From contig JAHFBP010000001.1 of the NCBI GenBank assembly GCA_023249975.1, forward strand, positions 1 to 55,029: 55,029 nt of DNA, written 5' to 3'. The notes beneath the pieces were generated by a model, which saw only the letters and a list, made by a program, of their open reading frames with translations, searched no databases and was not told the origin of the DNA. A program made the position numbers and the translations under genes. Shown here piece after piece: positions 1-55,029 of the stretch. Positions within the stretch are counted from its first letter, which is position 1, and each line of letters starts with the position of its first letter. The stretch is from a bacterium (GTDB taxonomy: Bacteria; Babelota; Babeliae; Babelales; GCA-2401785).

Positions 1-291
1 TGTTGCACCACAAACGGCTGAATCTGAAAGCTAAAGTTTTTAGGTTGGGAGTTTATTTGGTTAAATGTTGCAGAGAAGCCTGAACCTTTTGGATAATGAG
101 AAGATTCAAAAATATTGGAATGAAGAGAGGTGAAGATAAGACATATGCTCCACAAAGTTCTTACCCTAAAGTAGTTTTTCACATCACCACTCTTTGTCGT
201 ATAAACTCATAGAACGTGCGCCCATAATGGCAAGGCCTTATCACAAAAAGCAATTATTGAAAAATCTTCAGTAAGCCCTTATGATCGTGCG

Positions 292-996
292 TTATAGAAA
301 ATTCCAATCTATTTCTGGCACATGATGCTTTTTTAAAAAAGCATTGGCTTGAGAAAAGTGGCCACAACCTAGAAAATATCTCACTGAAAGTGGTGATGGG
401 TGGCCAGCCGTCAAAATTACATGGTTGGTTGAATCTGCATGCAGATGTAAATGTTGCACTTTTTTTTGCGCATATGCTCCCCACAGCATTAAAACAATTG
501 GTTGTTTACGCCTGAGAAGCTGCTCAATAATGGCATCGGTAAAAAGCTCCCAACCGCGCCCTGCGTGACTGGCCGGATTTCCTTCTTCAACGGTCAAAAT
601 CGCATTGAGTAACAACACCCCTTGTGTTGCCCAGGAGGACAGGGTTCCGTTTTTGGGAATCGGCATACCAATGTCACGATGCAATTCTTTAAAGATATTG
701 CGCAATGACGGTGGGATAGCAACCCCTGGCGGCACACTAAAACTCAGCCCATGAGCCTGCCCTGGACCGTGATAAGGATCCTGTCCGACGATCACCACGC
801 GCACCTGGTCAAACGGTGTTGCCCGCAATGCTGCAAATATATTTTTCTTGGCCGGATAGATGGTAGCTCCAGCCGCTTCACGCTCTTGTAAATAACCGAT
901 AAGTACATCAATTTCTGGTTTTTTACAAACATACTCCAGCGGCTTTTTCCACGAAGCGGGCAATGCTGCGATAAATTGTTCTTGTCGTGATGGCAC
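292..996 (-). CDS. ung: Uracil-DNA glycosylase (family 1)
   Basis: Removes uracil from DNA to start base-excision repair in the cytoplasm. At 234 residues it has normal family length. The catalytic water-activating loop GQDPYHG is at residues 71-77 (Asp73), the LLLNA strand is near 128-132, and the DNA-minor-groove loop HPSPLS begins with the catalytic His199. All hallmark residues of family-1 UDG are present, so it should be active. It lies 33 bp downstream of gltX on the same strand and may be co-transcribed with it. I see no clear terminator after its stop codon. Identification is firm. Confidence 0.97.
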   Translation of the reverse strand: MPSRQEQFIAALPASWKKPLEYVCKKPEIDVLIGYLQEREAAGATIYPAKKNIFAALRATPFDQVRVVIVGQDPYHGPGQAHGLSFSVPPGVAIPPSLRNIFKELHRDIGMPIPKNGTLSSWATQGVLLLNAILTVEEGNPASHAGRGWELFTDAIIEQLLRRKQPIVLMLWGAYAQKKVQHLHLHADSTNHVILTAGHPSPLSVRYFLGCGHFSQANAFLKKHHVPEIDWNFL

Positions 997-1029
997 GGCC
1001 CGCTCCTTGTGAAATTTTATTCTTTAAAC

Positions 1030-2475
1030 TTAGCCCAATGTTTTGCAAGCCAGTTCTATGCGTTTGGCCACTTCAGCCTTGCCAAACACCGCAATCATCT
1101 GCCACAAACTTGGACCTTGTGCTGCACCAGAAAGTGCAAGTCGCAATGGATGGATCAGCGCACTGACATTGACCCCTTTTTCAATGGCATATGCACGGAT
1201 GGCCTGTTCAACTGATGCCGCATCAAATGCGGGCAAAGCTTGGAAAATGCGCGCAACATCTCTGATATATTCAGCCGATTCAGCTTTCCAGTTTTTAGCT
1301 TTCAATTGTTCATCAAAACTGGTGGGAGCTTCGAAGAAAAATGGGCCTGTGGTCAAAAAGTCAGGCATCAAAATGACGCGCTCTTTGAGCAAGACAAGTG
1401 CTTCTTTGAAATATTGATCGCTAAAATTCGTCCACCCTTTTTCTGCAAACATCGGTTTTACGTGCTTGAGCAGCTCATCAGAGTCCATGCGAGCGATGTA
1501 TTGTTGGTTCATCCAGTTAAGTTTTTCAAGATTGAAAACTGCACCAGCACTACCCACGCGCTCGAGAGTAAATTCTTGAATCAATTCATCAAGCGTAAAA
1601 AACTCACGCGTACCACCCGGATTCCAGCCAAGAAATGCGATAAAGTTGACCAACGCTTCGGGCAAAAAGCCCTTTTGTCGGTAATCTTCTACCGCAACAT
1701 CACCCTGCCGCTTACTCAACTTACTGCGATCAGGATTGAGCATCAACGGCAAATGCGCAAACAAAGGCGCTTGCCACCCAAAATATTGATACAACAAAAT
1801 ATGCTTTGGTGTGCTGGAAAGCCACTCTTCCCCGCGAATAACGTGACTGATGTTCATGTAATGATCATCAACCACCACGGCCAAATGATACGTCGGAAAG
1901 CCGTCAGATTTGAGCAAGACTTGATCATCAACCGTTTTGTAGCCGAATGTCACGTCGCCGCGAATCAGGTCATTGAACGTCAATTCTCCTTCATGGGGAA
2001 CTTTCATCCGAATGACGTGTGTTGTTGAACCCTGTAATTGTTGCGTAACCACATCAGGAGCCAAGTTACGGCAATGTTGATCGTAAGCAGGAGGCAGCTT
2101 ATTGGCTATTTTGGCAGCACGCACCATTTCAAGCCGTTCAGCTGAACAGAAGCAATAGTAGGCATGGCCAGCCGCCAAAAGTTCTTGAGCATGTTTTTGA
2201 TAGAGCGGCAGCCGCTCAGATTGCACATATGGCCCACACGGCCCGTTTTTACCCGGACCTTCATCAAACTCAATCCCAGCCCATTGCAAAGCGCTAATGA
2301 TATTTTCAACGGCTCCTGGTACCAATCGTGTGCGGTCGGTATCCTCGATCCGTAATAAAAATTCGCCTCCGTGCTTGCGCGCCAACAAAAAGGCATACAA
2401 TGCTGTTCGCAGGCCACCAACATGCAAAAAGCCCGTTGGGCTGGGCGCAAACCGCGTTCTGACGTGTTTAATCAT
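1030..2475 (-). CDS. gltX: Glutamate-tRNA ligase
   Basis: Charges tRNA with glutamate for translation. The class I HIGH-type signature is near the N-terminus (FAPSPTGFLHVGG), followed by the Glu-binding LRIEDTD strand and the KMSKS-type loop SKLSKRQGD. I place the start at the ATG at 2475 (481 residues), which begins MIKHVRTRFAPSP. A GTG at 2490 would add five residues but leaves no room for a ribosome site. There is one GltX here. Whether it also charges tRNA-Gln, with GatCAB amidating the product, cannot be told from this window. The 97 bp upstream contain a nested hairpin (2499-2544). Confidence 0.97.
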   Translation of the reverse strand: MIKHVRTRFAPSPTGFLHVGGLRTALYAFLLARKHGGEFLLRIEDTDRTRLVPGAVENIISALQWAGIEFDEGPGKNGPCGPYVQSERLPLYQKHAQELLAAGHAYYCFCSAERLEMVRAAKIANKLPPAYDQHCRNLAPDVVTQQLQGSTTHVIRMKVPHEGELTFNDLIRGDVTFGYKTVDDQVLLKSDGFPTYHLAVVVDDHYMNISHVIRGEEWLSSTPKHILLYQYFGWQAPLFAHLPLMLNPDRSKLSKRQGDVAVEDYRQKGFLPEALVNFIAFLGWNPGGTREFFTLDELIQEFTLERVGSAGAVFNLEKLNWMNQQYIARMDSDELLKHVKPMFAEKGWTNFSDQYFKEALVLLKERVILMPDFLTTGPFFFEAPTSFDEQLKAKNWKAESAEYIRDVARIFQALPAFDAASVEQAIRAYAIEKGVNVSALIHPLRLALSGAAQGPSLWQMIAVFGKAEVAKRIELACKTLG

Positions 2476-2498
2476 AATAAATTTACTCACCTAAGATC

Positions 2499-2544
2499 AT
2501 AAAATGGCTGGATGTGATATGCCACATCCCTAATTCCATTTTAT
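2499..2544 (-). other. Nested hairpin between cassette A and gltX
   Basis: Two perfect nested stems. The outer one is a 9-bp stem, ATAAAATGG (2499-2507) with CCATTTTAT (2536-2544). The inner one is a 7-bp stem, GGATGTG (2510-2516) with CACATCC (2523-2529). It sits between the stop of the 307-residue Cys-module gene and the start of gltX, both on the minus strand. There is no proper U-run after it, so it could be a weak terminator, a processing site or a leader element of gltX. Confidence 0.5.
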
Positions 2545-2587
2545 AGCTATTTAAGTCAGCTGTCTTTTAAAAATAAGGATTTTTTGG

Positions 2588-3511
2588 CTATTCAGGCACA
2601 ACGGGATCACAAGCCTCCCATGAAGATTCTCCGCATTGGGAGCACGGATAATCACCAGTTAGCACAGTTAACATTCTCATTAAGCATTCTATATGGGCAG
2701 GTTCTTCATCTACGATCAAGCTCGCAAACCCCTTAAGATAGCCTTTCATATCTCGAAATGTATCTTTTTCACTCAAATTGCTTTTTATGGTGTTTGACAC
2801 GAGCAATCCTGCAAATTCCTCACAGGTCATATGTTTTTGCTTACAACCAGTACATCGAATTTCAGGTTTTTCGATATCTCTTTTTTGATACTTCTTCAGT
2901 GCTCGTACAACGCCACAAATATTCGGCAACATTTTATAGACCAAATAACCATGATTGTTTTTAAAAGATTGGGATTGAAGACTTGAATTTGGCTTTACAT
3001 AGTGCTTCCAAGTACAAGAAGCTCCACAATTTCGACAGTGCTCTTGAAGTAAATTTGCCATTTTCACCATAAAATCTTGCATCTGATCGACAGTTCCTTC
3101 AGACAAGATGTTAATTAATTCATCAACGGCAGGTTGTATAACTGTTTTAACTCGTTCATCATTATCAGGATAGGCCATAAGACTATAGAGAATTGCGCTT
3201 GAAACTGTCTGATATGAAAACTTTAACTTCTTGCATTGGCCACAAATTATCTTAGGGTTTTTATCATTATGTCGCTGCTTAAAACTTACTAGTGCTTCGT
3301 CAAAAGCAGCCTCATACAGCCTAAATGATTCTCGAGCCCTATCGGTATGACCAAAATCATTTGAATCGAAAATTAATGCGCTTCCATCAAATGACTTCAA
3401 AAAGATATGTGCATTTTTAAAATGAAAACCCTTGAAAGTAGATATCTCACTACCCGCAAAAACCGAAACTACACCCAGAAAATATGAAAGTGGTATAAAT
3501 TTTTTGATCAC
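2588..3511 (-). CDS. Exported protein with two CxxC-65-CxxC modules (cassette A)
   Basis: I do not recognise this family. The 307-residue protein starts with a likely signal peptide (residues 1-20, ending VSVFAG). The rest contains two copies of one module. Module 1 has CGQC at 90-93 and CRNC at 159-162; module 2 has CTGC at 220-223 and CSQC at 290-293. In each, the Cys pairs are about 66 residues apart, and each begins with a K-P-x-I-x-C approach. The first module carries the phrase LSEGT..QMQDFM, which recurs in the single-module paralogue at 5825-6337. The paired CxxC motifs suggest metal binding or disulfides; export favours either. The start codon overlaps the stop of the upstream zinc-ribbon gene (ATGA), so the two are translationally coupled. 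Confidence 0.8.
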   Translation of the reverse strand: MIKKFIPLSYFLGVVSVFAGSEISTFKGFHFKNAHIFLKSFDGSALIFDSNDFGHTDRARESFRLYEAAFDEALVSFKQRHNDKNPKIICGQCKKLKFSYQTVSSAILYSLMAYPDNDERVKTVIQPAVDELINILSEGTVDQMQDFMVKMANLLQEHCRNCGASCTWKHYVKPNSSLQSQSFKNNHGYLVYKMLPNICGVVRALKKYQKRDIEKPEIRCTGCKQKHMTCEEFAGLLVSNTIKSNLSEKDTFRDMKGYLKGFASLIVDEEPAHIECLMRMLTVLTGDYPCSQCGESSWEACDPVVPE

Positions 3512-3918
3512 AATGACCTCTCTTTTTCTTTTGTCTTAGCTTTTTTTTCTTCTTTTTTTTCTTTTGCCTCAATTTCTTTAATCTGTTTTTCTATATCCTT
3601 AATCTTTTTTTGCAAAGCCTTTTTATCCAGCTTATCAGCTTCAAATACAGGAACCTGCGGCATAGAGATTGGAAACCATTTTATAGTTTCACAATTAGGG
3701 CAGTGTATCCCATAATTGTTGGCATACCCGGACATATGTTCATCAATAAAGTCTTTTCCTTGTGGACCCCAAAAATATTCCTTAATCTTTTTTACTACGA
3801 TTGCGACCATCGTAGCCTCTAATGGACGTGCTAAATAACACTCCAGATACGTTAAAAGCTCCCAAAGACCCATCTCTCTGTTACATTTATTGCACTTCAT
3901 TCTCATATTCAATTCCAT
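3508..3918 (-). CDS. Small zinc-ribbon-like protein (cassette A)
   Basis: Unrecognised 136-residue protein without a signal peptide. It has two Cys pairs, CNKC near residue 9 and CPNC near residue 74, separated by a hydrophobic/basic helical segment. It ends in a highly charged Lys/Glu tail likely to be helical. The arrangement M-K-C-x-K-C-x-R-E-M ... G-x-x-C-P-x-C is repeated in the 101-residue paralogue at 6384-6689. The start at 3918 has a GAAGGA ribosome site about 6 nt upstream. It is the first gene of a two-gene unit and overlaps the exported Cys-module gene by 4 bp. A zinc ribbon is the simplest reading of the Cys pairs; any binding partner is unknown. Confidence 0.75.
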   Translation of the reverse strand: MELNMRMKCNKCNREMGLWELLTYLECYLARPLEATMVAIVVKKIKEYFWGPQGKDFIDEHMSGYANNYGIHCPNCETIKWFPISMPQVPVFEADKLDKKALQKKIKDIEKQIKEIEAKEKKEEKKAKTKEKERSL

Positions 3919-3976
3919 AAGAAAATCCTTCGAGTGTTAAAATATTTAGGGAATGATCGTACACTTGCGCGCGGCA

Positions 3977-4004
3977 AGCATATTCTTTTTAAAAAACCTG
4001 TAAA
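3977..4004 (-). promoter_or_regulatory. Candidate promoter of cassette A
   Basis: On the minus strand TTTACA (-35, 3999-4004) and TATGCT (-10, 3977-3982) are separated by 16 bp, with a T-run/A-run palindrome in the spacer. The same block, with a 15-bp spacer, precedes cassette B at 6729-6755. The element overlaps the 3' end of the upstream hydrolase gene. Preservation of both hexamers in two copies is the main support. Confidence 0.5.
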
Positions 4005-4672
4005 GGCCCTGATTTTAAGGATATGTTATCTTTAGCGTTGGCCTTCAATTTATGAATCAGTTCTTTTAAAATCATCTCAGGGATTATATGCTCATCTTCA
4101 TGTTCAATGAGCTCTACATGTAATGTTCCGTAACTTTTGGCCTGTTGATAATAATTAAGAGCATTGGAGTAGTGATGCGTATCTTTTTTCCCTACAATTA
4201 GGTAGAGATCATTTGTAGCAGATGGGCTATTGATAAATCCGCCACTTCCTATTGATATCACAGGCTTATTCAACTTTATCTGCTCAGCCAGTTTATTCAG
4301 AAAAAAACCGCCATTTGAAAACCCTACAAATCCCGCAATTTTCTCATCGGGGATTTGTGCAAGTATTTCCCGATAGGTCTCTTGAACTTGCTTTGGAGTA
4401 TTGTGGGGCCAACATAACTTGCCACCAAAATCAGCAGACCGATGCTTTGGTTTAATCGCCATTATTTTTATGTGTTCTTCATCTGCAATATTTTTTAAAA
4501 TTTTTCGATTATCAAGCTCCTGAGGGCCATTCCATTCTGATGTTAATCCACAAAGATAGACCCACGCCTTTTTCTCATCTACCTTGCCAAGGACAATTGA
4601 TTGTTGTGGTCTAAATCCATAAGAACTACTGACAACCAATCCTGCGATAAATATTAATGGCCAATGAATCAC
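3989..4672 (-). CDS. Exported alpha/beta-hydrolase-like protein
   Basis: A 227-residue protein with an N-terminal signal or anchor (hydrophobic residues 5-18). The nucleophile elbow is GFSNGG, with Ser119. An acid at Asp164 in a LIVGKKD strand end and a late His195 in EDEH give the order Ser-Asp-His expected of an alpha/beta hydrolase (dienelactone hydrolase or PHB-depolymerase-like size class). The substrate is unknown. The start overlaps the stop of the phosphotransferase-like gene upstream (4669-4672), indicating coupled translation. The 3' end runs into the candidate promoter of cassette A. An esterase or lipase acting in the periplasm or outside the cell is an inference. Confidence 0.7.
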   Translation of the reverse strand: MIHWPLIFIAGLVVSSSYGFRPQQSIVLGKVDEKKAWVYLCGLTSEWNGPQELDNRKILKNIADEEHIKIMAIKPKHRSADFGGKLCWPHNTPKQVQETYREILAQIPDEKIAGFVGFSNGGFFLNKLAEQIKLNKPVISIGSGGFINSPSATNDLYLIVGKKDTHHYSNALNYYQQAKSYGTLHVELIEHEDEHIIPEMILKELIHKLKANAKDNISLKSGPLQVF

Positions 4673-5676
4673 GTCATTCCTTCGTCAGTTTTAAATGCTA
4701 TATCTACCACGCCATTCGGTTCAAACATAGCTATGAAGTGCTGATACATTTCTGCTCTATCCTCACCCCCTGCTGTAGTCAAAAGTAAGGCCTGTCCATA
4801 CTCTGCAATATCTTCCACAATTCGCTCATGTCGATAATAAACCAAGGCCTCCTTATTAACCTCAGTTTTCCCATAGCCTTTATAGAAAAGCTCTTCTTCA
4901 TACGGCTTATTCCAAACATTTGCGACCCCGCCACCAATAAACATGAGGTCGCGCTCCTTTGGCGCCATGATAGGGTCATCCCAATCGACGATATAGAGAG
5001 CATTATTGCCATCAATCAACACATTGCCGCCATGAATATCAGAATGGCACAGCACAAAATTTGCTGATTGGTTCTGAAGTTTTTCAGCTAACTGCTCAGC
5101 CCGATCTATCAGCCGATGAATTACAGAGGAGTTTTCATTCATAAATGCCCATAGTTTCCGTGCAACTTCATCGCTGATCGGCTCAACCTCAAGAGAGGAG
5201 GTGTACAGTGACCGAACAAAGTCTCGCCGCTTGGAAGAATAGGTCTCTCGCCGGATTCGATGTTGCATTGACAAGGGGACCTCAATTTCATGAACGTGCC
5301 TAAGCGTCTTGCCGAGAGTTATCCATTGTTCATCGGTGAGAATTCGAGAAAAACCGTCCTGCCCCTCAACAAATGGATATACAATGAGGGTGAAACCGCC
5401 AACGCGTTGAGTCAGATGGCCATCAGTTGTTTTGATAGGAAGAATAATTTGTTGAATTCCAGCATTATGCAACAGCTCCACAACCGCAATGCCAATATCA
5501 TGATGATGATCACGCTTCAGCTTTACGAAATACGATACCTCATCATGCGCCTCCGCTTTATATACCGACGCGTTCATATCCGCGCCCAAAGGAAGCAGCG
5601 TGAGCGTAGCAACTTCAAGCCCATAATAGGTGCTCAGATAATCGACAATACGTTGACTTGTAAATGACTGTACCAT
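4669..5676 (-). CDS. Aminoglycoside phosphotransferase (APH)-family kinase
   Basis: A 335-residue kinase-fold protein. The Brenner motif HSDIHGGN is at about residues 211-218 (catalytic Asp213, metal-binding Asn218), followed by the DFG-equivalent DWD at 231-233. A VKLK strand near residue 52 supplies the ATP lysine. Family members phosphorylate aminoglycosides, spectinomycin, choline, homoserine or other small alcohols, so the substrate cannot be called. The start is the ATG at 5676, preceded by AAGGATTTAATC, a spacer also found before other genes here; the longer open frame upstream lacks such a site. It is translationally coupled to the exported hydrolase. Resistance is one possibility, metabolite salvage another. 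Confidence 0.85.
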   Translation of the reverse strand: MVQSFTSQRIVDYLSTYYGLEVATLTLLPLGADMNASVYKAEAHDEVSYFVKLKRDHHHDIGIAVVELLHNAGIQQIILPIKTTDGHLTQRVGGFTLIVYPFVEGQDGFSRILTDEQWITLGKTLRHVHEIEVPLSMQHRIRRETYSSKRRDFVRSLYTSSLEVEPISDEVARKLWAFMNENSSVIHRLIDRAEQLAEKLQNQSANFVLCHSDIHGGNVLIDGNNALYIVDWDDPIMAPKERDLMFIGGGVANVWNKPYEEELFYKGYGKTEVNKEALVYYRHERIVEDIAEYGQALLLTTAGGEDRAEMYQHFIAMFEPNGVVDIAFKTDEGMT

Positions 5677-5760
5677 GATTAAATCCTTATTATGCCAAAA
5701 AAACAACGGGATTGGCTCGAGCAAGCGGCCAAGGCTTTAAAGTAATCATTGTTTTTCCAT

Positions 5761-5792
5761 GCCCCGCATTTTCAGTTAGGGAGTGCGGGGTG
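5761..5792. repeat. Decayed copy of the dispersed hairpin repeat
   Basis: A hairpin with a CCCCGCA/TGCGGGG stem (5762-5768 with 5784-5790). Read on the minus strand it begins CACCCCGCAC.CCCT.A.TG, matching the GC-rich end of the repeat described at 9693, but it lacks the GTATCGAAGGG half. It lies between cassette B and the APH-like gene and could act as a terminator for cassette B. Confidence 0.5.
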
Positions 5793-5824
5793 TAAATGTT
5801 GTTATTAAGACGGCTTAGGTGAAA

Positions 5825-6337
5825 TCATGAAATCGGGTAAGATTTGACTCGGCGAACAACCTTTTTCCAGTCAATTTTTTCACATGCACCACAATCATAT
5901 TTTATAATTGGCATCGAAGTTAACATAAAGTCAGCAACTTGCTCAGAAGTTCCCTCAGATAACACTTTTACAAAACCATCACAAACAGATTTTATATCAG
6001 CATTCAAAACCCCGTTAACGCCTGTCATGAGCATTCGCCCTATTATAAAACCAGAAAACTCTCTATAGGCAAGCTTTCTCATTTTACAACTATCACACTT
6101 CAGTTGAGGCCTTTGGCGTGGATGATTTTTTCGAAAAACCTTTAAGGCTTCAGTAATCTCAACGATAGAGCCGATGAGCATTTCTCCATTTTCTAAGTCC
6201 AAAGGAGAGCAATCATCAATTATATCATCAGTTTCTTCACAAGATTCATGTGATAGAGGAGGAGCCTCCCCATCTGCAAAAACAAGTCCAAAATTAAAAA
6301 TACATAAACACGCAATCACCTTTTTAAACGGACACAT
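5825..6337 (-). CDS. Exported protein with one CxxC-65-CxxC module (cassette B)
   Basis: A 170-residue paralogue of the two-module protein at 2588-3511. A signal peptide spans residues 1-21 (ending FADG), then an acidic linker with two further cysteines, then one module with CDSC at 81-84 and CGAC at 149-152. It shares the phrases F-R-x-N-H-x-R-Q-x-P-x-L-x-C, LSEGT..Q..DFM and a final D-W-K-K near the second Cys pair. Gene order matches cassette A: a small zinc-ribbon gene lies 46 bp upstream on the same strand. Function is unknown. Duplication followed by loss or gain of a module explains the length difference. Confidence 0.75.
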   Translation of the reverse strand: MCPFKKVIACLCIFNFGLVFADGEAPPLSHESCEETDDIIDDCSPLDLENGEMLIGSIVEITEALKVFRKNHPRQRPQLKCDSCKMRKLAYREFSGFIIGRMLMTGVNGVLNADIKSVCDGFVKVLSEGTSEQVADFMLTSMPIIKYDCGACEKIDWKKVVRRVKSYPIS

Positions 6338-6383
6338 ATTTGATTTCCAATCATTTAAAAAATTAAATGGATTGTTCTTTAAC

Positions 6384-6689
6384 CTAAGTCGTTTTCTTTT
6401 TTAGGGCTTCTTTTTTTTCTAATTCTGGTTTTAGGGTAGGCAACTCTGGAAAGGGAAGCCAGTCAACTTTTTTGTTGCACTTAGGACATTTTAAGCCACA
6501 TGCCTTTGCCCGTCCAGCCAAACCACTATCACCCATACCTTTGGCTTCGATCAAGAAATATTTTTTTAATGTAGCCTTTAAAATTGGCATAAGAATAGGT
6601 TTAAGTGTTTTTATTAACGAACCACCGGTGTACATAATGAATTCGGTTCCATCCATCTCTCTTGCACATTTAGCACACTTCATTTTCAT
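6384..6689 (-). CDS. Small zinc-ribbon-like protein (cassette B)
   Basis: A 101-residue paralogue of the protein at 3508-3918. The N-terminus is MKMKCAKCAREM (CxxC near residue 5), then a hydrophobic/basic segment, then CPKC in G-L-K-C-P-K-C near residue 68, then a Lys/Glu-rich tail. It is shorter than its partner mainly in the tail. The start is the ATG at 6689, preceded by AAGGG with a suitable spacer; the upstream in-frame codons lack one. No signal peptide. Pairing with an exported Cys-module gene in both cassettes suggests a shared job, which the sequence does not reveal. Confidence 0.72.
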   Translation of the reverse strand: MKMKCAKCAREMDGTEFIMYTGGSLIKTLKPILMPILKATLKKYFLIEAKGMGDSGLAGRAKACGLKCPKCNKKVDWLPFPELPTLKPELEKKEALKKKTT

Positions 6690-6728
6690 GAATAAACCCT
6701 TAAGTAATTTTCGCACATGGCTGCGGCA

Positions 6729-6755
6729 AGCATATCCTTTTTAAAAACCTGTAAA
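6729..6755 (-). promoter_or_regulatory. Candidate promoter of cassette B
   Basis: TTTACA (6750-6755) and TATGCT (6729-6734) on the minus strand, with a 15-bp spacer containing TTTTTAAAAA. About 38 bp around this site match the block upstream of cassette A, including a following GCTTGCCGC. It lies between the methyltransferase stop codon and cassette B. Confidence 0.5.
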
Positions 6756-6767
6756 GATCCTTACTCT

Positions 6768-7880
6768 TCAGGCAAATGTACCTAATATTCCAACCTCAAG
6801 AATTGAAATCATGGATGCCGTTGAATGAATTTTAATCAACCGCAGCCCAACAGCCTTGAATAACGCTTCCCATTCAGACTTGGTGCGCTCTTTGCCCCCA
6901 AACAAAGTCAACATGGCAATATCTTCATCTTTAGCAAAATCACGCACATTGCCATCAGCAACGACCGCATCCATAATCAAAAGCCGAGAAGTTGGGCTCA
7001 GGGCTTGCTTGCAGACATTCAAGATCTCGAGACTTTTTTGATCACTCCAATCATGCAAAATGCGCTTAAGAATATACAGATCAGCTCCAGCTGGCACACT
7101 TTCAAAAAAGCTGCCGACCTGCAACTCAATGCGCGATTGCATCTTATGCAATTCAAGATTTTCAGCAGCTGATGGCATCACATGTTCTAGATCACAAATA
7201 ATGCCCTTCGGTTCGGCATAGCGCTTGCAAATTTCAATCAACAAACCACCTTTGCCGCCACCAAGATCAGTAATCGTTTTTGCTCCAGAAAAATCAAATG
7301 AATCGGCGATGGCCTCGTCTTCTGGCTTAGAAAAGTTCCGCATGCCTTCATCAAACTCAACCGCCTTTTGTGGATCCTTGGCCAAAACATCAAAATAACC
7401 CTGCCCAAAAAGATCTTCGTACGCGGCCTTGCCAGTTTTGATGCTATATTCCATATGACCATATGCCTGCCAGCGCTGCTCATTGCCCTCGTGATACATC
7501 AAAAGTGCACGTATCGAATCTGAATGGTCCGAAAGTAATGGTTCAGCCAATGAGGTCATAGCAAAAACAGTTTCAGATTCTTCCGTAAAAATCCCATAGC
7601 TAGCGAGCAATTTGAGTAATCGATACAATGACTCATGATCTGCCTTGATCACCACAGCCAAATCTTCAACTGATTTTGGCCCACCAACAAGAGCATCGGC
7701 AATGCCCATTTTGGCAGCCACATGAATTGCTCGTGACAAAATAAAGGCATACGACATACCCAACAACTGCTCACGTGCATGAGTTGATGTGTTTTCAACC
7801 TTTGGAGCGACCTTCATAATCAATCCAATTCCCAATAACAACAATAATATTACGGCACAAAACTTCACCTTATTCATCAT
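6768..7880 (-). CDS. SAM-dependent O-methyltransferase with N-terminal membrane anchor
   Basis: A 370-residue protein of the plant/bacterial class I O-methyltransferase type (hydroxyindole or acetylserotonin OMT-like). A winged-helix dimerisation domain covers about residues 35-115. The SAM-binding domain has DLGGGKGG near 205-212, and the catalytic-region motif LKRILHDWSDQ near 271-281 contains the family's base His. Unusually, residues 7-25 form a strong transmembrane or signal-anchor segment in front of the usual domain. The start is the ATG at 7880 or 7877 after AAGGATTTG. It follows an alpha/beta hydrolase gene by 7 bp and is probably the last gene of the GntR-ABC operon. Small-molecule tailoring is likely; the substrate is unknown. 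Confidence 0.85.
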   Translation of the reverse strand: MMNKVKFCAVILLLLLGIGLIMKVAPKVENTSTHAREQLLGMSYAFILSRAIHVAAKMGIADALVGGPKSVEDLAVVIKADHESLYRLLKLLASYGIFTEESETVFAMTSLAEPLLSDHSDSIRALLMYHEGNEQRWQAYGHMEYSIKTGKAAYEDLFGQGYFDVLAKDPQKAVEFDEGMRNFSKPEDEAIADSFDFSGAKTITDLGGGKGGLLIEICKRYAEPKGIICDLEHVMPSAAENLELHKMQSRIELQVGSFFESVPAGADLYILKRILHDWSDQKSLEILNVCKQALSPTSRLLIMDAVVADGNVRDFAKDEDIAMLTLFGGKERTKSEWEALFKAVGLRLIKIHSTASMISILEVGILGTFA

Positions 7881-7887
7881 CAAATCC

Positions 7888-8775
7888 TTATTTCTGCAAA
7901 CAATCGGCTATACTTTTAATCTCAGTAACTATCGACAAATGAGTTGCCTGTGGAATTATTTTGAGCACTGATTGGTTTTGATCAAGAACGGCCTGCTTAA
8001 TTAACTTAATAACCTTATTCGGATCAAACTGCTCATCACATTCACCAATCAATACAGAAACCGGTTTGTTCAATTTGGCTAAAAGCTGCTGCGCATCATT
8101 CGGTGTTGTCGCCAATGCCATCGCACTGGTGTAATATTCCAACAAGTGAGAATCTTTTTGTCTTTCAGATTCTGGATAATTTAAAAAAATCACCGGAGTA
8201 TGCGCAAACAGATACCCGCGTGACAAAATGCTCATAATTAAAGGAACTATGCGCACGGATTTTACAAATCGCTTTTCCACCTCAATATGTTCATATGCTG
8301 TTCCCGATCGAACTCCCAAAAATGGGGCCAAAAATAAATATTCGGCAATTGCAGGGTGCTCCTTCCAACAGCAGTAGTTCAATATCAAGCCAGCACCCGA
8401 TGAATGCCCGCCCAAAATAATAGTCTTATTCGGATGGAGAGCGTGTACAAAGTCTATTGCTGACGAAACATCTTGCCAGACCTGATCAGTACTTGGTGCA
8501 TCACCACGAGGCCCCTGAGAATTGCCATGCCCACGAATATCAAAAAGATAGGTCCCGATGTTGTGGTTATTTTTCAGCTCTTGTGCCATGTATTGATACA
8601 GCTGATTGCTCCATACCCCGCCACCATGATAAAAAACTAAAATTTTGGCTGGGTTTTCTGGAACAAAATCATAATAGGCCAACTCAAGGCCATCAGATGC
8701 TTTGATGAACTTTGGTTGCTGCAGAACAAGACTGCTCACCTCATCTGGAAACTGAAATGAAAAAGGCTGTGACAT
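7888..8775 (-). CDS. Alpha/beta hydrolase (serine aminopeptidase S33 / lysophospholipase type)
   Basis: A 295-residue hydrolase. It has the oxyanion-region HGGG after strand b3, the strand motif FDIRGHGNSQG, and the nucleophile elbow GHSSG with Ser125. A late IGECDEQFD supplies the Asp and ATHLS the His. There is no signal peptide when started at the ATG at 8775, which follows AAGGATTTAATT; the longer frame adds 15 residues without a ribosome site. It resembles monoglyceride lipase or lysophospholipase proteins of the Hydrolase_4 family. It lies between an ABC permease (51 bp upstream) and the methyltransferase gene (7 bp downstream), so it is likely co-expressed with the exporter. The physiological substrate cannot be named. 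Confidence 0.85.
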   Translation of the reverse strand: MSQPFSFQFPDEVSSLVLQQPKFIKASDGLELAYYDFVPENPAKILVFYHGGGVWSNQLYQYMAQELKNNHNIGTYLFDIRGHGNSQGPRGDAPSTDQVWQDVSSAIDFVHALHPNKTIILGGHSSGAGLILNYCCWKEHPAIAEYLFLAPFLGVRSGTAYEHIEVEKRFVKSVRIVPLIMSILSRGYLFAHTPVIFLNYPESERQKDSHLLEYYTSAMALATTPNDAQQLLAKLNKPVSVLIGECDEQFDPNKVIKLIKQAVLDQNQSVLKIIPQATHLSIVTEIKSIADCLQK

Positions 8776-8826
8776 AATTAAATCCTTATTAAAAAGGGCT
8801 TCTAAATGCAGAAGCCCCATTACTTC

Positions 8827-9606
8827 CTAAACAAAGTCCAAGCGCTTTTGCATTCGGTTATACGTAACAAACCACGTCACAATCGTGAATAAGCCCAAGG
8901 CGCCCATGCAAATCCACCAAGAAATAAAGCCCTCTTGCCCTTGAATACAGGCACGAGTTCCTTCCATAATAAACATGATAGGGTTGGCCAAAATCGCATA
9001 CCCAAGCAGCTTGCTTGATGCAAACACCGTTGTCCACGCAAACTGAAATCCACCAAAAAACCACAGCGGAAATATGAAGCGCGACCACACATTACCTATT
9101 TTTGAAACCTGCCCCACATGAGCCGCAATGGCTTGCGCCAGCAACCCATAAAACAAGTTAGACAAAATGGTTATGGCAATAAGCTTGACCCACGCAATTG
9201 AGGCCAAATTAAAAGTGCTGTAAAACACAATCTTGCCAAGGAGCACCATTGATAAACTCAAAAATGTTCCAATGCACGCATAACCACATGCCGTACTCAA
9301 AATAATCACACCTGGGCGTGCCGGAAGCGTTAGGTAATAGCCAATGCTCTGTTCGCCCGCAAAGTCCATAATGATCTTTGCAATGCTTCCGTAGCATTCA
9401 AACAAGCCAGCCGTTGCAATAACACCCGCCAACTGGAAGATACCAAAGCCTGCACTCAGCCCTGAGGCCTGCATAATGTATCCGGTAACAACCAGTGTAC
9501 AAAAGCCCCAGATCTGAACATTGATCAACTTGTCGAGCAATTGGCTCCGCAGGATGATCAAATTCGTTGCCAGCAACTTAAAAAAAATATTAATAAACCG
9601 AAACAT
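8827..9606 (-). CDS. ABC-2 type transporter permease
   Basis: A 259-residue integral membrane protein with about six hydrophobic segments and the ABC-2 pattern (late region F-P-L-W-F-F-G-G-F-Q-F, then a loop with ANPIMFIMEGTRACIQG). It is paralogous to the permease at 12760-13581: both end in RLDFV and share the IMFPMWFLGG-like stretch. Such permeases pair with DrrA/NodI-type ATPases to export drugs, lipids or polysaccharides. A strong AAGGAGG ribosome site precedes the ATG at 9606. Its ATPase partner is the next gene upstream (9847-10596), but the two are split by 240 bp carrying a facing pair of dispersed repeats. Confidence 0.88.
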   Translation of the reverse strand: MFRFINIFFKLLATNLIILRSQLLDKLINVQIWGFCTLVVTGYIMQASGLSAGFGIFQLAGVIATAGLFECYGSIAKIIMDFAGEQSIGYYLTLPARPGVIILSTACGYACIGTFLSLSMVLLGKIVFYSTFNLASIAWVKLIAITILSNLFYGLLAQAIAAHVGQVSKIGNVWSRFIFPLWFFGGFQFAWTTVFASSKLLGYAILANPIMFIMEGTRACIQGQEGFISWWICMGALGLFTIVTWFVTYNRMQKRLDFV

Positions 9607-9692
9607 AGTACCTCCTTAATTGTTGTTAAATTCTTAAATAAATAGCCAAACGCACCCAATTTATATTTTCTTTAAAAAGTGATTCTACTCCT

Positions 9693-9749
9693 CACCCCGC
9701 ACGCCCTGAGTGTTTTGTGAGTTTTAACGAACAAAATGTATCGAAGGGT
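9693..9749 (+). repeat. Dispersed hairpin repeat, copy 1 (inverted pair with copy 2)
   Basis: Starts CACCCCGCACGCCCTGAG, passes through TTTTGT...ACAAAA and ends TGTATCGAAGGGT. It faces copy 2 at 9786-9835. Together they could form one long hairpin in the ABC transporter transcript. The outer ends of both are GC-rich (CCCCGC.TGCCCTGAG) and the inner ends are CGAAGGG. Confidence 0.85.
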
Positions 9750-9785
9750 CTGAATTTGTAAGCCCCTAAGTGCACCTCAGTCGTT

Positions 9786-9835
9786 CACCCTTCGATACAT
9801 TTTTCTTACGAAAAACACTCAGGGCATGCGGGGTG
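9786..9835 (-). repeat. Dispersed hairpin repeat, copy 2
   Basis: Reverse orientation, CACCCTTCGATACA ... ACTCAGGGCATGCGGGGTG. Its inner stem is TTTTTC/GAAAAA rather than the TTTTGT/ACAAAA of copy 1, a compensatory change on both sides of the stem. Confidence 0.85.
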
Positions 9836-9846
9836 GTGGATGATTT

Positions 9847-10596
9847 CTAACAATCCGTTGTGGGCAGATCTTGTTGCATCAATGCAATAAAGACATCCTC
9901 AAGATTATTCTTTTTAAAATCAGCTTTCAGGTTCTCAGGTGTGTCGATCAATTTGATCTGACCCTGATCCAAAAACACCACACGGTCAGAAAGCTGTTCA
10001 GCTTCATCAAGATAGTGCGTTGTCAAAATCACGGTTACACCTTCATTCTTCAGCTCTTTGATAATCGCCCACAACTGCCTGCGAATATGCGGATCGAGCG
10101 CAACGGTCGGCTCATCAAGAAGCAACAACTTTGGGTTGTGCATCAAGCTGCGCGCAATCATAAAGCGCTGTTTATATCCACCAGACAATGCTCCAACTCG
10201 TTTATCCAAAAAGGGTGCGAGTTCAAACATCTTCACCAAGTGATTCATCCGCGCATCAACTTGCTGCTGGGTAAGCTGATAATAACTTCCGGAGAATCGC
10301 AAGTTTTGCTCGAGCGTCAACATTGAATTGAGGTTTGGTTTTTGCGGACAAAACCCAAGCTGTGATCGATATCCAACCAAATCCTGATAAATCGATGTGC
10401 CTTCAAACTCAACATCACCACTTGTTGGCGGATGCAACGTTGCAATGATCGATGACAATGTTGTTTTGCCTGCTCCATTGACTCCCAAAAGGCCGAGGAT
10501 TTCGCCCTTGTAAATATCCAAGGATATCCCTTTGAGCGCTTCTTTTTCGCCATATCGTTTGGTGACATTTTTAATTCTCAACAAAACGGTATTCAT
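9847..10596 (-). CDS. ABC transporter ATP-binding protein
   Basis: A 249-residue ABC ATPase of the ABC-2 exporter (DrrA/CcmA) class. Walker A GVNGAGKTT is at residues 38-46, the Q-loop at GFCPQKPN (81-88), the signature LSGGYKQR at 137-144, and Walker B LLLLDEP at 157-163, followed by a switch His in TTHYLDEAE. It hydrolyses ATP to drive the permease at 8827-9606. GGAGG precedes the ATG at 10596. It lies 26 bp downstream of the GntR gene. It is closely paralogous to the ATPase at 13584-14348, sharing phrases such as LHPPT.GD and GFCPQKPNL. Confidence 0.95.
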   Translation of the reverse strand: MNTVLLRIKNVTKRYGEKEALKGISLDIYKGEILGLLGVNGAGKTTLSSIIATLHPPTSGDVEFEGTSIYQDLVGYRSQLGFCPQKPNLNSMLTLEQNLRFSGSYYQLTQQQVDARMNHLVKMFELAPFLDKRVGALSGGYKQRFMIARSLMHNPKLLLLDEPTVALDPHIRRQLWAIIKELKNEGVTVILTTHYLDEAEQLSDRVVFLDQGQIKLIDTPENLKADFKKNNLEDVFIALMQQDLPTTDC

Positions 10597-10622
10597 AATA
10601 ATTCCTCCAATTTGTATCTATT

Positions 10623-11306
10623 TTACAACGTATTATTCTGCTTGAGCCTGGTAACCACTGTCTCAAAAGCCCGATACACATGATGTGTCATGATTTTTTC
10701 GGCCTCAGGAAAGTTGCGACTAATAACGGCCTGTGCCAAACTTTTGTGTTCTTCGTGACTGAATTCAAGCCGAGAGTTGAGAGCATCGTAGGAAAGCCAA
10801 CAATAACGATGGAACCTTCGATAAACCTGCTCACGCAAATCCAATAACAATGGTGAATTGCAGCCAACAATCAATGCCAAATGAAATGAATAATTACGTT
10901 CAATCCACACCTGAACCGAAGTCTCAACCTGTCGAGTCTCAACCAAGGCAAGATTATGCAATGCCGCAACAATCCCCGATTCCCACGCATCATCGCCCAG
11001 CTCAATTGCCTGCTTGAGAGCAAGCAATTCGATTTGCACAAAAACACGGTAAGTGTCGCGAATATCTTCCTCAGAAACTTGCGCAACCCAAAAGCCTTTG
11101 TTGTCCTGAACGGTCACAAGTCCTGAGGCGACCAATCGCGACAATGCTTCACGTATCGGACTTTGCCCAATCCCCAATTGCTCTTTGAGGGCTTCGACCT
11201 TGAGCTTTTGCCCAGGTGCAAGTGTTCCGTCAATAATGCAATTTTGAAGATAGTCATAACATTGCAATGCCAGCGTATTATCTTTATGTGCTCGTATTTC
11301 TTTCAT
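10623..11306 (-). CDS. GntR-family transcriptional regulator (FCD/FadR subfamily)
   Basis: A 227-residue regulator. The N-terminal winged helix-turn-helix (about residues 15-80) contains GIGQSPIREALSRLVASGLV. The C-terminal all-helical FCD domain (about 90-220) has scattered Arg/His metal- or ligand-binding positions, including a late HH near residue 210. I start at the ATG at 11306, after AAAGGA; a TTG lies one codon upstream. It heads the ABC exporter, hydrolase and methyltransferase run and is divergent from the FkbM gene. The intergenic region holds three evenly spaced TTGTCGACAA-type palindromes, the kind of site FCD regulators bind, so auto-regulation and control of both flanks are likely. 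Confidence 0.93.
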   Translation of the reverse strand: MKEIRAHKDNTLALQCYDYLQNCIIDGTLAPGQKLKVEALKEQLGIGQSPIREALSRLVASGLVTVQDNKGFWVAQVSEEDIRDTYRVFVQIELLALKQAIELGDDAWESGIVAALHNLALVETRQVETSVQVWIERNYSFHLALIVGCNSPLLLDLREQVYRRFHRYCWLSYDALNSRLEFSHEEHKSLAQAVISRNFPEAEKIMTHHVYRAFETVVTRLKQNNTL

Positions 11307-11357
11307 CAAAATCCTTTCCCTCTTTTAAATTTTCCACTTTAAGTCTTCTTAATAAAT

Positions 11358-11407
11358 CTATCGACAAAAATATATATTGTCGACAAGCTTTTATTTTGTC
11401 GACAAAA
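11358..11407. promoter_or_regulatory. Three-site operator for the GntR regulator
   Basis: Two perfect TTGTCGACAA palindromes (11377-11386 and 11396-11405, the second extended to 14 bp) and a degenerate third site, CTATCGACAA, at 11358-11367. The centres are exactly 19 bp apart. The FadR/FCD subfamily consensus is known to be of the form TNGTN(0-3)ACNA, which TTGT-CG-ACAA satisfies. It lies about 52-101 bp upstream of the regulator start. Confidence 0.7.
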
Positions 11408-11523
11408 ACAGGGGTATTTATGCAAATTTTGATGAAATTGCCAAATTTAGGCTTCTTAACAAGGGATAAAAAGAGTGTTACCTTGCGACATTGCCTCAGA
11501 ATATTATTAAAAAAAGTTGGGTT

Positions 11524-12390
11524 ATGAACCTCAAAAATGCCTGCATTTCAAAACTTGCGTCATTCACACGGCACTTTCAATTTTATCGAGCCAATCGATT
11601 GCTGCGATATATCTACAGCCCTGATCATCGCCACAACGACTCAATTTCAACGATTGTTACTCTCCAAAATAAGGCTCTGAATTCAAAAGTCTTATTTAAT
11701 GTTGATACGGCATCATATCTGGAATGGTACGTATTTTTTTATGGTACCTACGAACCGATGATTACCAACCTCATCACCACGCTCATCAAACCTGGCAGCG
11801 TGTGCATCGATGTTGGCGCTAATGTGGGGATTCATTCGCTCACAATGGCGCAAGCGATCGAAAACAATGGCAAAGTATATGCTTTTGAACCACATCCAGA
11901 AATCATCAAGCGATTATGTGAAAATATTAGAATTAATAATTTCATCCAGATTGAAGCTATTCAATTAGGCCTTTCGAATAAAACCTCTTCTGCTATTTTG
12001 AAAGATGAAGGCTTTGATATTGCCAACAAAGGAACAGCTAAAATAATTGAAGATCTTGATAGCTCAGACAAACCAACTTTCACTATTTCCACCATTACAC
12101 TCGATGAATTTGTTGAACAACGTGAACTTAAACAGCTTGATTTCATTAAAATAGACGTGGAAGGCCATGAGTCAGCCGTATTTGAAGGCGCAGAGAAGAC
12201 GATCGCGAAATTTCATCCGATTATTATTTTTGAAAATGACCTTGAGCATCCTGAGCAAACCCAAAAATTACTCAGCTTTCTCGAAAGCAAAGATTACCAA
12301 TTTTACGAAATTCACCACAAAAACATTCGTCCATTATTAAACCACCAAAACTTATCTGGCTTTGCCAATATTCTTGCCATGCCAAATTAA
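11524..12390 (+). CDS. FkbM-family methyltransferase
   Basis: A 288-residue SAM-dependent methyltransferase. The SAM-binding motif CIDVGANVGIHS is near residues 94-105. A second motif, FEPHPE, follows, and the diagnostic FIKIDVEGHE..VFEGA lies near residues 200-215. FkbM enzymes methylate hydroxyls on sugars or polyketides. The start at the ATG at 11524 gives MNLKNACISK; a TTG at 11491 would extend it by 11 residues, and no strong ribosome site settles the choice. It is transcribed divergently from the GntR gene and shares its operator region. A surface-glycan or small-molecule substrate is an inference. Confidence 0.88.
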   Translation: MNLKNACISKLASFTRHFQFYRANRLLRYIYSPDHRHNDSISTIVTLQNKALNSKVLFNVDTASYLEWYVFFYGTYEPMITNLITTLIKPGSVCIDVGANVGIHSLTMAQAIENNGKVYAFEPHPEIIKRLCENIRINNFIQIEAIQLGLSNKTSSAILKDEGFDIANKGTAKIIEDLDSSDKPTFTISTITLDEFVEQRELKQLDFIKIDVEGHESAVFEGAEKTIAKFHPIIIFENDLEHPEQTQKLLSFLESKDYQFYEIHHKNIRPLLNHQNLSGFANILAMPN

Positions 12391-12443
12391 AAATATGATA
12401 CAATGAGCATCATTCCAACCAAAAGTACTTGGAAGCATCCCCC

Positions 12444-12803
12444 ATGATTTTATGCAAACAACTGGCTCTCTTGCTCGCAGTATGCAGCCTTTTTGGACAC
12501 AATATTGATGCAGGAAAAACAAGACCAAGACAAGATGCTTCCCAAAACTATTGGGCGGTCTTGGATCCAGACAAAATTATTTCTGATTACATCGAACGGC
12601 TCCATAAAGATGAGCCATCTCAATACTGGGTATGGTTTAGAAGTTTATCTGAAGAGTATCGTGCATTACTGATGGAAGAATATTATAAGAAATATGGATT
12701 TATCAAAGGACCATCAACTCTCTATATAAATAGTGAACTAGATGGCCCCCCAAAAGCGTTTAAACAAAGTCCAAGCGACGACGCAAATTACGGATCGAAA
12801 TAA
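12444..12803 (+). CDS. Small exported protein, unknown family
   Basis: A 119-residue protein. From the ATG at 12444 there is a clear signal peptide (MILCKQLALLLAVCSLFGHNIDAG, cleavage near residue 23). The mature part is hydrophilic and aromatic-rich, with no motif I recognise. A TTG at 12429 is an alternative start. Its last 44 bases overlap the 3' end of the convergent ABC permease gene, so its C-terminus is read from the complement of the permease's own C-terminal codons. The signal peptide supports it as real; the overlap makes the exact C-terminus less certain. Confidence 0.55.
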   Translation: MILCKQLALLLAVCSLFGHNIDAGKTRPRQDASQNYWAVLDPDKIISDYIERLHKDEPSQYWVWFRSLSEEYRALLMEEYYKKYGFIKGPSTLYINSELDGPPKAFKQSPSDDANYGSK

Positions 12804-13581
12804 GCGCAAACATCACAATAAACATAAATAACAATCCTGAGCTTATCCAAAATGGCAAATAACCCTCTTGGCCGAGCATTGCGCATCGAATGCTTTCAAA
12901 CACATACAAAAATGGATTAGCTAGAGCAAAATACGCAAACGTCGGAGCGATCTTACTCAACGCCATCCACGAAAATCCATATCCCCCCAAGAACCACATC
13001 GGAAACATAATTCGCATCCAAACTTTACGTATTTGAAATGGTCCATCGGTAATGCTGGTCATAAAAATTGAGAATGTTGCCCAAAAAATATTACCCAACA
13101 CAAATGCGATCAAAAGTTTGAATGGCGCCACAAGTGCAAGCTCACCGCGATATGCAAGCAAGCCAAGCGCAACCGGCAAAGCGATTGAGCTGCAAAACAT
13201 AGCTGATAGCGACAAGCTCACAATCATATTCAGAACAACCAGCCACGACGGCATCGGAAGCGTTAATGAATACGAAATGGTCCTGTCACCAGAAATGTCA
13301 CTGACTAAATTAAATATTCCTGAATATGCTTGCATAAGGCCCGCACTGGCCACTAAGCCAGAAATGGCGATCAACAAATAATTGGCTGGCATGCCGTGAC
13401 CGGTGATAATGTACCCCGAAACGAAGACACTCACCAAAATCCAAAGTCCGGTATCGATCAAAACATCTGCAGCTTTATTCAAAAAAACCTTAAATTCAGA
13501 TTTGATGAGCGTTTTGAGTACATGCCAATAGGAAACATTCCGCTTGGTAGCCATTTGCGACTCCATAGATTTATTTTTCAT
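12760..13581 (-). CDS. ABC-2 type transporter permease
   Basis: A 273-residue membrane protein with about six transmembrane segments, paralogous to the permease at 8827-9606. Shared features are the MFPMWFLGGYGFSW stretch, ANPFLYVFESIRCAMLGQEGYLPFWI and the RRRLDFV terminus. The start at 13581 has an AAGGA site and is 2 bp after the stop of its ATPase gene, so the pair is tightly coupled. The N-terminal 30 residues before the first membrane segment are polar. It exports an unknown substrate together with the ATPase at 13584-14348. Confidence 0.88.
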   Translation of the reverse strand: MKNKSMESQMATKRNVSYWHVLKTLIKSEFKVFLNKAADVLIDTGLWILVSVFVSGYIITGHGMPANYLLIAISGLVASAGLMQAYSGIFNLVSDISGDRTISYSLTLPMPSWLVVLNMIVSLSLSAMFCSSIALPVALGLLAYRGELALVAPFKLLIAFVLGNIFWATFSIFMTSITDGPFQIRKVWMRIMFPMWFLGGYGFSWMALSKIAPTFAYFALANPFLYVFESIRCAMLGQEGYLPFWISSGLLFMFIVMFALISIRNLRRRLDFV

Positions 13582-13583
13582 AA

Positions 13584-14348
13584 TTATCCTTCAATATTTG
13601 CATCAGCAATTTTGTTTTGTTTAATCAATTGCAAGAATACATCTTCAAGACGACCCATCTTAAATTGATCTTTGAGGTTTTCAACCGTTTCAACCAATAC
13701 AATTTGCCCTGAATGCAGCATACAAATTCGATCAGAAAGTTCTTCCGCTTCATCGATATAATGAGTTGTGAGTACCACGGTTTTACCCATGGCTTTCAAC
13801 TCTTTGATCATATCCCACAAATTACGGCGAATATCTGGATCAAGGCCAACGGTCGGTTCATCCAAAATAATCAATTGTGGATCATGCAATAATGCTCGAA
13901 CAATCACAAAGCGCTGCTTATAGCCACCGGAGAGAACTTCAGCTTGTTGTTCCATGTATTCTTCAAGTTCAAATCGATCAGACAATTGCTTGATACGTGA
14001 CTTGATAAGATCTTCAGACAAACCATAGCACCGACCAGACAACTCCAAGTTTTCACGCAATGTCAAAAGTGGTGATAAGTTTGGCTTTTGCGGACAAAAT
14101 CCAATGTTTTGCCTGAAGGCTGGAATATCTTTGTAGATCGACTGTCCCTCGAACAAAATGTCACCGTCTGTTGGAGGATGTAGTGTGGCAATAATGGACG
14201 AAAGTGTCGTCTTGCCTGCGCCGTTAACGCCCAAAAGCCCAACAATCTCACCTTTATACAAATCCAAGCTCACGCCCTTGAGCGCCCATTTGCCATTCGA
14301 TTCGTACTGTTTTTTGATATTCTCAATCCGTATGAGAGTGTTTTGCAT
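13584..14348 (-). CDS. ABC transporter ATP-binding protein
   Basis: A 254-residue ABC-2-exporter ATPase. Walker A GVNGAGKTT is at residues 40-48, the Q-loop in GFCPQKPN, the signature LSGGYKQR at 139-146, Walker B LIILDEP near 159-165, and the switch His in TTHYIDEAEE. AAGGG precedes the ATG at 14348. It sits between a chloramphenicol-phosphotransferase-like gene (8 bp upstream) and its permease (2 bp downstream), forming a three-gene operon. It is a close paralogue of the ATPase at 9847-10596, so the exporter pair was probably duplicated within this island. Confidence 0.95.
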   Translation of the reverse strand: MQNTLIRIENIKKQYESNGKWALKGVSLDLYKGEIVGLLGVNGAGKTTLSSIIATLHPPTDGDILFEGQSIYKDIPAFRQNIGFCPQKPNLSPLLTLRENLELSGRCYGLSEDLIKSRIKQLSDRFELEEYMEQQAEVLSGGYKQRFVIVRALLHDPQLIILDEPTVGLDPDIRRNLWDMIKELKAMGKTVVLTTHYIDEAEELSDRICMLHSGQIVLVETVENLKDQFKMGRLEDVFLQLIKQNKIADANIEG

Positions 14349-14356
14349 AAAATCCC

Positions 14357-15019
14357 TTAATTTTTATTAATTTTTTCAATAATTAAATCTGCCGCCTGAT
14401 CTGCCGTAATATAATCCGTGTCAATCTCAAGATCATAATTCCAACCCTGATGCGCAATCTCATATTGACTGCGAACTAATCCCTCTGGAGAAGTGCCTCG
14501 CAATTTTTCTCTTTGCAGCAAAATCGGCAGTGATGCCATCATGCCAACTTTTATCACAGGAATGCCAGCCAAAGCTTCTTCAAAATCTTCACGGGAAGAA
14601 GCATTATAGGGGGTGTAATCAACAAGTATATTGTTACCAGATCGCGCATAAGCCGCAATTGCTCGATGCATCCCCTTGATTATCTTGTTTCCCTGTTCAC
14701 CAAGATATAGTGAAAACAACTTCCCCTCTTCGTCTTCAGTCGCAATACCCTGCATCACTGCGTGAGTGTTGTAACCAGATTTGTTTTCAGTGAAAAATCC
14801 GGTAGGCAAAACACCAACAAAAAAGTTGTCTATTCCCATACCAAGCCATAATTGATTTTGCTTGGCCTGAATTGCTTTTATAGTTGTTGATTTGCCGACA
14901 CAGGGTGATCCGTTGAGAATCACAACGGTGCCGAATTTTTTGGGCCTAAAACATTGATGAGCTGATACAAATAGTATAGCAATACTTAAGACGAAAATAG
15001 CTAATTTTTTATAAAACAT
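14357..15019 (-). CDS. Chloramphenicol phosphotransferase-like kinase with N-terminal anchor
   Basis: A 220-residue P-loop kinase. Walker A GSPCVGKST is at residues 37-45 after a VVILN strand. A conserved Asp64 (GIDNFF) sits where the catalytic Asp of CPT lies. The C-terminal region RSQYEIAHQGWNYDLEIDT matches the CPT family pattern (VHEG..YD.E.DT). CPT phosphorylates the primary hydroxyl of chloramphenicol; homologues with other substrates exist. Residues 5-20 form a hydrophobic signal or anchor, which is odd for an ATP-using enzyme. The start follows AAAGGGACACAT. It heads an operon with an ABC exporter. A dispersed repeat lies in its 5' region. Confidence 0.82.
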   Translation of the reverse strand: MFYKKLAIFVLSIAILFVSAHQCFRPKKFGTVVILNGSPCVGKSTTIKAIQAKQNQLWLGMGIDNFFVGVLPTGFFTENKSGYNTHAVMQGIATEDEEGKLFSLYLGEQGNKIIKGMHRAIAAYARSGNNILVDYTPYNASSREDFEEALAGIPVIKVGMMASLPILLQREKLRGTSPEGLVRSQYEIAHQGWNYDLEIDTDYITADQAADLIIEKINKN

Positions 15020-15362
15020 ATGTGTCCCTTTCGGGGTAAAAAGTCACCCTTCGATACATTTTGTTCGTAAAAACTCACAAAACACTCAGGGCATGCGGGG
15101 ATGGATACGCAAAAAGTTTAGCAATACGCAGAACATACGAAAATAACCATAGAATTGTGATCTTAAAAAGACCTCATGGGAAACCCAATGTTAGCCGAAA
15201 TGGCCATGTATTATTGGGTTATGGTGACAAGAGCTGTTTTCATTGGATTAAGCTCCTTTGCGATTTTAAAAATTAAACTTATGCAAAACATATCCAACAA
15301 ACTGAATACGTAATTTAAAGGTATCAAAGATTATGACTCTGTGCAACTGCTCCCTACAAAGC
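15020..15362. other. Non-coding stretch between the CPT-like operon and the pnp terminator
   Basis: Holds the dispersed repeat at 15045-15100. It also holds one small plus-strand frame (15176-15313, 45 codons, hydrophobic product starting MGNPMLAEMAMYYW). That frame has no good ribosome site and no relatives that I recognise, so I do not call it a gene. Nothing else is recognisable. Confidence 0.6.
15045..15100 (-). repeat. Dispersed hairpin repeat, copy 3
   Basis: Single copy, CACCCTTCGATACATTTTGT ... ACAAAACACTCAGGGCATGCGGGG. The inner stem is TTTTGT/ACAAAA with a 12-nt loop. It lies 26 bp upstream of the CPT-like start and would be in the 5' leader of that operon if the promoter is further out. 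Confidence 0.85.
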
Positions 15363-15398
15363 AAAAATCCCCATGACTTTGACATCATGGGGATTTTT
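15363..15398 (-). terminator. Rho-independent terminator after pnp
   Basis: A perfect 14-bp stem, AAAAATCCCCATGA (15363-15376) with TCATGGGGATTTTT (15385-15398), and an 8-nt loop. It is 23 bp after the pnp stop. On the minus strand it ends in a T-run. The A-run on the other side means it could also work on the plus strand. Confidence 0.9.
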
Positions 15399-15421
15399 AA
15401 ATCTAGGTAGTGCGCTTGATA

Positions 15422-17515
15422 TTACTCAAGGTCAGGAGCTGTAAGTCTGATGCGGCCAGCAGCTTTGTCCACTGCAGCAACACGAACTTTCAAGATACTG
15501 CCTTGTGGAGCAATCTTTTCGATATTCGCTTGTTTAGATTTATTAATGGCTGATACGTGTACTAATCCATCACATCCAGGAACAAGTTCAACAAAAAGAC
15601 CAAACTCAACATGACGTCGCACGATACCATCGTACATTGATCCAACTTCAAGGTCACCGGCAATGGTTTTAACCCATTGAGCAGCCTTGTTTGCTGAAGT
15701 TTTATCTTTACCGTAGATCTTAACATCGCCATTTTCTTCGATGTCAATTTCACAACCGGTTTGTGCGATGATTTCTTTAATAACTTTACCTGAAGGCCCG
15801 ATAATTGCTCCGATTTTCTCCACTGGTATAGAGATAGTCAAAAGCTGAGGAGCTGTTTGAGAAACTTCTTCTCTTGGCTTATCGAGTGTTTTGCTCATTT
15901 CATTAAGAATATGAATACGAGCATTACGTGCCTTTTCAAATGCTTTTTCAAACACTTGGCGTGAAAGACCTGTTTTGTCCTTGATATCCATTTGGAAAGC
16001 CATAACACCATTACGTGTTCCAGCAATCTTAAAGTCCATCAAACCAAACGCGTCTTCTGATCCCAAGATATCGGTCAATACTTCAAACGTATCGCCTTTA
16101 CCCTTGATCAATCCCATGGCAACACCACTGACCATTTGTTTGATTGGCACACCAGCATCCATCAAGGAAAGCGTGGTTGAACAAATCGTAGCCATTGATG
16201 AAGAACCGTTACACTCAAGAACGTCCACAAGTGAACGGATTGTGTAAGGGAAAGTCTTTGGATCTGGAAGGACATTGTGGAATGAAATTGCAGCCAAATG
16301 GCCATGCCCAATTTCGCGACGACCAACGCCACGAACTGGATACACTTCACCAACTGAATAAGGTGGGAAGTTGTAATGAAGCATGAATGAACGTTCGGTA
16401 TTTCCAAAGTTCAAAGTCTCAATACGCTGAACGTCTTGTCCTGTTCCCAAAGTCACAGAGGCAAGAGCTTCAGTTTCTCCGCGTCGGAATGTTGAAGATC
16501 CATGAACACATGGCAACAGGCCAACTTGTGAAGAAATTGGACGAACATTATCAAATCCGCGTCCGTCAAAACGTGACTGGTTTTCGATAATGCTTTGAGG
16601 CAATACGCCTTTAAGTGCAATATCAAAAAGGAAATTGAGAACTGATTTGGTAACCTGACCAGCAAGAAGATCTGGGGCAAATTCTGCCAAAACAGTTTTC
16701 TTAATTTCTTTTAATGTTTGAGCAAAAACAGTTTTGCTGACATTGAAAAGACGTTTATTCAAGTCTTTTGGCATAACTGCGGCAACACGCTCTTGCAAGC
16801 TCACCCAGTTAACAGCGCTCTCTGGTTGTGATTTGATCACACCAAGAGTTTTGGCCATGTTTTCTTGCCAAATTACTTGTTCTTTAATCAATTCGTGTGC
16901 TTGAAACAAAAGGTCAACAAGTTCAGCTTCAGGAGCATCGTTACAATACCCTTCTACCATACAAATTCCAGCTTTTGTTCCTGCAATGATAACTGCTGAG
17001 TCTGCATCTGCGTGCTCTTTTGCACTCAGATTAAACTTCCACTGACCGTCAATCAAACTTGCTTTAACCGCACCAATTGGTCCGTTGAAAGGAATGTCTG
17101 AAACAGTCAGCGCAACAGATGCTCCAATAAGAGAAAGTACTTCTACTGGAAAATTGCCATCTGCTGACAGCACATTCGTCATGAGCTGTACTTCATTAAA
17201 GTAAAATTGCGGGAAGAATGGTCGAACACTTCGGTCAATAACTCGTGAGTTCAACGTTTCTGATTCAGAAAGGCGACCTTCGCGTTTTATGTAACCACCA
17301 GGAATCTTACCTGCCGCCGTTAAGCGTTCTCTGTACTCAACCGTAAGAGGGAAGAATCCCATAAAGTCTTTTTCTTCTTCAGTTGCGCAAGCAACTGCAA
17401 GAACAATATTGTTACCAACGCGAATAAACGCAGAGCCATTGGCCTGTTGCGCGTATCTACCGACTTCAACTTCAAGTCCTAACGACTCGAGCTTGAATGT
17501 GTTTGATTCTGTCAC
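15422..17515 (-). CDS. pnp: Polyribonucleotide nucleotidyltransferase (PNPase)
   Basis: A 697-residue phosphorolytic 3'-5' exoribonuclease for RNA turnover. Two RNase PH-like domains flank a helical domain. FRRGETEALASVTLGTGQD marks the second core. A C-terminal KH domain (IGAIIGPSGKVIKEI, about 570-585) and an S1 domain (GSMYDGIVRRHVEFGLFVEL, about 630-690) complete the usual architecture. The start is a GTG at 17515 with GGAG about 9 nt upstream. It follows rpsO by 22 bp, the classic rpsO-pnp pair, and ends the 15-kb minus-strand block with a strong terminator. Confidence 0.97.
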   Translation of the reverse strand: MTESNTFKLESLGLEVEVGRYAQQANGSAFIRVGNNIVLAVACATEEEKDFMGFFPLTVEYRERLTAAGKIPGGYIKREGRLSESETLNSRVIDRSVRPFFPQFYFNEVQLMTNVLSADGNFPVEVLSLIGASVALTVSDIPFNGPIGAVKASLIDGQWKFNLSAKEHADADSAVIIAGTKAGICMVEGYCNDAPEAELVDLLFQAHELIKEQVIWQENMAKTLGVIKSQPESAVNWVSLQERVAAVMPKDLNKRLFNVSKTVFAQTLKEIKKTVLAEFAPDLLAGQVTKSVLNFLFDIALKGVLPQSIIENQSRFDGRGFDNVRPISSQVGLLPCVHGSSTFRRGETEALASVTLGTGQDVQRIETLNFGNTERSFMLHYNFPPYSVGEVYPVRGVGRREIGHGHLAAISFHNVLPDPKTFPYTIRSLVDVLECNGSSSMATICSTTLSLMDAGVPIKQMVSGVAMGLIKGKGDTFEVLTDILGSEDAFGLMDFKIAGTRNGVMAFQMDIKDKTGLSRQVFEKAFEKARNARIHILNEMSKTLDKPREEVSQTAPQLLTISIPVEKIGAIIGPSGKVIKEIIAQTGCEIDIEENGDVKIYGKDKTSANKAAQWVKTIAGDLEVGSMYDGIVRRHVEFGLFVELVPGCDGLVHVSAINKSKQANIEKIAPQGSILKVRVAAVDKAAGRIRLTAPDLE

Positions 17516-17537
17516 CGTATACTACTCCAAATAGTGC

Positions 17538-17810
17538 TTATTTAACCTTGTCAGGTCTCAAAACACGCATAAATTCTTCATACGCCGCAAAATCATTTTT
17601 ACGAATATAGTTGAAAGATCGACGACGACGTCCAATTGCTTTCATCAATCCAGTTTTTGAATGATAATCCTTAGGCGCTCTTTTCATATGTTCACCAAGA
17701 ACACGTATTTTTTCATCAAGCAAAGCGATCTGAACGAACATAGATCCTGTGTCATATTCTGAACGAGCAAATTTTGCAATTATTTCGCTTCTTACTGCTT
17801 TATTAACCAT
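17538..17810 (-). CDS. rpsO: 30S ribosomal protein S15
   Basis: A 90-residue protein of normal length and composition, with the conserved H-x-K-D-x-H-S-x-x-G-L region (APKDYHSKTGLMKAIGRRRR) near residues 45-62 that contacts 16S rRNA. It assembles early into the 30S platform. AGGA precedes the ATG at 17810. It sits directly upstream of pnp as in many bacteria, and downstream of a tRNA-Val gene rather than truB or ribF. Confidence 0.97.
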   Translation of the reverse strand: MVNKAVRSEIIAKFARSEYDTGSMFVQIALLDEKIRVLGEHMKRAPKDYHSKTGLMKAIGRRRRSFNYIRKNDFAAYEEFMRVLRPDKVK

Positions 17811-17875
17811 TTTGTCCTAACACTTTAATTAAACGCATACCCCGTTTTCACCGAATATGCAGCCACCTGTAATGA

Positions 17876-17951
17876 TGGTAGGCACGAGCGGATTCGAACC
17901 GCTGACCTCTGCTACGTCAAAGCAGCGCTCTACCAACTGAGCTACGCGCCT
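17876..17951 (-). tRNA. tRNA-Val (anticodon GAC)
   Basis: A 76-nt cloverleaf on the minus strand with acceptor AGGCGCG/CGTGCCT, anticodon stem CTGCT/AGCAG and loop TTGACGT, T-arm GGTTCGAATCC and an encoded CCA end. It lies in the short gap between rpoC (start of gap 17963) and rpsO, an unusual place that makes it part of the RNA polymerase transcript. Confidence 0.97.
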
Positions 17952-17963
17952 CTGTATCATCTT

Positions 17964-20900
17964 TTATTCAACTGAACCAGACAAAGAGATTTTGTCTAAT
18001 CCAATTTCCAACTGTTCTTCTTCAGTCGCACGACGTTCGAACTCAGAAAGTTCTTTGCCGATATATTTCTGTCTGAATGAAGAAACGCCGGTTCCTGCTG
18101 GAATTAGCTTACCAATAGTTACGCTAGATTTCAAGCAGCTCAGAGTGTCAACTTGAGCGGTAATTGCCGCTTCTGTCAAAATCCGAGTCGTTTCTTGGAA
18201 CGACGCAGCTGAGAGGAAGCTATCTGTGCCTAACGAAGCCTTGGTAATACCCATTAAAAGAGGCTGAGCAATAGCGACACGACGGCCTTCTTGCATCAAA
18301 ATCTTATTAACAGATTGCAGATGGTTCTTGTCGATACGATCTCCAACAATGAAACTCGTGTCTCCCGGCTCAGAAATTCGTACCTTTTTCAACATTTGAC
18401 GCACAATAAGCGCAATATGCTTATCGTGAAGATTCACACCCTGAAGGCAATAAATCTCTTGAACTTCACGAACAAGGTATCTTTGAAGCTTATCTGGCCC
18501 CAAAATACGCAAGATATCGTGAGCGGCTGGAACCCCGTCAGTCAAGCTATCGCCCGCTTTGACATGTTCGCCATCTTCAACACTCAAGTGCTTACTTCTT
18601 GGTATATTATATTCGTAAACTTCACCTTCATCAGTTGTCACAGTTACGCGACGCTGACCACGATGCAATCCACCGAACTCAATAACCCCATCTACGTCAC
18701 TCAAAACAGCTAACTCTTTTGGTATGCGAGCTTCGAAAAGCTCCACAATACGCGCCAAGTCACCGGTAATATCTTTTGTACGACGTTCTTCACGTGAAAT
18801 CTTGGCAATAATCTGACCAGGGACAACCTGCTCGCCATGATTAACCACCAAGCTCGCACCTGTTGGCAAGAAGTAGCGCGCCAGTTCTTCGTCATTCGGA
18901 TCAAGAATAACGATACAAGGTTGGCGTTTTTCTTCTCGACGCTCAAGAATCACACGAGTTGACTGGCCAGAAGCCTCATTAAACTCTTCGTGATACGTCA
19001 CATTTTCAACAAGATCGATAAATTCAACACGACCTCTCATCTCAGTTAAGATCACACGAAGTGAATCCCACGTTGAAAGTTTGGTCTCAGCTTTGACTTC
19101 ATCGCCTTCTTTAACGAACAGCTTGCTGCCATATTCCAACTTGAACACTTCAAGATCACGGCCGTCTGGAGACACTATTGCGAGTGTTGCCTTACGATTC
19201 ATGACAATAGTATTGCCTTCTGAATCCTTAACCGTATTGACTGAACGAAGTTGTACTTGACCAGCGCAACGCGCCACGTGTGCTGTTTTAGCTGAAAGTC
19301 CTGAAGCCGTACCCCCGATATGGAACGTACGAAGCGTCAACTGAGTACCTGGTTCACCAATAGATTGTGCTGCAACAATACCCACCGCCGATCCAACGTC
19401 AACCAATTCAGTTGTTGCCAAATCAAGACCGTAACATTTTACACACACACCTGCAGATGCCTGGCACGTCAATACTGAACGCACAGGAATTTCAACAAGA
19501 GCTGATTCACGAATCGCATCAAGATAGCTGTGACCAATAACAGCACCGCGCTCAATAATAAGCTTGCCGGTAACAGGATCTTTAACATCCTGAGCCGCAA
19601 TGCAACCATATACACGCTCATCAAGCGGTTTGCTTGCGCCACCCGCTTCATCAAGTGCTTCAACCGTTACAAACCCAAGCGTTTTGCAGTCAAGTGACTT
19701 AATTACCACATCCTGCGCTACGTCAACCAATCGACGAGTCAAATAACCCGCATCGGCTGTCTTAAGCGCTGTATCGGCAAGACCCTTACGAGCCCCGTGT
19801 GTTGAAATAAAGTATTCAAACACATTCAAGCCTTCTTTAAAGTTAGCTTTAACCGGTGTTTCCATAACGTCACCAGACGGATTGTACATCAGACCCCGCA
19901 TACCACCAAGCTGCTTAATCTGTGATCGTGAACCACGAGCACCAGAATCAAGCATCATGAAGACAGAGTTGAATGGTTGCAAATCATCAGTTTCTAGTTC
20001 TGCTGTATGAAGATCACGTCTTTGTAACTCAGAAATCATAGCCTCGGCCACATCTTCTGTTGCACGGTTCCAGACCTGAATTACATTGTTGTAACGTTCG
20101 CCATTGGTAATTGCACCATCTCGATACAAGCCTTCAATGCGGTCAACAGCGGCTTCACTGTCTTCAAGAATTTTCTTCTTTTCAACAGGAATAACCAAGT
20201 CGTCAATCGCAAGTGAAATACCTGCAAATGTTGCGTTTTCGTAACCAAGCTTCTTGATTCTATCAAGTGCCTGAACAGTTTCTGCGCTACCAAATTCACG
20301 GTGAATACGTGCCACAAGCTGCGCCAAATCTTTATTGGTCATAGCCTTGTTACACCATTCAATCTGCGCGCCTTTTGGCAATGCTTCGTAAAGAAGTACT
20401 CGACCAACGGTGGTTTTTGTAATACGACCATCAAGACGGATAGAAATTGGAGCCTGAACAAAAACTTGTTTTTGCTGGAAGGCAACGACAAGTTCTTCAA
20501 CAGACGCAAAGACTATTCCTGCACCTGGAGCGCTTTTACGCCCTTTAGTCATATAGTAAAGACCAAGAACCATTTCCTTTGAAGGAATAGTAATAGGTCG
20601 ACCACTGGCCGCTGAAAGTATATTGTTCGATGACAACATGAGTGTTCGTGCTTCTGCTTGTGCTTTTTTGCTCAAGGGAAGATGAACCGCCATTTGGTCA
20701 CCGTCAAAGTCCGCGTTAAATGCGCCACAAACAAGTGGGTGAATCTTGATCGCTTTACCTTCTACCAAAATAGGATAGAAAGCTTGAATACCAAGTCTGT
20801 GCAATGTTGGTGCACGGTTGAGAAGAACCGGACGGTTTTGAACCACTTCTTCAAGTGCATCCCAAACTTCTGGATCCATATTTTCAACCATACGACGAGC

Positions 20901-22100
20901 AACACGCAAGTTCACTGCAAGTTCGCGTTTTTGTAATTCTGTATAAACATAAGGCTTGAACAATTCAAGCGCCATGATTTTTGGCAAACCACATTGATGC
21001 AACTTGAGTTCTGGATCAACAACGATCACAGAACGAGCTGAATAGTCAACGCGCTTACCAAGAAGGTTTTGTCGGAATCGACCTTGTTTACCACGAAGCA
21101 TTTCGCTCAATGATTTTAAAGGTCGGCGATTGGTACCGCGGACAGGGTGTCCACGACGACCGTTATCAATCAAGCTATCCACAGCTTCTTGAAGCATGCG
21201 TTTTTCATTCTTGATAATAACTTCAGGAGCCTCAAGCTCCATCAATCGCTTAAGTCGGATGTTACGGTTCAACACACGACGATACAAATCGTTCAAGTCT
21301 GAGCTTGCAAAACGACCACCTTCAATAGGTACCAATGGACGAAGATCTGGTGGAATTACCGGAAGAACTTCCATGATAATCCACTCAGGTCGCATGTTTG
21401 CATTTACAAGACCAGAAAGAATCTTAAAGCGCTTTGCTACACGATGTTTAAGCGTGATCGAAGTTGCGCCTTTGTATTCTTCTTCTGTCTTGCGTGCTTC
21501 AAACATGATATCCATGGCTGAAAGAATGTCGCGCACAGCTTCAGCACCCATGCCGGCCTTAAAGTCTTCATCATCTGGATGTGCATCACAGTAGTCTTCA
21601 TATTCCTGGTTGGTTAACAACGTTTTAGGAGAATATGGAGATCCACCTTGGCGCACTACAATGTAACTGTCAAAGTAAATTACTTTTTCCAAGTCACGAA
21701 CTGTAACGTCCAAAATCAAGCTCAAACAGCTTGGAATACCCTTTAAGAACCAGATGTGAGAAACTGGTGATGCTAGGTTGATGTGACCCATGCGCTCACG
21801 ACGAACGCGAGCTTGAATTACTTCAACTCCACACTTTTCACAAGTTACCCCACGGTGCTTCATGCGGCGATACTTACCGCAATTACATTCCCAGTCTTTT
21901 TGGGGACCAAAGATTCTCGCACAGAACAATCCGTCACGCTCAGGTTTGAGCGTGCGGTAGTTGATTGTTTCGATCTTCTTTACTTCCCCATACGACAATG
22001 AGCGTACTTTGTCCGGCGAGGCAATCCCCAACCGTATTGCATTAAACTGTGTAACGTTTATATATTCGCGAAAACGTTCAAGTATTGGATTACTGATCAC
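17964..22100 (-). CDS. rpoC: DNA-directed RNA polymerase subunit beta'
   Basis: The 1378-residue beta' subunit. The N-terminal zinc-binding domain has [20 protein letters not shown] near residues 71-90. The catalytic Mg loop [12 protein letters not shown], the bridge-helix/trigger-loop region ([21 protein letters not shown]), and the second zinc site (C-X6-C-x-x-C with [16 protein letters not shown]) are all present. The start is a GTG at 22100 with AGGAG upstream; it overlaps rpoB by 11 bp, so translation is coupled. The length is close to typical proteobacterial size. No disruption seen. Confidence 0.98.
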
Positions 22101-25100
22101 CGATTTGCTCCTTGCTCGCCTTAAAGAGCTCTACATTCAATCCCAGACTTTGCAATTCTTTAACAAGAACATTAAACGATTCTGGAATCCCTGGTTCAGG
22201 TAGCTCATCGCCACGAACAATCGCTTCGTACGCTTTGAGGCGTCCGTTTACGTCATCAGATTTAATCGTCAACATTTCCTGCAAAATATATGCAGCACCA
22301 TACGCATAAAGCGCCCACACTTCCATTTCACCAAGACGTTGGCCACCGAACTGGGCTTTACCGCCAAGTGGTTGCTGCGTGATCAATGAGCATGGACCGA
22401 CTGAACGAGCATGAAGCTTGTCGTCTGCCAAGTGATTAAGTTTCATCATATACGTGTAACCAACCGTCACAGGCTGATCAAACTGTTCACCAGTTAGACC
22501 ATCAAATAACTTGTAGCTACCACGCTCTGGCAAACCAAGTTCTTTAAGCAATGGTGATATATCTTTGTCAAAATCAGCACCATCAAACACCGGCGTCGAA
22601 ACCTTCAATCCCAAATCAGCGGTACGACGAGCAACTTCCATCACTCCATCTTGACCATATGATTTTTCAAGATTGTCGATCAAATCTTGCGTATAGTATT
22701 TTGCAAGATATGAACGAGTTTCGGCATATGCCATTGTGCTCAATTGTTCTGCTAAGTTGTCACCAACGACTTTGCACGCCATACCAAGGGCTGTTTCAAG
22801 GATCTGACCGATGTTCATACGACCAGGAACCCCGAGCGGGTTGAGTACAATATCAACCGCTTGACCGTTGGCAAGATACGGCATGTCTTCGCGATGAACA
22901 ATGCGTGAAACCACACCCTTGTTACCGTGTCGACCCGCCATTTTGTCACCAACTGACAAGATACGTTTCATAGAAACATATACACGAACCATCTTGATAA
23001 CACTCGATGGAAGATCGTCACCTTTACGAAGTTTTGAAATATGCTCAGCTTTGAGCGATTCAATAACTCGTTTTTGGCTTTCAATCATTTCAGCAAGTTG
23101 AACAAGTCGTTCGCCAACAGCTTTGTTCTTAGGTTTTATTGCAAGAAGTTTATCAAGTGCAAGTGATGAAAGATCTTTTTCTGATCGACCATCTTCCTTG
23201 ACAAGGAGTGCGATCGCTTTTGTGCGACAGCCTTCTTCAATCAAACCAAGCTGATAGGCATAATTCTCTTCAATTTCTGCAGTTTCTTTCGTCACCACAT
23301 CTTTGTAACGTTTATCTTTACGAATACCGCTACGAGAAAGCACTTTGACGTCGATAACGGTACCATTTACTCCAGGCGGAACTCGATTTGAAGTATCACG
23401 TACTTCACGAGATTTTTCACCAAAGATGGCGCGTAACAACTTTTCTTCTGGAGAAACTTGTACGTCACCCTTAAATGTTACCTTACCAACCAGAATGTCA
23501 CCCGGTGATACACGTGTGCCGATGCGAACGATACCGTCTTCATCAAGCGCTTCAAGCTCTTGTTCACTTACATTAGGAATGTCACGAGTAATTTCCTCGG
23601 CACCCAACTTAGTTTCACGAGCTTCAACAACGAATTCTTCAACATATATTGAAGTAAATACGTCATCGGCCACAAGACGTTGACTGAGAATAATCGCATC
23701 TTCAAAGTTGTAACCACGCCATGGCATAAAGGCAACCAATACGTTGCTTCCCAACGCAAGTTCACCATTTACCACAGAAACTCCGCTTGCAATCACATCA
23801 CCGTGAGCAATTTTGTCGCCGACATCAACCATGGGTTTGTAATGAATCCATGTGTTATGACTTGAACGACCAAATTTCTTCAGACGATAAACATCAAGCG
23901 GACGTGAGAACCATTCTTCTTCGCTTTTGCCTTCATCAAGCGCAATAACAACCTTGTCAGCCGATACATACGTAACGGTTCCAGGGCGTTGTGCGGCAAT
24001 AACGGTACCTTCACTTGAACCAATTTCACTTTCAACGCCTGTACCAATTAATGGCGCTTCAGGTTTGATCAATGGAACTGCTTGACGTTGCATATTCGAA
24101 CCCATCAAAGCTCGGTTTGCATCATCATGCTCAAGAAATGGAATTAAAGCTGTCGCAACCGACACCAATTGACGAGGGGATGCATCAAGATATGTAATCT
24201 CTTCTGGCGCTGATTTTGAAATCACACCATCTCGACGAGACAACACATTCACTTGATCGATTTTGCCTTTTTTATCAATTTTAACCGTTGCTTCACCAAC
24301 ACTCTTGCCTTGTTCAGCGTAGGCATCTACACGAACAACTTCATCTTGCACCACACCATTAATAACTGGACGGTAGGTAGCTTCGATAAATCCAAGGTGG
24401 TTAACATAAGCATAGGTTGAAAGTGACGAAATCAAACCGATGTTCTGACCTTCAGGCGTTTCAATAGGACAAATACGTCCATAGTGAGACGGGTGAACGT
24501 CACGAACTTCAAGTGTTGCACGCTCGCGAGTGATACCCCCGGGTCCAAGTGCAGAAAGACGACGCTTATGCGCCATTTCAGCAAGTGGATTGGTTTGGTC
24601 CATAAATTGTGAAAGTTGCCCAGTTCCAAAGAACTCACGCAATGCAGCCGAAAGAAGCTTTACGTTAATAAAGTCTGATGGCATATGCGCGGCATAACTT
24701 TCTTGTAATCTGAAACGCTCACTGATGACTTTTTCAATACGTGCAAGACCAAGGTAGAACTGACTTTCAAGTAGTTCTCGTACCAAGCGCACACATCGGT
24801 TGCTCAAGTGATCAACGTCATCAAGCTCGCCTTCTCCACGCTCACGCAATCCAATGAGATAACGGACAACCGAAATCACATCTTCTGGAAGCAAGTGAGA
24901 GATGTTTTCATCAACACTTGTGCCCAACTTACGATTCATACGAACGCGACCTACAATGGTCAAGTCATAAAAACGTGGGTTAAAGAATAATCCATTAAGG
25001 TAATCTGACATGATTTTTATAGCTGGCAAATCACCAGGTCGCAACTTGCTATAAACATCACGAACAGCATCTTCATATGAATGACATGAATCTTGAGCCA

Positions 25101-26379
25101 ATGTGATGGCAACTGAAGATTGCGCGGCAGACCCTGAAACTTTAATAAGTGTCAGAGTTCCACGACGATTATCTTCAAGCTCATCAACCATTTCTGCTTT
25201 TAGAATGCTTCCACGATCAGCTAGGAGTTCTCCTGTTTCAGTATCGATAACGTCCTGAGCTGCTACGCGGTTGACCAAGCTACTTTTTCTTACACGCAAA
25301 ATTGTGATACCAGCTTTTTTCAAGCCATCAAGAACTTTTGGTGTAATACGCTGACCAACAGGGAATAATTTTGCATCTTCATCAGAAAGTGCGCCTGTTT
25401 CAATACGTTGGCCAAGCAGTGACTCGTCTACAGCTTTATAAAATGAACCATTTTTATACTCAACATCTTCAAATTCATAGAAGAGTTCAAGAATTTTTTT
25501 TCGATCAATACCAATAGCTTGCAAGAGCGTTGTAACAAGAATCTTCTTTTTCTTATCAATACGCACATACAAGATATCGTGTTGATCAAATTCGAAGTCA
25601 AGCCATGCACCGCGAGAAGGAATAATCCGAGCTGAATACGAAGGATTGCCACGATAATCTTTTACTTTTTTACTCAAAGAGAACAATGTTCCCGGGGCAC
25701 GATGAATCTGACTGACCACCACCCGATCAACACCATTAATTAAAAATGTTCCCTGGCTTCCCAACTTGAGACGCCCATCTTCATCTTCATACATGTCAAT
25801 CATGACAGGTAGATCGCAGAAGAAAACACTTTGCTCTTTTATATCACGAACAATTTTTGATTGTGTCGCTTCATCCGTATCCCATGAAATAAGCTGCATG
25901 CGCGCCCGAAGAGGCATGGAATACGTCTTACCACCATAGCGACATTCATCAGGCGATACACGCATTTTCATTGAAACGCGCGAATGACACTTTGAACACC
26001 GTACATATGAAACTGTTTTTTTATGACACTCAGGACATTCAGACCCAGATAATCGAGAACAATTCGCTTTTTTACATCCCGAACATCGCCACTGGTATCG
26101 CGCTTCTATTCCTGTCAAATGACCACAAATACATGACCATTCACCGAGCTCATATCCCACATATTCTAGTGAAATACGCTCATTATATTCTACAGGAAAA
26201 ATATCGCGAAAAACCTTTTCGAGCCCCTTGTTCTCGCGCTCAGATGGCAAGTAATCAAGTTGCACGAAATCATTGAACGACTTCGACTGGACTTCAATCA
26301 AATTGGGCAGTGCGACGACTTCCCTCGATCTTCCAAACGATCGTCTCGCGAGTGCCTTCCCTCTTTGCAAACCAGACAT
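22090..26379 (-). CDS. rpoB: DNA-directed RNA polymerase subunit beta, with Cys-rich insertion
   Basis: The 1429-residue beta subunit. The rifampicin-pocket region reads LSQFMDQTNPLAEMAHKRRLSALGP, with the Asp, His and Ser positions commonly mutated in resistance all in the wild-type state. The C-terminal GGKAQFGGQRLGEMEVWAL is intact. Odd feature: between LEYVGYELGE and the conserved DEC-x-x-GG-x-TY-x-x-PL (residues 81-140) there is an insertion with Cys at 83, 85, 99, 102, 107, 115, 118, 128 and 131. Those elements are nearly adjacent in E. coli RpoB. AGGAG precedes the start. A hairpin terminator-like element separates it from rplL. Confidence 0.98.
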   Translation of the reverse strand: MSGLQRGKALARRSFGRSREVVALPNLIEVQSKSFNDFVQLDYLPSERENKGLEKVFRDIFPVEYNERISLEYVGYELGEWSCICGHLTGIEARYQWRCSGCKKANCSRLSGSECPECHKKTVSYVRCSKCHSRVSMKMRVSPDECRYGGKTYSMPLRARMQLISWDTDEATQSKIVRDIKEQSVFFCDLPVMIDMYEDEDGRLKLGSQGTFLINGVDRVVVSQIHRAPGTLFSLSKKVKDYRGNPSYSARIIPSRGAWLDFEFDQHDILYVRIDKKKKILVTTLLQAIGIDRKKILELFYEFEDVEYKNGSFYKAVDESLLGQRIETGALSDEDAKLFPVGQRITPKVLDGLKKAGITILRVRKSSLVNRVAAQDVIDTETGELLADRGSILKAEMVDELEDNRRGTLTLIKVSGSAAQSSVAITLAQDSCHSYEDAVRDVYSKLRPGDLPAIKIMSDYLNGLFFNPRFYDLTIVGRVRMNRKLGTSVDENISHLLPEDVISVVRYLIGLRERGEGELDDVDHLSNRCVRLVRELLESQFYLGLARIEKVISERFRLQESYAAHMPSDFINVKLLSAALREFFGTGQLSQFMDQTNPLAEMAHKRRLSALGPGGITRERATLEVRDVHPSHYGRICPIETPEGQNIGLISSLSTYAYVNHLGFIEATYRPVINGVVQDEVVRVDAYAEQGKSVGEATVKIDKKGKIDQVNVLSRRDGVISKSAPEEITYLDASPRQLVSVATALIPFLEHDDANRALMGSNMQRQAVPLIKPEAPLIGTGVESEIGSSEGTVIAAQRPGTVTYVSADKVVIALDEGKSEEEWFSRPLDVYRLKKFGRSSHNTWIHYKPMVDVGDKIAHGDVIASGVSVVNGELALGSNVLVAFMPWRGYNFEDAIILSQRLVADDVFTSIYVEEFVVEARETKLGAEEITRDIPNVSEQELEALDEDGIVRIGTRVSPGDILVGKVTFKGDVQVSPEEKLLRAIFGEKSREVRDTSNRVPPGVNGTVIDVKVLSRSGIRKDKRYKDVVTKETAEIEENYAYQLGLIEEGCRTKAIALLVKEDGRSEKDLSSLALDKLLAIKPKNKAVGERLVQLAEMIESQKRVIESLKAEHISKLRKGDDLPSSVIKMVRVYVSMKRILSVGDKMAGRHGNKGVVSRIVHREDMPYLANGQAVDIVLNPLGVPGRMNIGQILETALGMACKVVGDNLAEQLSTMAYAETRSYLAKYYTQDLIDNLEKSYGQDGVMEVARRTADLGLKVSTPVFDGADFDKDISPLLKELGLPERGSYKLFDGLTGEQFDQPVTVGYTYMMKLNHLADDKLHARSVGPCSLITQQPLGGKAQFGGQRLGEMEVWALYAYGAAYILQEMLTIKSDDVNGRLKAYEAIVRGDELPEPGIPESFNVLVKELQSLGLNVELFKASKEQIGDQ

Positions 26380-26459
26380 TCAACCGCTCCTAATCGTACC
26401 GTACGCTCTAGCTTTTTTCATACCCGCTCCCCACATAACACCCCCTTTTAGCTGCAATC

Positions 26460-26518
26460 AAAAAACATTCTCTTTCCGCTCAGCCTAAGCTTTACAAGGA
26501 GCAGAAAGAGAATGTTTT
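26460..26518 (-). terminator. rplL-rpoB attenuator hairpin
   Basis: A 20-bp stem with one mismatch pairs 26462-26481 with 26499-26518, with a loop of about 17 nt and a T6 run on the minus strand. It lies just after the rplL stop and about 80 bp before the rpoB start. In E. coli a partial terminator at the same position reduces polymerase-subunit expression relative to ribosomal proteins; the same role is inferred here. Confidence 0.82.
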
Positions 26519-26525
26519 ATAAACC

Positions 26526-26903
26526 TTATGAAAGAGTGACGGTTGCGCCAGCTTCTTCAAGTGCTTGTTTGATTTTTGCAGCTTCATCTTTAGACACAGA
26601 CTCACGCACAATATATGGTGTGCTTTCAGTTGCGTCTTTAGTTTCTTTCATGCCAAGATCAGGATTGACCGCGCGAAGAGCTCGGATAACCTTAATCTTT
26701 TCAGCACCAACTTCAGTTAAAGTAACTTTAAATTCTGTTTTTTCAGAAACTGGAGCAGCAGCTTCAGTAGCTACAGCAGCACCGGCAAAAGCCATAGGCG
26801 CAGCAGCTGAAACATTGAACTCTTCTTCAATTGCTTTAACAAGCTCTGCGAGCTCAACAACCGTTAATTTTTTAATTTCTTCGAGTATAGCTCTTGTAGC
26901 CAT
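26526..26903 (-). CDS. rplL: 50S ribosomal protein L7/L12
   Basis: A 125-residue stalk protein. The N-terminal dimerisation helices start MATRAILEEIKKLTVVELAELVKAIE. There is an Ala-rich hinge near residues 40-55, then the C-terminal domain EKTEFKVTLTEVGAEKIKVIRALR. The start is the ATG at 26903, preceded by GGAG at a 6-nt spacing; the frame stays open 33 codons further up but without family similarity. The 154-bp gap from rplJ holds a small GCAAAC/GTTTGC hairpin. The C-terminal domain has one extra residue pair (AVNPDLGMKETKD) compared with the common form. Confidence 0.95.
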   Translation of the reverse strand: MATRAILEEIKKLTVVELAELVKAIEEEFNVSAAAPMAFAGAAVATEAAAPVSEKTEFKVTLTEVGAEKIKVIRALRAVNPDLGMKETKDATESTPYIVRESVSKDEAAKIKQALEEAGATVTLS

Positions 26904-27057
26904 TAACATCTCCAAATAGTAAAACCCAGACCACATTTTGTCGCAAACATCACAAGTTTGCAAACCCTTTATCCGCCATCGCATCAATTTTACTTGATCC
27001 AATGCTCACGAAAAGGTTGTAGTAATTACAATTCCAATTAGTTTCTCAACCAATGCT

Positions 27058-27549
27058 CTACGCTTGTTTTGCCTCAGCAACTTTATTCAAGACGCGAGCA
27101 AGGCCTGCTATTGAAGCATTCAAGCTAATAGCAAGTTGTGTGAGAAGCACTTCGCGAGAAGGAAGATTTGCAATAGCTTTAGTTTGCTCAGCATTCCACA
27201 CACGATTTTCAAATACACTTGAAACAACGCTTAACGCGTTCACTTCTCTAGCATAATCAAAAAGTTTTTTAGCAATTCGTGCTACGTCACCGTGTGAAAA
27301 GACAAGACCAACCTGTCCCTCAAAGTTTGAGCCAAATTCTTTGACTCCACCATCAAGTTCTTCAACAGCAATGCGCATAAGACGAGCTTTTGCTACACGA
27401 AAATGTGCATCCAAACCACGCAACTGTGTACGTAGTTTTTCTACTTGAGCAACACTCATGCCTTTATAATTAACAAGAAAAGCACCTGTTGATCCTGAAA
27501 AATCACTTCTCAGAACGCTAACAAGTTCTTGTTTTTCTGAACGATTCAT
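27058..27549 (-). CDS. rplJ: 50S ribosomal protein L10
   Basis: A 163-residue stalk base protein. Recognisable stretches are the N-terminal FLVNYKGMSVAQVEKLRTQLR, RVAKARLMRIAV, and the C-terminal helix (ASIAGLARVLNKVAE) that binds L7/L12 dimers. It starts 15 bp after rplA, so there is no room for the long autoregulatory leader known upstream of rplJ in E. coli; feedback control must act elsewhere if it exists. It is part of the rplK-A-J-L-rpoBC run. Confidence 0.95.
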   Translation of the reverse strand: MNRSEKQELVSVLRSDFSGSTGAFLVNYKGMSVAQVEKLRTQLRGLDAHFRVAKARLMRIAVEELDGGVKEFGSNFEGQVGLVFSHGDVARIAKKLFDYAREVNALSVVSSVFENRVWNAEQTKAIANLPSREVLLTQLAISLNASIAGLARVLNKVAEAKQA

Positions 27550-27564
27550 AAACCTACATCCAAC

Positions 27565-28248
27565 TTAAACGGTTACACCGCAATCTTCAGGGCTAACAGT
27601 AACCCCTGGCCCCATTGTTGAGGAAATAGTAACTTTCCTAACAAACTTTCCCTTTGCTGTAGCAGGCTTACACCCAACAACAGCCTTAAGTAAAACTCGA
27701 AGATTTTCCTCAAGCTTAGCAGGCCCAAATGAAACTTTTCCAAATGGAGCGTGTAAAACACCACCCTTATCATTACGGAAAGAAACACGTCCTTGCTTAA
27801 GCTCTCTAACAACTGTTGCCACATCAAACGTGATGGTCCCCAATTTGTTATTTGGAATCAAGTTACGAGGCCCAAGAATTCGAGCTACTTTACCTACAAG
27901 CCCCATCATATCAGGAGTTGCAACAGCGGCATCAAATTCAAGCCAGCCACCAGAAATTTTTTCGATTAAATCTTCTGCGCCAACAAAGTCAGCACCAGCG
28001 TCAATTGCTTTTTTTTCATGTTCGCCACGAGCAAACACAATTACGCGAGTTTTCTTGCCGGTACCATGAGGCAAAAGAACAGATCCACGAACGGTCTGAT
28101 CACCCTTAGTCCCGTCAATTCCCAAAACAACGCCGAGATCCACAGACTCGTCGAATTTGGCGCGAGCATTTCCGACAACCAAATCAAGAGCGTCTTTACA
28201 CTTCTTGACTCCAGCTGTCTCCTGACCTTTAAGTTCAGTTTTCGCCAT
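27565..28248 (-). CDS. rplA: 50S ribosomal protein L1
   Basis: A 227-residue L1. The conserved RNA-binding phrase is GTGKKTRVIVFARGEHEKKAIDAGADFVGAEDL; then ILGPRNLIPNNKLGTI and the C-terminal SSTMGPGV. I choose the ATG at 28248 (MAKTELKGQE); an in-frame GTG at 28260 adds four residues. The N-terminal lead-in before FDESVDLGVVLGIDG is slightly shorter than in E. coli. L1 forms the mobile stalk at the E site and in many bacteria represses its own operon. Confidence 0.95.
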   Translation of the reverse strand: MAKTELKGQETAGVKKCKDALDLVVGNARAKFDESVDLGVVLGIDGTKGDQTVRGSVLLPHGTGKKTRVIVFARGEHEKKAIDAGADFVGAEDLIEKISGGWLEFDAAVATPDMMGLVGKVARILGPRNLIPNNKLGTITFDVATVVRELKQGRVSFRNDKGGVLHAPFGKVSFGPAKLEENLRVLLKAVVGCKPATAKGKFVRKVTISSTMGPGVTVSPEDCGVTV

Positions 28249-28275
28249 ATTTTTCACCACTTCAAATAACCATAA

Positions 28276-28701
28276 TTAATCAACTATGGTCAAACCCATA
28301 CTACGCGCACTTCCAGCAACCATCTTGATAGCTGAATCAAGATTCCAAGCATTAAAGTCTGGCATCTTAATTTTTGCAATTTCTTCGATACTTGCTCTAG
28401 AAATTGTGCCTACCGTTTCCTTACCTGTTGCTTTTGCGCCTTTTTTAATTTTGGCAGCATCGCGCAACATGTCTGTTGTTGGGGCACCTTTAAGAACAAA
28501 GTCGAATTTTTTATCGGTATAAATAGTTATAACGACAGGGACAATTTGACCCTTTCTATCGGCCGTTTTTGCGTTGAACGCCTTACAGAATTCCATAAGG
28601 GCAACACCACGCTGACCAAGAATAGAACCAACCGGTGGCGCAGGAGTTGCTCCAGCACCAGGGAGTTTCATTCTTACGCGTGCCAAAACTTCTCTTGACA
28701 T
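28276..28701 (-). CDS. rplK: 50S ribosomal protein L11
   Basis: A 141-residue L11. The N-terminal domain has the PAPPVGSILGQRGVALMEFCKAFNAKT signature, and the C-terminal rRNA-binding domain ends with the typical ARSMGLTIVD-type tail. It binds the GTPase-associated centre of 23S rRNA. GGAG lies 12 nt before the ATG at 28701. It is the first ribosomal gene after nusG, with a standard 18-bp gap. Confidence 0.96.
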   Translation of the reverse strand: MSREVLARVRMKLPGAGATPAPPVGSILGQRGVALMEFCKAFNAKTADRKGQIVPVVITIYTDKKFDFVLKGAPTTDMLRDAAKIKKGAKATGKETVGTISRASIEEIAKIKMPDFNAWNLDSAIKMVAGSARSMGLTIVD

Positions 28702-28719
28702 AACTTAACTAGCTCCAGT

Positions 28720-29238
28720 TTAACGCTTAACCTGATCAAACCCGAGTTCAATCGGCGTCATTCTTCCAAAAATACTTACCATTACCGTTGCGCGCTCATG
28801 TTCATCATCAAGTTGTTCGACAATTCCCATATAACCTGAAAATGGTCCATCAACAATGTGAACTTCGTTCCCAATAGCAAGAGATTCTTGATCAGAAGAA
28901 GCAGAAAGACCACCACTCATTTGATTAAAGATCCGCTCCACTTCTTTATTGGAAAGCGGCATTGGACTTTCTCCGCCCAAGAAACGTGTAATGCGTGACG
29001 TGTTACACACCATGCGGCGAGTTTCCGCGGTCATCTCCATATTAATTAAAAGATAACCTGGGAAAATTTTTTCCTTAGACACTTCTTCATCAGTAAACTT
29101 ACTGATAATTTCACCAGCCGGGACAACAATTTCACCAAACTGATCCTGAAGGCCTTCATCTTCTATGCGCCGTTGAAGACTAATGCGAACAATATCTTCA
29201 AATCCGGTAAACACTTGAACAACATACCACTTTTTCAT
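28720..29238 (-). CDS. nusG: Transcription termination/antitermination factor NusG
   Basis: A 172-residue NusG from the ATG at 29238 (MKKWYVVQVFTGFED), which has GGAG 10 nt upstream. The NGN domain has KIFPGYLLINMEMT and ITRFLGGESPMPLS. The C-terminal KOW domain (GNEVHIVDGPFSGYMGIVEQLD, about 122-143) binds S10 or Rho. It couples transcription to translation. It sits between secE and rplK in the standard order. Confidence 0.96.
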   Translation of the reverse strand: MKKWYVVQVFTGFEDIVRISLQRRIEDEGLQDQFGEIVVPAGEIISKFTDEEVSKEKIFPGYLLINMEMTAETRRMVCNTSRITRFLGGESPMPLSNKEVERIFNQMSGGLSASSDQESLAIGNEVHIVDGPFSGYMGIVEQLDDEHERATVMVSIFGRMTPIELGFDQVKR

Positions 29239-29287
29239 GCACTTAACTCCGCGAAGCCACACCCGACAATAAAACTGTCGGCATCAA

Positions 29288-29476
29288 TTAAGCAAAAAAG
29301 AACCGCTGAAGAATTACATTGAAAGCTGAATCCATTCCGCCAAGAATAATAGCGAAAACTGCAATCACAAAGCATACTACAAGCGCCGTCCCTATAAATT
29401 CTTCACGCCGTGGCCATACCGTCTTCTTGATCTCTGAGTTAACTTCAGATAAAAATTGCATCGCTGCGCTTATCAT
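29288..29476 (-). CDS. secE: Preprotein translocase subunit SecE
   Basis: A short 62-residue SecE of the single-transmembrane type. The conserved amphipathic region FLSEVNSEIKKTVWPRREE is followed by one hydrophobic helix (about 30-50). It clamps SecY in the inner membrane. The ATG at 29476 has AAGGG about 8 nt upstream; an internal ATG five codons in is an alternative start. It lies between tRNA-Trp and nusG, the common order. Confidence 0.94.
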   Translation of the reverse strand: MISAAMQFLSEVNSEIKKTVWPRREEFIGTALVVCFVIAVFAIILGGMDSAFNVILQRFFFA

Positions 29477-29512
29477 GACCGACCCTTTATACCACGACTA
29501 TGTTGCCGAATC

Positions 29513-29588
29513 TGGCAGGCCAGGAGGGATTCGAACCCCCAACCGTCGGATTTGGAGTCCGCTGCTCTACCGTTAGAGCTACTGGCCT
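29513..29588 (-). tRNA. tRNA-Trp (anticodon CCA)
   Basis: 76 nt, with acceptor AGGCCAG/CTGGCCT, anticodon loop CTCCAAA, T-arm GGTTCGAATCC and encoded CCA. It lies between rpmG and secE, its usual neighbours. The outermost anticodon-stem pair (G-A) is mismatched. Confidence 0.97.
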
Positions 29589-29598
29589 TTTTCCTTTT

Positions 29599-29757
29599 TT
29601 ATTTTGTTTCTTTATGTGAGCAATGTGCACGACACTTCGAACAAAACTTGCTTAATTCAAGTTTTGGATAAGCACGCTTCTTACTCACACGCTTGCTATA
29701 GTTGCGCATTTTACAGCCTGAACATGCAAGATGTACAATAACTCTATTCTTTGCCAT
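29599..29757 (-). CDS. rpmG: 50S ribosomal protein L33
   Basis: A 52-residue L33: MAKNRVIVHLACSGCK, then RNYSKRVSKKRAYPKLELSK, then FCSKCRAHCSHKETK. The four-Cys zinc ribbon (Cys12, Cys15, Cys39, Cys42) is present, so this is the zinc-containing form. The frame was read directly from the sequence. It sits between tRNA-Gly and tRNA-Trp; in many genomes tuf lies just upstream of this point but is not found here. Assembly into the large subunit near the E site is known for the family. Confidence 0.93.
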   Translation of the reverse strand: MAKNRVIVHLACSGCKMRNYSKRVSKKRAYPKLELSKFCSKCRAHCSHKETK

Positions 29758-29839
29758 TTCTACTTCTCATTATTCGGTGCAATAACCACACCCCTCCACA
29801 CATCAACTCAAGGTCTCATTTTTTCACCAGAACGAAGAC

Positions 29840-29915
29840 TGGTGCGGGAAGCGGGACTCGAACCCGCAACCTACAGCTTGGAAGGCTGTCGCTCTACCAA
29901 TTGAGCCATTCCCGC
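29840..29915 (-). tRNA. tRNA-Gly (anticodon TCC)
   Basis: 76 nt, with acceptor GCGGGAA/TTCCCGC, anticodon stem ACAGC/GCTGT, loop CTTCCAA, T-arm GGTTCGAGTCC and encoded CCA. Confidence 0.97.
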
Positions 29916-30014
29916 ATTATTAAATTTCAATCAACCTTGTGTCACACTGCCTATTAGTCAGAAAATCCGCATCCAACCATCGCACGGCCCATCTAGGGCA
30001 AAAAGCTCGAAGGA

Positions 30015-30090
30015 TGGAGCTGGCAACTGGACTCGAACCAGCGACCTCTCCCTTACCAAGGAAGTGCTCTGCCACCTGAGCTATGCCAGC
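30015..30090 (-). tRNA. tRNA-Thr (anticodon GGT)
   Basis: 76 nt, with acceptor GCTGGCA/TGCCAGC, anticodon loop TTGGTAA, T-arm GGTTCGAGTCC and encoded CCA. It reads ACC/ACU codons. Confidence 0.97.
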
Positions 30091-30145
30091 ATTTCTGCCT
30101 GGCCAATCCGCCTTTACTCATTGAGCTTGGTCGGACTTTAAAAAA

Positions 30146-30220
30146 TGGAGCTGGTGACTGGACTTGAACCTGCAACCTGCTGATTACAAATCAGCTGCTC
30201 TGCCATTGAGCTACACCAGC
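30146..30220 (-). tRNA. tRNA-Thr (anticodon TGT)
   Basis: 75 nt, with acceptor GCTGGTG/CACCAGC, anticodon stem GCTGA/TCAGC, loop TTTGTAA, T-arm GGTTCAAGTCC and encoded CCA. It is a second Thr isoacceptor, reading ACA/ACG. Confidence 0.97.
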
Positions 30221-30324
30221 ACATACTTTTTTAATTAAATTTCAAATTTCAAGGCATAAGCTGCTTTAGCTTATATATTTCTACAATTATAACCAGAGCC
30301 AGGCGTAGTCCATAGGACGAAGAC

Positions 30325-30409
30325 TGGTGGGGAGTATAGGATTCGAACCTATGAAGGCTGAGCCAATGGATTTACAGTCCATCCCCTTTGGCCGCTCGGG
30401 AAACTCCCC
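30325..30409 (-). tRNA. tRNA-Tyr (anticodon GTA)
   Basis: An 85-nt class II tRNA with a long variable arm. Acceptor GGGGAGT/ACTCCCC, anticodon stem ATGGA/TCCAT with loop CTGTAAA, T-arm GGTTCGAATCC, encoded CCA. It is the first gene of the minus-strand translation/transcription block. Confidence 0.97.
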
Positions 30410-30419
30410 TGATCATTGC

Positions 30420-30484
30420 AAGCTTTTAATCGCCCTGCAGCACTGGTCAGTAAAAGCTTTAAATACCCATCAGACTAAATTATA
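30420..30484 (-). promoter_or_regulatory. Leader of the tRNA-rpmG-secE-nusG block
   Basis: A TATAAT box on the minus strand at 30479-30484 lies 70 bp before tRNA-Tyr. A convincing -35 is not visible. A 9-bp palindromic stem, AAGCTTTTA (30420-30428) with TAAAAGCTT (30451-30459), lies in between and could be a processing or antitermination element. Only the position and the -10 match support a promoter. Confidence 0.35.
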
Positions 30485-30594
30485 ATCAGACAAGTACCAA
30501 AGCCCCCTTCAGCCAGAATAATATTTCTACCCAGGATTGCAACTTTTTCTTTATCAAACCCACACTTTTCGCTCATTTTTTTGTTTTTTTTTAA

Positions 30595-31071
30595 TTATTG
30601 TTCTAATTGATACCGAATTTCCCGCTGTTCATTGGTTTGATCGGTGTGTAAAAGCGAAACCGTAACCACCCGGTGTCGACAAGAAAAATCAGCCAAAAGA
30701 GGCATAATAACCCCCGGCCATTCAATAATTGAAATAGCCTCTTTATCGGCAAGATAGGCATCAAATCCCATATCAAAAAAATCTTCTATTTTATCAAGTC
30801 GATAGAGATCAAAGTGATAAACTTTACGATTCTGGCCATCAATGTATGTATTCATATACATATAAGTAGGGCTAATGACCTCATCTTTAATACCAACATG
30901 AGCACATAGCTGCTTGATTAAAGTAGTCTTTCCGGCCCCTAAAACCCCATGAAATACAAAAAGAGTGCCTGCCTTCCAAGAAGGCAGGAGTATTTCGGTG
31001 ACTATCTTACCAACTTGTTCAAGTGAAAAAAACCGGCTCTGCTCCAGAGGAGGTTGTTCCTGATGAGTCAT
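30595..31071 (-). CDS. tsaE: tRNA threonylcarbamoyladenosine biosynthesis ATPase TsaE
   Basis: A 158-residue TsaE (YjeE). The P-loop GVLGAGKTT is at residues 42-50, the switch region SPTYMYMNTY near 68-77, the HFDLYRL motif near 92-98 and a late IEWP. It works with TsaB and TsaD to make t6A37 on ANN-reading tRNAs. AGGAATTAC precedes the ATG at 31071. It follows the YacP-like gene by 7 bp on the same strand. All diagnostic motifs are present. Confidence 0.95.
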   Translation of the reverse strand: MTHQEQPPLEQSRFFSLEQVGKIVTEILLPSWKAGTLFVFHGVLGAGKTTLIKQLCAHVGIKDEVISPTYMYMNTYIDGQNRKVYHFDLYRLDKIEDFFDMGFDAYLADKEAISIIEWPGVIMPLLADFSCRHRVVTVSLLHTDQTNEQREIRYQLEQ

Positions 31072-31078
31072 GTAATTC

Positions 31079-31711
31079 CTATAATTTTTTAATTATTTTC
31101 AATGCTTGGCGATCTTTTTTTGATGCCTTTTGCCCACCCCGAGCATGCTCAACCTTGACTGGCTCACCCTTATCTGGAACTGACATACTTGCCTGTTCCA
31201 TGAGCAAATCTCTCAAAACATCTTCCTGTGACCGTTCAACATCATTATCTTGAACATTATACTTGATTAAACCAGAACCAAAAGTCTGATGAGCTTGAAC
31301 ATCCGACTCTGTTTGCACCGCAGCCTGAACAAAATTGTAAAAATCCTGGCTTCCCACAGCATCAGCCCCATTGCATGTAATGTCCCTAATAATCCCTAAA
31401 TCATCAGTTACCACAACGATGGAACCAGCCTTGTTTCGCGCAACATAATCGGCAATCCAATCATCGGCACTGGAAGCCTGTCCTGCATGCACAACCACAA
31501 TCCCCGCATGAACTTCGCGTTCGGCATGACGAAACATCCCCCCGTCAAACACCAGAATAATCTGAGTTATGGAAGGCCGCACCCGGCGATATTGCCCCAA
31601 TAAGCGAATAAAATATTCCTTGTGACGCTCAGACCGAGCCTTACCGTGACCATCAAAAACCCGTTTTACAACATTGTACCCATCAATAATCAGTATCACG
31701 AGAACCCCCAT
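31079..31711 (-). CDS. NYN/PIN-like ribonuclease domain protein (YacP/Rae1 type)
   Basis: A 210-residue protein. ILIIDGYNVVKRVF starts the NYN domain, followed by IILVFDGG (second acidic strand), SADDWIADYV and SIVVVTDDLGIIRD. These give the four Asp positions expected for the PIN/NYN metal site. Bacillus YacP (Rae1) cleaves mRNA at the ribosome. The C-terminal part (about 160-210) is a charged Lys/Gln-rich tail. The start is uncertain: ATG at 31711 or a GTG four codons downstream (after GGGGG) are both possible. It is probably co-transcribed with tsaE. Confidence 0.85.
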   Translation of the reverse strand: MGVLVILIIDGYNVVKRVFDGHGKARSERHKEYFIRLLGQYRRVRPSITQIILVFDGGMFRHAEREVHAGIVVVHAGQASSADDWIADYVARNKAGSIVVVTDDLGIIRDITCNGADAVGSQDFYNFVQAAVQTESDVQAHQTFGSGLIKYNVQDNDVERSQEDVLRDLLMEQASMSVPDKGEPVKVEHARGGQKASKKDRQALKIIKKL

Positions 31712-31752
31712 CACTCTTCATGGCATTTATTTTAACCCCCATTTAAATATTA

Positions 31753-31800
31753 CACCCTTCGATACATTTTGTTCCACAAAACACTCAGGGAATGCGGGGT
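31753..31800 (-). repeat. Dispersed hairpin repeat, copy 4
   Basis: CACCCTTCGATACATTTTGT, a 3-nt loop (TCC), then ACAAAACACTCAGGGAATGCGGGG. This is the shortest loop among the copies, making the hairpin especially clear. It is inverted relative to copy 5, 110 bp away. Confidence 0.85.
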
Positions 31801-31910
31801 TTGAACATACGTAACCCTTACAAAAACATTTCGCACACCCAGAGGCCTATCCAAATGGATTGCCAAAATTTCAAGTTTTGCATACGATAATTTTATACAA
31901 TAATCACCCT

Positions 31911-31958
31911 CACTCCGCATGCCCTGAGTGTTTTGTGAAACAAAATGTATCGAAGGGT
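31911..31958 (+). repeat. Dispersed hairpin repeat, copy 5
   Basis: CACTCCGCATGCCCTGAGTG, TTTTGT-GAA-ACAAAA, TGTATCGAAGGGT. The terminal GAAGGG ends 11 nt before the ATG of the atpG-like gene and may serve as its ribosome site. Confidence 0.85.
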
Positions 31959-31968
31959 ATACTTCATC

Positions 31969-32865
31969 ATGCTGCAACTTCTTAAAATCAGAAATAAGAT
32001 CAAATCTGTTCGCACGATTCATCGCATTACCGAAACTATGCGCCTTGCCTCAATGTCAATTTACACGCGCCTTGAGCGGGAATATTTTGGACATTTTGGA
32101 TTTCAAGACTACCTTCGGTCTATTCTCATTCACCTAAAACAAGCAAAAGCCTCTGAATTTTCTGAAAAGAAAATGGAAAAAAAGCGAAAACTTATCATTA
32201 TTGCTTCTGCCTCAAAAGGTCTTTGTGGAACCTATCACGAGGCACTGTGTACGTTTTTGGATGGCGCACTTGAAAAAAAAAGTGACATCTTTGATTACGA
32301 TTTTATAACTTTTGGCATCTATGCCCATCAATATGCCGACAAAGCTCTTTTATTAAGCAATGACAATCACCTTATTGCGGCACATGATGATTTTAGCACA
32401 ACACACCTCAAGTCGTCTTGTGAATGGCTTTTTAATTTTTTATTCTCTGAAGGCGAAATTTACGAGCACGTTGAATTTTTCAGCAACCGATCAATGAGTT
32501 TTTTCAATCACCGGCCGACACAATCGACCATCAAACCTTTTGACAGCATCTTTACCGAAAGAGAAACTATCCGCTCTGATCATAAAGAACGCATAGAGCA
32601 CACATCTCCAACTCCCGATGATTTTTATATCTATGAACAAAATCGCGAAACAATTTACACGTCACTGTTTCATCAATATTTATATAATCACATTTATGGC
32701 CTCCTGCTCGAAGTTCAAATGACCGAGCAGGCTGCGCGATTTCTTTCCATGGAACGTGCAACGAAAAATGCCGAAGGATTACTCAAAGAGCTTATTTTAC
32801 AACGCAATAAAGTCAGACAAGCCTCAATTACGCGAGAAGTCTCTGAGTTGATTGCGGGTATGTAA
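31969..32865 (+). CDS. atpG: Divergent, stand-alone ATP synthase gamma-subunit-like protein
   Basis: A 298-residue protein with both ends diagnostic for F1 gamma. The N-terminal helix has IRNKIKSVRTIHRITETMRLAS, then a Rossmann-like strand LIIIASASKGLCGTYH (equivalent of the SDRGLCG motif). The C-terminal helix is EQAARFLSMERATKNAEGLLKEL, followed by RQASITREVSEL. The middle (about 120-220) is unlike standard gamma. No other atp gene lies nearby; the neighbours are a YacP-like gene and murA. The ATG at 31969 is chosen because upstream codons belong to the dispersed repeat. It is either the real gamma subunit relocated away from its operon or a second paralogue. Confidence 0.8.
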   Translation: MLQLLKIRNKIKSVRTIHRITETMRLASMSIYTRLEREYFGHFGFQDYLRSILIHLKQAKASEFSEKKMEKKRKLIIIASASKGLCGTYHEALCTFLDGALEKKSDIFDYDFITFGIYAHQYADKALLLSNDNHLIAAHDDFSTTHLKSSCEWLFNFLFSEGEIYEHVEFFSNRSMSFFNHRPTQSTIKPFDSIFTERETIRSDHKERIEHTSPTPDDFYIYEQNRETIYTSLFHQYLYNHIYGLLLEVQMTEQAARFLSMERATKNAEGLLKELILQRNKVRQASITREVSELIAGM

Positions 32866-32866
32866 A

Positions 32867-34207
32867 TTACGTCAAAGGCTTGAGGCTATCAACCGCCTTG
32901 CCCGACAAATCTGCCCATTCAGCTCGATTTGCAACAAGTTTAATGCGTGCACCCATGGTTGTGAGTTTGTGCTCCAATTGATCGTATCCGCGACGCCAGT
33001 GCGCAACGCCCGACATGCGTGTGCATCCAGAAGCTGCCAAGCCAGCAAGCACCAAAGAGCATGATGCGCGAATATCTGTCGCAATCACATCGGCGCTGTA
33101 TAATTTTTCAACACCACGAATTCGCGCACGACTTCCCGTCACCTCAATTTGAGCGCCCATTTTTTGCAACTCTCGCACATGCATCAACCTATTTTCGAAC
33201 ACAGTTTCTTCAAAAACTGCCTCACCGCGCGCCACACAAACGGCAGCCATCAACGGCGCCTGTAAGTCGGTTGGAAAGCCTGGATGCGGCGCCGTCTTGA
33301 TGGAAACAGCCTTGGGGTCATTGCAAGCAACCAGAGTAATTCCGCTCTCTCCATGGGTTGTGATAGAATGCCCCATCTCTCGCAATTTTTCCAAAAACAC
33401 ATCCATGTCGTATGGCCGACCATTGGTGATGGTCACACTCCCCTTGGTGATGGCAGCCGCCAACAATATGGCTCCTGCCTCAAGTCTGTCGGGTATAATG
33501 TCATGGTGATTCACAGGATTGAGTGCTATTCCGCCAACAATTACCAACGTTTGTGGTACAACATATTCAATATTTGCGCCCATTTTGCGCAATAAACTAA
33601 TATGATCCAAAACTTCTGGTTCAAGTGATGCATTAATAATCGAAGTTGTTCCTGGCAAAGATAATGCCAACATCATTAAATTTTCTGTCGCACCAACACT
33701 CGGGTACTCAAGAACCACGCGCCGTTCAGTTTCACGCGTTGCTTCTGGCGTCATGGTGGCTGTAATTTTTTCGCCATCTTCAAAAATAGCGATCCCCATT
33801 TTTTTAAACCCTTTCAGGTGAAAATCAATAGGACGAGAGCCTATGAGGCATCCACCTGGCTTGGCCATCGTGACGCTCGAAAATCGTGAAAGAAGCGGAC
33901 CCATCACTAAAATTGACGCGCGCATTCGGCTCATAATGGCAGCGGGGATTTGAGCCTGCACCAAATTACTGGTGTCGACCGTCAAGACTCCCGCAGTGCG
34001 ATCGAAAAACACACGCGCACCTAAATGCTCAAGCAACATCATCATTTGCTCAACATCAGATGATGCTGGAATTGATCCTAATTGAGAAACTCCACGGGTC
34101 AACAACAATGCCGCTATGGCAACCAATGCTGCATTTTTAGCACCAGCAAGCTCAACAGTGCCCCGTAAGGGCTGGGATTTTTCTACGGCAAAATAACATT
34201 CTGGCAT
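32867..34207 (-). CDS. murA: UDP-N-acetylglucosamine 1-carboxyvinyltransferase
   Basis: A 446-residue MurA, first committed step of peptidoglycan synthesis. The substrate-binding Lys24-Asn25 are in GAKNAA. The catalytic loop PGGCLIGSRPID carries Cys120, so the enzyme should be fosfomycin-sensitive in type. The repeated inside-out alpha/beta domain phrases are present. AAGGATCATT precedes the ATG. Its stop is 1 bp from the stop of the convergent atpG-like gene. It indicates that the organism makes, or once made, peptidoglycan, consistent with the M23 peptidase next door. Confidence 0.97.
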   Translation of the reverse strand: MPECYFAVEKSQPLRGTVELAGAKNAALVAIAALLLTRGVSQLGSIPASSDVEQMMMLLEHLGARVFFDRTAGVLTVDTSNLVQAQIPAAIMSRMRASILVMGPLLSRFSSVTMAKPGGCLIGSRPIDFHLKGFKKMGIAIFEDGEKITATMTPEATRETERRVVLEYPSVGATENLMMLALSLPGTTSIINASLEPEVLDHISLLRKMGANIEYVVPQTLVIVGGIALNPVNHHDIIPDRLEAGAILLAAAITKGSVTITNGRPYDMDVFLEKLREMGHSITTHGESGITLVACNDPKAVSIKTAPHPGFPTDLQAPLMAAVCVARGEAVFEETVFENRLMHVRELQKMGAQIEVTGSRARIRGVEKLYSADVIATDIRASCSLVLAGLAASGCTRMSGVAHWRRGYDQLEHKLTTMGARIKLVANRAEWADLSGKAVDSLKPLT

Positions 34208-34237
34208 AATGATCCTTACATAGAGTCATGTTGAAAA

Positions 34238-35452
34238 TTAAAAGTCTGCCTTAACCCACTGCAACGGATCAACGGGAACGTTATTTACACGCACCTCCCA
34301 ATGCAAATGATAGCCCACCGCAAATCCTGTGCGCCCAACCTTACCAACAGGGTTTCCTTTTTTGATAAAATCACCCACTTCAATGTTGGCAAAATCATCT
34401 AGATGTGAATACACCGTCACAACACCCATCCCATGATCAATCGCAACAGTATTGCCCGAAATTGCATAACGATCCTTGATGATCACCGTTCCATTTTGAC
34501 TTGCCCACACCACAGACCGTGGCGCATTGACAATATCAACGGCGCGATGTTGATAACGACCTCGTTCAGCATTCACACGTTGTTCACCATAAGGCGTTGA
34601 AAATCGTTGAACCACCATCGGCAAATCAAATGATCCTGACCATTTTTTTTCTGCCGTTGACTGCAATGCCCATTTTTCAAGTGCTTGATTGAGGACATCT
34701 TGACTGACACTCACACTGCGTTCTTCTTTAAGTTTCTCTGGAGAAACGGTAAATCCTTTTTGTTTAGGAAATTCTACCGGCTTGATGGTCGCCACTGCCT
34801 GCTTGCTTAATTCTCGTCCCACGTGATCATGTAATTCAACAACGACCGACCGTTGTGCAGGCAGCTCCTCACATTCTGTAGGAATAAATGCCTCATACAT
34901 CAATTCATGCGGAGTGACCAAACAGCAGGGATATTTTTTTGAAAGAAATTCCACCTGAGCATTGGCTATACGTTTATTTGCTTTAAATTTAAGGTGTATC
35001 GTTCCACCTTGATTCACTTCATATTCAGTTGACGAAAATTCAGCCTCAAGGGGGATATTGTCGACCATAAACAGATGTTGGCTTTTGTGCGTATTGGCAT
35101 GAAAACTTTTATCAACTACCACTACTTCAAGTTTGTGCTTGCCGTTGGTTAATGCAGAGGTTTCAATTGCAATAGGGAGCTCAAACTCTTTGGAGCTTAC
35201 GCAACAAGGAAACCCTGCTACTGAAGTTCCATCAATTTTGATATCAACCTGCCCTATTTTGTACCCTGATTTTCCACAACAAGAAATTTGCATCGTATCT
35301 GCGTATGAACCATTATCTGCAAAATTTTCAAATCTCACCACAGGATTGGTTTTGTATAAAAAATAGCGCAGAGATGTATATCCACACACAAGAAACCCTA
35401 TTACAAACAGAATAGGAGTAATTCGTAATCCAACGTTTTTGCGTACAATCAT
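34238..35452 (-). CDS. Membrane-anchored M23 (LytM-type) metallopeptidase
   Basis: A 404-residue protein. One N-terminal transmembrane segment (about 10-30), a long beta-rich region with two Ig-like stretches (about 45-240), then a C-terminal LytM domain. Zinc ligands are visible: His302 and Asp306 (HRAVD), and His384 in HLH, with a further His350 in YSHL. All active-site residues are intact, so it should cleave peptidoglycan peptides, not merely regulate. AAAGGTAG precedes the start. It follows murA by 30 bp in the opposite coding order on the same strand, suggesting a cell-wall pair. Confidence 0.88.
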   Translation of the reverse strand: MIVRKNVGLRITPILFVIGFLVCGYTSLRYFLYKTNPVVRFENFADNGSYADTMQISCCGKSGYKIGQVDIKIDGTSVAGFPCCVSSKEFELPIAIETSALTNGKHKLEVVVVDKSFHANTHKSQHLFMVDNIPLEAEFSSTEYEVNQGGTIHLKFKANKRIANAQVEFLSKKYPCCLVTPHELMYEAFIPTECEELPAQRSVVVELHDHVGRELSKQAVATIKPVEFPKQKGFTVSPEKLKEERSVSVSQDVLNQALEKWALQSTAEKKWSGSFDLPMVVQRFSTPYGEQRVNAERGRYQHRAVDIVNAPRSVVWASQNGTVIIKDRYAISGNTVAIDHGMGVVTVYSHLDDFANIEVGDFIKKGNPVGKVGRTGFAVGYHLHWEVRVNNVPVDPLQWVKADF

Positions 35453-35521
35453 TATGAATCTACCTTTAGAAAAATTAAGATGGCCTTATAATAACAGGCT
35501 TTAGTTTAATTCTAAATAACT

Positions 35522-38212
35522 TTAAAATCGCATACACATTTCCAGTTGCGCACCTAGATCTCCTTGTGCCTGACTGAGGAGCTTAAGATTAAGTTCGTCA
35601 GTTACATCGTACTCAAGTTGAAAGGAAAAATCTTCATCACGAATTAAGTCTTTTTCAAAAAGCGCACGAACATGTGGAGCAATATCAAAATGCATCGTTG
35701 CCTTTACCCCTCGTGCCCCAGAACGCTCACCTTGATAAGGCACAAGTTGCACATACTCAAAAAATTTCGTCATCCTTTTCAGCACACCAGGATGCTCTTT
35801 GCCTTTGCTTGAAATTAAAAGCGTATGTAAGTTTTTCATAATCATGCCCGGAAAATATTCCCGCAACTGTCCCGCCTCACCGCCCCCAAAAAAGAGAGAG
35901 AAAATTTGTTCTCGTGTAAGTTGTGGATTGGACTCAAGCACAATATGCGGAGCACTCAAAGGCCCCGTTGCATGAACCGTTATGGCATATCGTTTGATAA
36001 AACCATGTGCCAGTAAATCAATAAATGGATCTTGAAGCCGATGAGGCACAACATCAATCCGGCCCCGTGCAATATGCAAATCACGCCCCAATAGAGAAAT
36101 GCTTCCGCCATCAAGGTTCACATGCCCCTTGAGTGATGGCTGATGGAATGCTCCCCTGCAATAGGCCCCCTCAACGCGTAATGATGGCAACAACTTGGTT
36201 TTAACCACATCCGTCACCATATTCATCGGCTGAGCACATATCAAATCAATGGCAAAGTGCGTTGATCGATTTTTTTCTTCCAACAAACTTATACATGGAG
36301 ACATCCCCGCCATATCATCGGCATCATCCTGAAGTGAACCTTTTAAGAATGATTTTGCCAAATTAATTGTACCCGTAAAAGATTGATCATTTCCAAGCGT
36401 ACGCTGAAATAACAATTGTGCGTCTGCCAGCGCATAAAAATTACGTCGCACATTTATGAGCATATTTTTGACGACCAGTGGCACATTGATCGTAGATATT
36501 GAACCTGACCTATCCCATGACACTGCAGCATGCTCAATATCCACACTTCCTTTGAAAAGCTGTACAAATGCTTTGTCCACGACAATCTTGCGTTGATCAA
36601 TATCAATACCAAATCTACATGCGCCACCAGTTATCAAATTAATAGATCCCAATGGATTAAGCTGCGCATCCTTAAGGGTAAATTGTCCGGTGATGTGCCG
36701 CCAATTTTGTTGATCAATCGCAACATCAAAAATTCCTTTCGATCCGACAAGCACATGTTGCACATCATAAGGCAAGAACCCGATAAGCGTGGCATAAGGA
36801 ACATGTCCCCTAAGCTTGTAATCATGAGCCCCTTCTGTTGAAAATGTTAAAGCGCGGTCATTGTGACGATACTCGCAACGCACAATATGTGGAGATATCT
36901 CTTGTGGCCCCACCACAGCATCAACATCTACCTGCACATCATCAAGTTGCACCTGAACTTGAATTTGTTTTTGATCATATTTCAGGAAAGCTGCACCTTT
37001 TTTCACCACAGAGTTTTTTATTTTCACTGCATTAACCGTATGTACATCTGCCGAAAACAAAGCTGTTTTTTTGTCATATTGCGCCTGGCCCTCGTACAAC
37101 TGACCCATAAGAGGAACAAGGGTATAGGTGCTTTTCACGCACAGCGGATCAATCTCAATGTTTGCCTGCAGCATCTTGTGGCGCTGATCGCTACGTGAAC
37201 ACTGCACCGTTGCGTTAACATGCCTGTCCGCACCACAGCTGCGGTCAAATATTCCTGTGACCACATAATCGGGCATAGTTTTGCAGCTGAGCAATGATGA
37301 ATTAAGTAATGGAGAACCCATGAACTGCGAACTGACAAGTTGCGAACTCAGCCAATGAGGCATTTTACACAAAAGACTTTCAACCAACTTTTGTGCTGAA
37401 ATACTCGCACAAAAGGATCCTACTTTTTCATTAATCACCACCTTTGCCCTCATGACATCGCCTTGATCAAGACGTAGAACCGTCTCGCATCCGTCGGACA
37501 TTCCTCTGAGCTTGAAGGATTCTGGTGTCAAAAATGTAGTTACATCAAGAGTGAGAAATGTTTGTTTTTTCTTTTTTGACAACCATGCACCCGCTCCACT
37601 GGCATTACAAATCACCGTAACATCATCCACGCTCACTGAACCATGTCTCACCTGAACCTGTAGTTTTTCCAAGGCTGTTTTGCTGCACTGCAACATCAAA
37701 ATTCCATCAAAATCCACCGCCACAGGTTGAGGAAAAATAGAACCTGACACAATGTGCGCATTTTCAACTCTCACCGTCCGCACGCAAATTGCACCGGATT
37801 TTTGTGGAGCAGAAATACCCTGAACAAACTGGAGGATCTTTTCTTTTTCCTGCTCCGTTGAGCCCGCATCGATTTTCACCCCATCCAACGAAATGGCCAA
37901 AGTTATCTGACGATTGACAAGCGAACGCACAATACACAAACGCAATGTGAGTTTATCAACATGCACATTGGCATCTTTACCAGAAACAAATGATGCCGAA
38001 ACATCTCGCAATATGGCGCGCCCTGTCAGAGGATCGATAAAATAATTTGCGCATGAAATTGGAATCTTAATGGCATGCTCAAGCTGATCCATAAGGGAGG
38101 CAAAACATCTTTTTTGAATACCCTGATGTTGGCAAACACACCACAAAATCACGAATGCAAGGCCTAGACTGACAAGGATATTTTGAAAAATAAAGGCCTG
38201 TTTTTTTTGCAT
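35522..38212 (-). CDS. TamB/AsmA-like envelope protein (DUF490 C-terminus)
   Basis: An 896-residue protein with an N-terminal membrane anchor (about 8-28) and a long beta-strand-rich body without strong motifs. The C-terminal segment is of TamB type: GGSISLLGRDLHIARGRIDV, then D-P-x-I-D-L-L-A, T-G-P-L-S-A-P-H-I-V-L-E-S-N-P, and the LTREQIFSLFFGG phrase. TamB-like proteins bridge inner and outer membranes for lipid transport or outer-membrane protein assembly. No TamA/BamA is in the window. It starts 6 bp after the gspE stop. It supports a double-membrane cell. The ribosome site is weak. Confidence 0.8.
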   Translation of the reverse strand: MQKKQAFIFQNILVSLGLAFVILWCVCQHQGIQKRCFASLMDQLEHAIKIPISCANYFIDPLTGRAILRDVSASFVSGKDANVHVDKLTLRLCIVRSLVNRQITLAISLDGVKIDAGSTEQEKEKILQFVQGISAPQKSGAICVRTVRVENAHIVSGSIFPQPVAVDFDGILMLQCSKTALEKLQVQVRHGSVSVDDVTVICNASGAGAWLSKKKKQTFLTLDVTTFLTPESFKLRGMSDGCETVLRLDQGDVMRAKVVINEKVGSFCASISAQKLVESLLCKMPHWLSSQLVSSQFMGSPLLNSSLLSCKTMPDYVVTGIFDRSCGADRHVNATVQCSRSDQRHKMLQANIEIDPLCVKSTYTLVPLMGQLYEGQAQYDKKTALFSADVHTVNAVKIKNSVVKKGAAFLKYDQKQIQVQVQLDDVQVDVDAVVGPQEISPHIVRCEYRHNDRALTFSTEGAHDYKLRGHVPYATLIGFLPYDVQHVLVGSKGIFDVAIDQQNWRHITGQFTLKDAQLNPLGSINLITGGACRFGIDIDQRKIVVDKAFVQLFKGSVDIEHAAVSWDRSGSISTINVPLVVKNMLINVRRNFYALADAQLLFQRTLGNDQSFTGTINLAKSFLKGSLQDDADDMAGMSPCISLLEEKNRSTHFAIDLICAQPMNMVTDVVKTKLLPSLRVEGAYCRGAFHQPSLKGHVNLDGGSISLLGRDLHIARGRIDVVPHRLQDPFIDLLAHGFIKRYAITVHATGPLSAPHIVLESNPQLTREQIFSLFFGGGEAGQLREYFPGMIMKNLHTLLISSKGKEHPGVLKRMTKFFEYVQLVPYQGERSGARGVKATMHFDIAPHVRALFEKDLIRDEDFSFQLEYDVTDELNLKLLSQAQGDLGAQLEMCMRF

Positions 38213-38218
38213 GAAAAC

Positions 38219-39919
38219 CTAAATTTCCACTTGTGCAAACGCAACACCCAAAACTTCCTCAACGGTTGTTTTGCCCTGTTTAATCAAACGAACACCATCC
38301 TGAATCATCAATGTCATACCCTGCTTGATTGCTTCGCGTTTGATCACGGAGCTGTCGGCACGAGCAATAATGTGAGGAATGAGAGAATCGGTAACTTCCA
38401 TCACTTCAAACACCCCATTTCGTCCGCGATATCCTTTTTTGCTGCACTTATCGCATCCGACGGCCTTGTAAACCTTGGCTGTTCCAAATGATTCACGTGT
38501 CTCACCAAGTCGCTTGAGCATCTCATCCGTCGGCTCATAAACTTGCTTGCAGTCGTCACACAAAGTGCGCACCAACCGCTGAGAAATTACGCACGCCAAT
38601 GATGAGGAAACCAAAAATGGTTCAATGCCCATATCAATCAATCGCGTAATGGTAGCAGGAGCACTGTTGGTATGGACAGTACTGAGTACTAAGTGACCAG
38701 TCAAAGCAGCTTGTGTTGCAATCTGTGCCGTCTCGCCATCACGAATTTCACCAATGAGTACAATGTCAGGATCTTGCCGCAAAATAGATCGTAATGCTGC
38801 TGCAAAAGTCAGTCCAACCTGAGCTTGAACTTGAACCTGACTAATGCCTGAAATAGTATATTCAACCGGATCTTCCACTGTGATAATATTCACATCAATT
38901 TTGTTCAGACGCATCAAAATAGAATAGAGCGTTGTCGTTTTACCCGAACCGGTCGGACCACTGACCAAAATAATTCCGTTAGGACGCTCAATGACACGAG
39001 TAATCGTTTGAAAGTCGCGTTCACTGAAATTAAGACTTTCGAGCTCTGCCGTACCTTTGCTCTTGTCCAAAATCCGCATTACTATGCGTTCGCCAAACTT
39101 ACACGGCAAAATAGAAACCCGAAAGTCATATGTCTTGTCCGCAACCTTAAGTTGAATTCGGCCGTCTTGAGGCAGACGCTTTTCGGCAATATTCAAATCC
39201 GCCATAATTTTAAGACGCGAAACAATAGCCCCTTGGTATCGTTTTGGCGGCATCAAACTTTGGTACATTTCCCCGTCGACGCGATACCGAATACTCAAAT
39301 CTTTTTCAAACGGCTCAATGTGAATATCCGAAGCGCCTTCTTTCACCGCCTGGAAAATAATATGGTTAACCAATTTAACAATGGGAGCATCATTCGCCAT
39401 TTCCATGATGTCTTTTTCTTCGATGTTGCCTAAGTCAAACCCCTCGGCAGGAGCTTCCTCACTCAACTCGTCCATCATTTCTTTGTCGGCTTCAAACGGA
39501 TAAAACTTGTTGATTGCATCCAAAATGCTCTGCCGCAAGGCAATGGCATACCCCGTGTCACTGGCAAGCAAAAGCGCCAAATCATCCAATGGCTGGACAT
39601 CGCGGGGATCTGAAGTAACAATAACCCGCTTGCCTTCATGCATTACAGGCATAATCACGTGCGATCTCAAGAATCTGAGCGGTATTTTGCTCAATTGCTT
39701 AGGATCAACCATTTGTTCAGTAATGGTCTGAATAAAGGGAAAACCAAATTGTTCGGCATAGGCCTGACACAATTGCGTCGGGGTAACCAATCCCATTTTA
39801 GCTAAAAGCAAATCAAGTGATTCATTCGACTTTTCAACTTCCGCAAGTGCATCATCCAGCTGCTGTCGCGTGATAACCCCTTGCTTGACCAATATTTGAC
39901 CAATTTTATCATTCAACAT
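38219..39919 (-). CDS. gspE: Type II secretion / type IV pilus assembly ATPase (GspE/PilB)
   Basis: A 566-residue ATPase. The N-terminal MshEN/GspE-N domain has IGQILVKQGVITRQQL. Then come the N2 domain, Walker A GPTGSGKTT at about 321-329, the Asp box (ITVEDPVEY), Walker B DPDIVLIGEIRD and the His box region. The tetracysteine zinc element (CDDC ... CDKC) is near residues 460-490. I start at the ATG at 39919 (MLNDKIGQ), preceded by AAGGGTGG; a TTG ten codons upstream is less likely. It powers pseudopilus or pilus assembly; GspE and PilB cannot be told apart by sequence alone. No other secretion genes flank it. Confidence 0.92.
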   Translation of the reverse strand: MLNDKIGQILVKQGVITRQQLDDALAEVEKSNESLDLLLAKMGLVTPTQLCQAYAEQFGFPFIQTITEQMVDPKQLSKIPLRFLRSHVIMPVMHEGKRVIVTSDPRDVQPLDDLALLLASDTGYAIALRQSILDAINKFYPFEADKEMMDELSEEAPAEGFDLGNIEEKDIMEMANDAPIVKLVNHIIFQAVKEGASDIHIEPFEKDLSIRYRVDGEMYQSLMPPKRYQGAIVSRLKIMADLNIAEKRLPQDGRIQLKVADKTYDFRVSILPCKFGERIVMRILDKSKGTAELESLNFSERDFQTITRVIERPNGIILVSGPTGSGKTTTLYSILMRLNKIDVNIITVEDPVEYTISGISQVQVQAQVGLTFAAALRSILRQDPDIVLIGEIRDGETAQIATQAALTGHLVLSTVHTNSAPATITRLIDMGIEPFLVSSSLACVISQRLVRTLCDDCKQVYEPTDEMLKRLGETRESFGTAKVYKAVGCDKCSKKGYRGRNGVFEVMEVTDSLIPHIIARADSSVIKREAIKQGMTLMIQDGVRLIKQGKTTVEEVLGVAFAQVEI

Positions 39920-40018
39920 GTTCGCCACCCTTTTCGCATCAGTCTGCAAATTTCAACAGTTTTCATGTGGTTATGGTACCAGAGAGCCGACAGACAAGGA
40001 AGGAATGTCTCAGAACTC

Positions 40019-40048
40019 TTGATTGGTTTTTTCTATTTGAAATACAAT
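40019..40048 (+). promoter_or_regulatory. Candidate promoter of the exported-repeat-protein operon
   Basis: TTGATT (40019-40024), an 18-bp spacer, TACAAT (40043-40048), 50 bp before the ATG at 40098. It is in the 178-bp gap divergent from gspE. Weak but well placed. Confidence 0.35.
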
Positions 40049-40097
40049 ATATGTATCTGATAGGACAACAAGGCTTTTCGAGCCACTGGAAACTGTG

Positions 40098-41498
40098 ATG
40101 ATAAATAAAAAAAGACTCATCTTTTTTGCCCTTTGCACCGTGCTGATCGCAGCCATGAGCGTTCAGGCTCTTGATAACCCTGATCAATTGCCCCCATTGC
40201 CTGCCCTCCCATCTTTAGCAGCTCTGCCCACACCCCTTGCACCATCAACCCCTTTAGCAACTCAAGCAATTTCAACTGTTCAAGCACCTCTCGCGCCCGT
40301 ACCCTCCCTAGCCCCGCTAGCCCCGTCAGATATCTTTACTCCAATGCCAATAACACCTACCCCTTCTTCAATGGCTGCTCCAATCCCAATGGCTAGCCCA
40401 ATGATGGCCCCACCAGCCCAGATGATGCCTGCCCAAACCTTGTCAAATGGAACACCTCCTGTTCAGACAACGCCTATGCAAACACCAGTTTCCAATGCGG
40501 CATCACAACAAAACTTGGTGCAAACACTGGGCCAAATTGAAATTTCCAAAAACAGTGATGGCCGCAAAACCCGTGATCTAAACTTTTGGCTTAATTTAAT
40601 GGGCATGGCAAATATCACTGATGAAAACAAGACCACCATTATTGAAAAGGTTGGAAATGATATGCGCCAGTCACTCAAGGAAGAAGGAGTTGACACTGCT
40701 CAAATCACGGTAATCCAAACAAAATACAGTCTCATTCTTGATGGCCTGAAAACAAAACAATTGCCTCAAAATGCTTCTGCCCAATTGGACAAATTTAAAG
40801 ACGAATTGATGGCCGCAAAACCAGGCTCAACACTTCAGTCAGGCCAAACTTTTACTGAAAAAATTCAAAGTATCGAAAAAGATGGCACTCCAGAAGGTCG
40901 CAAAAATCGCGACAAAACATTTTGGACCAATTTGATGTCCACTTCCGGAATCAGCGATCAAGACAAAAAATTAGTGATCGACCGCTTCTGGAACGATGTG
41001 TATGAAGAACTTAAACTCACCAAAAATGATCCCCAAAATGCAAAAACTACTCATGACAAATACCTAGAAATTGTAGCCCTCCCGCAATTTACCGATGGTC
41101 CTGAGGCCGTCAAACAAACGGCACAATTATTAAAGAAAAAAATCACTGATGAAGCGGCTAACAATCAACAAAAAATAACACTTTCTCTTTCAACTTTTGA
41201 TCAAACAATTGAGCAAATTGACGTAGCAAATAAGGCTGATGATCGCACAGCTCGCAACTCTGCCTTTTGGGTCACCTTGATGCGCGACAAAGCTCAAACC
41301 AATTCTGACAAAAAAACCGTTGCTGACAGAGTGTGGACCGATGCGTATCAAGAATTGACCGCCGCTGGCACAGACAAAGATAAAACCAAATTGGTATATG
41401 GCAAATATGTAGAAATTGCGCGTGCGCTCAAATCTCTCAAGCCCGGTGATGCGGCCACTCAAACGCTCGACACACTTTTGAAACACCTAGAAAGCTAA
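40098..41498 (+). CDS. Exported Pro-rich protein with three FW-LM modules
   Basis: An unrecognised 466-residue protein. A signal peptide spans about residues 1-25 (ending VQALD), then a Pro/Ala/Met-rich low-complexity stalk (about 28-135), then three homologous helical modules of about 73 residues spaced about 113 apart (near 145-217, 255-329, 370-444). The shared core is D-x-R-x-x-R-x-x-x-F-W-x-x-L-M, then a D/S-x-x-K-K/T helix, then W/G-N/T-D-x-Y/R-x-E/S-L, and a closing K-Y-x-E/L-I. The Trp of the FW pair is at 164, 276 and 391. A periplasmic or secreted scaffold is plausible; the function is unknown. It is followed after 30 bp by another exported protein. Confidence 0.75.
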   Translation: MINKKRLIFFALCTVLIAAMSVQALDNPDQLPPLPALPSLAALPTPLAPSTPLATQAISTVQAPLAPVPSLAPLAPSDIFTPMPITPTPSSMAAPIPMASPMMAPPAQMMPAQTLSNGTPPVQTTPMQTPVSNAASQQNLVQTLGQIEISKNSDGRKTRDLNFWLNLMGMANITDENKTTIIEKVGNDMRQSLKEEGVDTAQITVIQTKYSLILDGLKTKQLPQNASAQLDKFKDELMAAKPGSTLQSGQTFTEKIQSIEKDGTPEGRKNRDKTFWTNLMSTSGISDQDKKLVIDRFWNDVYEELKLTKNDPQNAKTTHDKYLEIVALPQFTDGPEAVKQTAQLLKKKITDEAANNQQKITLSLSTFDQTIEQIDVANKADDRTARNSAFWVTLMRDKAQTNSDKKTVADRVWTDAYQELTAAGTDKDKTKLVYGKYVEIARALKSLKPGDAATQTLDTLLKHLES

Positions 41499-41528
41499 AA
41501 ATTGGAAAGTTAAAAAATGGAGAATATC

Positions 41529-42059
41529 ATGCTTAACTCTACTTTACTAAAGCTACGAAAACTCACTACCCTTTTAATCCTCTACGGCGTATTAATCGGG
41601 CCAAACAACATCAATGCTGGAACCATCTTTGGCCAGTCCGTAAATATTGATGACTCACAAACACGTGATGCCACGACCATCAACGGCATAGCTCGTGCTC
41701 AATGGTTCAAACAGCTGAAAATTGACCCTAAGCAGGCCCTTTCTCGCTCAAGCAAGGACTGGACCAATGCATTCAGCCGAATGGGCAATAATCCCGATTC
41801 TGACCTATTTGTCGCTCACTTGCTAGAAAGCGACATGATTTACATGAAAAATTTTGACTTAGCTCATGCCGAAGAGCTGTTCAGCCCTCTGGTAGATCTA
41901 CAAATTAACCGCTCCGATTCTGAATTAAACGGCCCTGATGCACCTGGTGATACCAAAAATGACCGAGTAATCCTCAATCCAGCGACCAGAAAAATTATTG
42001 TTGACGCCTATGCAGACATTATTGGCAAAAAGGGCAATTTGTACCGCCGCAGATTTTAA
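41529..42059 (+). CDS. Exported protein of unknown function
   Basis: A 176-residue protein with a signal peptide (hydrophobic residues 14-26, ending NINAG). The ATG at 41529 is chosen because GGAG lies exactly 6 nt upstream; an ATG at 41517 would overlap that site. The mature part is helical with scattered aromatics and an acidic stretch, and ends in a basic YRRRF. There is a loose echo of the neighbour's modules (Q-T-R-D ... A-Q-W-F-K-Q-L, D-W-T-N-A-F), too weak to claim homology. Probably in an operon with the three-module protein. Confidence 0.7.
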   Translation: MLNSTLLKLRKLTTLLILYGVLIGPNNINAGTIFGQSVNIDDSQTRDATTINGIARAQWFKQLKIDPKQALSRSSKDWTNAFSRMGNNPDSDLFVAHLLESDMIYMKNFDLAHAEELFSPLVDLQINRSDSELNGPDAPGDTKNDRVILNPATRKIIVDAYADIIGKKGNLYRRRF

Positions 42060-42092
42060 TTCCTCATTTTGGGAAGAAAGTTATCAAAACCA

Positions 42093-42122
42093 TTGCGTTA
42101 AAATTTCTAGCTGAAATATACT
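42093..42122 (+). promoter_or_regulatory. Candidate promoter for the small exported protein
   Basis: TTGCGT (42093-42098), an 18-bp spacer, TATACT (42117-42122), then a 47-nt leader to the ATG at 42170 with AAGGAG as ribosome site. Confidence 0.5.
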
Positions 42123-42169
42123 GTGAGTAGAGACGAAGACCAAAAATCTCAGAAACCAAGGAGTTTACG

Positions 42170-42376
42170 ATGAAGTTGAATCTCAAGGCCCTCGCGATCA
42201 CTCTCGTTCTTGCCGCTGGATTTATTACCAGCTCTGCATTTGCAGGTAAAAATTCAAAGAATAGTTCAGCTAGTGAAAGCTCTGCTGTTACAAAGGCTAA
42301 GGCCAAACTTAAAGCTGCCCAAAAAGAATTGAAGGATGCTCGCGCTGCCGATAAAGCTGCCGATCAAAAGAACTAG
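42170..42376 (+). CDS. Small exported Ala/Lys/Ser-rich protein
   Basis: 68 residues. A textbook signal peptide (residues 1-24, ending SAFAG) is followed by a 44-residue Lys/Ala/Ser/Asp-rich helical peptide (AKAKLKAAQKELKDARAADKA). AAGGAG lies 8 nt before the ATG, and a good promoter lies just upstream. The mature peptide is short and strongly charged. It has the same composition as the large coiled-coil proteins at 44138 and 53599. Function unknown. Confidence 0.7.
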   Translation: MKLNLKALAITLVLAAGFITSSAFAGKNSKNSSASESSAVTKAKAKLKAAQKELKDARAADKAADQKN

Positions 42377-42411
42377 TCTTATTTGTAATCAAAAATGGAG
42401 ATTGAAAAATC

Positions 42412-42816
42412 ATGAAGAAAAAACTTTTACTGATTATCGCCCTTGTTGCTCTTGCTGGAACAACCAAAATTGCCTATGGCAGCTATGGCTCAAAGGGTAA
42501 TGATACCCAAGTTTCATCAACTGATTCTAAAAAATCTGAGATGAAAAAAGAGGTAAAAAAAGAAAAATCGATGAAACATGCATCACACAAAAAATCAAAC
42601 AAGCATGAAGAAATGAGCTTGTGGCAAAAATTTACCAATTGGTTGTTTAGCCCATTCAGCTCAGAAAAATCTTCAAAGTCTGAACGCAAACATGAAAAAA
42701 AGAACAAGTCAGAACACAAGTCAGAACACAAGTCTGAAAAGTCCAAAAAAAATAAAAACAAAAAATCAGAAGTCGAACTTTCAGCTTTTGAGGAAGTGGA
42801 CATGACGGCTGACTAA
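42412..42816 (+). CDS. Exported Lys/Ser/Glu-rich low-complexity protein
   Basis: 134 residues. Signal peptide 1-22 (ending KIAYG). The body is dominated by Lys, Ser, Glu and His, with tandem S-E-H-K units near residues 104-115, one hydrophobic/aromatic patch (MSLWQKFTNWLFSPFS, about 69-84) and an acidic C-terminus. GGAG lies upstream of the ATG. It is followed by a rho-independent terminator, so the 42170 and 42412 genes probably form one transcript. No family recognised. Confidence 0.7.
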   Translation: MKKKLLLIIALVALAGTTKIAYGSYGSKGNDTQVSSTDSKKSEMKKEVKKEKSMKHASHKKSNKHEEMSLWQKFTNWLFSPFSSEKSSKSERKHEKKNKSEHKSEHKSEKSKKNKNKKSEVELSAFEEVDMTAD

Positions 42817-42848
42817 GGCTCAGTCATGCACGTAATAGCTTAATCAAT

Positions 42849-42882
42849 AAGGGTCCTTCCTAAAGAGGGGCCCTTTTCTTTT
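42849..42882 (+). terminator. Rho-independent terminator
   Basis: An 8-bp stem, AAGGGTCC (42849-42856) with GGGCCCTT (42868-42875, one G-T pair), an 11-nt loop, then TTTTCTTTT. It lies 33 bp after the stop of the Lys-rich protein. Confidence 0.88.
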
Positions 42883-42944
42883 ATTTAATTTATGTCTTAC
42901 CGGTAATTAAACACATTTTAAAAAACAACAAAAATATTCACCTA

Positions 42945-42993
42945 CACCCCGCATGCCCTGAGTGTTTTTCGTAGAAAAATGTATCGAAGGGTG
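42945..42993 (+). repeat. Dispersed hairpin repeat, copy 6
   Basis: CACCCCGCATGCCCTGAGTG, inner stem TTTTTC-GTA-GAAAAA (the alternative, covarying pair), TGTATCGAAGGGTG. It is part of an inverted pair with copy 7. The flanking bases ATTCACCTA are also mirrored, so the paired arms extend past the repeat. Confidence 0.88.
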
Positions 42994-43028
42994 TACAAGA
43001 AAATTACTCTTAAGGGCTTACAATAGCG

Positions 43029-43087
43029 ACCCTTCGATACATTTTGTTCGTCCGGAAGCTCACAAAACACTCAGGGCATGCGGGGTG
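43029..43087 (-). repeat. Dispersed hairpin repeat, copy 7
   Basis: ACCCTTCGATACATTTTGT, loop TCGTCCGGAAGCTC, ACAAAACACTCAGGGCATGCGGGGTG. It faces copy 6 across 35 bp; the whole pair spans 42945-43087. Confidence 0.88.
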
Positions 43088-43791
43088 TAGGTGAATATTT
43101 AAAAATTTAAGAAATCTAACTGTTTAATTTTCGGATAAGTTCTTAATCTATGTCCATCTCCAAGGTTACCGTTCTACCGAACGGACGGGCATTAAGAGAG
43201 CCATTGCGCCTCTGACGAATGTCTTTTTTCTGCCTGGCCGGCAAAGGGCTTAAGGTTCGCAAGAGGGCTGGTTGCGCCCTCTTACCATCTCGGCAATTAG
43301 GTAGGCATCCCTAATACCCTCCCGACGCTCAAGTGACTTCGGCATCCGCAGCAAGCTGCTCTGCTCTCGCATTCGAGCTTATGAGGCACCAATAATTTAC
43401 AAATCGATTACGCTTAGTTTCATTCCCCATTTCGTTAAAACTACAAAGGTCACGGCAGGACGAACAGCTCAGTGGTTAGGGATTATTTGTTCCCTGTAAG
43501 CTTCGATTTCCAGACAGAGCAGCTTGCTGCGGTTGCTGAGAAACCGAAGCGTAAAGCGGGTACTCAGGGCGGCAAGCCATGAGTTGCCAGATTATTAAGA
43601 GGGCGCAATGGCTCTCTTAATGCCCGTCCGTTCGGCAGAACGGTACCCTTTAGAAAATGAACGTAGACCAAATTAATTAAAGAAAAAATATAGTTCTTAT
43701 CAAAACAGCAAACCATTGCTTTTTACCCCCTGGCTTTGTTACTAATGGTAATATAGGGCCGTGAATTGATAGCCAGAAAAGGATTTTAATC
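43088..43791. other. Non-coding stretch dominated by a long imperfect palindrome
   Basis: No open frame with a ribosome site or recognisable product. The only structure I see is the palindrome at 43162-43650. The remaining about 140 bp before the ATG at 43792 are AT-rich and should contain that gene's promoter, though no clear hexamer pair stands out. Confidence 0.7.
43162..43650. repeat. Long imperfect palindrome / fold-back element
   Basis: Outer arms 43162-43213 and 43598-43650 are inverted copies of about 52 bp with two mismatches and one gap. Pairing resumes further in: TTGCGCCCTCTT at 43272-43283 again matches the right arm, and CGCAGCAAGCTGCTCTG (43346-43362) pairs with its complement near 43515-43531. 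The left arm has an extra block of about 60 bp that itself contains a hairpin, AAGAGGGC/GCGCCCTCTT (43261-43283). It could be a MITE-like fold-back element or a large structured RNA. No transposase and no evident target-site duplication. Confidence 0.8.
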
Positions 43792-44106
43792 ATGAAAAAA
43801 ATAATGTTACTCATCACCTGCTTGATAACAACTGGCGCAATTCATGCTGCCCCCGCCACCGATCCAAAACCAACCGATTCCACAGCCCCAAAATCTCTAC
43901 CGGTTGCCATTACAGCTGAGGGCAAACCCGTTTACCTCACCGTCATTGAGCAGACACCCCAAGCCCAATCTGGACCTGCTGTCAAACCTCCGGCCACATC
44001 GCCCTACAATATTGGCGGAGTTGAAGACACCCGAGCAGAAACTGAAAAAGTGATGGAAATCATTCAAGAAATGATTCCTGATGCAAAAAAACCAAAGGCT
44101 CGTTAA
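43792..44106 (+). CDS. Small exported Pro-rich protein
   Basis: 104 residues, signal peptide 1-19 (ending IHAA), then a Pro/Thr/Ala-rich region and a short acidic/basic C-terminal helix (ETEKVMEIIQEMIPDAKK). The ribosome site AAGGATTTTAATC matches that used before several other genes in the window. It is 31 bp upstream of the giant coiled-coil gene and likely in the same operon. No family recognised. Confidence 0.7.
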   Translation: MKKIMLLITCLITTGAIHAAPATDPKPTDSTAPKSLPVAITAEGKPVYLTVIEQTPQAQSGPAVKPPATSPYNIGGVEDTRAETEKVMEIIQEMIPDAKKPKAR

Positions 44107-44137
44107 AAAAAATATTGCATAAAAAAGAGGGGAATCC

Positions 44138-47100
44138 ATGAAAATCAAAATCTTGTACGCCGGTCTGTTTGCAGGATTATTGGTTATTGGACAAAAGGAA
44201 GCTTGTTATTCAGGCTCAGCCCCCACGAAACCCATCGTACCGAAACTTGATGTATTAAGGGCTGTTCGGGATCTAGACTCTCAACAGAACACTCCTTCCT
44301 TATCTGACGGAAGCAGTACCGCGACGTCCACAACGACATCTGACACTGCACGTTCATCTGAAAGTTTCGACTCCAGTCTAGGTACTCTCCGCTCTCCGCG
44401 TGACTCAGAAGGAGCCGCAACCTCACCCCTCTCATCGCTAAGAGAATCTATTGACTCAGAAAACATCAGCACCTTTCGCAGCAATACATCAGCCGATGCA
44501 ACACCTGCCGGAACCCCAAGATCTGATGGCTCCACTGAAGAGCAATCTGTTGTTGCTGAAGCTGTGCAAGCCCCTGCTAAAAAGACGAGTTTTAGTCTTT
44601 TTTCTAAAAAAGCCCCACCCTCTGTGCTGAAGCTTGCTCAAAATGAAGTCGCTGCTGCAAAAGAAAACATTGCGAAATTAAAAAAAAATTTAGACAAGCC
44701 TGAGAATCGAACGAAATTTGCAGGGGCTATTGAGACACTTAATGCTGCAAATGCAAAACTCCGTACAGTTAATCCTTTAGAGACTGTGGATACTAACATC
44801 ACACCAAAAAAACCGATGCTTGGGGAAGCGCCTGCTCCTTTTGATCCAAATACAGTGCTCAAAGCGGCCTTTGCCGAAGCTGTTACCAAAGCAGAAAAGG
44901 CAAATGATGTAACCACAATCAATGCTCAATTGTTGGAACTACAAACTGAAGCTGCGGCTCATGCTCAAATAATTCCCGATTTTAAGCCTGATCGTAAACC
45001 TGATGAGGTAATTGCTGCCAATGCTGCCATTGATGAGGGCCGCAAAAAACTTGAGTCATCACAAAATGAAGTTAACGCTGCCAGAGATGCCTATAATGCT
45101 GATCCCAAAGGTAATGATGGCACAGATTCAAGCAAAACAAAAAAGGATGTTTTAGAAGAAAAAGTTGCGACTCTCGAACAAGAACAAGCAAAATTCAGAG
45201 AAGCCCTTGCGGATAACAAAGCCAAAGCTTCGGCCAGTGTTCACCTTCAAGGATTTGAGAAATTAACATCTTCAGAAAAACAATTTACAGCAAATCGAGC
45301 TATTCAAGCCAAATTAGATGTTGTTCATGATGCCAAAAAAGCTGTTGAGACGAAAAAAGCTGACTTAAGTGACGCTAATAAACGAAAGGCTCTTGTTGAT
45401 GCCCAAAACAACCACACCAAAGTCCTTGCAGATTTCAAGGCTGAACTGGAAAAAACCGAAAACTCCGCTGCCTCTGATGCCCTCATAAAACACAAGACTG
45501 AAGACCTAAAAAAATCCACCGAAGCTGCACTAAACAATGCTTTTAAAGCTGAATTAGAAAAACCTGGCGCTGACCACAACGCATTAAAAGCTGAAGCTAC
45601 AAATTATGCTGATATTGATCTGGGCGAAACCACCAAAAAATTGGACGCCAATATAACAATCAAGAAGGCGCAAGAATCATTTGAAGCCGCGAAAGTGACT
45701 TTTGAAGCCGCAATAGCTGGCAACAATGCTAATCCAGCAGATAAAGCAGCAAGAGCGACATTTGACAAAGCAATCAAAACGTTTGAGGAGCAAAAAACTT
45801 TATTGAATAAAGCAATATCTGAAAACGCGCAAACTGCAACTGAAGCTACAAAAAAGACTGCAACTGATGCCATAACAGCGGCCACAACAGATACCGCTAA
45901 AAACACACTCAAAGCTGCCCTTGATACTGCAATTGAAGCCGAAAATTCCGGTAACGGTGAAAAATTACCGGAATTACTGGAAGAAGCCAAAGGTCTTACC
46001 AGCCTTGACCAATCTATGAAAACAGGCCTGACTTCAAGGATTGAAAAAAACATTGCCGACAACAAAGGTGTCAGCGAAGCCAAAGCCGCTTTTGATGCAG
46101 CAAATTCAGAACTTGATGAGGCCCAGAAAAAATTAAATGACGAAACGGATCCGACAAAAAAGGCTGCTGTACGAAAAAATTTAGATGAAAAAATAAATAC
46201 TCTGACTCAAAAACATAATGCTTTGGCTGAGATCTCTAAAAAATTCCCTGATGCCAGCGACGGCGTAAAAGCCACAGTCCAAAACCTCGCAGATGTTACT
46301 CAAAAAACAACTGAAGCCTCAACGGTCCTGGAAAGATCACTTAAAACAGAAATAGTGGCCATAACAGTCAACTCTCCAGATGATATCAAAAAACTCCAAG
46401 CATTGGTTACTGAGGCTAACACACTCGGCAATATTCAAGACAAAGGCTCGATTAAAACTACTGCGGATATCGAGGGAAAAACAAAAGCTCTTGTTGACCC
46501 CGCAACAAAAGCTGTTACTGAAGCAAAAACGGCATTTGATGGTGCCAAAAAAGCCCTAGATGCAAATACAAATGATCAGAGTCTCAAGGACAGCTATAAT
46601 ACGGCTGCCTCAAAATTTCATGAAGCCACCATGGTCCTCAAAGCCATTAAAGATGCTGGAATAACTCATGCTGATATCGAAAAAACATTGACCACTGCCG
46701 GCGAAAATGCCGCATTGCCCGAAGCGACCATGGCCCACACCACTGCAGCCTCTGAAAAAGCTCTTACTGATGCAAATGAAAAGCAACGTTTGGCCACCAA
46801 GGCACAAAACAAAGTTGAAGAGCTCAAGCGAACATCTGCTGAACTCACCACGAAAAAACCAGAATTGGAAAAAAAGAAAGCTGCTGCTGAAAAAACTGCA
46901 ACTGAGCTGGAAAAAAGCATTGATGCGCTCACTGCGCTAAAAAGTAATGCCACCAATGATGCTGTAAAAAACAGTATTGAAGCCCTCATTCAAACTCGAA
47001 CAAAAGAAAAAGACGCGGCCACCGAGGAAGCCAGCAGACTTGGTGAAGAAACAGGGAGCAATAATGATGCCTTAACCCAAAACAAATCGGATCTCGAATC

Positions 47101-49420
47101 CGCTGAACAAGAAGCCCTCGCAACCAAAGCTGCTGCCGATGAGGCCACAGGCAAACTGCCCGATGCCAATAAATGGGCAAAAGAAGCACAAGCTACCCAT
47201 GCAATTGCCCGTGCCGAAGCTGAACTTGCAGGCGAGATTAGAACTCTCACCACCAAAAAAACTGAACACACCGCAACCGTTACAAGACTGCAAGGTGAAG
47301 CGAGCCTAGCGCAAAAAAACTTGGATGACCTGAAAAAGGCTGCTGCTCTCGATCCAAACCTTGCAAAATCGCTTGAAGAAGCTCTCAGGCTCGCAGAAAA
47401 AGCTGTTACTGATAAACAAAGTGAATTCAGTTCGGCTAAAACAGAGCTCGAAAAAACAGCCAACAGTCTGGTCCAGAAACAAAACTCTCAAGCAGCTGCC
47501 GCTGCCCAAAAACCTCTCAAGGAAAACGAAATCGCTCTTGCCGCAGCCCAAGCCCTGCCTGCTGTCCGCACGAGTACCGCGGCAATCGTTCAAGATGCCG
47601 TTAAAAATGCCCATGAAAAAACATTAAATGAGATCCACACAGGAAAAGATGTCACCGAGGCATCTATTGCAATGAATATTGAAAAACAAGCCGCTGAAGT
47701 GGTCAATCTCGAGGCCAAAAGAATAAGTCAGGAAAGTACCCGTGATGCTGCCAATGCAGCCGCCCTTGCCGAACTGAAACAACTCGACGCTAAAGCAACA
47801 GAACTGAGCGATGCCAAAAAAGCCGCCATCAAAACCAACCTTGAGATTAAAGCAAAAGCTGTGAATGATGCGCGTAACGCCCTCACCTTCCCTTCTGACA
47901 TAAAGGGATTTGACCTTGAAAAAGCACAAAAAAACATTCAAGCCGCTGAGGCTGAATTGGCCAAATGGACCAAGGTACAAGAACTGGTTGATGTCGCGGA
48001 AAAAGCACAAACTAATTTAGACCAGGCTGAAAAAGAAAAAACCGTCGCAGAAAATGAAAAAAATCTTTTAGATGCTAAAGACGCCTATCTTAAGGCACCT
48101 GTTGGTAGCAAAACAAAAGAACTTACCGATGCCATCAGAGCGGCTGAAAAAAAGGTTGCCGAGTCAAAAATAGTAGCTGGCCATAGTGATGATGACAAGT
48201 TACGCCTTGCGGGAGCCCTGGACCCGAAAGAAGCTGATAAAAAGAAGACGGACCTTAAAAAGAAGGTCGATAACCTTGCAGATCTCGTAAAAACTCATCA
48301 AAAAACTTTTGATAGCCTTAAAAAGCAAACAGATTCTGCAACGCGCGGGGGGCTACTGAGTGCGAACGGCACAATATATGCCACTGCACGACTTGAGCAG
48401 TTACAAAAAACTATTAATGACGCCACAGTGCAAAGAGATGCGGCCAAAACCACTTTTGATACTCAGACTCAATTGATCAAAGATATCAAAGCAGGCAAGG
48501 ATCTTCTTAAAAATGAGGCGGATCAACAGAAAAAAGAATTAGAGACAAAAAACAAAGAGTTAATTACTACGGCCAAGACAGACGTTGAAACCCAAACTCA
48601 GGCACTCAAGGACGCACAAAAAACATTGGCTGAATCAAATAAAGAGCTGACTCAAAAGAAACAAGATGCTGCTAAAGCTCAAGCCGATGTCAGAAAATAT
48701 GAAGGAAAAACTTCAATAAAAGTTGGTGCTATTCTGGGAATTGGTGGAAAAACAATAGACTTCACGATAGCACAAGATATTGTAGCAAACCAACTTAACA
48801 CCGCACCACAACGTGAAATTGATGCTGCTCGAAAAATTATATCTGATCACGCAGTCCTTGTTGAAAAACAAAATACTGCTGATGCTACAGCTGCTGAAAC
48901 TCTCAAAAAGGTTGTTGCCGAAACCAAAGCTGCATCCCAAGCCACTGCAACGTTGGAAGCCGCTAAACGCACACTCAACACCACCCTCTCCGAAGTTGGC
49001 TCTGATTCAGAGAAAAAAGCTGCCAGAATTGAGATGGCAAAACAAGATGCCATCATTAAAATAGCTGTGGAAAAAACAGCCCCCAAAGCTGAAAACATTG
49101 GACTCTTGGCAAAAGCAAAAGCTTTCTTGGCTCTGAAAACCACGGATTCAAAAGCCGCGATTTCTGCTCATAAAGAAGAAAATAGTTCAGCAAAAATGAC
49201 CCTTTCTGAAAAAGTTGAATTCCTAGCTCAGAAAAAAGCTCGCGAAAAAACAGCCGAAAACACAGCGATCAAAGATACTAAGCGAGCTATTTCCAAAGAA
49301 AAAGCCGAGAAAAAGAAAGCTCAGGATGCTGCTTGGAAGGCAAAAGGCGAACTTTCTCTGCCCGATAAATTTAAGAAAAATATTCTTCGTCGTGAGGCCA
49401 CGCCTGGCCACAGTAAATAA
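44138..49420 (+). CDS. Giant exported Ala/Lys-rich coiled-coil protein (1760 residues)
   Basis: Signal peptide about 1-26 (ending ACYSG). A Ser/Thr/Asp-rich disordered region (about 45-135) contains repeated S-L-R/S-P-R/D-S phrases. From about residue 150 to about 1700 the sequence is almost continuous Ala/Lys/Glu/Asp/Thr helix with many A-x-x-A-x-K heptad-like runs, predicted coiled coil. Near 1525-1555 a short non-helical patch (KVGAILGIGGKTIDFTIA) breaks the pattern. The tail (about 1690-1760) is strongly basic. GAGGGGAATCC precedes the ATG. Codon positions are undisturbed over 5.3 kb, so it is a maintained gene. A surface filament, adhesin or host-acting effector are options; the function is unknown. 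Confidence 0.85.
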   Translation: MKIKILYAGLFAGLLVIGQKEACYSGSAPTKPIVPKLDVLRAVRDLDSQQNTPSLSDGSSTATSTTTSDTARSSESFDSSLGTLRSPRDSEGAATSPLSSLRESIDSENISTFRSNTSADATPAGTPRSDGSTEEQSVVAEAVQAPAKKTSFSLFSKKAPPSVLKLAQNEVAAAKENIAKLKKNLDKPENRTKFAGAIETLNAANAKLRTVNPLETVDTNITPKKPMLGEAPAPFDPNTVLKAAFAEAVTKAEKANDVTTINAQLLELQTEAAAHAQIIPDFKPDRKPDEVIAANAAIDEGRKKLESSQNEVNAARDAYNADPKGNDGTDSSKTKKDVLEEKVATLEQEQAKFREALADNKAKASASVHLQGFEKLTSSEKQFTANRAIQAKLDVVHDAKKAVETKKADLSDANKRKALVDAQNNHTKVLADFKAELEKTENSAASDALIKHKTEDLKKSTEAALNNAFKAELEKPGADHNALKAEATNYADIDLGETTKKLDANITIKKAQESFEAAKVTFEAAIAGNNANPADKAARATFDKAIKTFEEQKTLLNKAISENAQTATEATKKTATDAITAATTDTAKNTLKAALDTAIEAENSGNGEKLPELLEEAKGLTSLDQSMKTGLTSRIEKNIADNKGVSEAKAAFDAANSELDEAQKKLNDETDPTKKAAVRKNLDEKINTLTQKHNALAEISKKFPDASDGVKATVQNLADVTQKTTEASTVLERSLKTEIVAITVNSPDDIKKLQALVTEANTLGNIQDKGSIKTTADIEGKTKALVDPATKAVTEAKTAFDGAKKALDANTNDQSLKDSYNTAASKFHEATMVLKAIKDAGITHADIEKTLTTAGENAALPEATMAHTTAASEKALTDANEKQRLATKAQNKVEELKRTSAELTTKKPELEKKKAAAEKTATELEKSIDALTALKSNATNDAVKNSIEALIQTRTKEKDAATEEASRLGEETGSNNDALTQNKSDLESAEQEALATKAAADEATGKLPDANKWAKEAQATHAIARAEAELAGEIRTLTTKKTEHTATVTRLQGEASLAQKNLDDLKKAAALDPNLAKSLEEALRLAEKAVTDKQSEFSSAKTELEKTANSLVQKQNSQAAAAAQKPLKENEIALAAAQALPAVRTSTAAIVQDAVKNAHEKTLNEIHTGKDVTEASIAMNIEKQAAEVVNLEAKRISQESTRDAANAAALAELKQLDAKATELSDAKKAAIKTNLEIKAKAVNDARNALTFPSDIKGFDLEKAQKNIQAAEAELAKWTKVQELVDVAEKAQTNLDQAEKEKTVAENEKNLLDAKDAYLKAPVGSKTKELTDAIRAAEKKVAESKIVAGHSDDDKLRLAGALDPKEADKKKTDLKKKVDNLADLVKTHQKTFDSLKKQTDSATRGGLLSANGTIYATARLEQLQKTINDATVQRDAAKTTFDTQTQLIKDIKAGKDLLKNEADQQKKELETKNKELITTAKTDVETQTQALKDAQKTLAESNKELTQKKQDAAKAQADVRKYEGKTSIKVGAILGIGGKTIDFTIAQDIVANQLNTAPQREIDAARKIISDHAVLVEKQNTADATAAETLKKVVAETKAASQATATLEAAKRTLNTTLSEVGSDSEKKAARIEMAKQDAIIKIAVEKTAPKAENIGLLAKAKAFLALKTTDSKAAISAHKEENSSAKMTLSEKVEFLAQKKAREKTAENTAIKDTKRAISKEKAEKKKAQDAAWKAKGELSLPDKFKKNILRREATPGHSK

Positions 49421-49430
49421 GTGCTTATGA

Positions 49431-49456
49431 AAAACACTCAGGGCATGGGGGAGGTG
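49431..49456 (-). repeat. Dispersed hairpin repeat, half copy
   Basis: AAAAACACTCAGGGCATGGGGGAGGTG just after the giant gene's stop. Only the CTCAGGGCATGCGGGG half is present and the TTCGATACA half is missing. It lies between convergent genes. Confidence 0.65.
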
Positions 49457-49466
49457 GATGGGTGAT

Positions 49467-50672
49467 TTAGAATATGCCCTTGTGAGAGCCTGCTTCTAAA
49501 TTCTTAACTAACTCCCCCGCCGATTGCCAACTGAGGACCTGAGCCTGCGGCCACGACTGATCTTTGTCTCCCGCATAAATCAAATAACTTTGGACATCTG
49601 GCAGCTCAGCGGCCTTTTTCCAATACATCATGTTGTTAAAAAAATCAGAGGCAATAGTTTGGCCTGATTTGATCTCCACTGGGATGGGATGCTGCGATTG
49701 ATCGATAATGCAATCGACTTCATGACCCACCTTGTCCCGCCAGAAATAAAGACGTGGAGCTTCGTCAATGTTGTAATATTGCTTTAAAATATCCGAAATA
49801 ATCAGTGATTCTACTAAGCCGCCGCGCAAAGAATGCGACGCAACCTCTTCTGCTGAATTAATTTTGAGCAAAGAACACGCAATTCCGGTATCAATAAAAT
49901 AGATTTTAGGCGACTTGATCAGCCGTTTGCCAAAATTATTAAAATACGGATGAAGAGGGAAAATGACGTAGCTTGCCTCAAGAATCGAAATCCATGATTT
50001 GACCGTATTTTGCGTGATTCCACAATCATTTCCCAGCGAAGTTAAATCCACAATTTGCCCGATTCGTCCTGCCAACAGCCGCATAAAGGTCTGAAACTGA
50101 TTGAGATCTGCAACCATTTTGATCGTACGCACATCACGCTCAACATACAATTTGAGGTAATTGGCATATAATCGCTTAATATTGGGATTTTCAGCATGTG
50201 CCTTGGGGTATGACCCCTTGAAAACCAATGCTTCAATTTTTTCTGGTAACAAACCAGCGCCCTTCAATTCACTGATTGAAAGCGGCAAGAGCGTGATAAC
50301 CGCCATTCTTCCTGCCAGGGTCTGAGTAATTGCTTCGTTGACTAAGAAATTTTGTGATCCCGTTACAATAAAAAAACCATGTTTTTTTTCACGATCGGCG
50401 ATGGTTTGGATATATGAAAGTAACTTGGGGGCATGCTGAATTTCATCCAAAATAATGCCGGACTCGCTCGGGTAATCGCCCAAAAAGCGCCGTGGATCGG
50501 CATGTGCCAGTTCACGCACATCATAATCTTCGAGTGAAATGTAAACATGACTCGGAAACAGAGTTTGAGCTAATGTTGTTTTTCCAGACTGCCGAGGCCC
50601 CACAATGGCAACTGCAGGGTACTCAGACGCAGCTTCCATGATCTGATCGGCGATCGTGCGTTTTACCAACAT
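49467..50672 (-). CDS. AAA-type ATPase with DUF4143 C-terminal domain (paralogue 1)
   Basis: A 401-residue protein. Walker A GPRQSGKTT is at about 25-33 and Walker B IILDEIQHAPKLLSYIQ near 75-92. Sensor-like GFFIVTGSQNFL follows, and the C-terminal DUF4143 domain has VEIKSG late in the chain, reminiscent of a nuclease-like fold. The start at 50672 (MLVKRTIAD) has GGGAG 8 nt upstream. Such proteins are widespread and expanded in host-associated bacteria and archaea; the biological role is unclear. It is about as distant from the next two paralogues as family members usually are. Confidence 0.9.
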   Translation of the reverse strand: MLVKRTIADQIMEAASEYPAVAIVGPRQSGKTTLAQTLFPSHVYISLEDYDVRELAHADPRRFLGDYPSESGIILDEIQHAPKLLSYIQTIADREKKHGFFIVTGSQNFLVNEAITQTLAGRMAVITLLPLSISELKGAGLLPEKIEALVFKGSYPKAHAENPNIKRLYANYLKLYVERDVRTIKMVADLNQFQTFMRLLAGRIGQIVDLTSLGNDCGITQNTVKSWISILEASYVIFPLHPYFNNFGKRLIKSPKIYFIDTGIACSLLKINSAEEVASHSLRGGLVESLIISDILKQYYNIDEAPRLYFWRDKVGHEVDCIIDQSQHPIPVEIKSGQTIASDFFNNMMYWKKAAELPDVQSYLIYAGDKDQSWPQAQVLSWQSAGELVKNLEAGSHKGIF

Positions 50673-50778
50673 CTTTAACTCCCTCGAAAACTGGACAATT
50701 TTGCAATTCGATTGCAAATATGTCCAAATTATACCAGGGTTTTCTGATTTTTCACAACAAATTATCTAGAGCATGGCG

Positions 50779-51440
50779 CTACTTAAAATCAACGACATCG
50801 GCAGCATTTTGCCAACTGACCACGTGCCCGTCTGCCGTATCATAATTTTCAAGCCCACCATAGATGAGGTATGATTTTGAATACTCGATCTCGGCCCGAT
50901 CGCACCAATAATGCAGTCCCTTAAAAAAGTCTGAACTCACGGTGTCATTTAACTTAATCTCTATTGGAGCAAGGTTTTTTGATCCGTATCCGTAATTAAA
51001 CAAGCAATCAAGTTCATGCCCTTCGGTGTCGCGCCAAAAATTCATGATATAACCGGGGTTTTTCCCGAGGGTATAAAACTTTTTGTAAAATTCTGAAACA
51101 ATCAGAGTTTCAAACAAATTTCCAACCAAATCGTGATCTGCAAGATCTTCAGCTGATTGAATACCCAAAAGATGGCACGCAAGCCCTGTATCACAAAAAT
51201 ACAATTTATTGGATTTTACGAGCGTTTTTCCATAATTTTGATAATACGGTGGAACTAACACAATGAGGTAACTTGCCTCTAGAATGGTGAGCCACTCATC
51301 CACCTGTTTAACGGTAATTTTGCAATCATTAGCCAATGAATGAGTGTTCAAAAGCTGTCCCGTGCGAAGCGCACACAGCCCCATAAATTTTCGAAATGTA
51401 CGCAGATCAACAAGCTTATCCAATTGATGAACGTCGCGCT
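50779..51440. repeat. Near-identical tract shared with 52210-52871
   Basis: About 650 bp covering the 3' half of paralogue 2 match the 3' half of paralogue 3, with only a handful of substitutions by eye, mostly in the last 60 coding bases. Similarity drops abruptly near 51440/52871. Confidence 0.88.
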
Positions 51441-51999
51441 CAAGATACGTAAAAATATAGTCATCATAAAATATTTCGGGGGTTTCTGTTTTTTGTATGA
51501 CATCAGCATAACCACCGTTAAAAATGACTTCATTCACATTGGGACTCAACAAATTAATGTGTGATAATTCTTTGAGTGAAAGTGGCAGCATTTGAAAAAT
51601 ATGCACCCGCCCTGCCAATGATTGCGTAATATATTGATTCATCAAAAAATTATGCGATCCGGTCAAAATAAAGTAACCAGGTCTACGATTATCATTAAAA
51701 CGATCTTCATCAATAATATAATGTAAATACGATAGAATTTTGGGCTCAAGTTGAAATTCGTCAATTATAATTCCAGGTGCATTATAATCGCGCATCAAAA
51801 AGCCCTCTATGTCCTTACATACCATTTCATAGGTATCACTTTTTTCAAGTGAAAAATAGGCGTGGTCAGGAAAGGTTTCTTTAGCTAAAGTTGTTTTTCC
51901 CGCCTGACGAGGCCCAAGAATCGCAATAATTTGGCTTGATTTGGCTCTTTCTTTAAGTCGCGCCTCATAGCCCCTATGAAGATAATTTTTTTGATCCAC
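50779..51999 (-). CDS. AAA-type ATPase with DUF4143 C-terminal domain (paralogue 2)
   Basis: A 406-residue protein. Walker A GPRQAGKTT at 29-37, IIIDEFQLEPKILSYLHYI as Walker B, YFILTGSHNFLMNQYITQSLAGR, and a C-terminal DUF4143 domain with APIEIKLN. The start is a GTG at 51999, aligned with the ATG of paralogue 3. Residues from about 190 to the end are nearly identical to paralogue 3, while the N-terminal ATPase part has diverged more. This is the signature of gene conversion or a recombinant duplication. Confidence 0.9.
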   Translation of the reverse strand: MDQKNYLHRGYEARLKERAKSSQIIAILGPRQAGKTTLAKETFPDHAYFSLEKSDTYEMVCKDIEGFLMRDYNAPGIIIDEFQLEPKILSYLHYIIDEDRFNDNRRPGYFILTGSHNFLMNQYITQSLAGRVHIFQMLPLSLKELSHINLLSPNVNEVIFNGGYADVIQKTETPEIFYDDYIFTYLERDVHQLDKLVDLRTFRKFMGLCALRTGQLLNTHSLANDCKITVKQVDEWLTILEASYLIVLVPPYYQNYGKTLVKSNKLYFCDTGLACHLLGIQSAEDLADHDLVGNLFETLIVSEFYKKFYTLGKNPGYIMNFWRDTEGHELDCLFNYGYGSKNLAPIEIKLNDTVSSDFFKGLHYWCDRAEIEYSKSYLIYGGLENYDTADGHVVSWQNAADVVDFK

Positions 52000-52209
52000 T
52001 TTAAAACCCCAATTTTTGCTCTTTTTTCCAGGCTTGTTGTCCCCTATTAATCTAGTATGGCGCGCTTGATCCCGAGGCGCAACCCCCGGGCATTAAAACT
52101 CTGGGGAACAATCCCTCCGACAACTTTTAGGGTGTGATTTTGTGCTTCAAAAAATGGGTATGGGACGGGAAAGTAAAAATCAATCAGCAACTAAATCAAG
52201 TGTTTGGCG
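52000..52209. other. Spacer between paralogues 2 and 3
   Basis: No gene. The segment just upstream of paralogue 2 (around 52040-52090, TAGTATGGCGCGCTTGATCC and a following GC-rich stretch) is matched upstream of paralogue 3 (around 53475-53525), so the duplicated unit includes 5' flanking DNA. Confidence 0.65.
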
Positions 52210-52871
52210 CTACTTAAAATCAATGACATCGGCAGCATTTTGCCAACTGACCACGTGCCCACCTGTCGTATCATAATTTTCAAGCCCACCATAGATGAGG
52301 TATGATTTTGAATACTCGATTTCGGCCCGATCGCACCAATAATGCAGTCCCTTAAAAAAGTCTGAACTCACGGTGTCATTTAACTTAATCTCTATTGGAG
52401 CAAGGTTTTTTGATCCGTATCCGTAATTAAACAAGCAATCAAGTTCATGCCCTTCGGTGTCGCGCCAAAAATTCATGATATAACCGGGGTTTTTCCCGAG
52501 GGTATAAAACTTTTTGTAAAATTCTGAAACAATCAGAGTTTCAAACAAATTTCCAACCAAATCGTGATCTGCAAGATCTTCAGCTGATTGAATACCCAAA
52601 AGATGGCACGCAAGCCCTGTATCACAAAAATACAATTTATTGGATTTTACGAGCGTTTTTCCATAATTTTGATAATACGGTGGAACTAACACAATGAGGT
52701 AACTTGCCTCTAGAATGGTGAGCCACTCATCCACCTGTTTAACGGTAATTTTGCAATCATTAGCCAATGAATGAGTGTTCAAAAGCTGTCCCGTGCGAAG
52801 CGCACACAGCCCCATAAATTTTCGAAATGTACGCAGATCAACAAGCTTATCCAACTGATGAACATCACGCT
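52210..52871. repeat. Near-identical tract shared with 50779-51440
   Basis: Partner of the tract in paralogue 2. The few differences change only two or three residues near the C-terminus (TTGG for TADG, VIDFK for VVDFK). Confidence 0.88.
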
Positions 52872-53430
52872 CAAGATACGTATTAACGTAGTTGAAATAA
52901 AATTTTTCGTGAGGCTCTCTCTTTTGTATAATGTTAGCATATCCCCCATTGAATATGACTTCATTTACGTCATTGCTGAGTAAGTTATTGACAGATAATT
53001 CCTTGAGAGAGAGAGGAAGCATTTGAAAAATACGAACACGACCTGCCAATGATTGCGTAATGTATTGATTCATCAAAAAATTATGCGACCCCGTCAAAAT
53101 AAAATAGCCTGGCCTTTCTGTGTCATTAAATCGATGATCGTCAATAATGCCATGCAAATACGATAGGATATCTGGCTCAAGCTGAAATTCATCAATAATG
53201 ATACCGGGTGCATTATGATCTTTAGTTAAAAATGCCTCAATATCTTCACAAATCATTTTTCGTGTTTTTGGTATTTCAAGTGAAAAATAGGCATGATGAG
53301 GAAATGTTTCTTTGGCTAAAGTTGTTTTTCCCGCCTGGCGAGGTCCCATGATGGCAATAATTTCATATATTTCTGCATCTATATTTAATTCTTTTTCATA
53401 GCCCCTATGAAGATAATTTTTCCGATTCAT
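52210..53430 (-). CDS. AAA-type ATPase with DUF4143 C-terminal domain (paralogue 3)
   Basis: 406 residues from the ATG at 53430 (MNRKNYLHRGYEKEL); the frame extends 12 codons further without a ribosome site. Walker A GPRQAGKTT at 29-37, then the same domain order as paralogue 2. The equal lengths, shared N-terminal NYLHRGYE start and common upstream DNA show a tandem duplication. The N-terminal half differs at many positions, including a different run before Walker A, while the C-terminal half is essentially the same protein. Confidence 0.9.
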   Translation of the reverse strand: MNRKNYLHRGYEKELNIDAEIYEIIAIMGPRQAGKTTLAKETFPHHAYFSLEIPKTRKMICEDIEAFLTKDHNAPGIIIDEFQLEPDILSYLHGIIDDHRFNDTERPGYFILTGSHNFLMNQYITQSLAGRVRIFQMLPLSLKELSVNNLLSNDVNEVIFNGGYANIIQKREPHEKFYFNYVNTYLERDVHQLDKLVDLRTFRKFMGLCALRTGQLLNTHSLANDCKITVKQVDEWLTILEASYLIVLVPPYYQNYGKTLVKSNKLYFCDTGLACHLLGIQSAEDLADHDLVGNLFETLIVSEFYKKFYTLGKNPGYIMNFWRDTEGHELDCLFNYGYGSKNLAPIEIKLNDTVSSDFFKGLHYWCDRAEIEYSKSYLIYGGLENYDTTGGHVVSWQNAADVIDFK

Positions 53431-53598
53431 CTTAAAACCCCCATTTTTGTTCTTTTTTCCAGGCAAAACTGCACTTATTAACCTAGTATGGCGTGCCTGA
53501 TCCCGAGGTGCAACTCTCGGGCAACTTTCATCAAGCTATTTCCTTGTTTAATATTTACAGACTGAATTATACTGATAATTAGATGGGAGGCTTTTTAG

Positions 53599-55029
53599 AT
53601 GAGCACATCCGCCATGTTACGCGCACTTCTTCATTTTTTACGAAAAAATGGGGCTGGCCTTCGACGCTTTGGCGTAATAGGCTTGTGGTTGCTTGTGTGC
53701 GTAGTTATGGAAAATGCTCTGTTGGCACCACCTGACAAATCTGAAACCGATGCCTTAGTTGCAGCATTAAGAGCAAACCTTGTAAGATTTGCAGGAGATG
53801 TTTCCGAACAAGAATCACAAGCTGTTGCTGGTCATAAGCTTACCGACCAAAACATTAATCTTTTACGTGGAGCCCTTGTGCTCTTGGATCATAAAGAAAA
53901 TGCTGCCACAAAACTGGTTATTATCAACGCTATCAAAGAACAATTTAAAGATGCCAGCAATCAAACCTCTGCTCTAAATTTCTTGGAAGAAATAATAAAG
54001 AATGCAGCTGAGAACAATGGTGTAAAATTCACTGGTTTTACCAAAGCCAATCAAGCAAAACCTGCACATCACTTGGAAAGATTGGTGTTTGAAGTAGTCA
54101 GAAAAACAGCTCTTGCTGAAGCCTCAAAAAATACTGCTGCATTTATAAAAAAACTTGATGAAATTGTGCGTAGATTTAATGACCAACTGAAAGCACTCGA
54201 TCACTATAAAGATCAAGCCAAAGTCTCTGCAGAACAACTTGCTCATGCGAATGCAGCAAAAGGAGACGCCGAGCTCCAACTAAATCTTGCTCAAAACGAA
54301 AAAAAGGGCGCACTTGAAAAAGCCAAGCAGTCAGCCGAAGAAGCTCGAAAGGCTAAAGAAGCTCAAAAAACCGCTGAATCCGATGCGGCTGCTGCCCAAG
54401 AAGCGCATGAAAATACCAAAGCGGCACATCTTGCCGAACAATCTGCACATGCGCAAACCAAAAGTCAACTTGAACAAGCGACACTCCAAAATGCTGCACA
54501 CTTAGCGGCCAACTCCGAATTAACAGAACGTCTCAGTGCCAAAGATAGCGCCTTTGAAGGACTGCAGACAAATTACAATGAGCTTTCCGCCCAACGTGAC
54601 GCAGAAAAAAAACGTGCTGATGATGCCGCGGCATTAGCAGCCAGTCAAGCTGAAGAACTTGCCGCACTCAAGAAAGATCTTGCTGCTGCGAAAGCTGCAA
54701 AAGAAGAAAGTGATCGCAGAAATGAATTGCAACGTAAACACAATACACAACAAGCCGAGGACCTTCTGGCTGTCACCAAAAAAGCAAAGGAACACGAAGA
54801 AGCCCTTGCCCGTGAAACGGCTGCACACGAAGCAACTGCAAAAGCTGCCGAGGCAGCCAAAGCCGCTGCTGCTCAAGCCGCCAAAGAACAAGAAGCCAAA
54901 CATGCCCAACAAATTGAAACTCTCAGAAACACCGTCAATGCCGAAGCTAAATTACACCAAAAAACAATGGATGACCTAGCTGCTCGCGAGAAACAAATCG
55001 CCGAACTTAATGATAAATTATCGACTGCT
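53599..55029 (+). CDS. Exported/membrane-anchored Ala-rich coiled-coil protein (partial, runs off window)
   Basis: The open frame from the ATG at 53599 has no stop before the window end (477 codons seen). GGGAGG lies 9 nt upstream. The N-terminus is basic, then hydrophobic (VIGLWLLVCVVMENALLA, about 26-43), a long signal peptide or anchor. Residues 45-180 are mixed helical. From about 190 onward it is continuous Ala/Glu/Lys/Gln coiled coil (for example AQNEKKGALEKAKQSAEEAR). Composition resembles the giant protein at 44138, but I see no direct alignment. The true end and function are unknown. Confidence 0.8.
   Translation, partial: MSTSAMLRALLHFLRKNGAGLRRFGVIGLWLLVCVVMENALLAPPDKSETDALVAALRANLVRFAGDVSEQESQAVAGHKLTDQNINLLRGALVLLDHKENAATKLVIINAIKEQFKDASNQTSALNFLEEIIKNAAENNGVKFTGFTKANQAKPAHHLERLVFEVVRKTALAEASKNTAAFIKKLDEIVRRFNDQLKALDHYKDQAKVSAEQLAHANAAKGDAELQLNLAQNEKKGALEKAKQSAEEARKAKEAQKTAESDAAAAQEAHENTKAAHLAEQSAHAQTKSQLEQATLQNAAHLAANSELTERLSAKDSAFEGLQTNYNELSAQRDAEKKRADDAAALAASQAEELAALKKDLAAAKAAKEESDRRNELQRKHNTQQAEDLLAVTKKAKEHEEALARETAAHEATAKAAEAAKAAAAQAAKEQEAKHAQQIETLRNTVNAEAKLHQKTMDDLAAREKQIAELNDKLSTA

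Follow-up and report, generated by a model that had tools for sequence, protein, structure and literature searches.

The window (the whole 55,029-nucleotide stretch of DNA that was analysed) carries on its forward strand a gene that, judged by its sequence, encodes a full-length F1 gamma subunit. The genes and features at this locus are:

30595–31071, minus strand: tsaE (PF02367, 105.2 bits), second gene of a conserved divergent pair
31079–31714, minus strand: YacP-like NYN-domain gene (PF05991, 62.9 bits), the divergent neighbour of gamma
31751–31800, minus strand: first arm of an inverted pair formed by a dispersed REP-like repeat, between the NYN gene and gamma
31912–31961, plus strand: second arm of this pair, ending 7 nt before the gamma ATG
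31952–31957, plus strand: GAAGGG, inside the repeat; a possible but weak, poorly spaced ribosome site
31969–32865, plus strand: F1 gamma subunit gene (atpG), 298 amino acids, the sole copy detected in the genome
32867–34207, minus strand: murA-like gene (EPSP synthase family; PF00275, 288 bits), convergent with gamma

Elsewhere in the window, a very long frame of 1760 amino acids is found at 44138–49420 on the plus strand.

The gamma frame is uninterrupted, from the ATG at 31969 to a stop at 32865. An in-frame ATG further upstream (31945) would give a longer product; in the alignment, the start at 31969 coincides with a methionine column in 80 of 85 relatives. The gamma profile PF00231 matches residues 4–298 in a single stretch (162.6 bits, cut-off 39.9), so that the middle of the protein is also aligned. 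Against the NCBIfam equivalog TIGR01146, the score is 154 bits, below the cut-off of 194.45, which is a naming threshold and not a biological feature; the label “divergent” given in the initial annotation is therefore fair. A search of PDB sequences returned 46 distinct matches at an E-value of 0.001 or better, and those with a name are gamma subunits. A search of genome contigs gave a single distant named relative, Adhaeribacter. An AlphaFold model obtained from a two-row alignment is poor (mean pLDDT 42.4); it places helices at residues 14–64, 226–249 and 254–296, and alternating strands and helices between residues 72 and 172.

Identity to the E. coli gamma is 24%. The gene had initially been described as keeping both diagnostic ends of gamma, with an atypical middle third. 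The first part of this description is borne out: median identity to relatives is 28.0% for the N-terminal part and 39.8% for the C-terminal part, against 23.0% for the middle (residues 76–215), and four coupling residues are retained. The second part holds only in so far as the middle is the least similar region, since PF00231 still aligns throughout. When three other phylum members were compared with the rest, the three parts ranked in the same way, with the middle again the least similar, indicating that this is a general trait of the gammas in the phylum. Within a panel of 21 genomes, consisting of 20 chosen relatives and the source genome (with G014 replacing G023 at the beta locus), the gamma of the source genome is the most divergent, with a median identity of 29.1% to the panel, compared to a panel median of 34.7%. 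Its beta is also the most divergent of the 21, pointing to rapid change common to gamma and its partner.

At twelve alignment positions, all 85 relatives have the same residue; the gamma studied here is identical at 11 of these, with a lysine to arginine change at the twelfth. R242, Q269, T273 and E275 of gamma (E. coli numbering) are identical in the source and in the gammas of all 20 panel relatives; also kept are K155, E181, R182 and R246 of beta, R376 of alpha, R210 of a, and the glutamate of c (one panel alpha is gapped). In E. coli, these gamma residues serve coupling, and those of alpha and beta are catalytic. In 15 congeneric pairs of relatives, the source genome having no congener in the set, dN is lower than dS for gamma in every case, with a ratio of 0.03–0.26 in the 11 pairs for which dS is computable and with dS near saturation in most pairs. 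Gamma is under purifying selection in these relatives.

The two 50-nt repeat arms upstream of gamma are 92% complementary. Their 18-nt core, ACAAAATGTATCGAAGGG, occurs in 47 copies in the genome at two mismatches or fewer, often as inverted pairs, compared to none for the reversed control; in the window, the repeat is found at 9731–9805, 15047–15064, 31755–31957 and 42974–43047. I call it REP-like because of its resemblance to such elements. The gap between the NYN gene and gamma is 254 bp with the chosen starts, or 230 bp with mechanical starts, for which the median of 77 loci is 113 bp, and the repeat pair was therefore probably inserted into a pre-existing divergent promoter region. The dispersed repeat noted at the outset is thus real, but GAAGGG ends 11 nt before the ATG, rather than 10. 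As a ribosome site it is weak: the only 4-nt Shine-Dalgarno match before gamma is AAGG, starting 16 nt upstream of the ATG. Across the phylum, 56 of 81 gamma genes possess a 4-nt match at −20 to −5, compared to 187 of 1720 random positions, so the signal is in use in the phylum, although the AAGG of this gamma is poorly spaced.

The source genome (1.09 Mb in 20 contigs, 92.8% complete) contains a single PF00231 match, gamma itself, located 32 kb inside a 159-kb contig. F1Fo family profiles identified no other atp gene in the window, so the gene does stand alone, as first described. The initial annotation had proposed that it could be the only gamma of a broken-up ATP synthase, a role that it tied to the presence of alpha and beta, and had called for a genome-wide search for atp genes and for a second atpG. 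That proposal is supported: alpha, beta, delta, epsilon, a and c are all present elsewhere in the same genome, while no second gamma was found in it. PF00006 matches alpha on contig 9, beta on contig 11, and more weakly a third protein on contig 17, outside the window, which I take to be Rho. Delta and c adjoin alpha, epsilon adjoins beta, and a is on contig 18. Two b-like frames sit between c and delta. They are named b and b' by position and by a look at their sequence only, as a search of the source genome with PF00430 did not recognise them; in the phylum, this profile matches in five of 101 genomes, three times between c and delta. The partners of gamma are therefore distributed over three places, namely c-b-b'-delta-alpha, beta-epsilon with a pair of ATP/ADP translocases after it, and a with a four-hairpin c-like protein (hereafter c4). 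A second gamma could still lie in an assembly gap, given the completeness and contig number above.

This arrangement is not specific to the source genome. I examined a phylum set of 101 genomes, spanning 77 genera of one order. PF00231 matches in 91 of these, a in 95, delta in 92, epsilon in 88, c in 100 and, among the matches listed, PF00006 in all 101. The gamma match is single in 89 of the 91 genomes; in the other two (G060 and G092), a short match at the C-terminus occurs in addition. According to a list picked by eye from the profile searches, 13 of the 91 genomes have gamma on one contig with some other atp match, and the spacing is then at least 27.9 kb. Each of the clusters c-b-b'-delta-alpha, beta-epsilon and a-c4 was recovered in all 21 panel genomes, although b' escaped detection in one. 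Placed one after another, the pieces a-c4, c-b-b'-delta-alpha, gamma and beta-epsilon reproduce the standard order, with c doubled. The atp split is common to the whole phylum, which the initial annotation had not foreseen. In the literature searched, mostly papers outside subscription, no report was found of gamma alone, of the atp split or of a four-hairpin c in this phylum (Dependentiae/Babelota), whose members are probably intracellular.

A few genomes depart from the pattern. PF00231 found no gamma in G006 (94% complete) or G031 (91% complete). G053 (94% complete) has gamma and a, but neither delta nor epsilon was found in it, and none of its PF00006 matches has an E-value below 1.1e-27. 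Both G053 and G089 (94–95% complete) have gamma and no convincing alpha or beta match, reflecting either assembly gaps or real loss. In G031, two PF00006 matches on contigs 7 and 15 have the same score of 276.6 bits, in frames of 504 and 387 amino acids, corresponding either to a duplicate alpha or to assembly redundancy.

The neighbourhood of gamma is also shared, which was likewise unforeseen in the initial annotation. The alignment and the locus comparison drew on 86 genomes, leaving out five of the 91 that PF00231 matches (G003, G013, G038, G039 and G084). An NYN/YacP gene lies divergently upstream in 77 of the 86 loci, tsaE is present in 68, and murA lies convergently downstream in 54; as many flanks are only ∼1 kb long, these counts are lower bounds. 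The nine loci without NYN comprise one with tsaE and murA (G032), three with murA only, and five with none of the three in the short flank. In the single-contig genomes G004, G024 and G097, NYN is upstream of gamma and the other atp matches are at least 27.9 kb away. The wide retention of the NYN-tsaE/murA context indicates that the arrangement predates the sampled families of the phylum, and is not a recent break. The gamma distance matrix correlates with those of the other subunits (r 0.52–0.76, 0 of 2000 permutations, 20 genomes); any set of genes passed on vertically should show such a correlation, and I do not take it as proof of contact.

The protein encoded directly after a, c4, is 319 amino acids long in the source genome (contig 18, L040:2990–3949) and contains four PF00137 stretches; the a-c4 pairing is present in 21 of 21 panel genomes. 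Among the matches listed, and counted by eye, 86 of the 101 genomes have five PF00137 matches, ten have four, four have one and one has none. Five is what a genome with a single c and a single four-hairpin protein should give. The ion-binding sites of the source c4 read D, E, S and G, so that two of four acids are lost and the outer helices do not all carry one. Over the 21 genomes, four acids are found in seven, three in eleven and two in three (source included). A hydropathy plot of the source c4 indicates many membrane segments, of which eight are not cleanly resolved. In the single-hairpin c, Gln32, Glu65 and Ser/Thr66 are kept in 20 of 21 genomes; the source c (contig 9, L036:11635–11934) has Met, Glu and Thr at these positions, Gln32 being replaced by Met. 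The set of Gln, Glu and Ser/Thr ligands is tied to sodium by Mulkidjanian et al. (PMC2359735). The conservation of c4 beside a suggests a mixed rotor ring.

Directly after epsilon in the source genome, and on the same strand, are the two TLC ATP/ADP translocases (PF03219, 81.7 and 64.1 bits; contig 11, L037:2690–5527), and translocases follow epsilon in six of the 21 panel genomes. The search for primary ion pumps covered NuoH (complex I) and COX1 (haem-copper oxidase); neither has a match in the source genome, and each matches in one of 101 genomes of the phylum. The NuoH match (G081, contig 29) is isolated and contains four TGA codons in frame; the COX1 match (G023, contig 10) is a 69-amino-acid piece at a contig edge; both are probably foreign, mitochondrial-like contamination of the bins. 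ATP import genes beside beta-epsilon, together with the lack of NuoH and COX1, make ATP hydrolysis charging the membrane the likely direction. ATP import combined with a reverse ATP synthase, i.e., ATP-driven pumping, is proposed for Chromulinavorax destructans in the relevant section of its description (Deeg et al., 2019, PMC6561590). Most likely, then, the main work of the enzyme is to pump ions at the expense of ATP imported from the host, its direction being inferred.

The reading that best accounts for these observations, to which I assign a probability of about 0.82, is that gamma provides the only central shaft in a complete F1Fo ATP synthase, whose ancestral operon had the usual order and was divided, early in the history of the phylum, between four stable places. 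The operon would have been cut into a + c4, c-b-b'-delta-alpha, gamma and beta-epsilon, leaving gamma alone and divergent from the NYN-tsaE pair. Because gamma is separately placed, the subunits must meet by assembly and not through a shared mRNA. The complex presumably assembles and rotates, with gamma coupling alpha3beta3 to a rotor of c and perhaps also c4, and would mainly hydrolyse host-derived ATP to charge the membrane.

The other option raised in the initial annotation, a repurposed paralogue no longer working in the ATP synthase, could be argued from the isolation of the gene, its low identity to the E. coli gamma and its score under the TIGR01146 cut-off. It is nonetheless highly improbable, as no other gamma was found although all of alpha, beta, delta, epsilon, a and c are there, the four coupling residues tested and the catalytic residues are all kept, and gamma occurs in 91 of 101 genomes, with a single match in 89. 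A draft of 20 contigs and a dispersed repeat directly upstream might suggest that a recent breakage or an assembly error removed gamma from a normal operon. Its position deep inside a 159-kb contig, and the same upstream neighbour in 77 of 86 loci, including the three single-contig genomes where gamma is far from other atp matches, leave this idea scarcely credible. Similarly, the fast divergence of gamma and beta in the source genome, and translocases that can supply ATP, would be compatible with gamma being a decaying relic in a lineage living on imported ATP; this is very doubtful in view of the intact frame, the match at 11 of 12 invariant columns with a K to R change at the twelfth, the intact alpha and beta catalytic residues, and the low dN/dS in relatives. 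I rejected all three.

The remaining alternative accepts a real complex but has it work chiefly in the forward direction, with ATP made at the expense of an ion gradient that neither complex I nor an oxidase generates. In its favour, no synthase subunit has been lost, and the pump search covered NuoH and COX1 only; I regard it as unlikely, since the source genome has no NuoH or COX1 match, two translocases directly follow epsilon, and reverse operation is proposed within the phylum in the section of PMC6561590 cited above.

Returning to the split, ATP-hydrolysing synthase, its features can be combined into a wider picture, possible but on the whole somewhat doubtful. Across the Dependentiae, gamma would turn a mixed ring, made of single-hairpin c and of a dedicated c4 encoded with a. 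With hairpins lacking the acid (two of four in the source genome), the ring would carry fewer ions per turn, allowing ATP hydrolysis to build a steeper gradient, and an F-type enzyme would have become a V-ATPase-like pump in an ATP-importing phylum. The four-place split might further allow F1, rotor and stator to be made at separate levels.

F1Fo gene order is highly conserved in bacteria, and this is often explained by a need for fixed subunit ratios. In an entire phylum, gamma permanently stands by itself and the remaining pieces keep the standard order, which shows that the complex can be maintained without a shared operon. Compared to the F1 gamma family (PF00231, TIGR01146), the protein described here is alike in its full-length match, conserved termini and coupling residues, and differs in being alone in the genome and below the TIGR01146 cut-off. 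Splitting of the atp operon is known in Alphaproteobacteria, Epsilonproteobacteria and others, as reported in the relevant parts of a survey of 2248 strains (Wang et al., 2017, PMC5709465). The split patterns named there keep gamma with alpha or beta. The standard gene order inside the pieces is common to those operons and to the present ones; however, here the cuts fall between alpha and gamma and between gamma and beta, c is doubled, and none of the combinations named in those parts has gamma alone. The reverse ATP synthase of C. destructans, with ATP import and ATP-driven pumping, is proposed for a member of the same phylum, and the portions of that account that concern it are silent on a gene split, on gamma and on a four-hairpin c-like protein (PMC6561590).

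If c4 is in the ring, these host-dependent bacteria would also offer a naturally occurring example of an ATP synthase that has been retuned for ATP-driven pumping. Acetobacterium woodii has a mixed c ring, and one made of c and c4 would be a new variant of this kind. The multi-hairpin c/K chains described in the pertinent part of Mulkidjanian et al. (2008, PMC2359735) have 2, 3 or 13 hairpins, with acids not kept in all. Like these, c4 has c-type hairpins duplicated in one chain, with acids lost in some; unlike them, it has four hairpins and is encoded beside an F-type a, with a separate single-hairpin c elsewhere in the genome.

What the first reader, a model, noticed from the sequence alone, without database searches (positions are those of the whole stretch)
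43162..43650. A ~490-bp imperfect palindrome with 52-bp near-perfect outer arms and no open frame
Outer arms match in inverted orientation with two mismatches and one gap. Further inward blocks also pair (TTGCGCCCTCTT, CGCAGCAAGCTGCTCTG), so the whole region can fold on itself, with an extra hairpin of about 60 bp in the left arm. It sits in a kilobase without genes among exported-protein genes. It may be a fold-back mobile element or an undescribed large structured RNA. The arm length and GC-rich pairing are far beyond chance.
Basis: seen in the sequence. Interest (0 to 1): 0.8.

Follow-up and report, generated by a model that had tools for sequence, protein, structure and literature searches.

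The report
Twin-ended structured mobile DNA repeat
The palindrome is one copy of an apparently undescribed family of gene-free elements, scattered through about a third of sampled Dependentiae genomes, whose two ends are matching outward-facing folded units kept in shape by paired mutations, which suggests that a folded RNA or single DNA strand matters for how these elements spread or act.

Summary
Arms 43162-43210 and 43602-43650 are 96% complementary over 49 nt, and gapped pairing extends over most of ~43146-43668. Comparison shows that the arms are two copies of one structured unit facing outward: tip hairpin H4 outermost, then H3 (loop GACAAG or GCAATG), H2, and a variable 5' domain. A covariance model built from four loci found further copies. 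A rebuilt model matches 34 of 101 genomes of the window's phylum, up to 22 copies per genome. In 15 genomes not used for training, 93% of pair cells still pair, with 209 double changes. Neighbouring units form the same inverted (-,+) arrangement in 32 of 33 cases, 229-779 nt apart. Two such elements occupy gene junctions that lack them in a congeneric species. No Rfam, plasmid or phage match was found. Best reading: a degenerate member of a new family of non-coding, non-autonomous fold-back mobile elements with structured ends. The mobilising enzyme, and whether RNA or single-stranded DNA is the working form, are unknown.

The parts
43146..43668 (.). whole fold-back element (approximate limits; A/T-rich outer tails included)
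   Evidence: gapped arm alignment; BLAST of arms 43147-43210 / 43602-43667
43554..43647 (+). right structured unit, 3' part (H2-H3-H4), best match of the family model
   Evidence: E 1.2e-24 with R1, built in part from it; 3.7e-20 with R2
43500..43550 (+). variable 5' hairpin domain of the right unit (GCTTCG...CGAAGC)
   Evidence: fold; comparison of upstream domains
43562..43584 (+). hairpin H2 of the right unit
   Evidence: structure
43594..43621 (+). hairpin H3 of the right unit, loop GCAATG (family loop GACAAG)
43628..43643 (+). tip hairpin H4 of the right unit (CCGTTC/GAACGG)
43225..43323 (-). left structured unit, inner diverged copy, facing left
   Evidence: 1.4e-9, in the training set; 8.7e-7
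43162..43212 (-). outer left tip: extra H3-H4 module nearly identical to the right tip; source of the near-perfect outer arms
   Evidence: R1 match 43169-43212
43397..43480 (.). central spacer between the two units; contains the hairpin-like string CCATTTCGTTAAAACTACAAAGG, with a short match in genome G099
42932..43100 (.). separate neighbouring palindrome: inverted pair of a REP-like ~45-bp unit, dispersed over the genome

Best explanation
The palindrome is a partly degenerate copy of a family of non-coding, non-autonomous fold-back mobile elements (roughly 0.3-0.9 kb) dispersed in Dependentiae (Babeliales) genomes. Each element has two ends. Each end is a structured unit reading outward: 5' domain, H2, spacer near AGATT, H3 with loop GACAAG, tip hairpin H4, A-rich tail. 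SHOWN: the units recur, pair in one arrangement, conserve base pairs by double changes, sit between genes, occur in both orientations, and are present or absent at orthologous junctions. INFERRED: the fold of the outward (3'-ending) strand, as RNA or single-stranded DNA, is recognised at both ends by a trans-acting recombinase or transposase that moves the element; the window copy has decayed, and its left tip was overwritten or duplicated from the right tip.
For: Family: model R1 finds copies in many genomes of the phylum; R2 in 34 of 101, up to 22 copies each, with about 150 listed matches at E of about 1e-6 or better and 67 genomes without any. Structure: 92.1% of pair cells paired vs 63.2% shuffled, all 25 pairs with double changes; in 15 genomes outside the training set 93.3% vs 59.0%, covariation 0.798 vs 0.211 +/- 0.017. 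Strand: in H3 the non-Watson-Crick pairs are G.T 34 vs A.C 5, so selection acts on the outward strand. Arrangement: 32 of 33 neighbouring unit pairs are (-,+), 229-779 nt apart (p about 1e-18 if independent). Distinct ends: in G085 each element has one A' and one B' end, in either orientation. Empty sites: the prfA junction holds an element in G092 and none in G094; the grpE junction holds one in G092, but in G093 (same genus) the same gene pair is 62 bp apart with no unit. No ORF or shared neighbour gene in the elements.
Against: No target-site duplication could be read in the A/T-rich flanks. No mobilising gene was found: Y1_Tnp is absent from the window's genome and from several carriers, and IS110 genes occur in only 3 of 19 carriers tested. 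Presence/absence could also arise by deletion. Alignments A3 and A6 were fitted to the models, which inflates pairing (the slid controls still drop to about 25-51%). Copies within a genome are related and not independent. In the window's own genome only this pair, one single unit (C10) and one tip fragment (C19) were found.
Confidence: 0.72

Rival explanations
1. A chromosomal regulatory RNA pair or bidirectional 3'-end element: the units are transcribed (from inside outward, or by read-through from flanking genes) and act as terminators, RNA stabilisers or processing sites, like BIMEs or NEMIS. Spread is a by-product.
For: Strong RNA-style covariation with G-U tolerance on one strand; intergenic position often right after a gene; at the grpE junction the empty species has an intrinsic terminator where the other has the element.
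Against: Elements also lie between divergent genes; no T-run follows H4 in most copies, the tails are A-rich; no conserved neighbour gene; a conserved 5' motif is seen in only 17 of 98 units, so no promoter could be anchored.
Confidence: 0.18
2. An ordinary IS-derived MITE or REPIN mobilised by a conventional DDE or Y1 transposase that recognises the arms as double-stranded DNA or REP hairpins.
For: Inverted ends, no ORF, dispersal; Y1_Tnp is present in 36 of 101 genomes of the phylum, including carriers G092, G093, G091, G067; MITE transcripts are generally stable stem-loops (PMC10969869).
Against: Ends conserve structure rather than sequence across genera, which a double-stranded-DNA-binding transposase would not need; Y1_Tnp is absent from carriers G000, G085, G079, G094 and G088; units are 90+ nt with several hairpins, unlike 20-40 bp REPs (PMC3733652).
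Confidence: 0.15
3. A chance or assembly-made inverted duplication unique to this contig.
For: Only partial copies elsewhere in the same genome; the outer 49-nt arms are almost identical.
Against: The same arrangement occurs in 10 other genomes assembled separately.
Confidence: 0.02

Closest known systems
[quoted passage not shown]
   Same: short, non-coding, inverted ends, dispersed, intergenic, able to fold
   Different: MITE ends are sequence-conserved IS ends with direct repeats (PMC10969869); here the ends are 90-200-nt units conserved by compensatory change, with no parent IS or TSD found
REP / REPIN / BIME with RAYT (Y1) transposase
   Same: hairpin units in inverted pairs between genes, recognised as folded single strands
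   Different: REPs are 20-40 bp with a GTAG/CGTC tag (PMC3733652); these units hold three or more hairpins, unit starts lie 0.2-0.8 kb apart, and no RAYT is found in several carriers
NEMIS / ERIC / YPAL palindromic intergenic repeats
   Same: 100-200 bp intergenic palindromes folding as RNA (PMC2267715)
   Different: from general knowledge one stem-loop per repeat and sequence-similar copies; here two outward structured ends and a phylum-wide family held together by structure
IS110 family bridge RNA (RNA-guided transposase)
   Same: structured non-coding unit linked to mobility; IS110 genes sit between unit pairs in G067 and G091
   Different: in G091 the IS interrupts the 5' domain of a unit, so it used the element as a target; IS110 genes are absent from most carriers

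Membership tests
MITE | terminal inverted repeats, no coding capacity, under ~1 kb | tested here: met
MITE | target-site duplication | tested here: inconclusive
   filled/empty comparison at prfA and grpE; flanks A/T-rich and diverged
MITE | ends shared with an autonomous IS | tested here: inconclusive
   two IS110 genes lie between unit pairs but the G091 one interrupts a unit; DDE families were not searched
REP/REPIN | 20-40 bp hairpin with tetranucleotide tag, paired head to head | tested here: not met
   units are ~90 nt (H2-H4) plus a 5' domain
REP/REPIN | cognate RAYT (Y1_Tnp) in the genome | tested here: not met
   none in G000; absent from several carriers
known Rfam RNA family | match at or above gathering score | tested here: not met
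   gathering-threshold scan of the window finds tRNAs only; permissive scans of single loci give only sub-threshold matches
structured RNA / structured ssDNA element | compensatory base changes supporting one fold | tested here: met
structured RNA | transcription | not testable with these tools
   no RNA-seq available
mobile element | multiple dispersed copies; filled and empty orthologous sites | tested here: met

The most novel reading that the evidence does not exclude
A new class of mobile element whose two ends each form an outward-reading structured RNA (or ssDNA) that takes part in transposition, for example as the form recognised or as a guide running into the flanking DNA, and which is mobilised by an unidentified enzyme in intracellular parasitic bacteria.
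Probability: 0.3. Interest if true: 0.9.

Novelty: new variant of a known kind. Interest (0 to 1): 0.72.

Why it matters
Palindromic repeats in bacteria are usually short and defined by sequence. Here a family spread over many families of one phylum keeps its fold by compensatory change at both ends of an element with no genes, so the folded strand must be under selection. That gives a concrete structured target for finding the mobilising enzyme. Dependentiae are streamlined intracellular parasites: the Babela massiliensis genome report names a single IS4 transposase gene and mentions no palindromic repeats (PMC4378268).

Tried and rejected
(1) A single large known RNA: Rfam searches with gathering and permissive thresholds gave only tRNAs or sub-threshold hairpin noise. 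(2) Y1/RAYT mobilisation: no Y1_Tnp in the window's genome and no consistent co-occurrence in the phylum. (3) IS110 genes between unit pairs as an autonomous form: the G091 sequence shows the IS interrupting a unit's 5' domain, and IS110 occurs in only 3 of 19 carriers. (4) A bidirectional promoter in the spacer: the 5' motif CYGRTA is present in 17 of 98 units vs 5 expected, with no fixed -10 in front of it by eye. (5) Exact-pattern scan of 85k species and of viral contigs with the H3 motif: only one contig, whose length and position match G092 contig C7, and no viral contig; sequence search is too weak for this family. (6) A plasmid or phage origin: no distant BLAST match of the window palindrome in plasmids or phages, nor of a G085 element in plasmids.

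Full report
What is there. The window is part of contig C17 of a 1.09-Mb assembly. Its phylum and order are called Dependentiae/Babeliales here on the basis of genome size, gene content and a secreted-protein-rich context; the tools give kinship but no name, so this label is an inference. The palindrome lies in the 975-bp gap between two small exported-protein genes (42412-42816 and 43792-44106). Its arms are confirmed and pair over most of 43146-43668 when gaps are allowed; the fold is far below shuffled energies.

Breaking it into units. A search of the same genome found the right arm again, once, at C10:15756-15820 (95%), and the arm tip at C19:75743-75785. Another genome of the order (G092) has the H3 hairpin at 84%. 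Folding these side by side showed one architecture with different letters in the stems. In the left arm, read on the minus strand, the inner part is a diverged copy of the same unit (TATTAGG..CCTAAT, then AAGAGGGC-GCAACCA-GCCCTCTT), followed by a second, nearly identical copy of the right tip. So the 'near-perfect outer arms' are a recent copy of one tip onto the other side, on top of an older inverted pair of units.

Family. A covariance model of the 3' part (H2, H3, H4) built from these sequences was run over the 101 genomes held for the phylum. It found G092 x10, G085 x10, G091 x5, G093 x5, G079 x4 and others. Rebuilt from 41 units it matched 34 of 101 genomes, up to 22 units per genome; 67 genomes had none. 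The E-values are rough, but about 150 listed matches have E near 1e-6 or better.

Structure is what is conserved. Over 49 units, 92.1% of pair cells are standard pairs (63.2% after shuffling partners) and every one of the 25 pairs has changes on both sides. In units from 15 genomes that did not contribute to the model, the figures are 93.3% vs 59.0%, with 209 double-change cells and a covariation score of 0.798 vs 0.211 +/- 0.017. The alignments were fitted to the models and so lean towards the structure, but slid versions fall to about 25-51%. H3 usually has a 6-nt loop close to GACAAG. Many units share an internal loop in H2 (GGATTC/GTGTCC) and some a 5' domain starting CYGRTA with a CGAA/GTGT internal loop. 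In H3 the wobble pairs are G.T (34) rather than A.C (5), which identifies the outward-reading strand as the one that folds, without separating RNA from single-stranded DNA.

Elements, not single units. Of 33 neighbouring unit pairs within 1 kb, 32 are (-,+), with starts 229-779 nt apart (p about 1e-18 under random orientation, not allowing for relatedness). In G085 the two ends of an element differ (A' and B') and elements occur with A' on either side (read from the alignment). The ends carry A-rich tails. No ORF or shared neighbour gene explains the elements.

Mobility. In G092 the prfA junction holds a ~360-nt element; in G094, of the same genus, the same two genes are ~100 bp apart with none. 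The grpE junction of G092 holds a ~790-nt element between convergent genes; in G093 the same pair is 62 bp apart with a terminator and no unit. Gain is the simpler reading given dispersal in many unrelated places, but loss cannot be excluded at each site. No TSD could be read.

What it is like. By behaviour it resembles MITEs and BIMEs (gene-free, inverted, intergenic, dispersed). It fails the REP/REPIN definition (unit size; no RAYT in the window's genome) and matches no Rfam family. IS110-family genes lie between unit pairs in G067 and G091, two of only four such genes in 19 carriers. In G091 the IS splits the 5' domain of a unit (...GTGTGGCCGACTT|IS|CGCGACGAGAG...), so it used the unit as a target, as IS of other bacteria use REPs (PMC1525189, abstract). 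The mobilising enzyme is therefore unknown.

How it most likely works. Shown: structured, paired, outward-facing ends; dispersal; filled and empty sites. Inferred: the folded outward strand at each end is the recognised form in transposition. Against this stands the alternative that the folds act as RNA in gene expression. Both need the RNA and long-read data listed under next steps.

Noticed in passing
window 42932-43100 (imperfect outer arms to 42896-43139): A second palindrome: two inverted REP-like units (CACCCCGCATGCCCTGAGTGTTTTTCGTAGAAAAATGTATCGAAGGGT), with some 100 arm matches at several dozen places in the genome and matches in 7 of 31 relatives, although no Y1_Tnp gene is found in the genome.
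   Followed up: partly
window 42896-42913 and 43121-43139; L009, L042, L043: Imperfect inverted repeat CTTATCCGAAAATTAAACA flanks the REP-like pair; a string close to GAACTTATCCGAAAATTAA occurs at unrelated places in the same genome and in two other genomes of the order.
   Followed up: partly
G000:C12:1518, C19:75469, C20:10865, C20:25698, C10:16125: Copies of the REP-like pair are framed by TTAGGTTCTGTTGAGTTTTT and/or its reverse complement AAAAACTCAACAGAACCTAA, which looks like IS-type ends with a YTAR-like target.
   Followed up: no
L156 (G091:C60:700-3124) and L155 (G067:C5:300-4700): IS110-family transposase genes lie between paired structured units; in G091 the insertion splits the unit's 5' domain. 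A third IS110 copy (L174, G085) sits in another repeat and begins with a similar GTATGTTAAA end.
   Followed up: partly
L111, L112 (G085): The tip hairpin H4 of some elements carries a nested hairpin insert (CCGCCGTCGCTCTACGAGCTATGTCGAGG), similar in kind to the extra tip in the window's left arm.
   Followed up: no
window 49467-53466: Three tandem ATPase genes (DUF4143-like by eye), two of them nearly identical over their C-terminal halves, next to the exported-protein genes.
   Followed up: no
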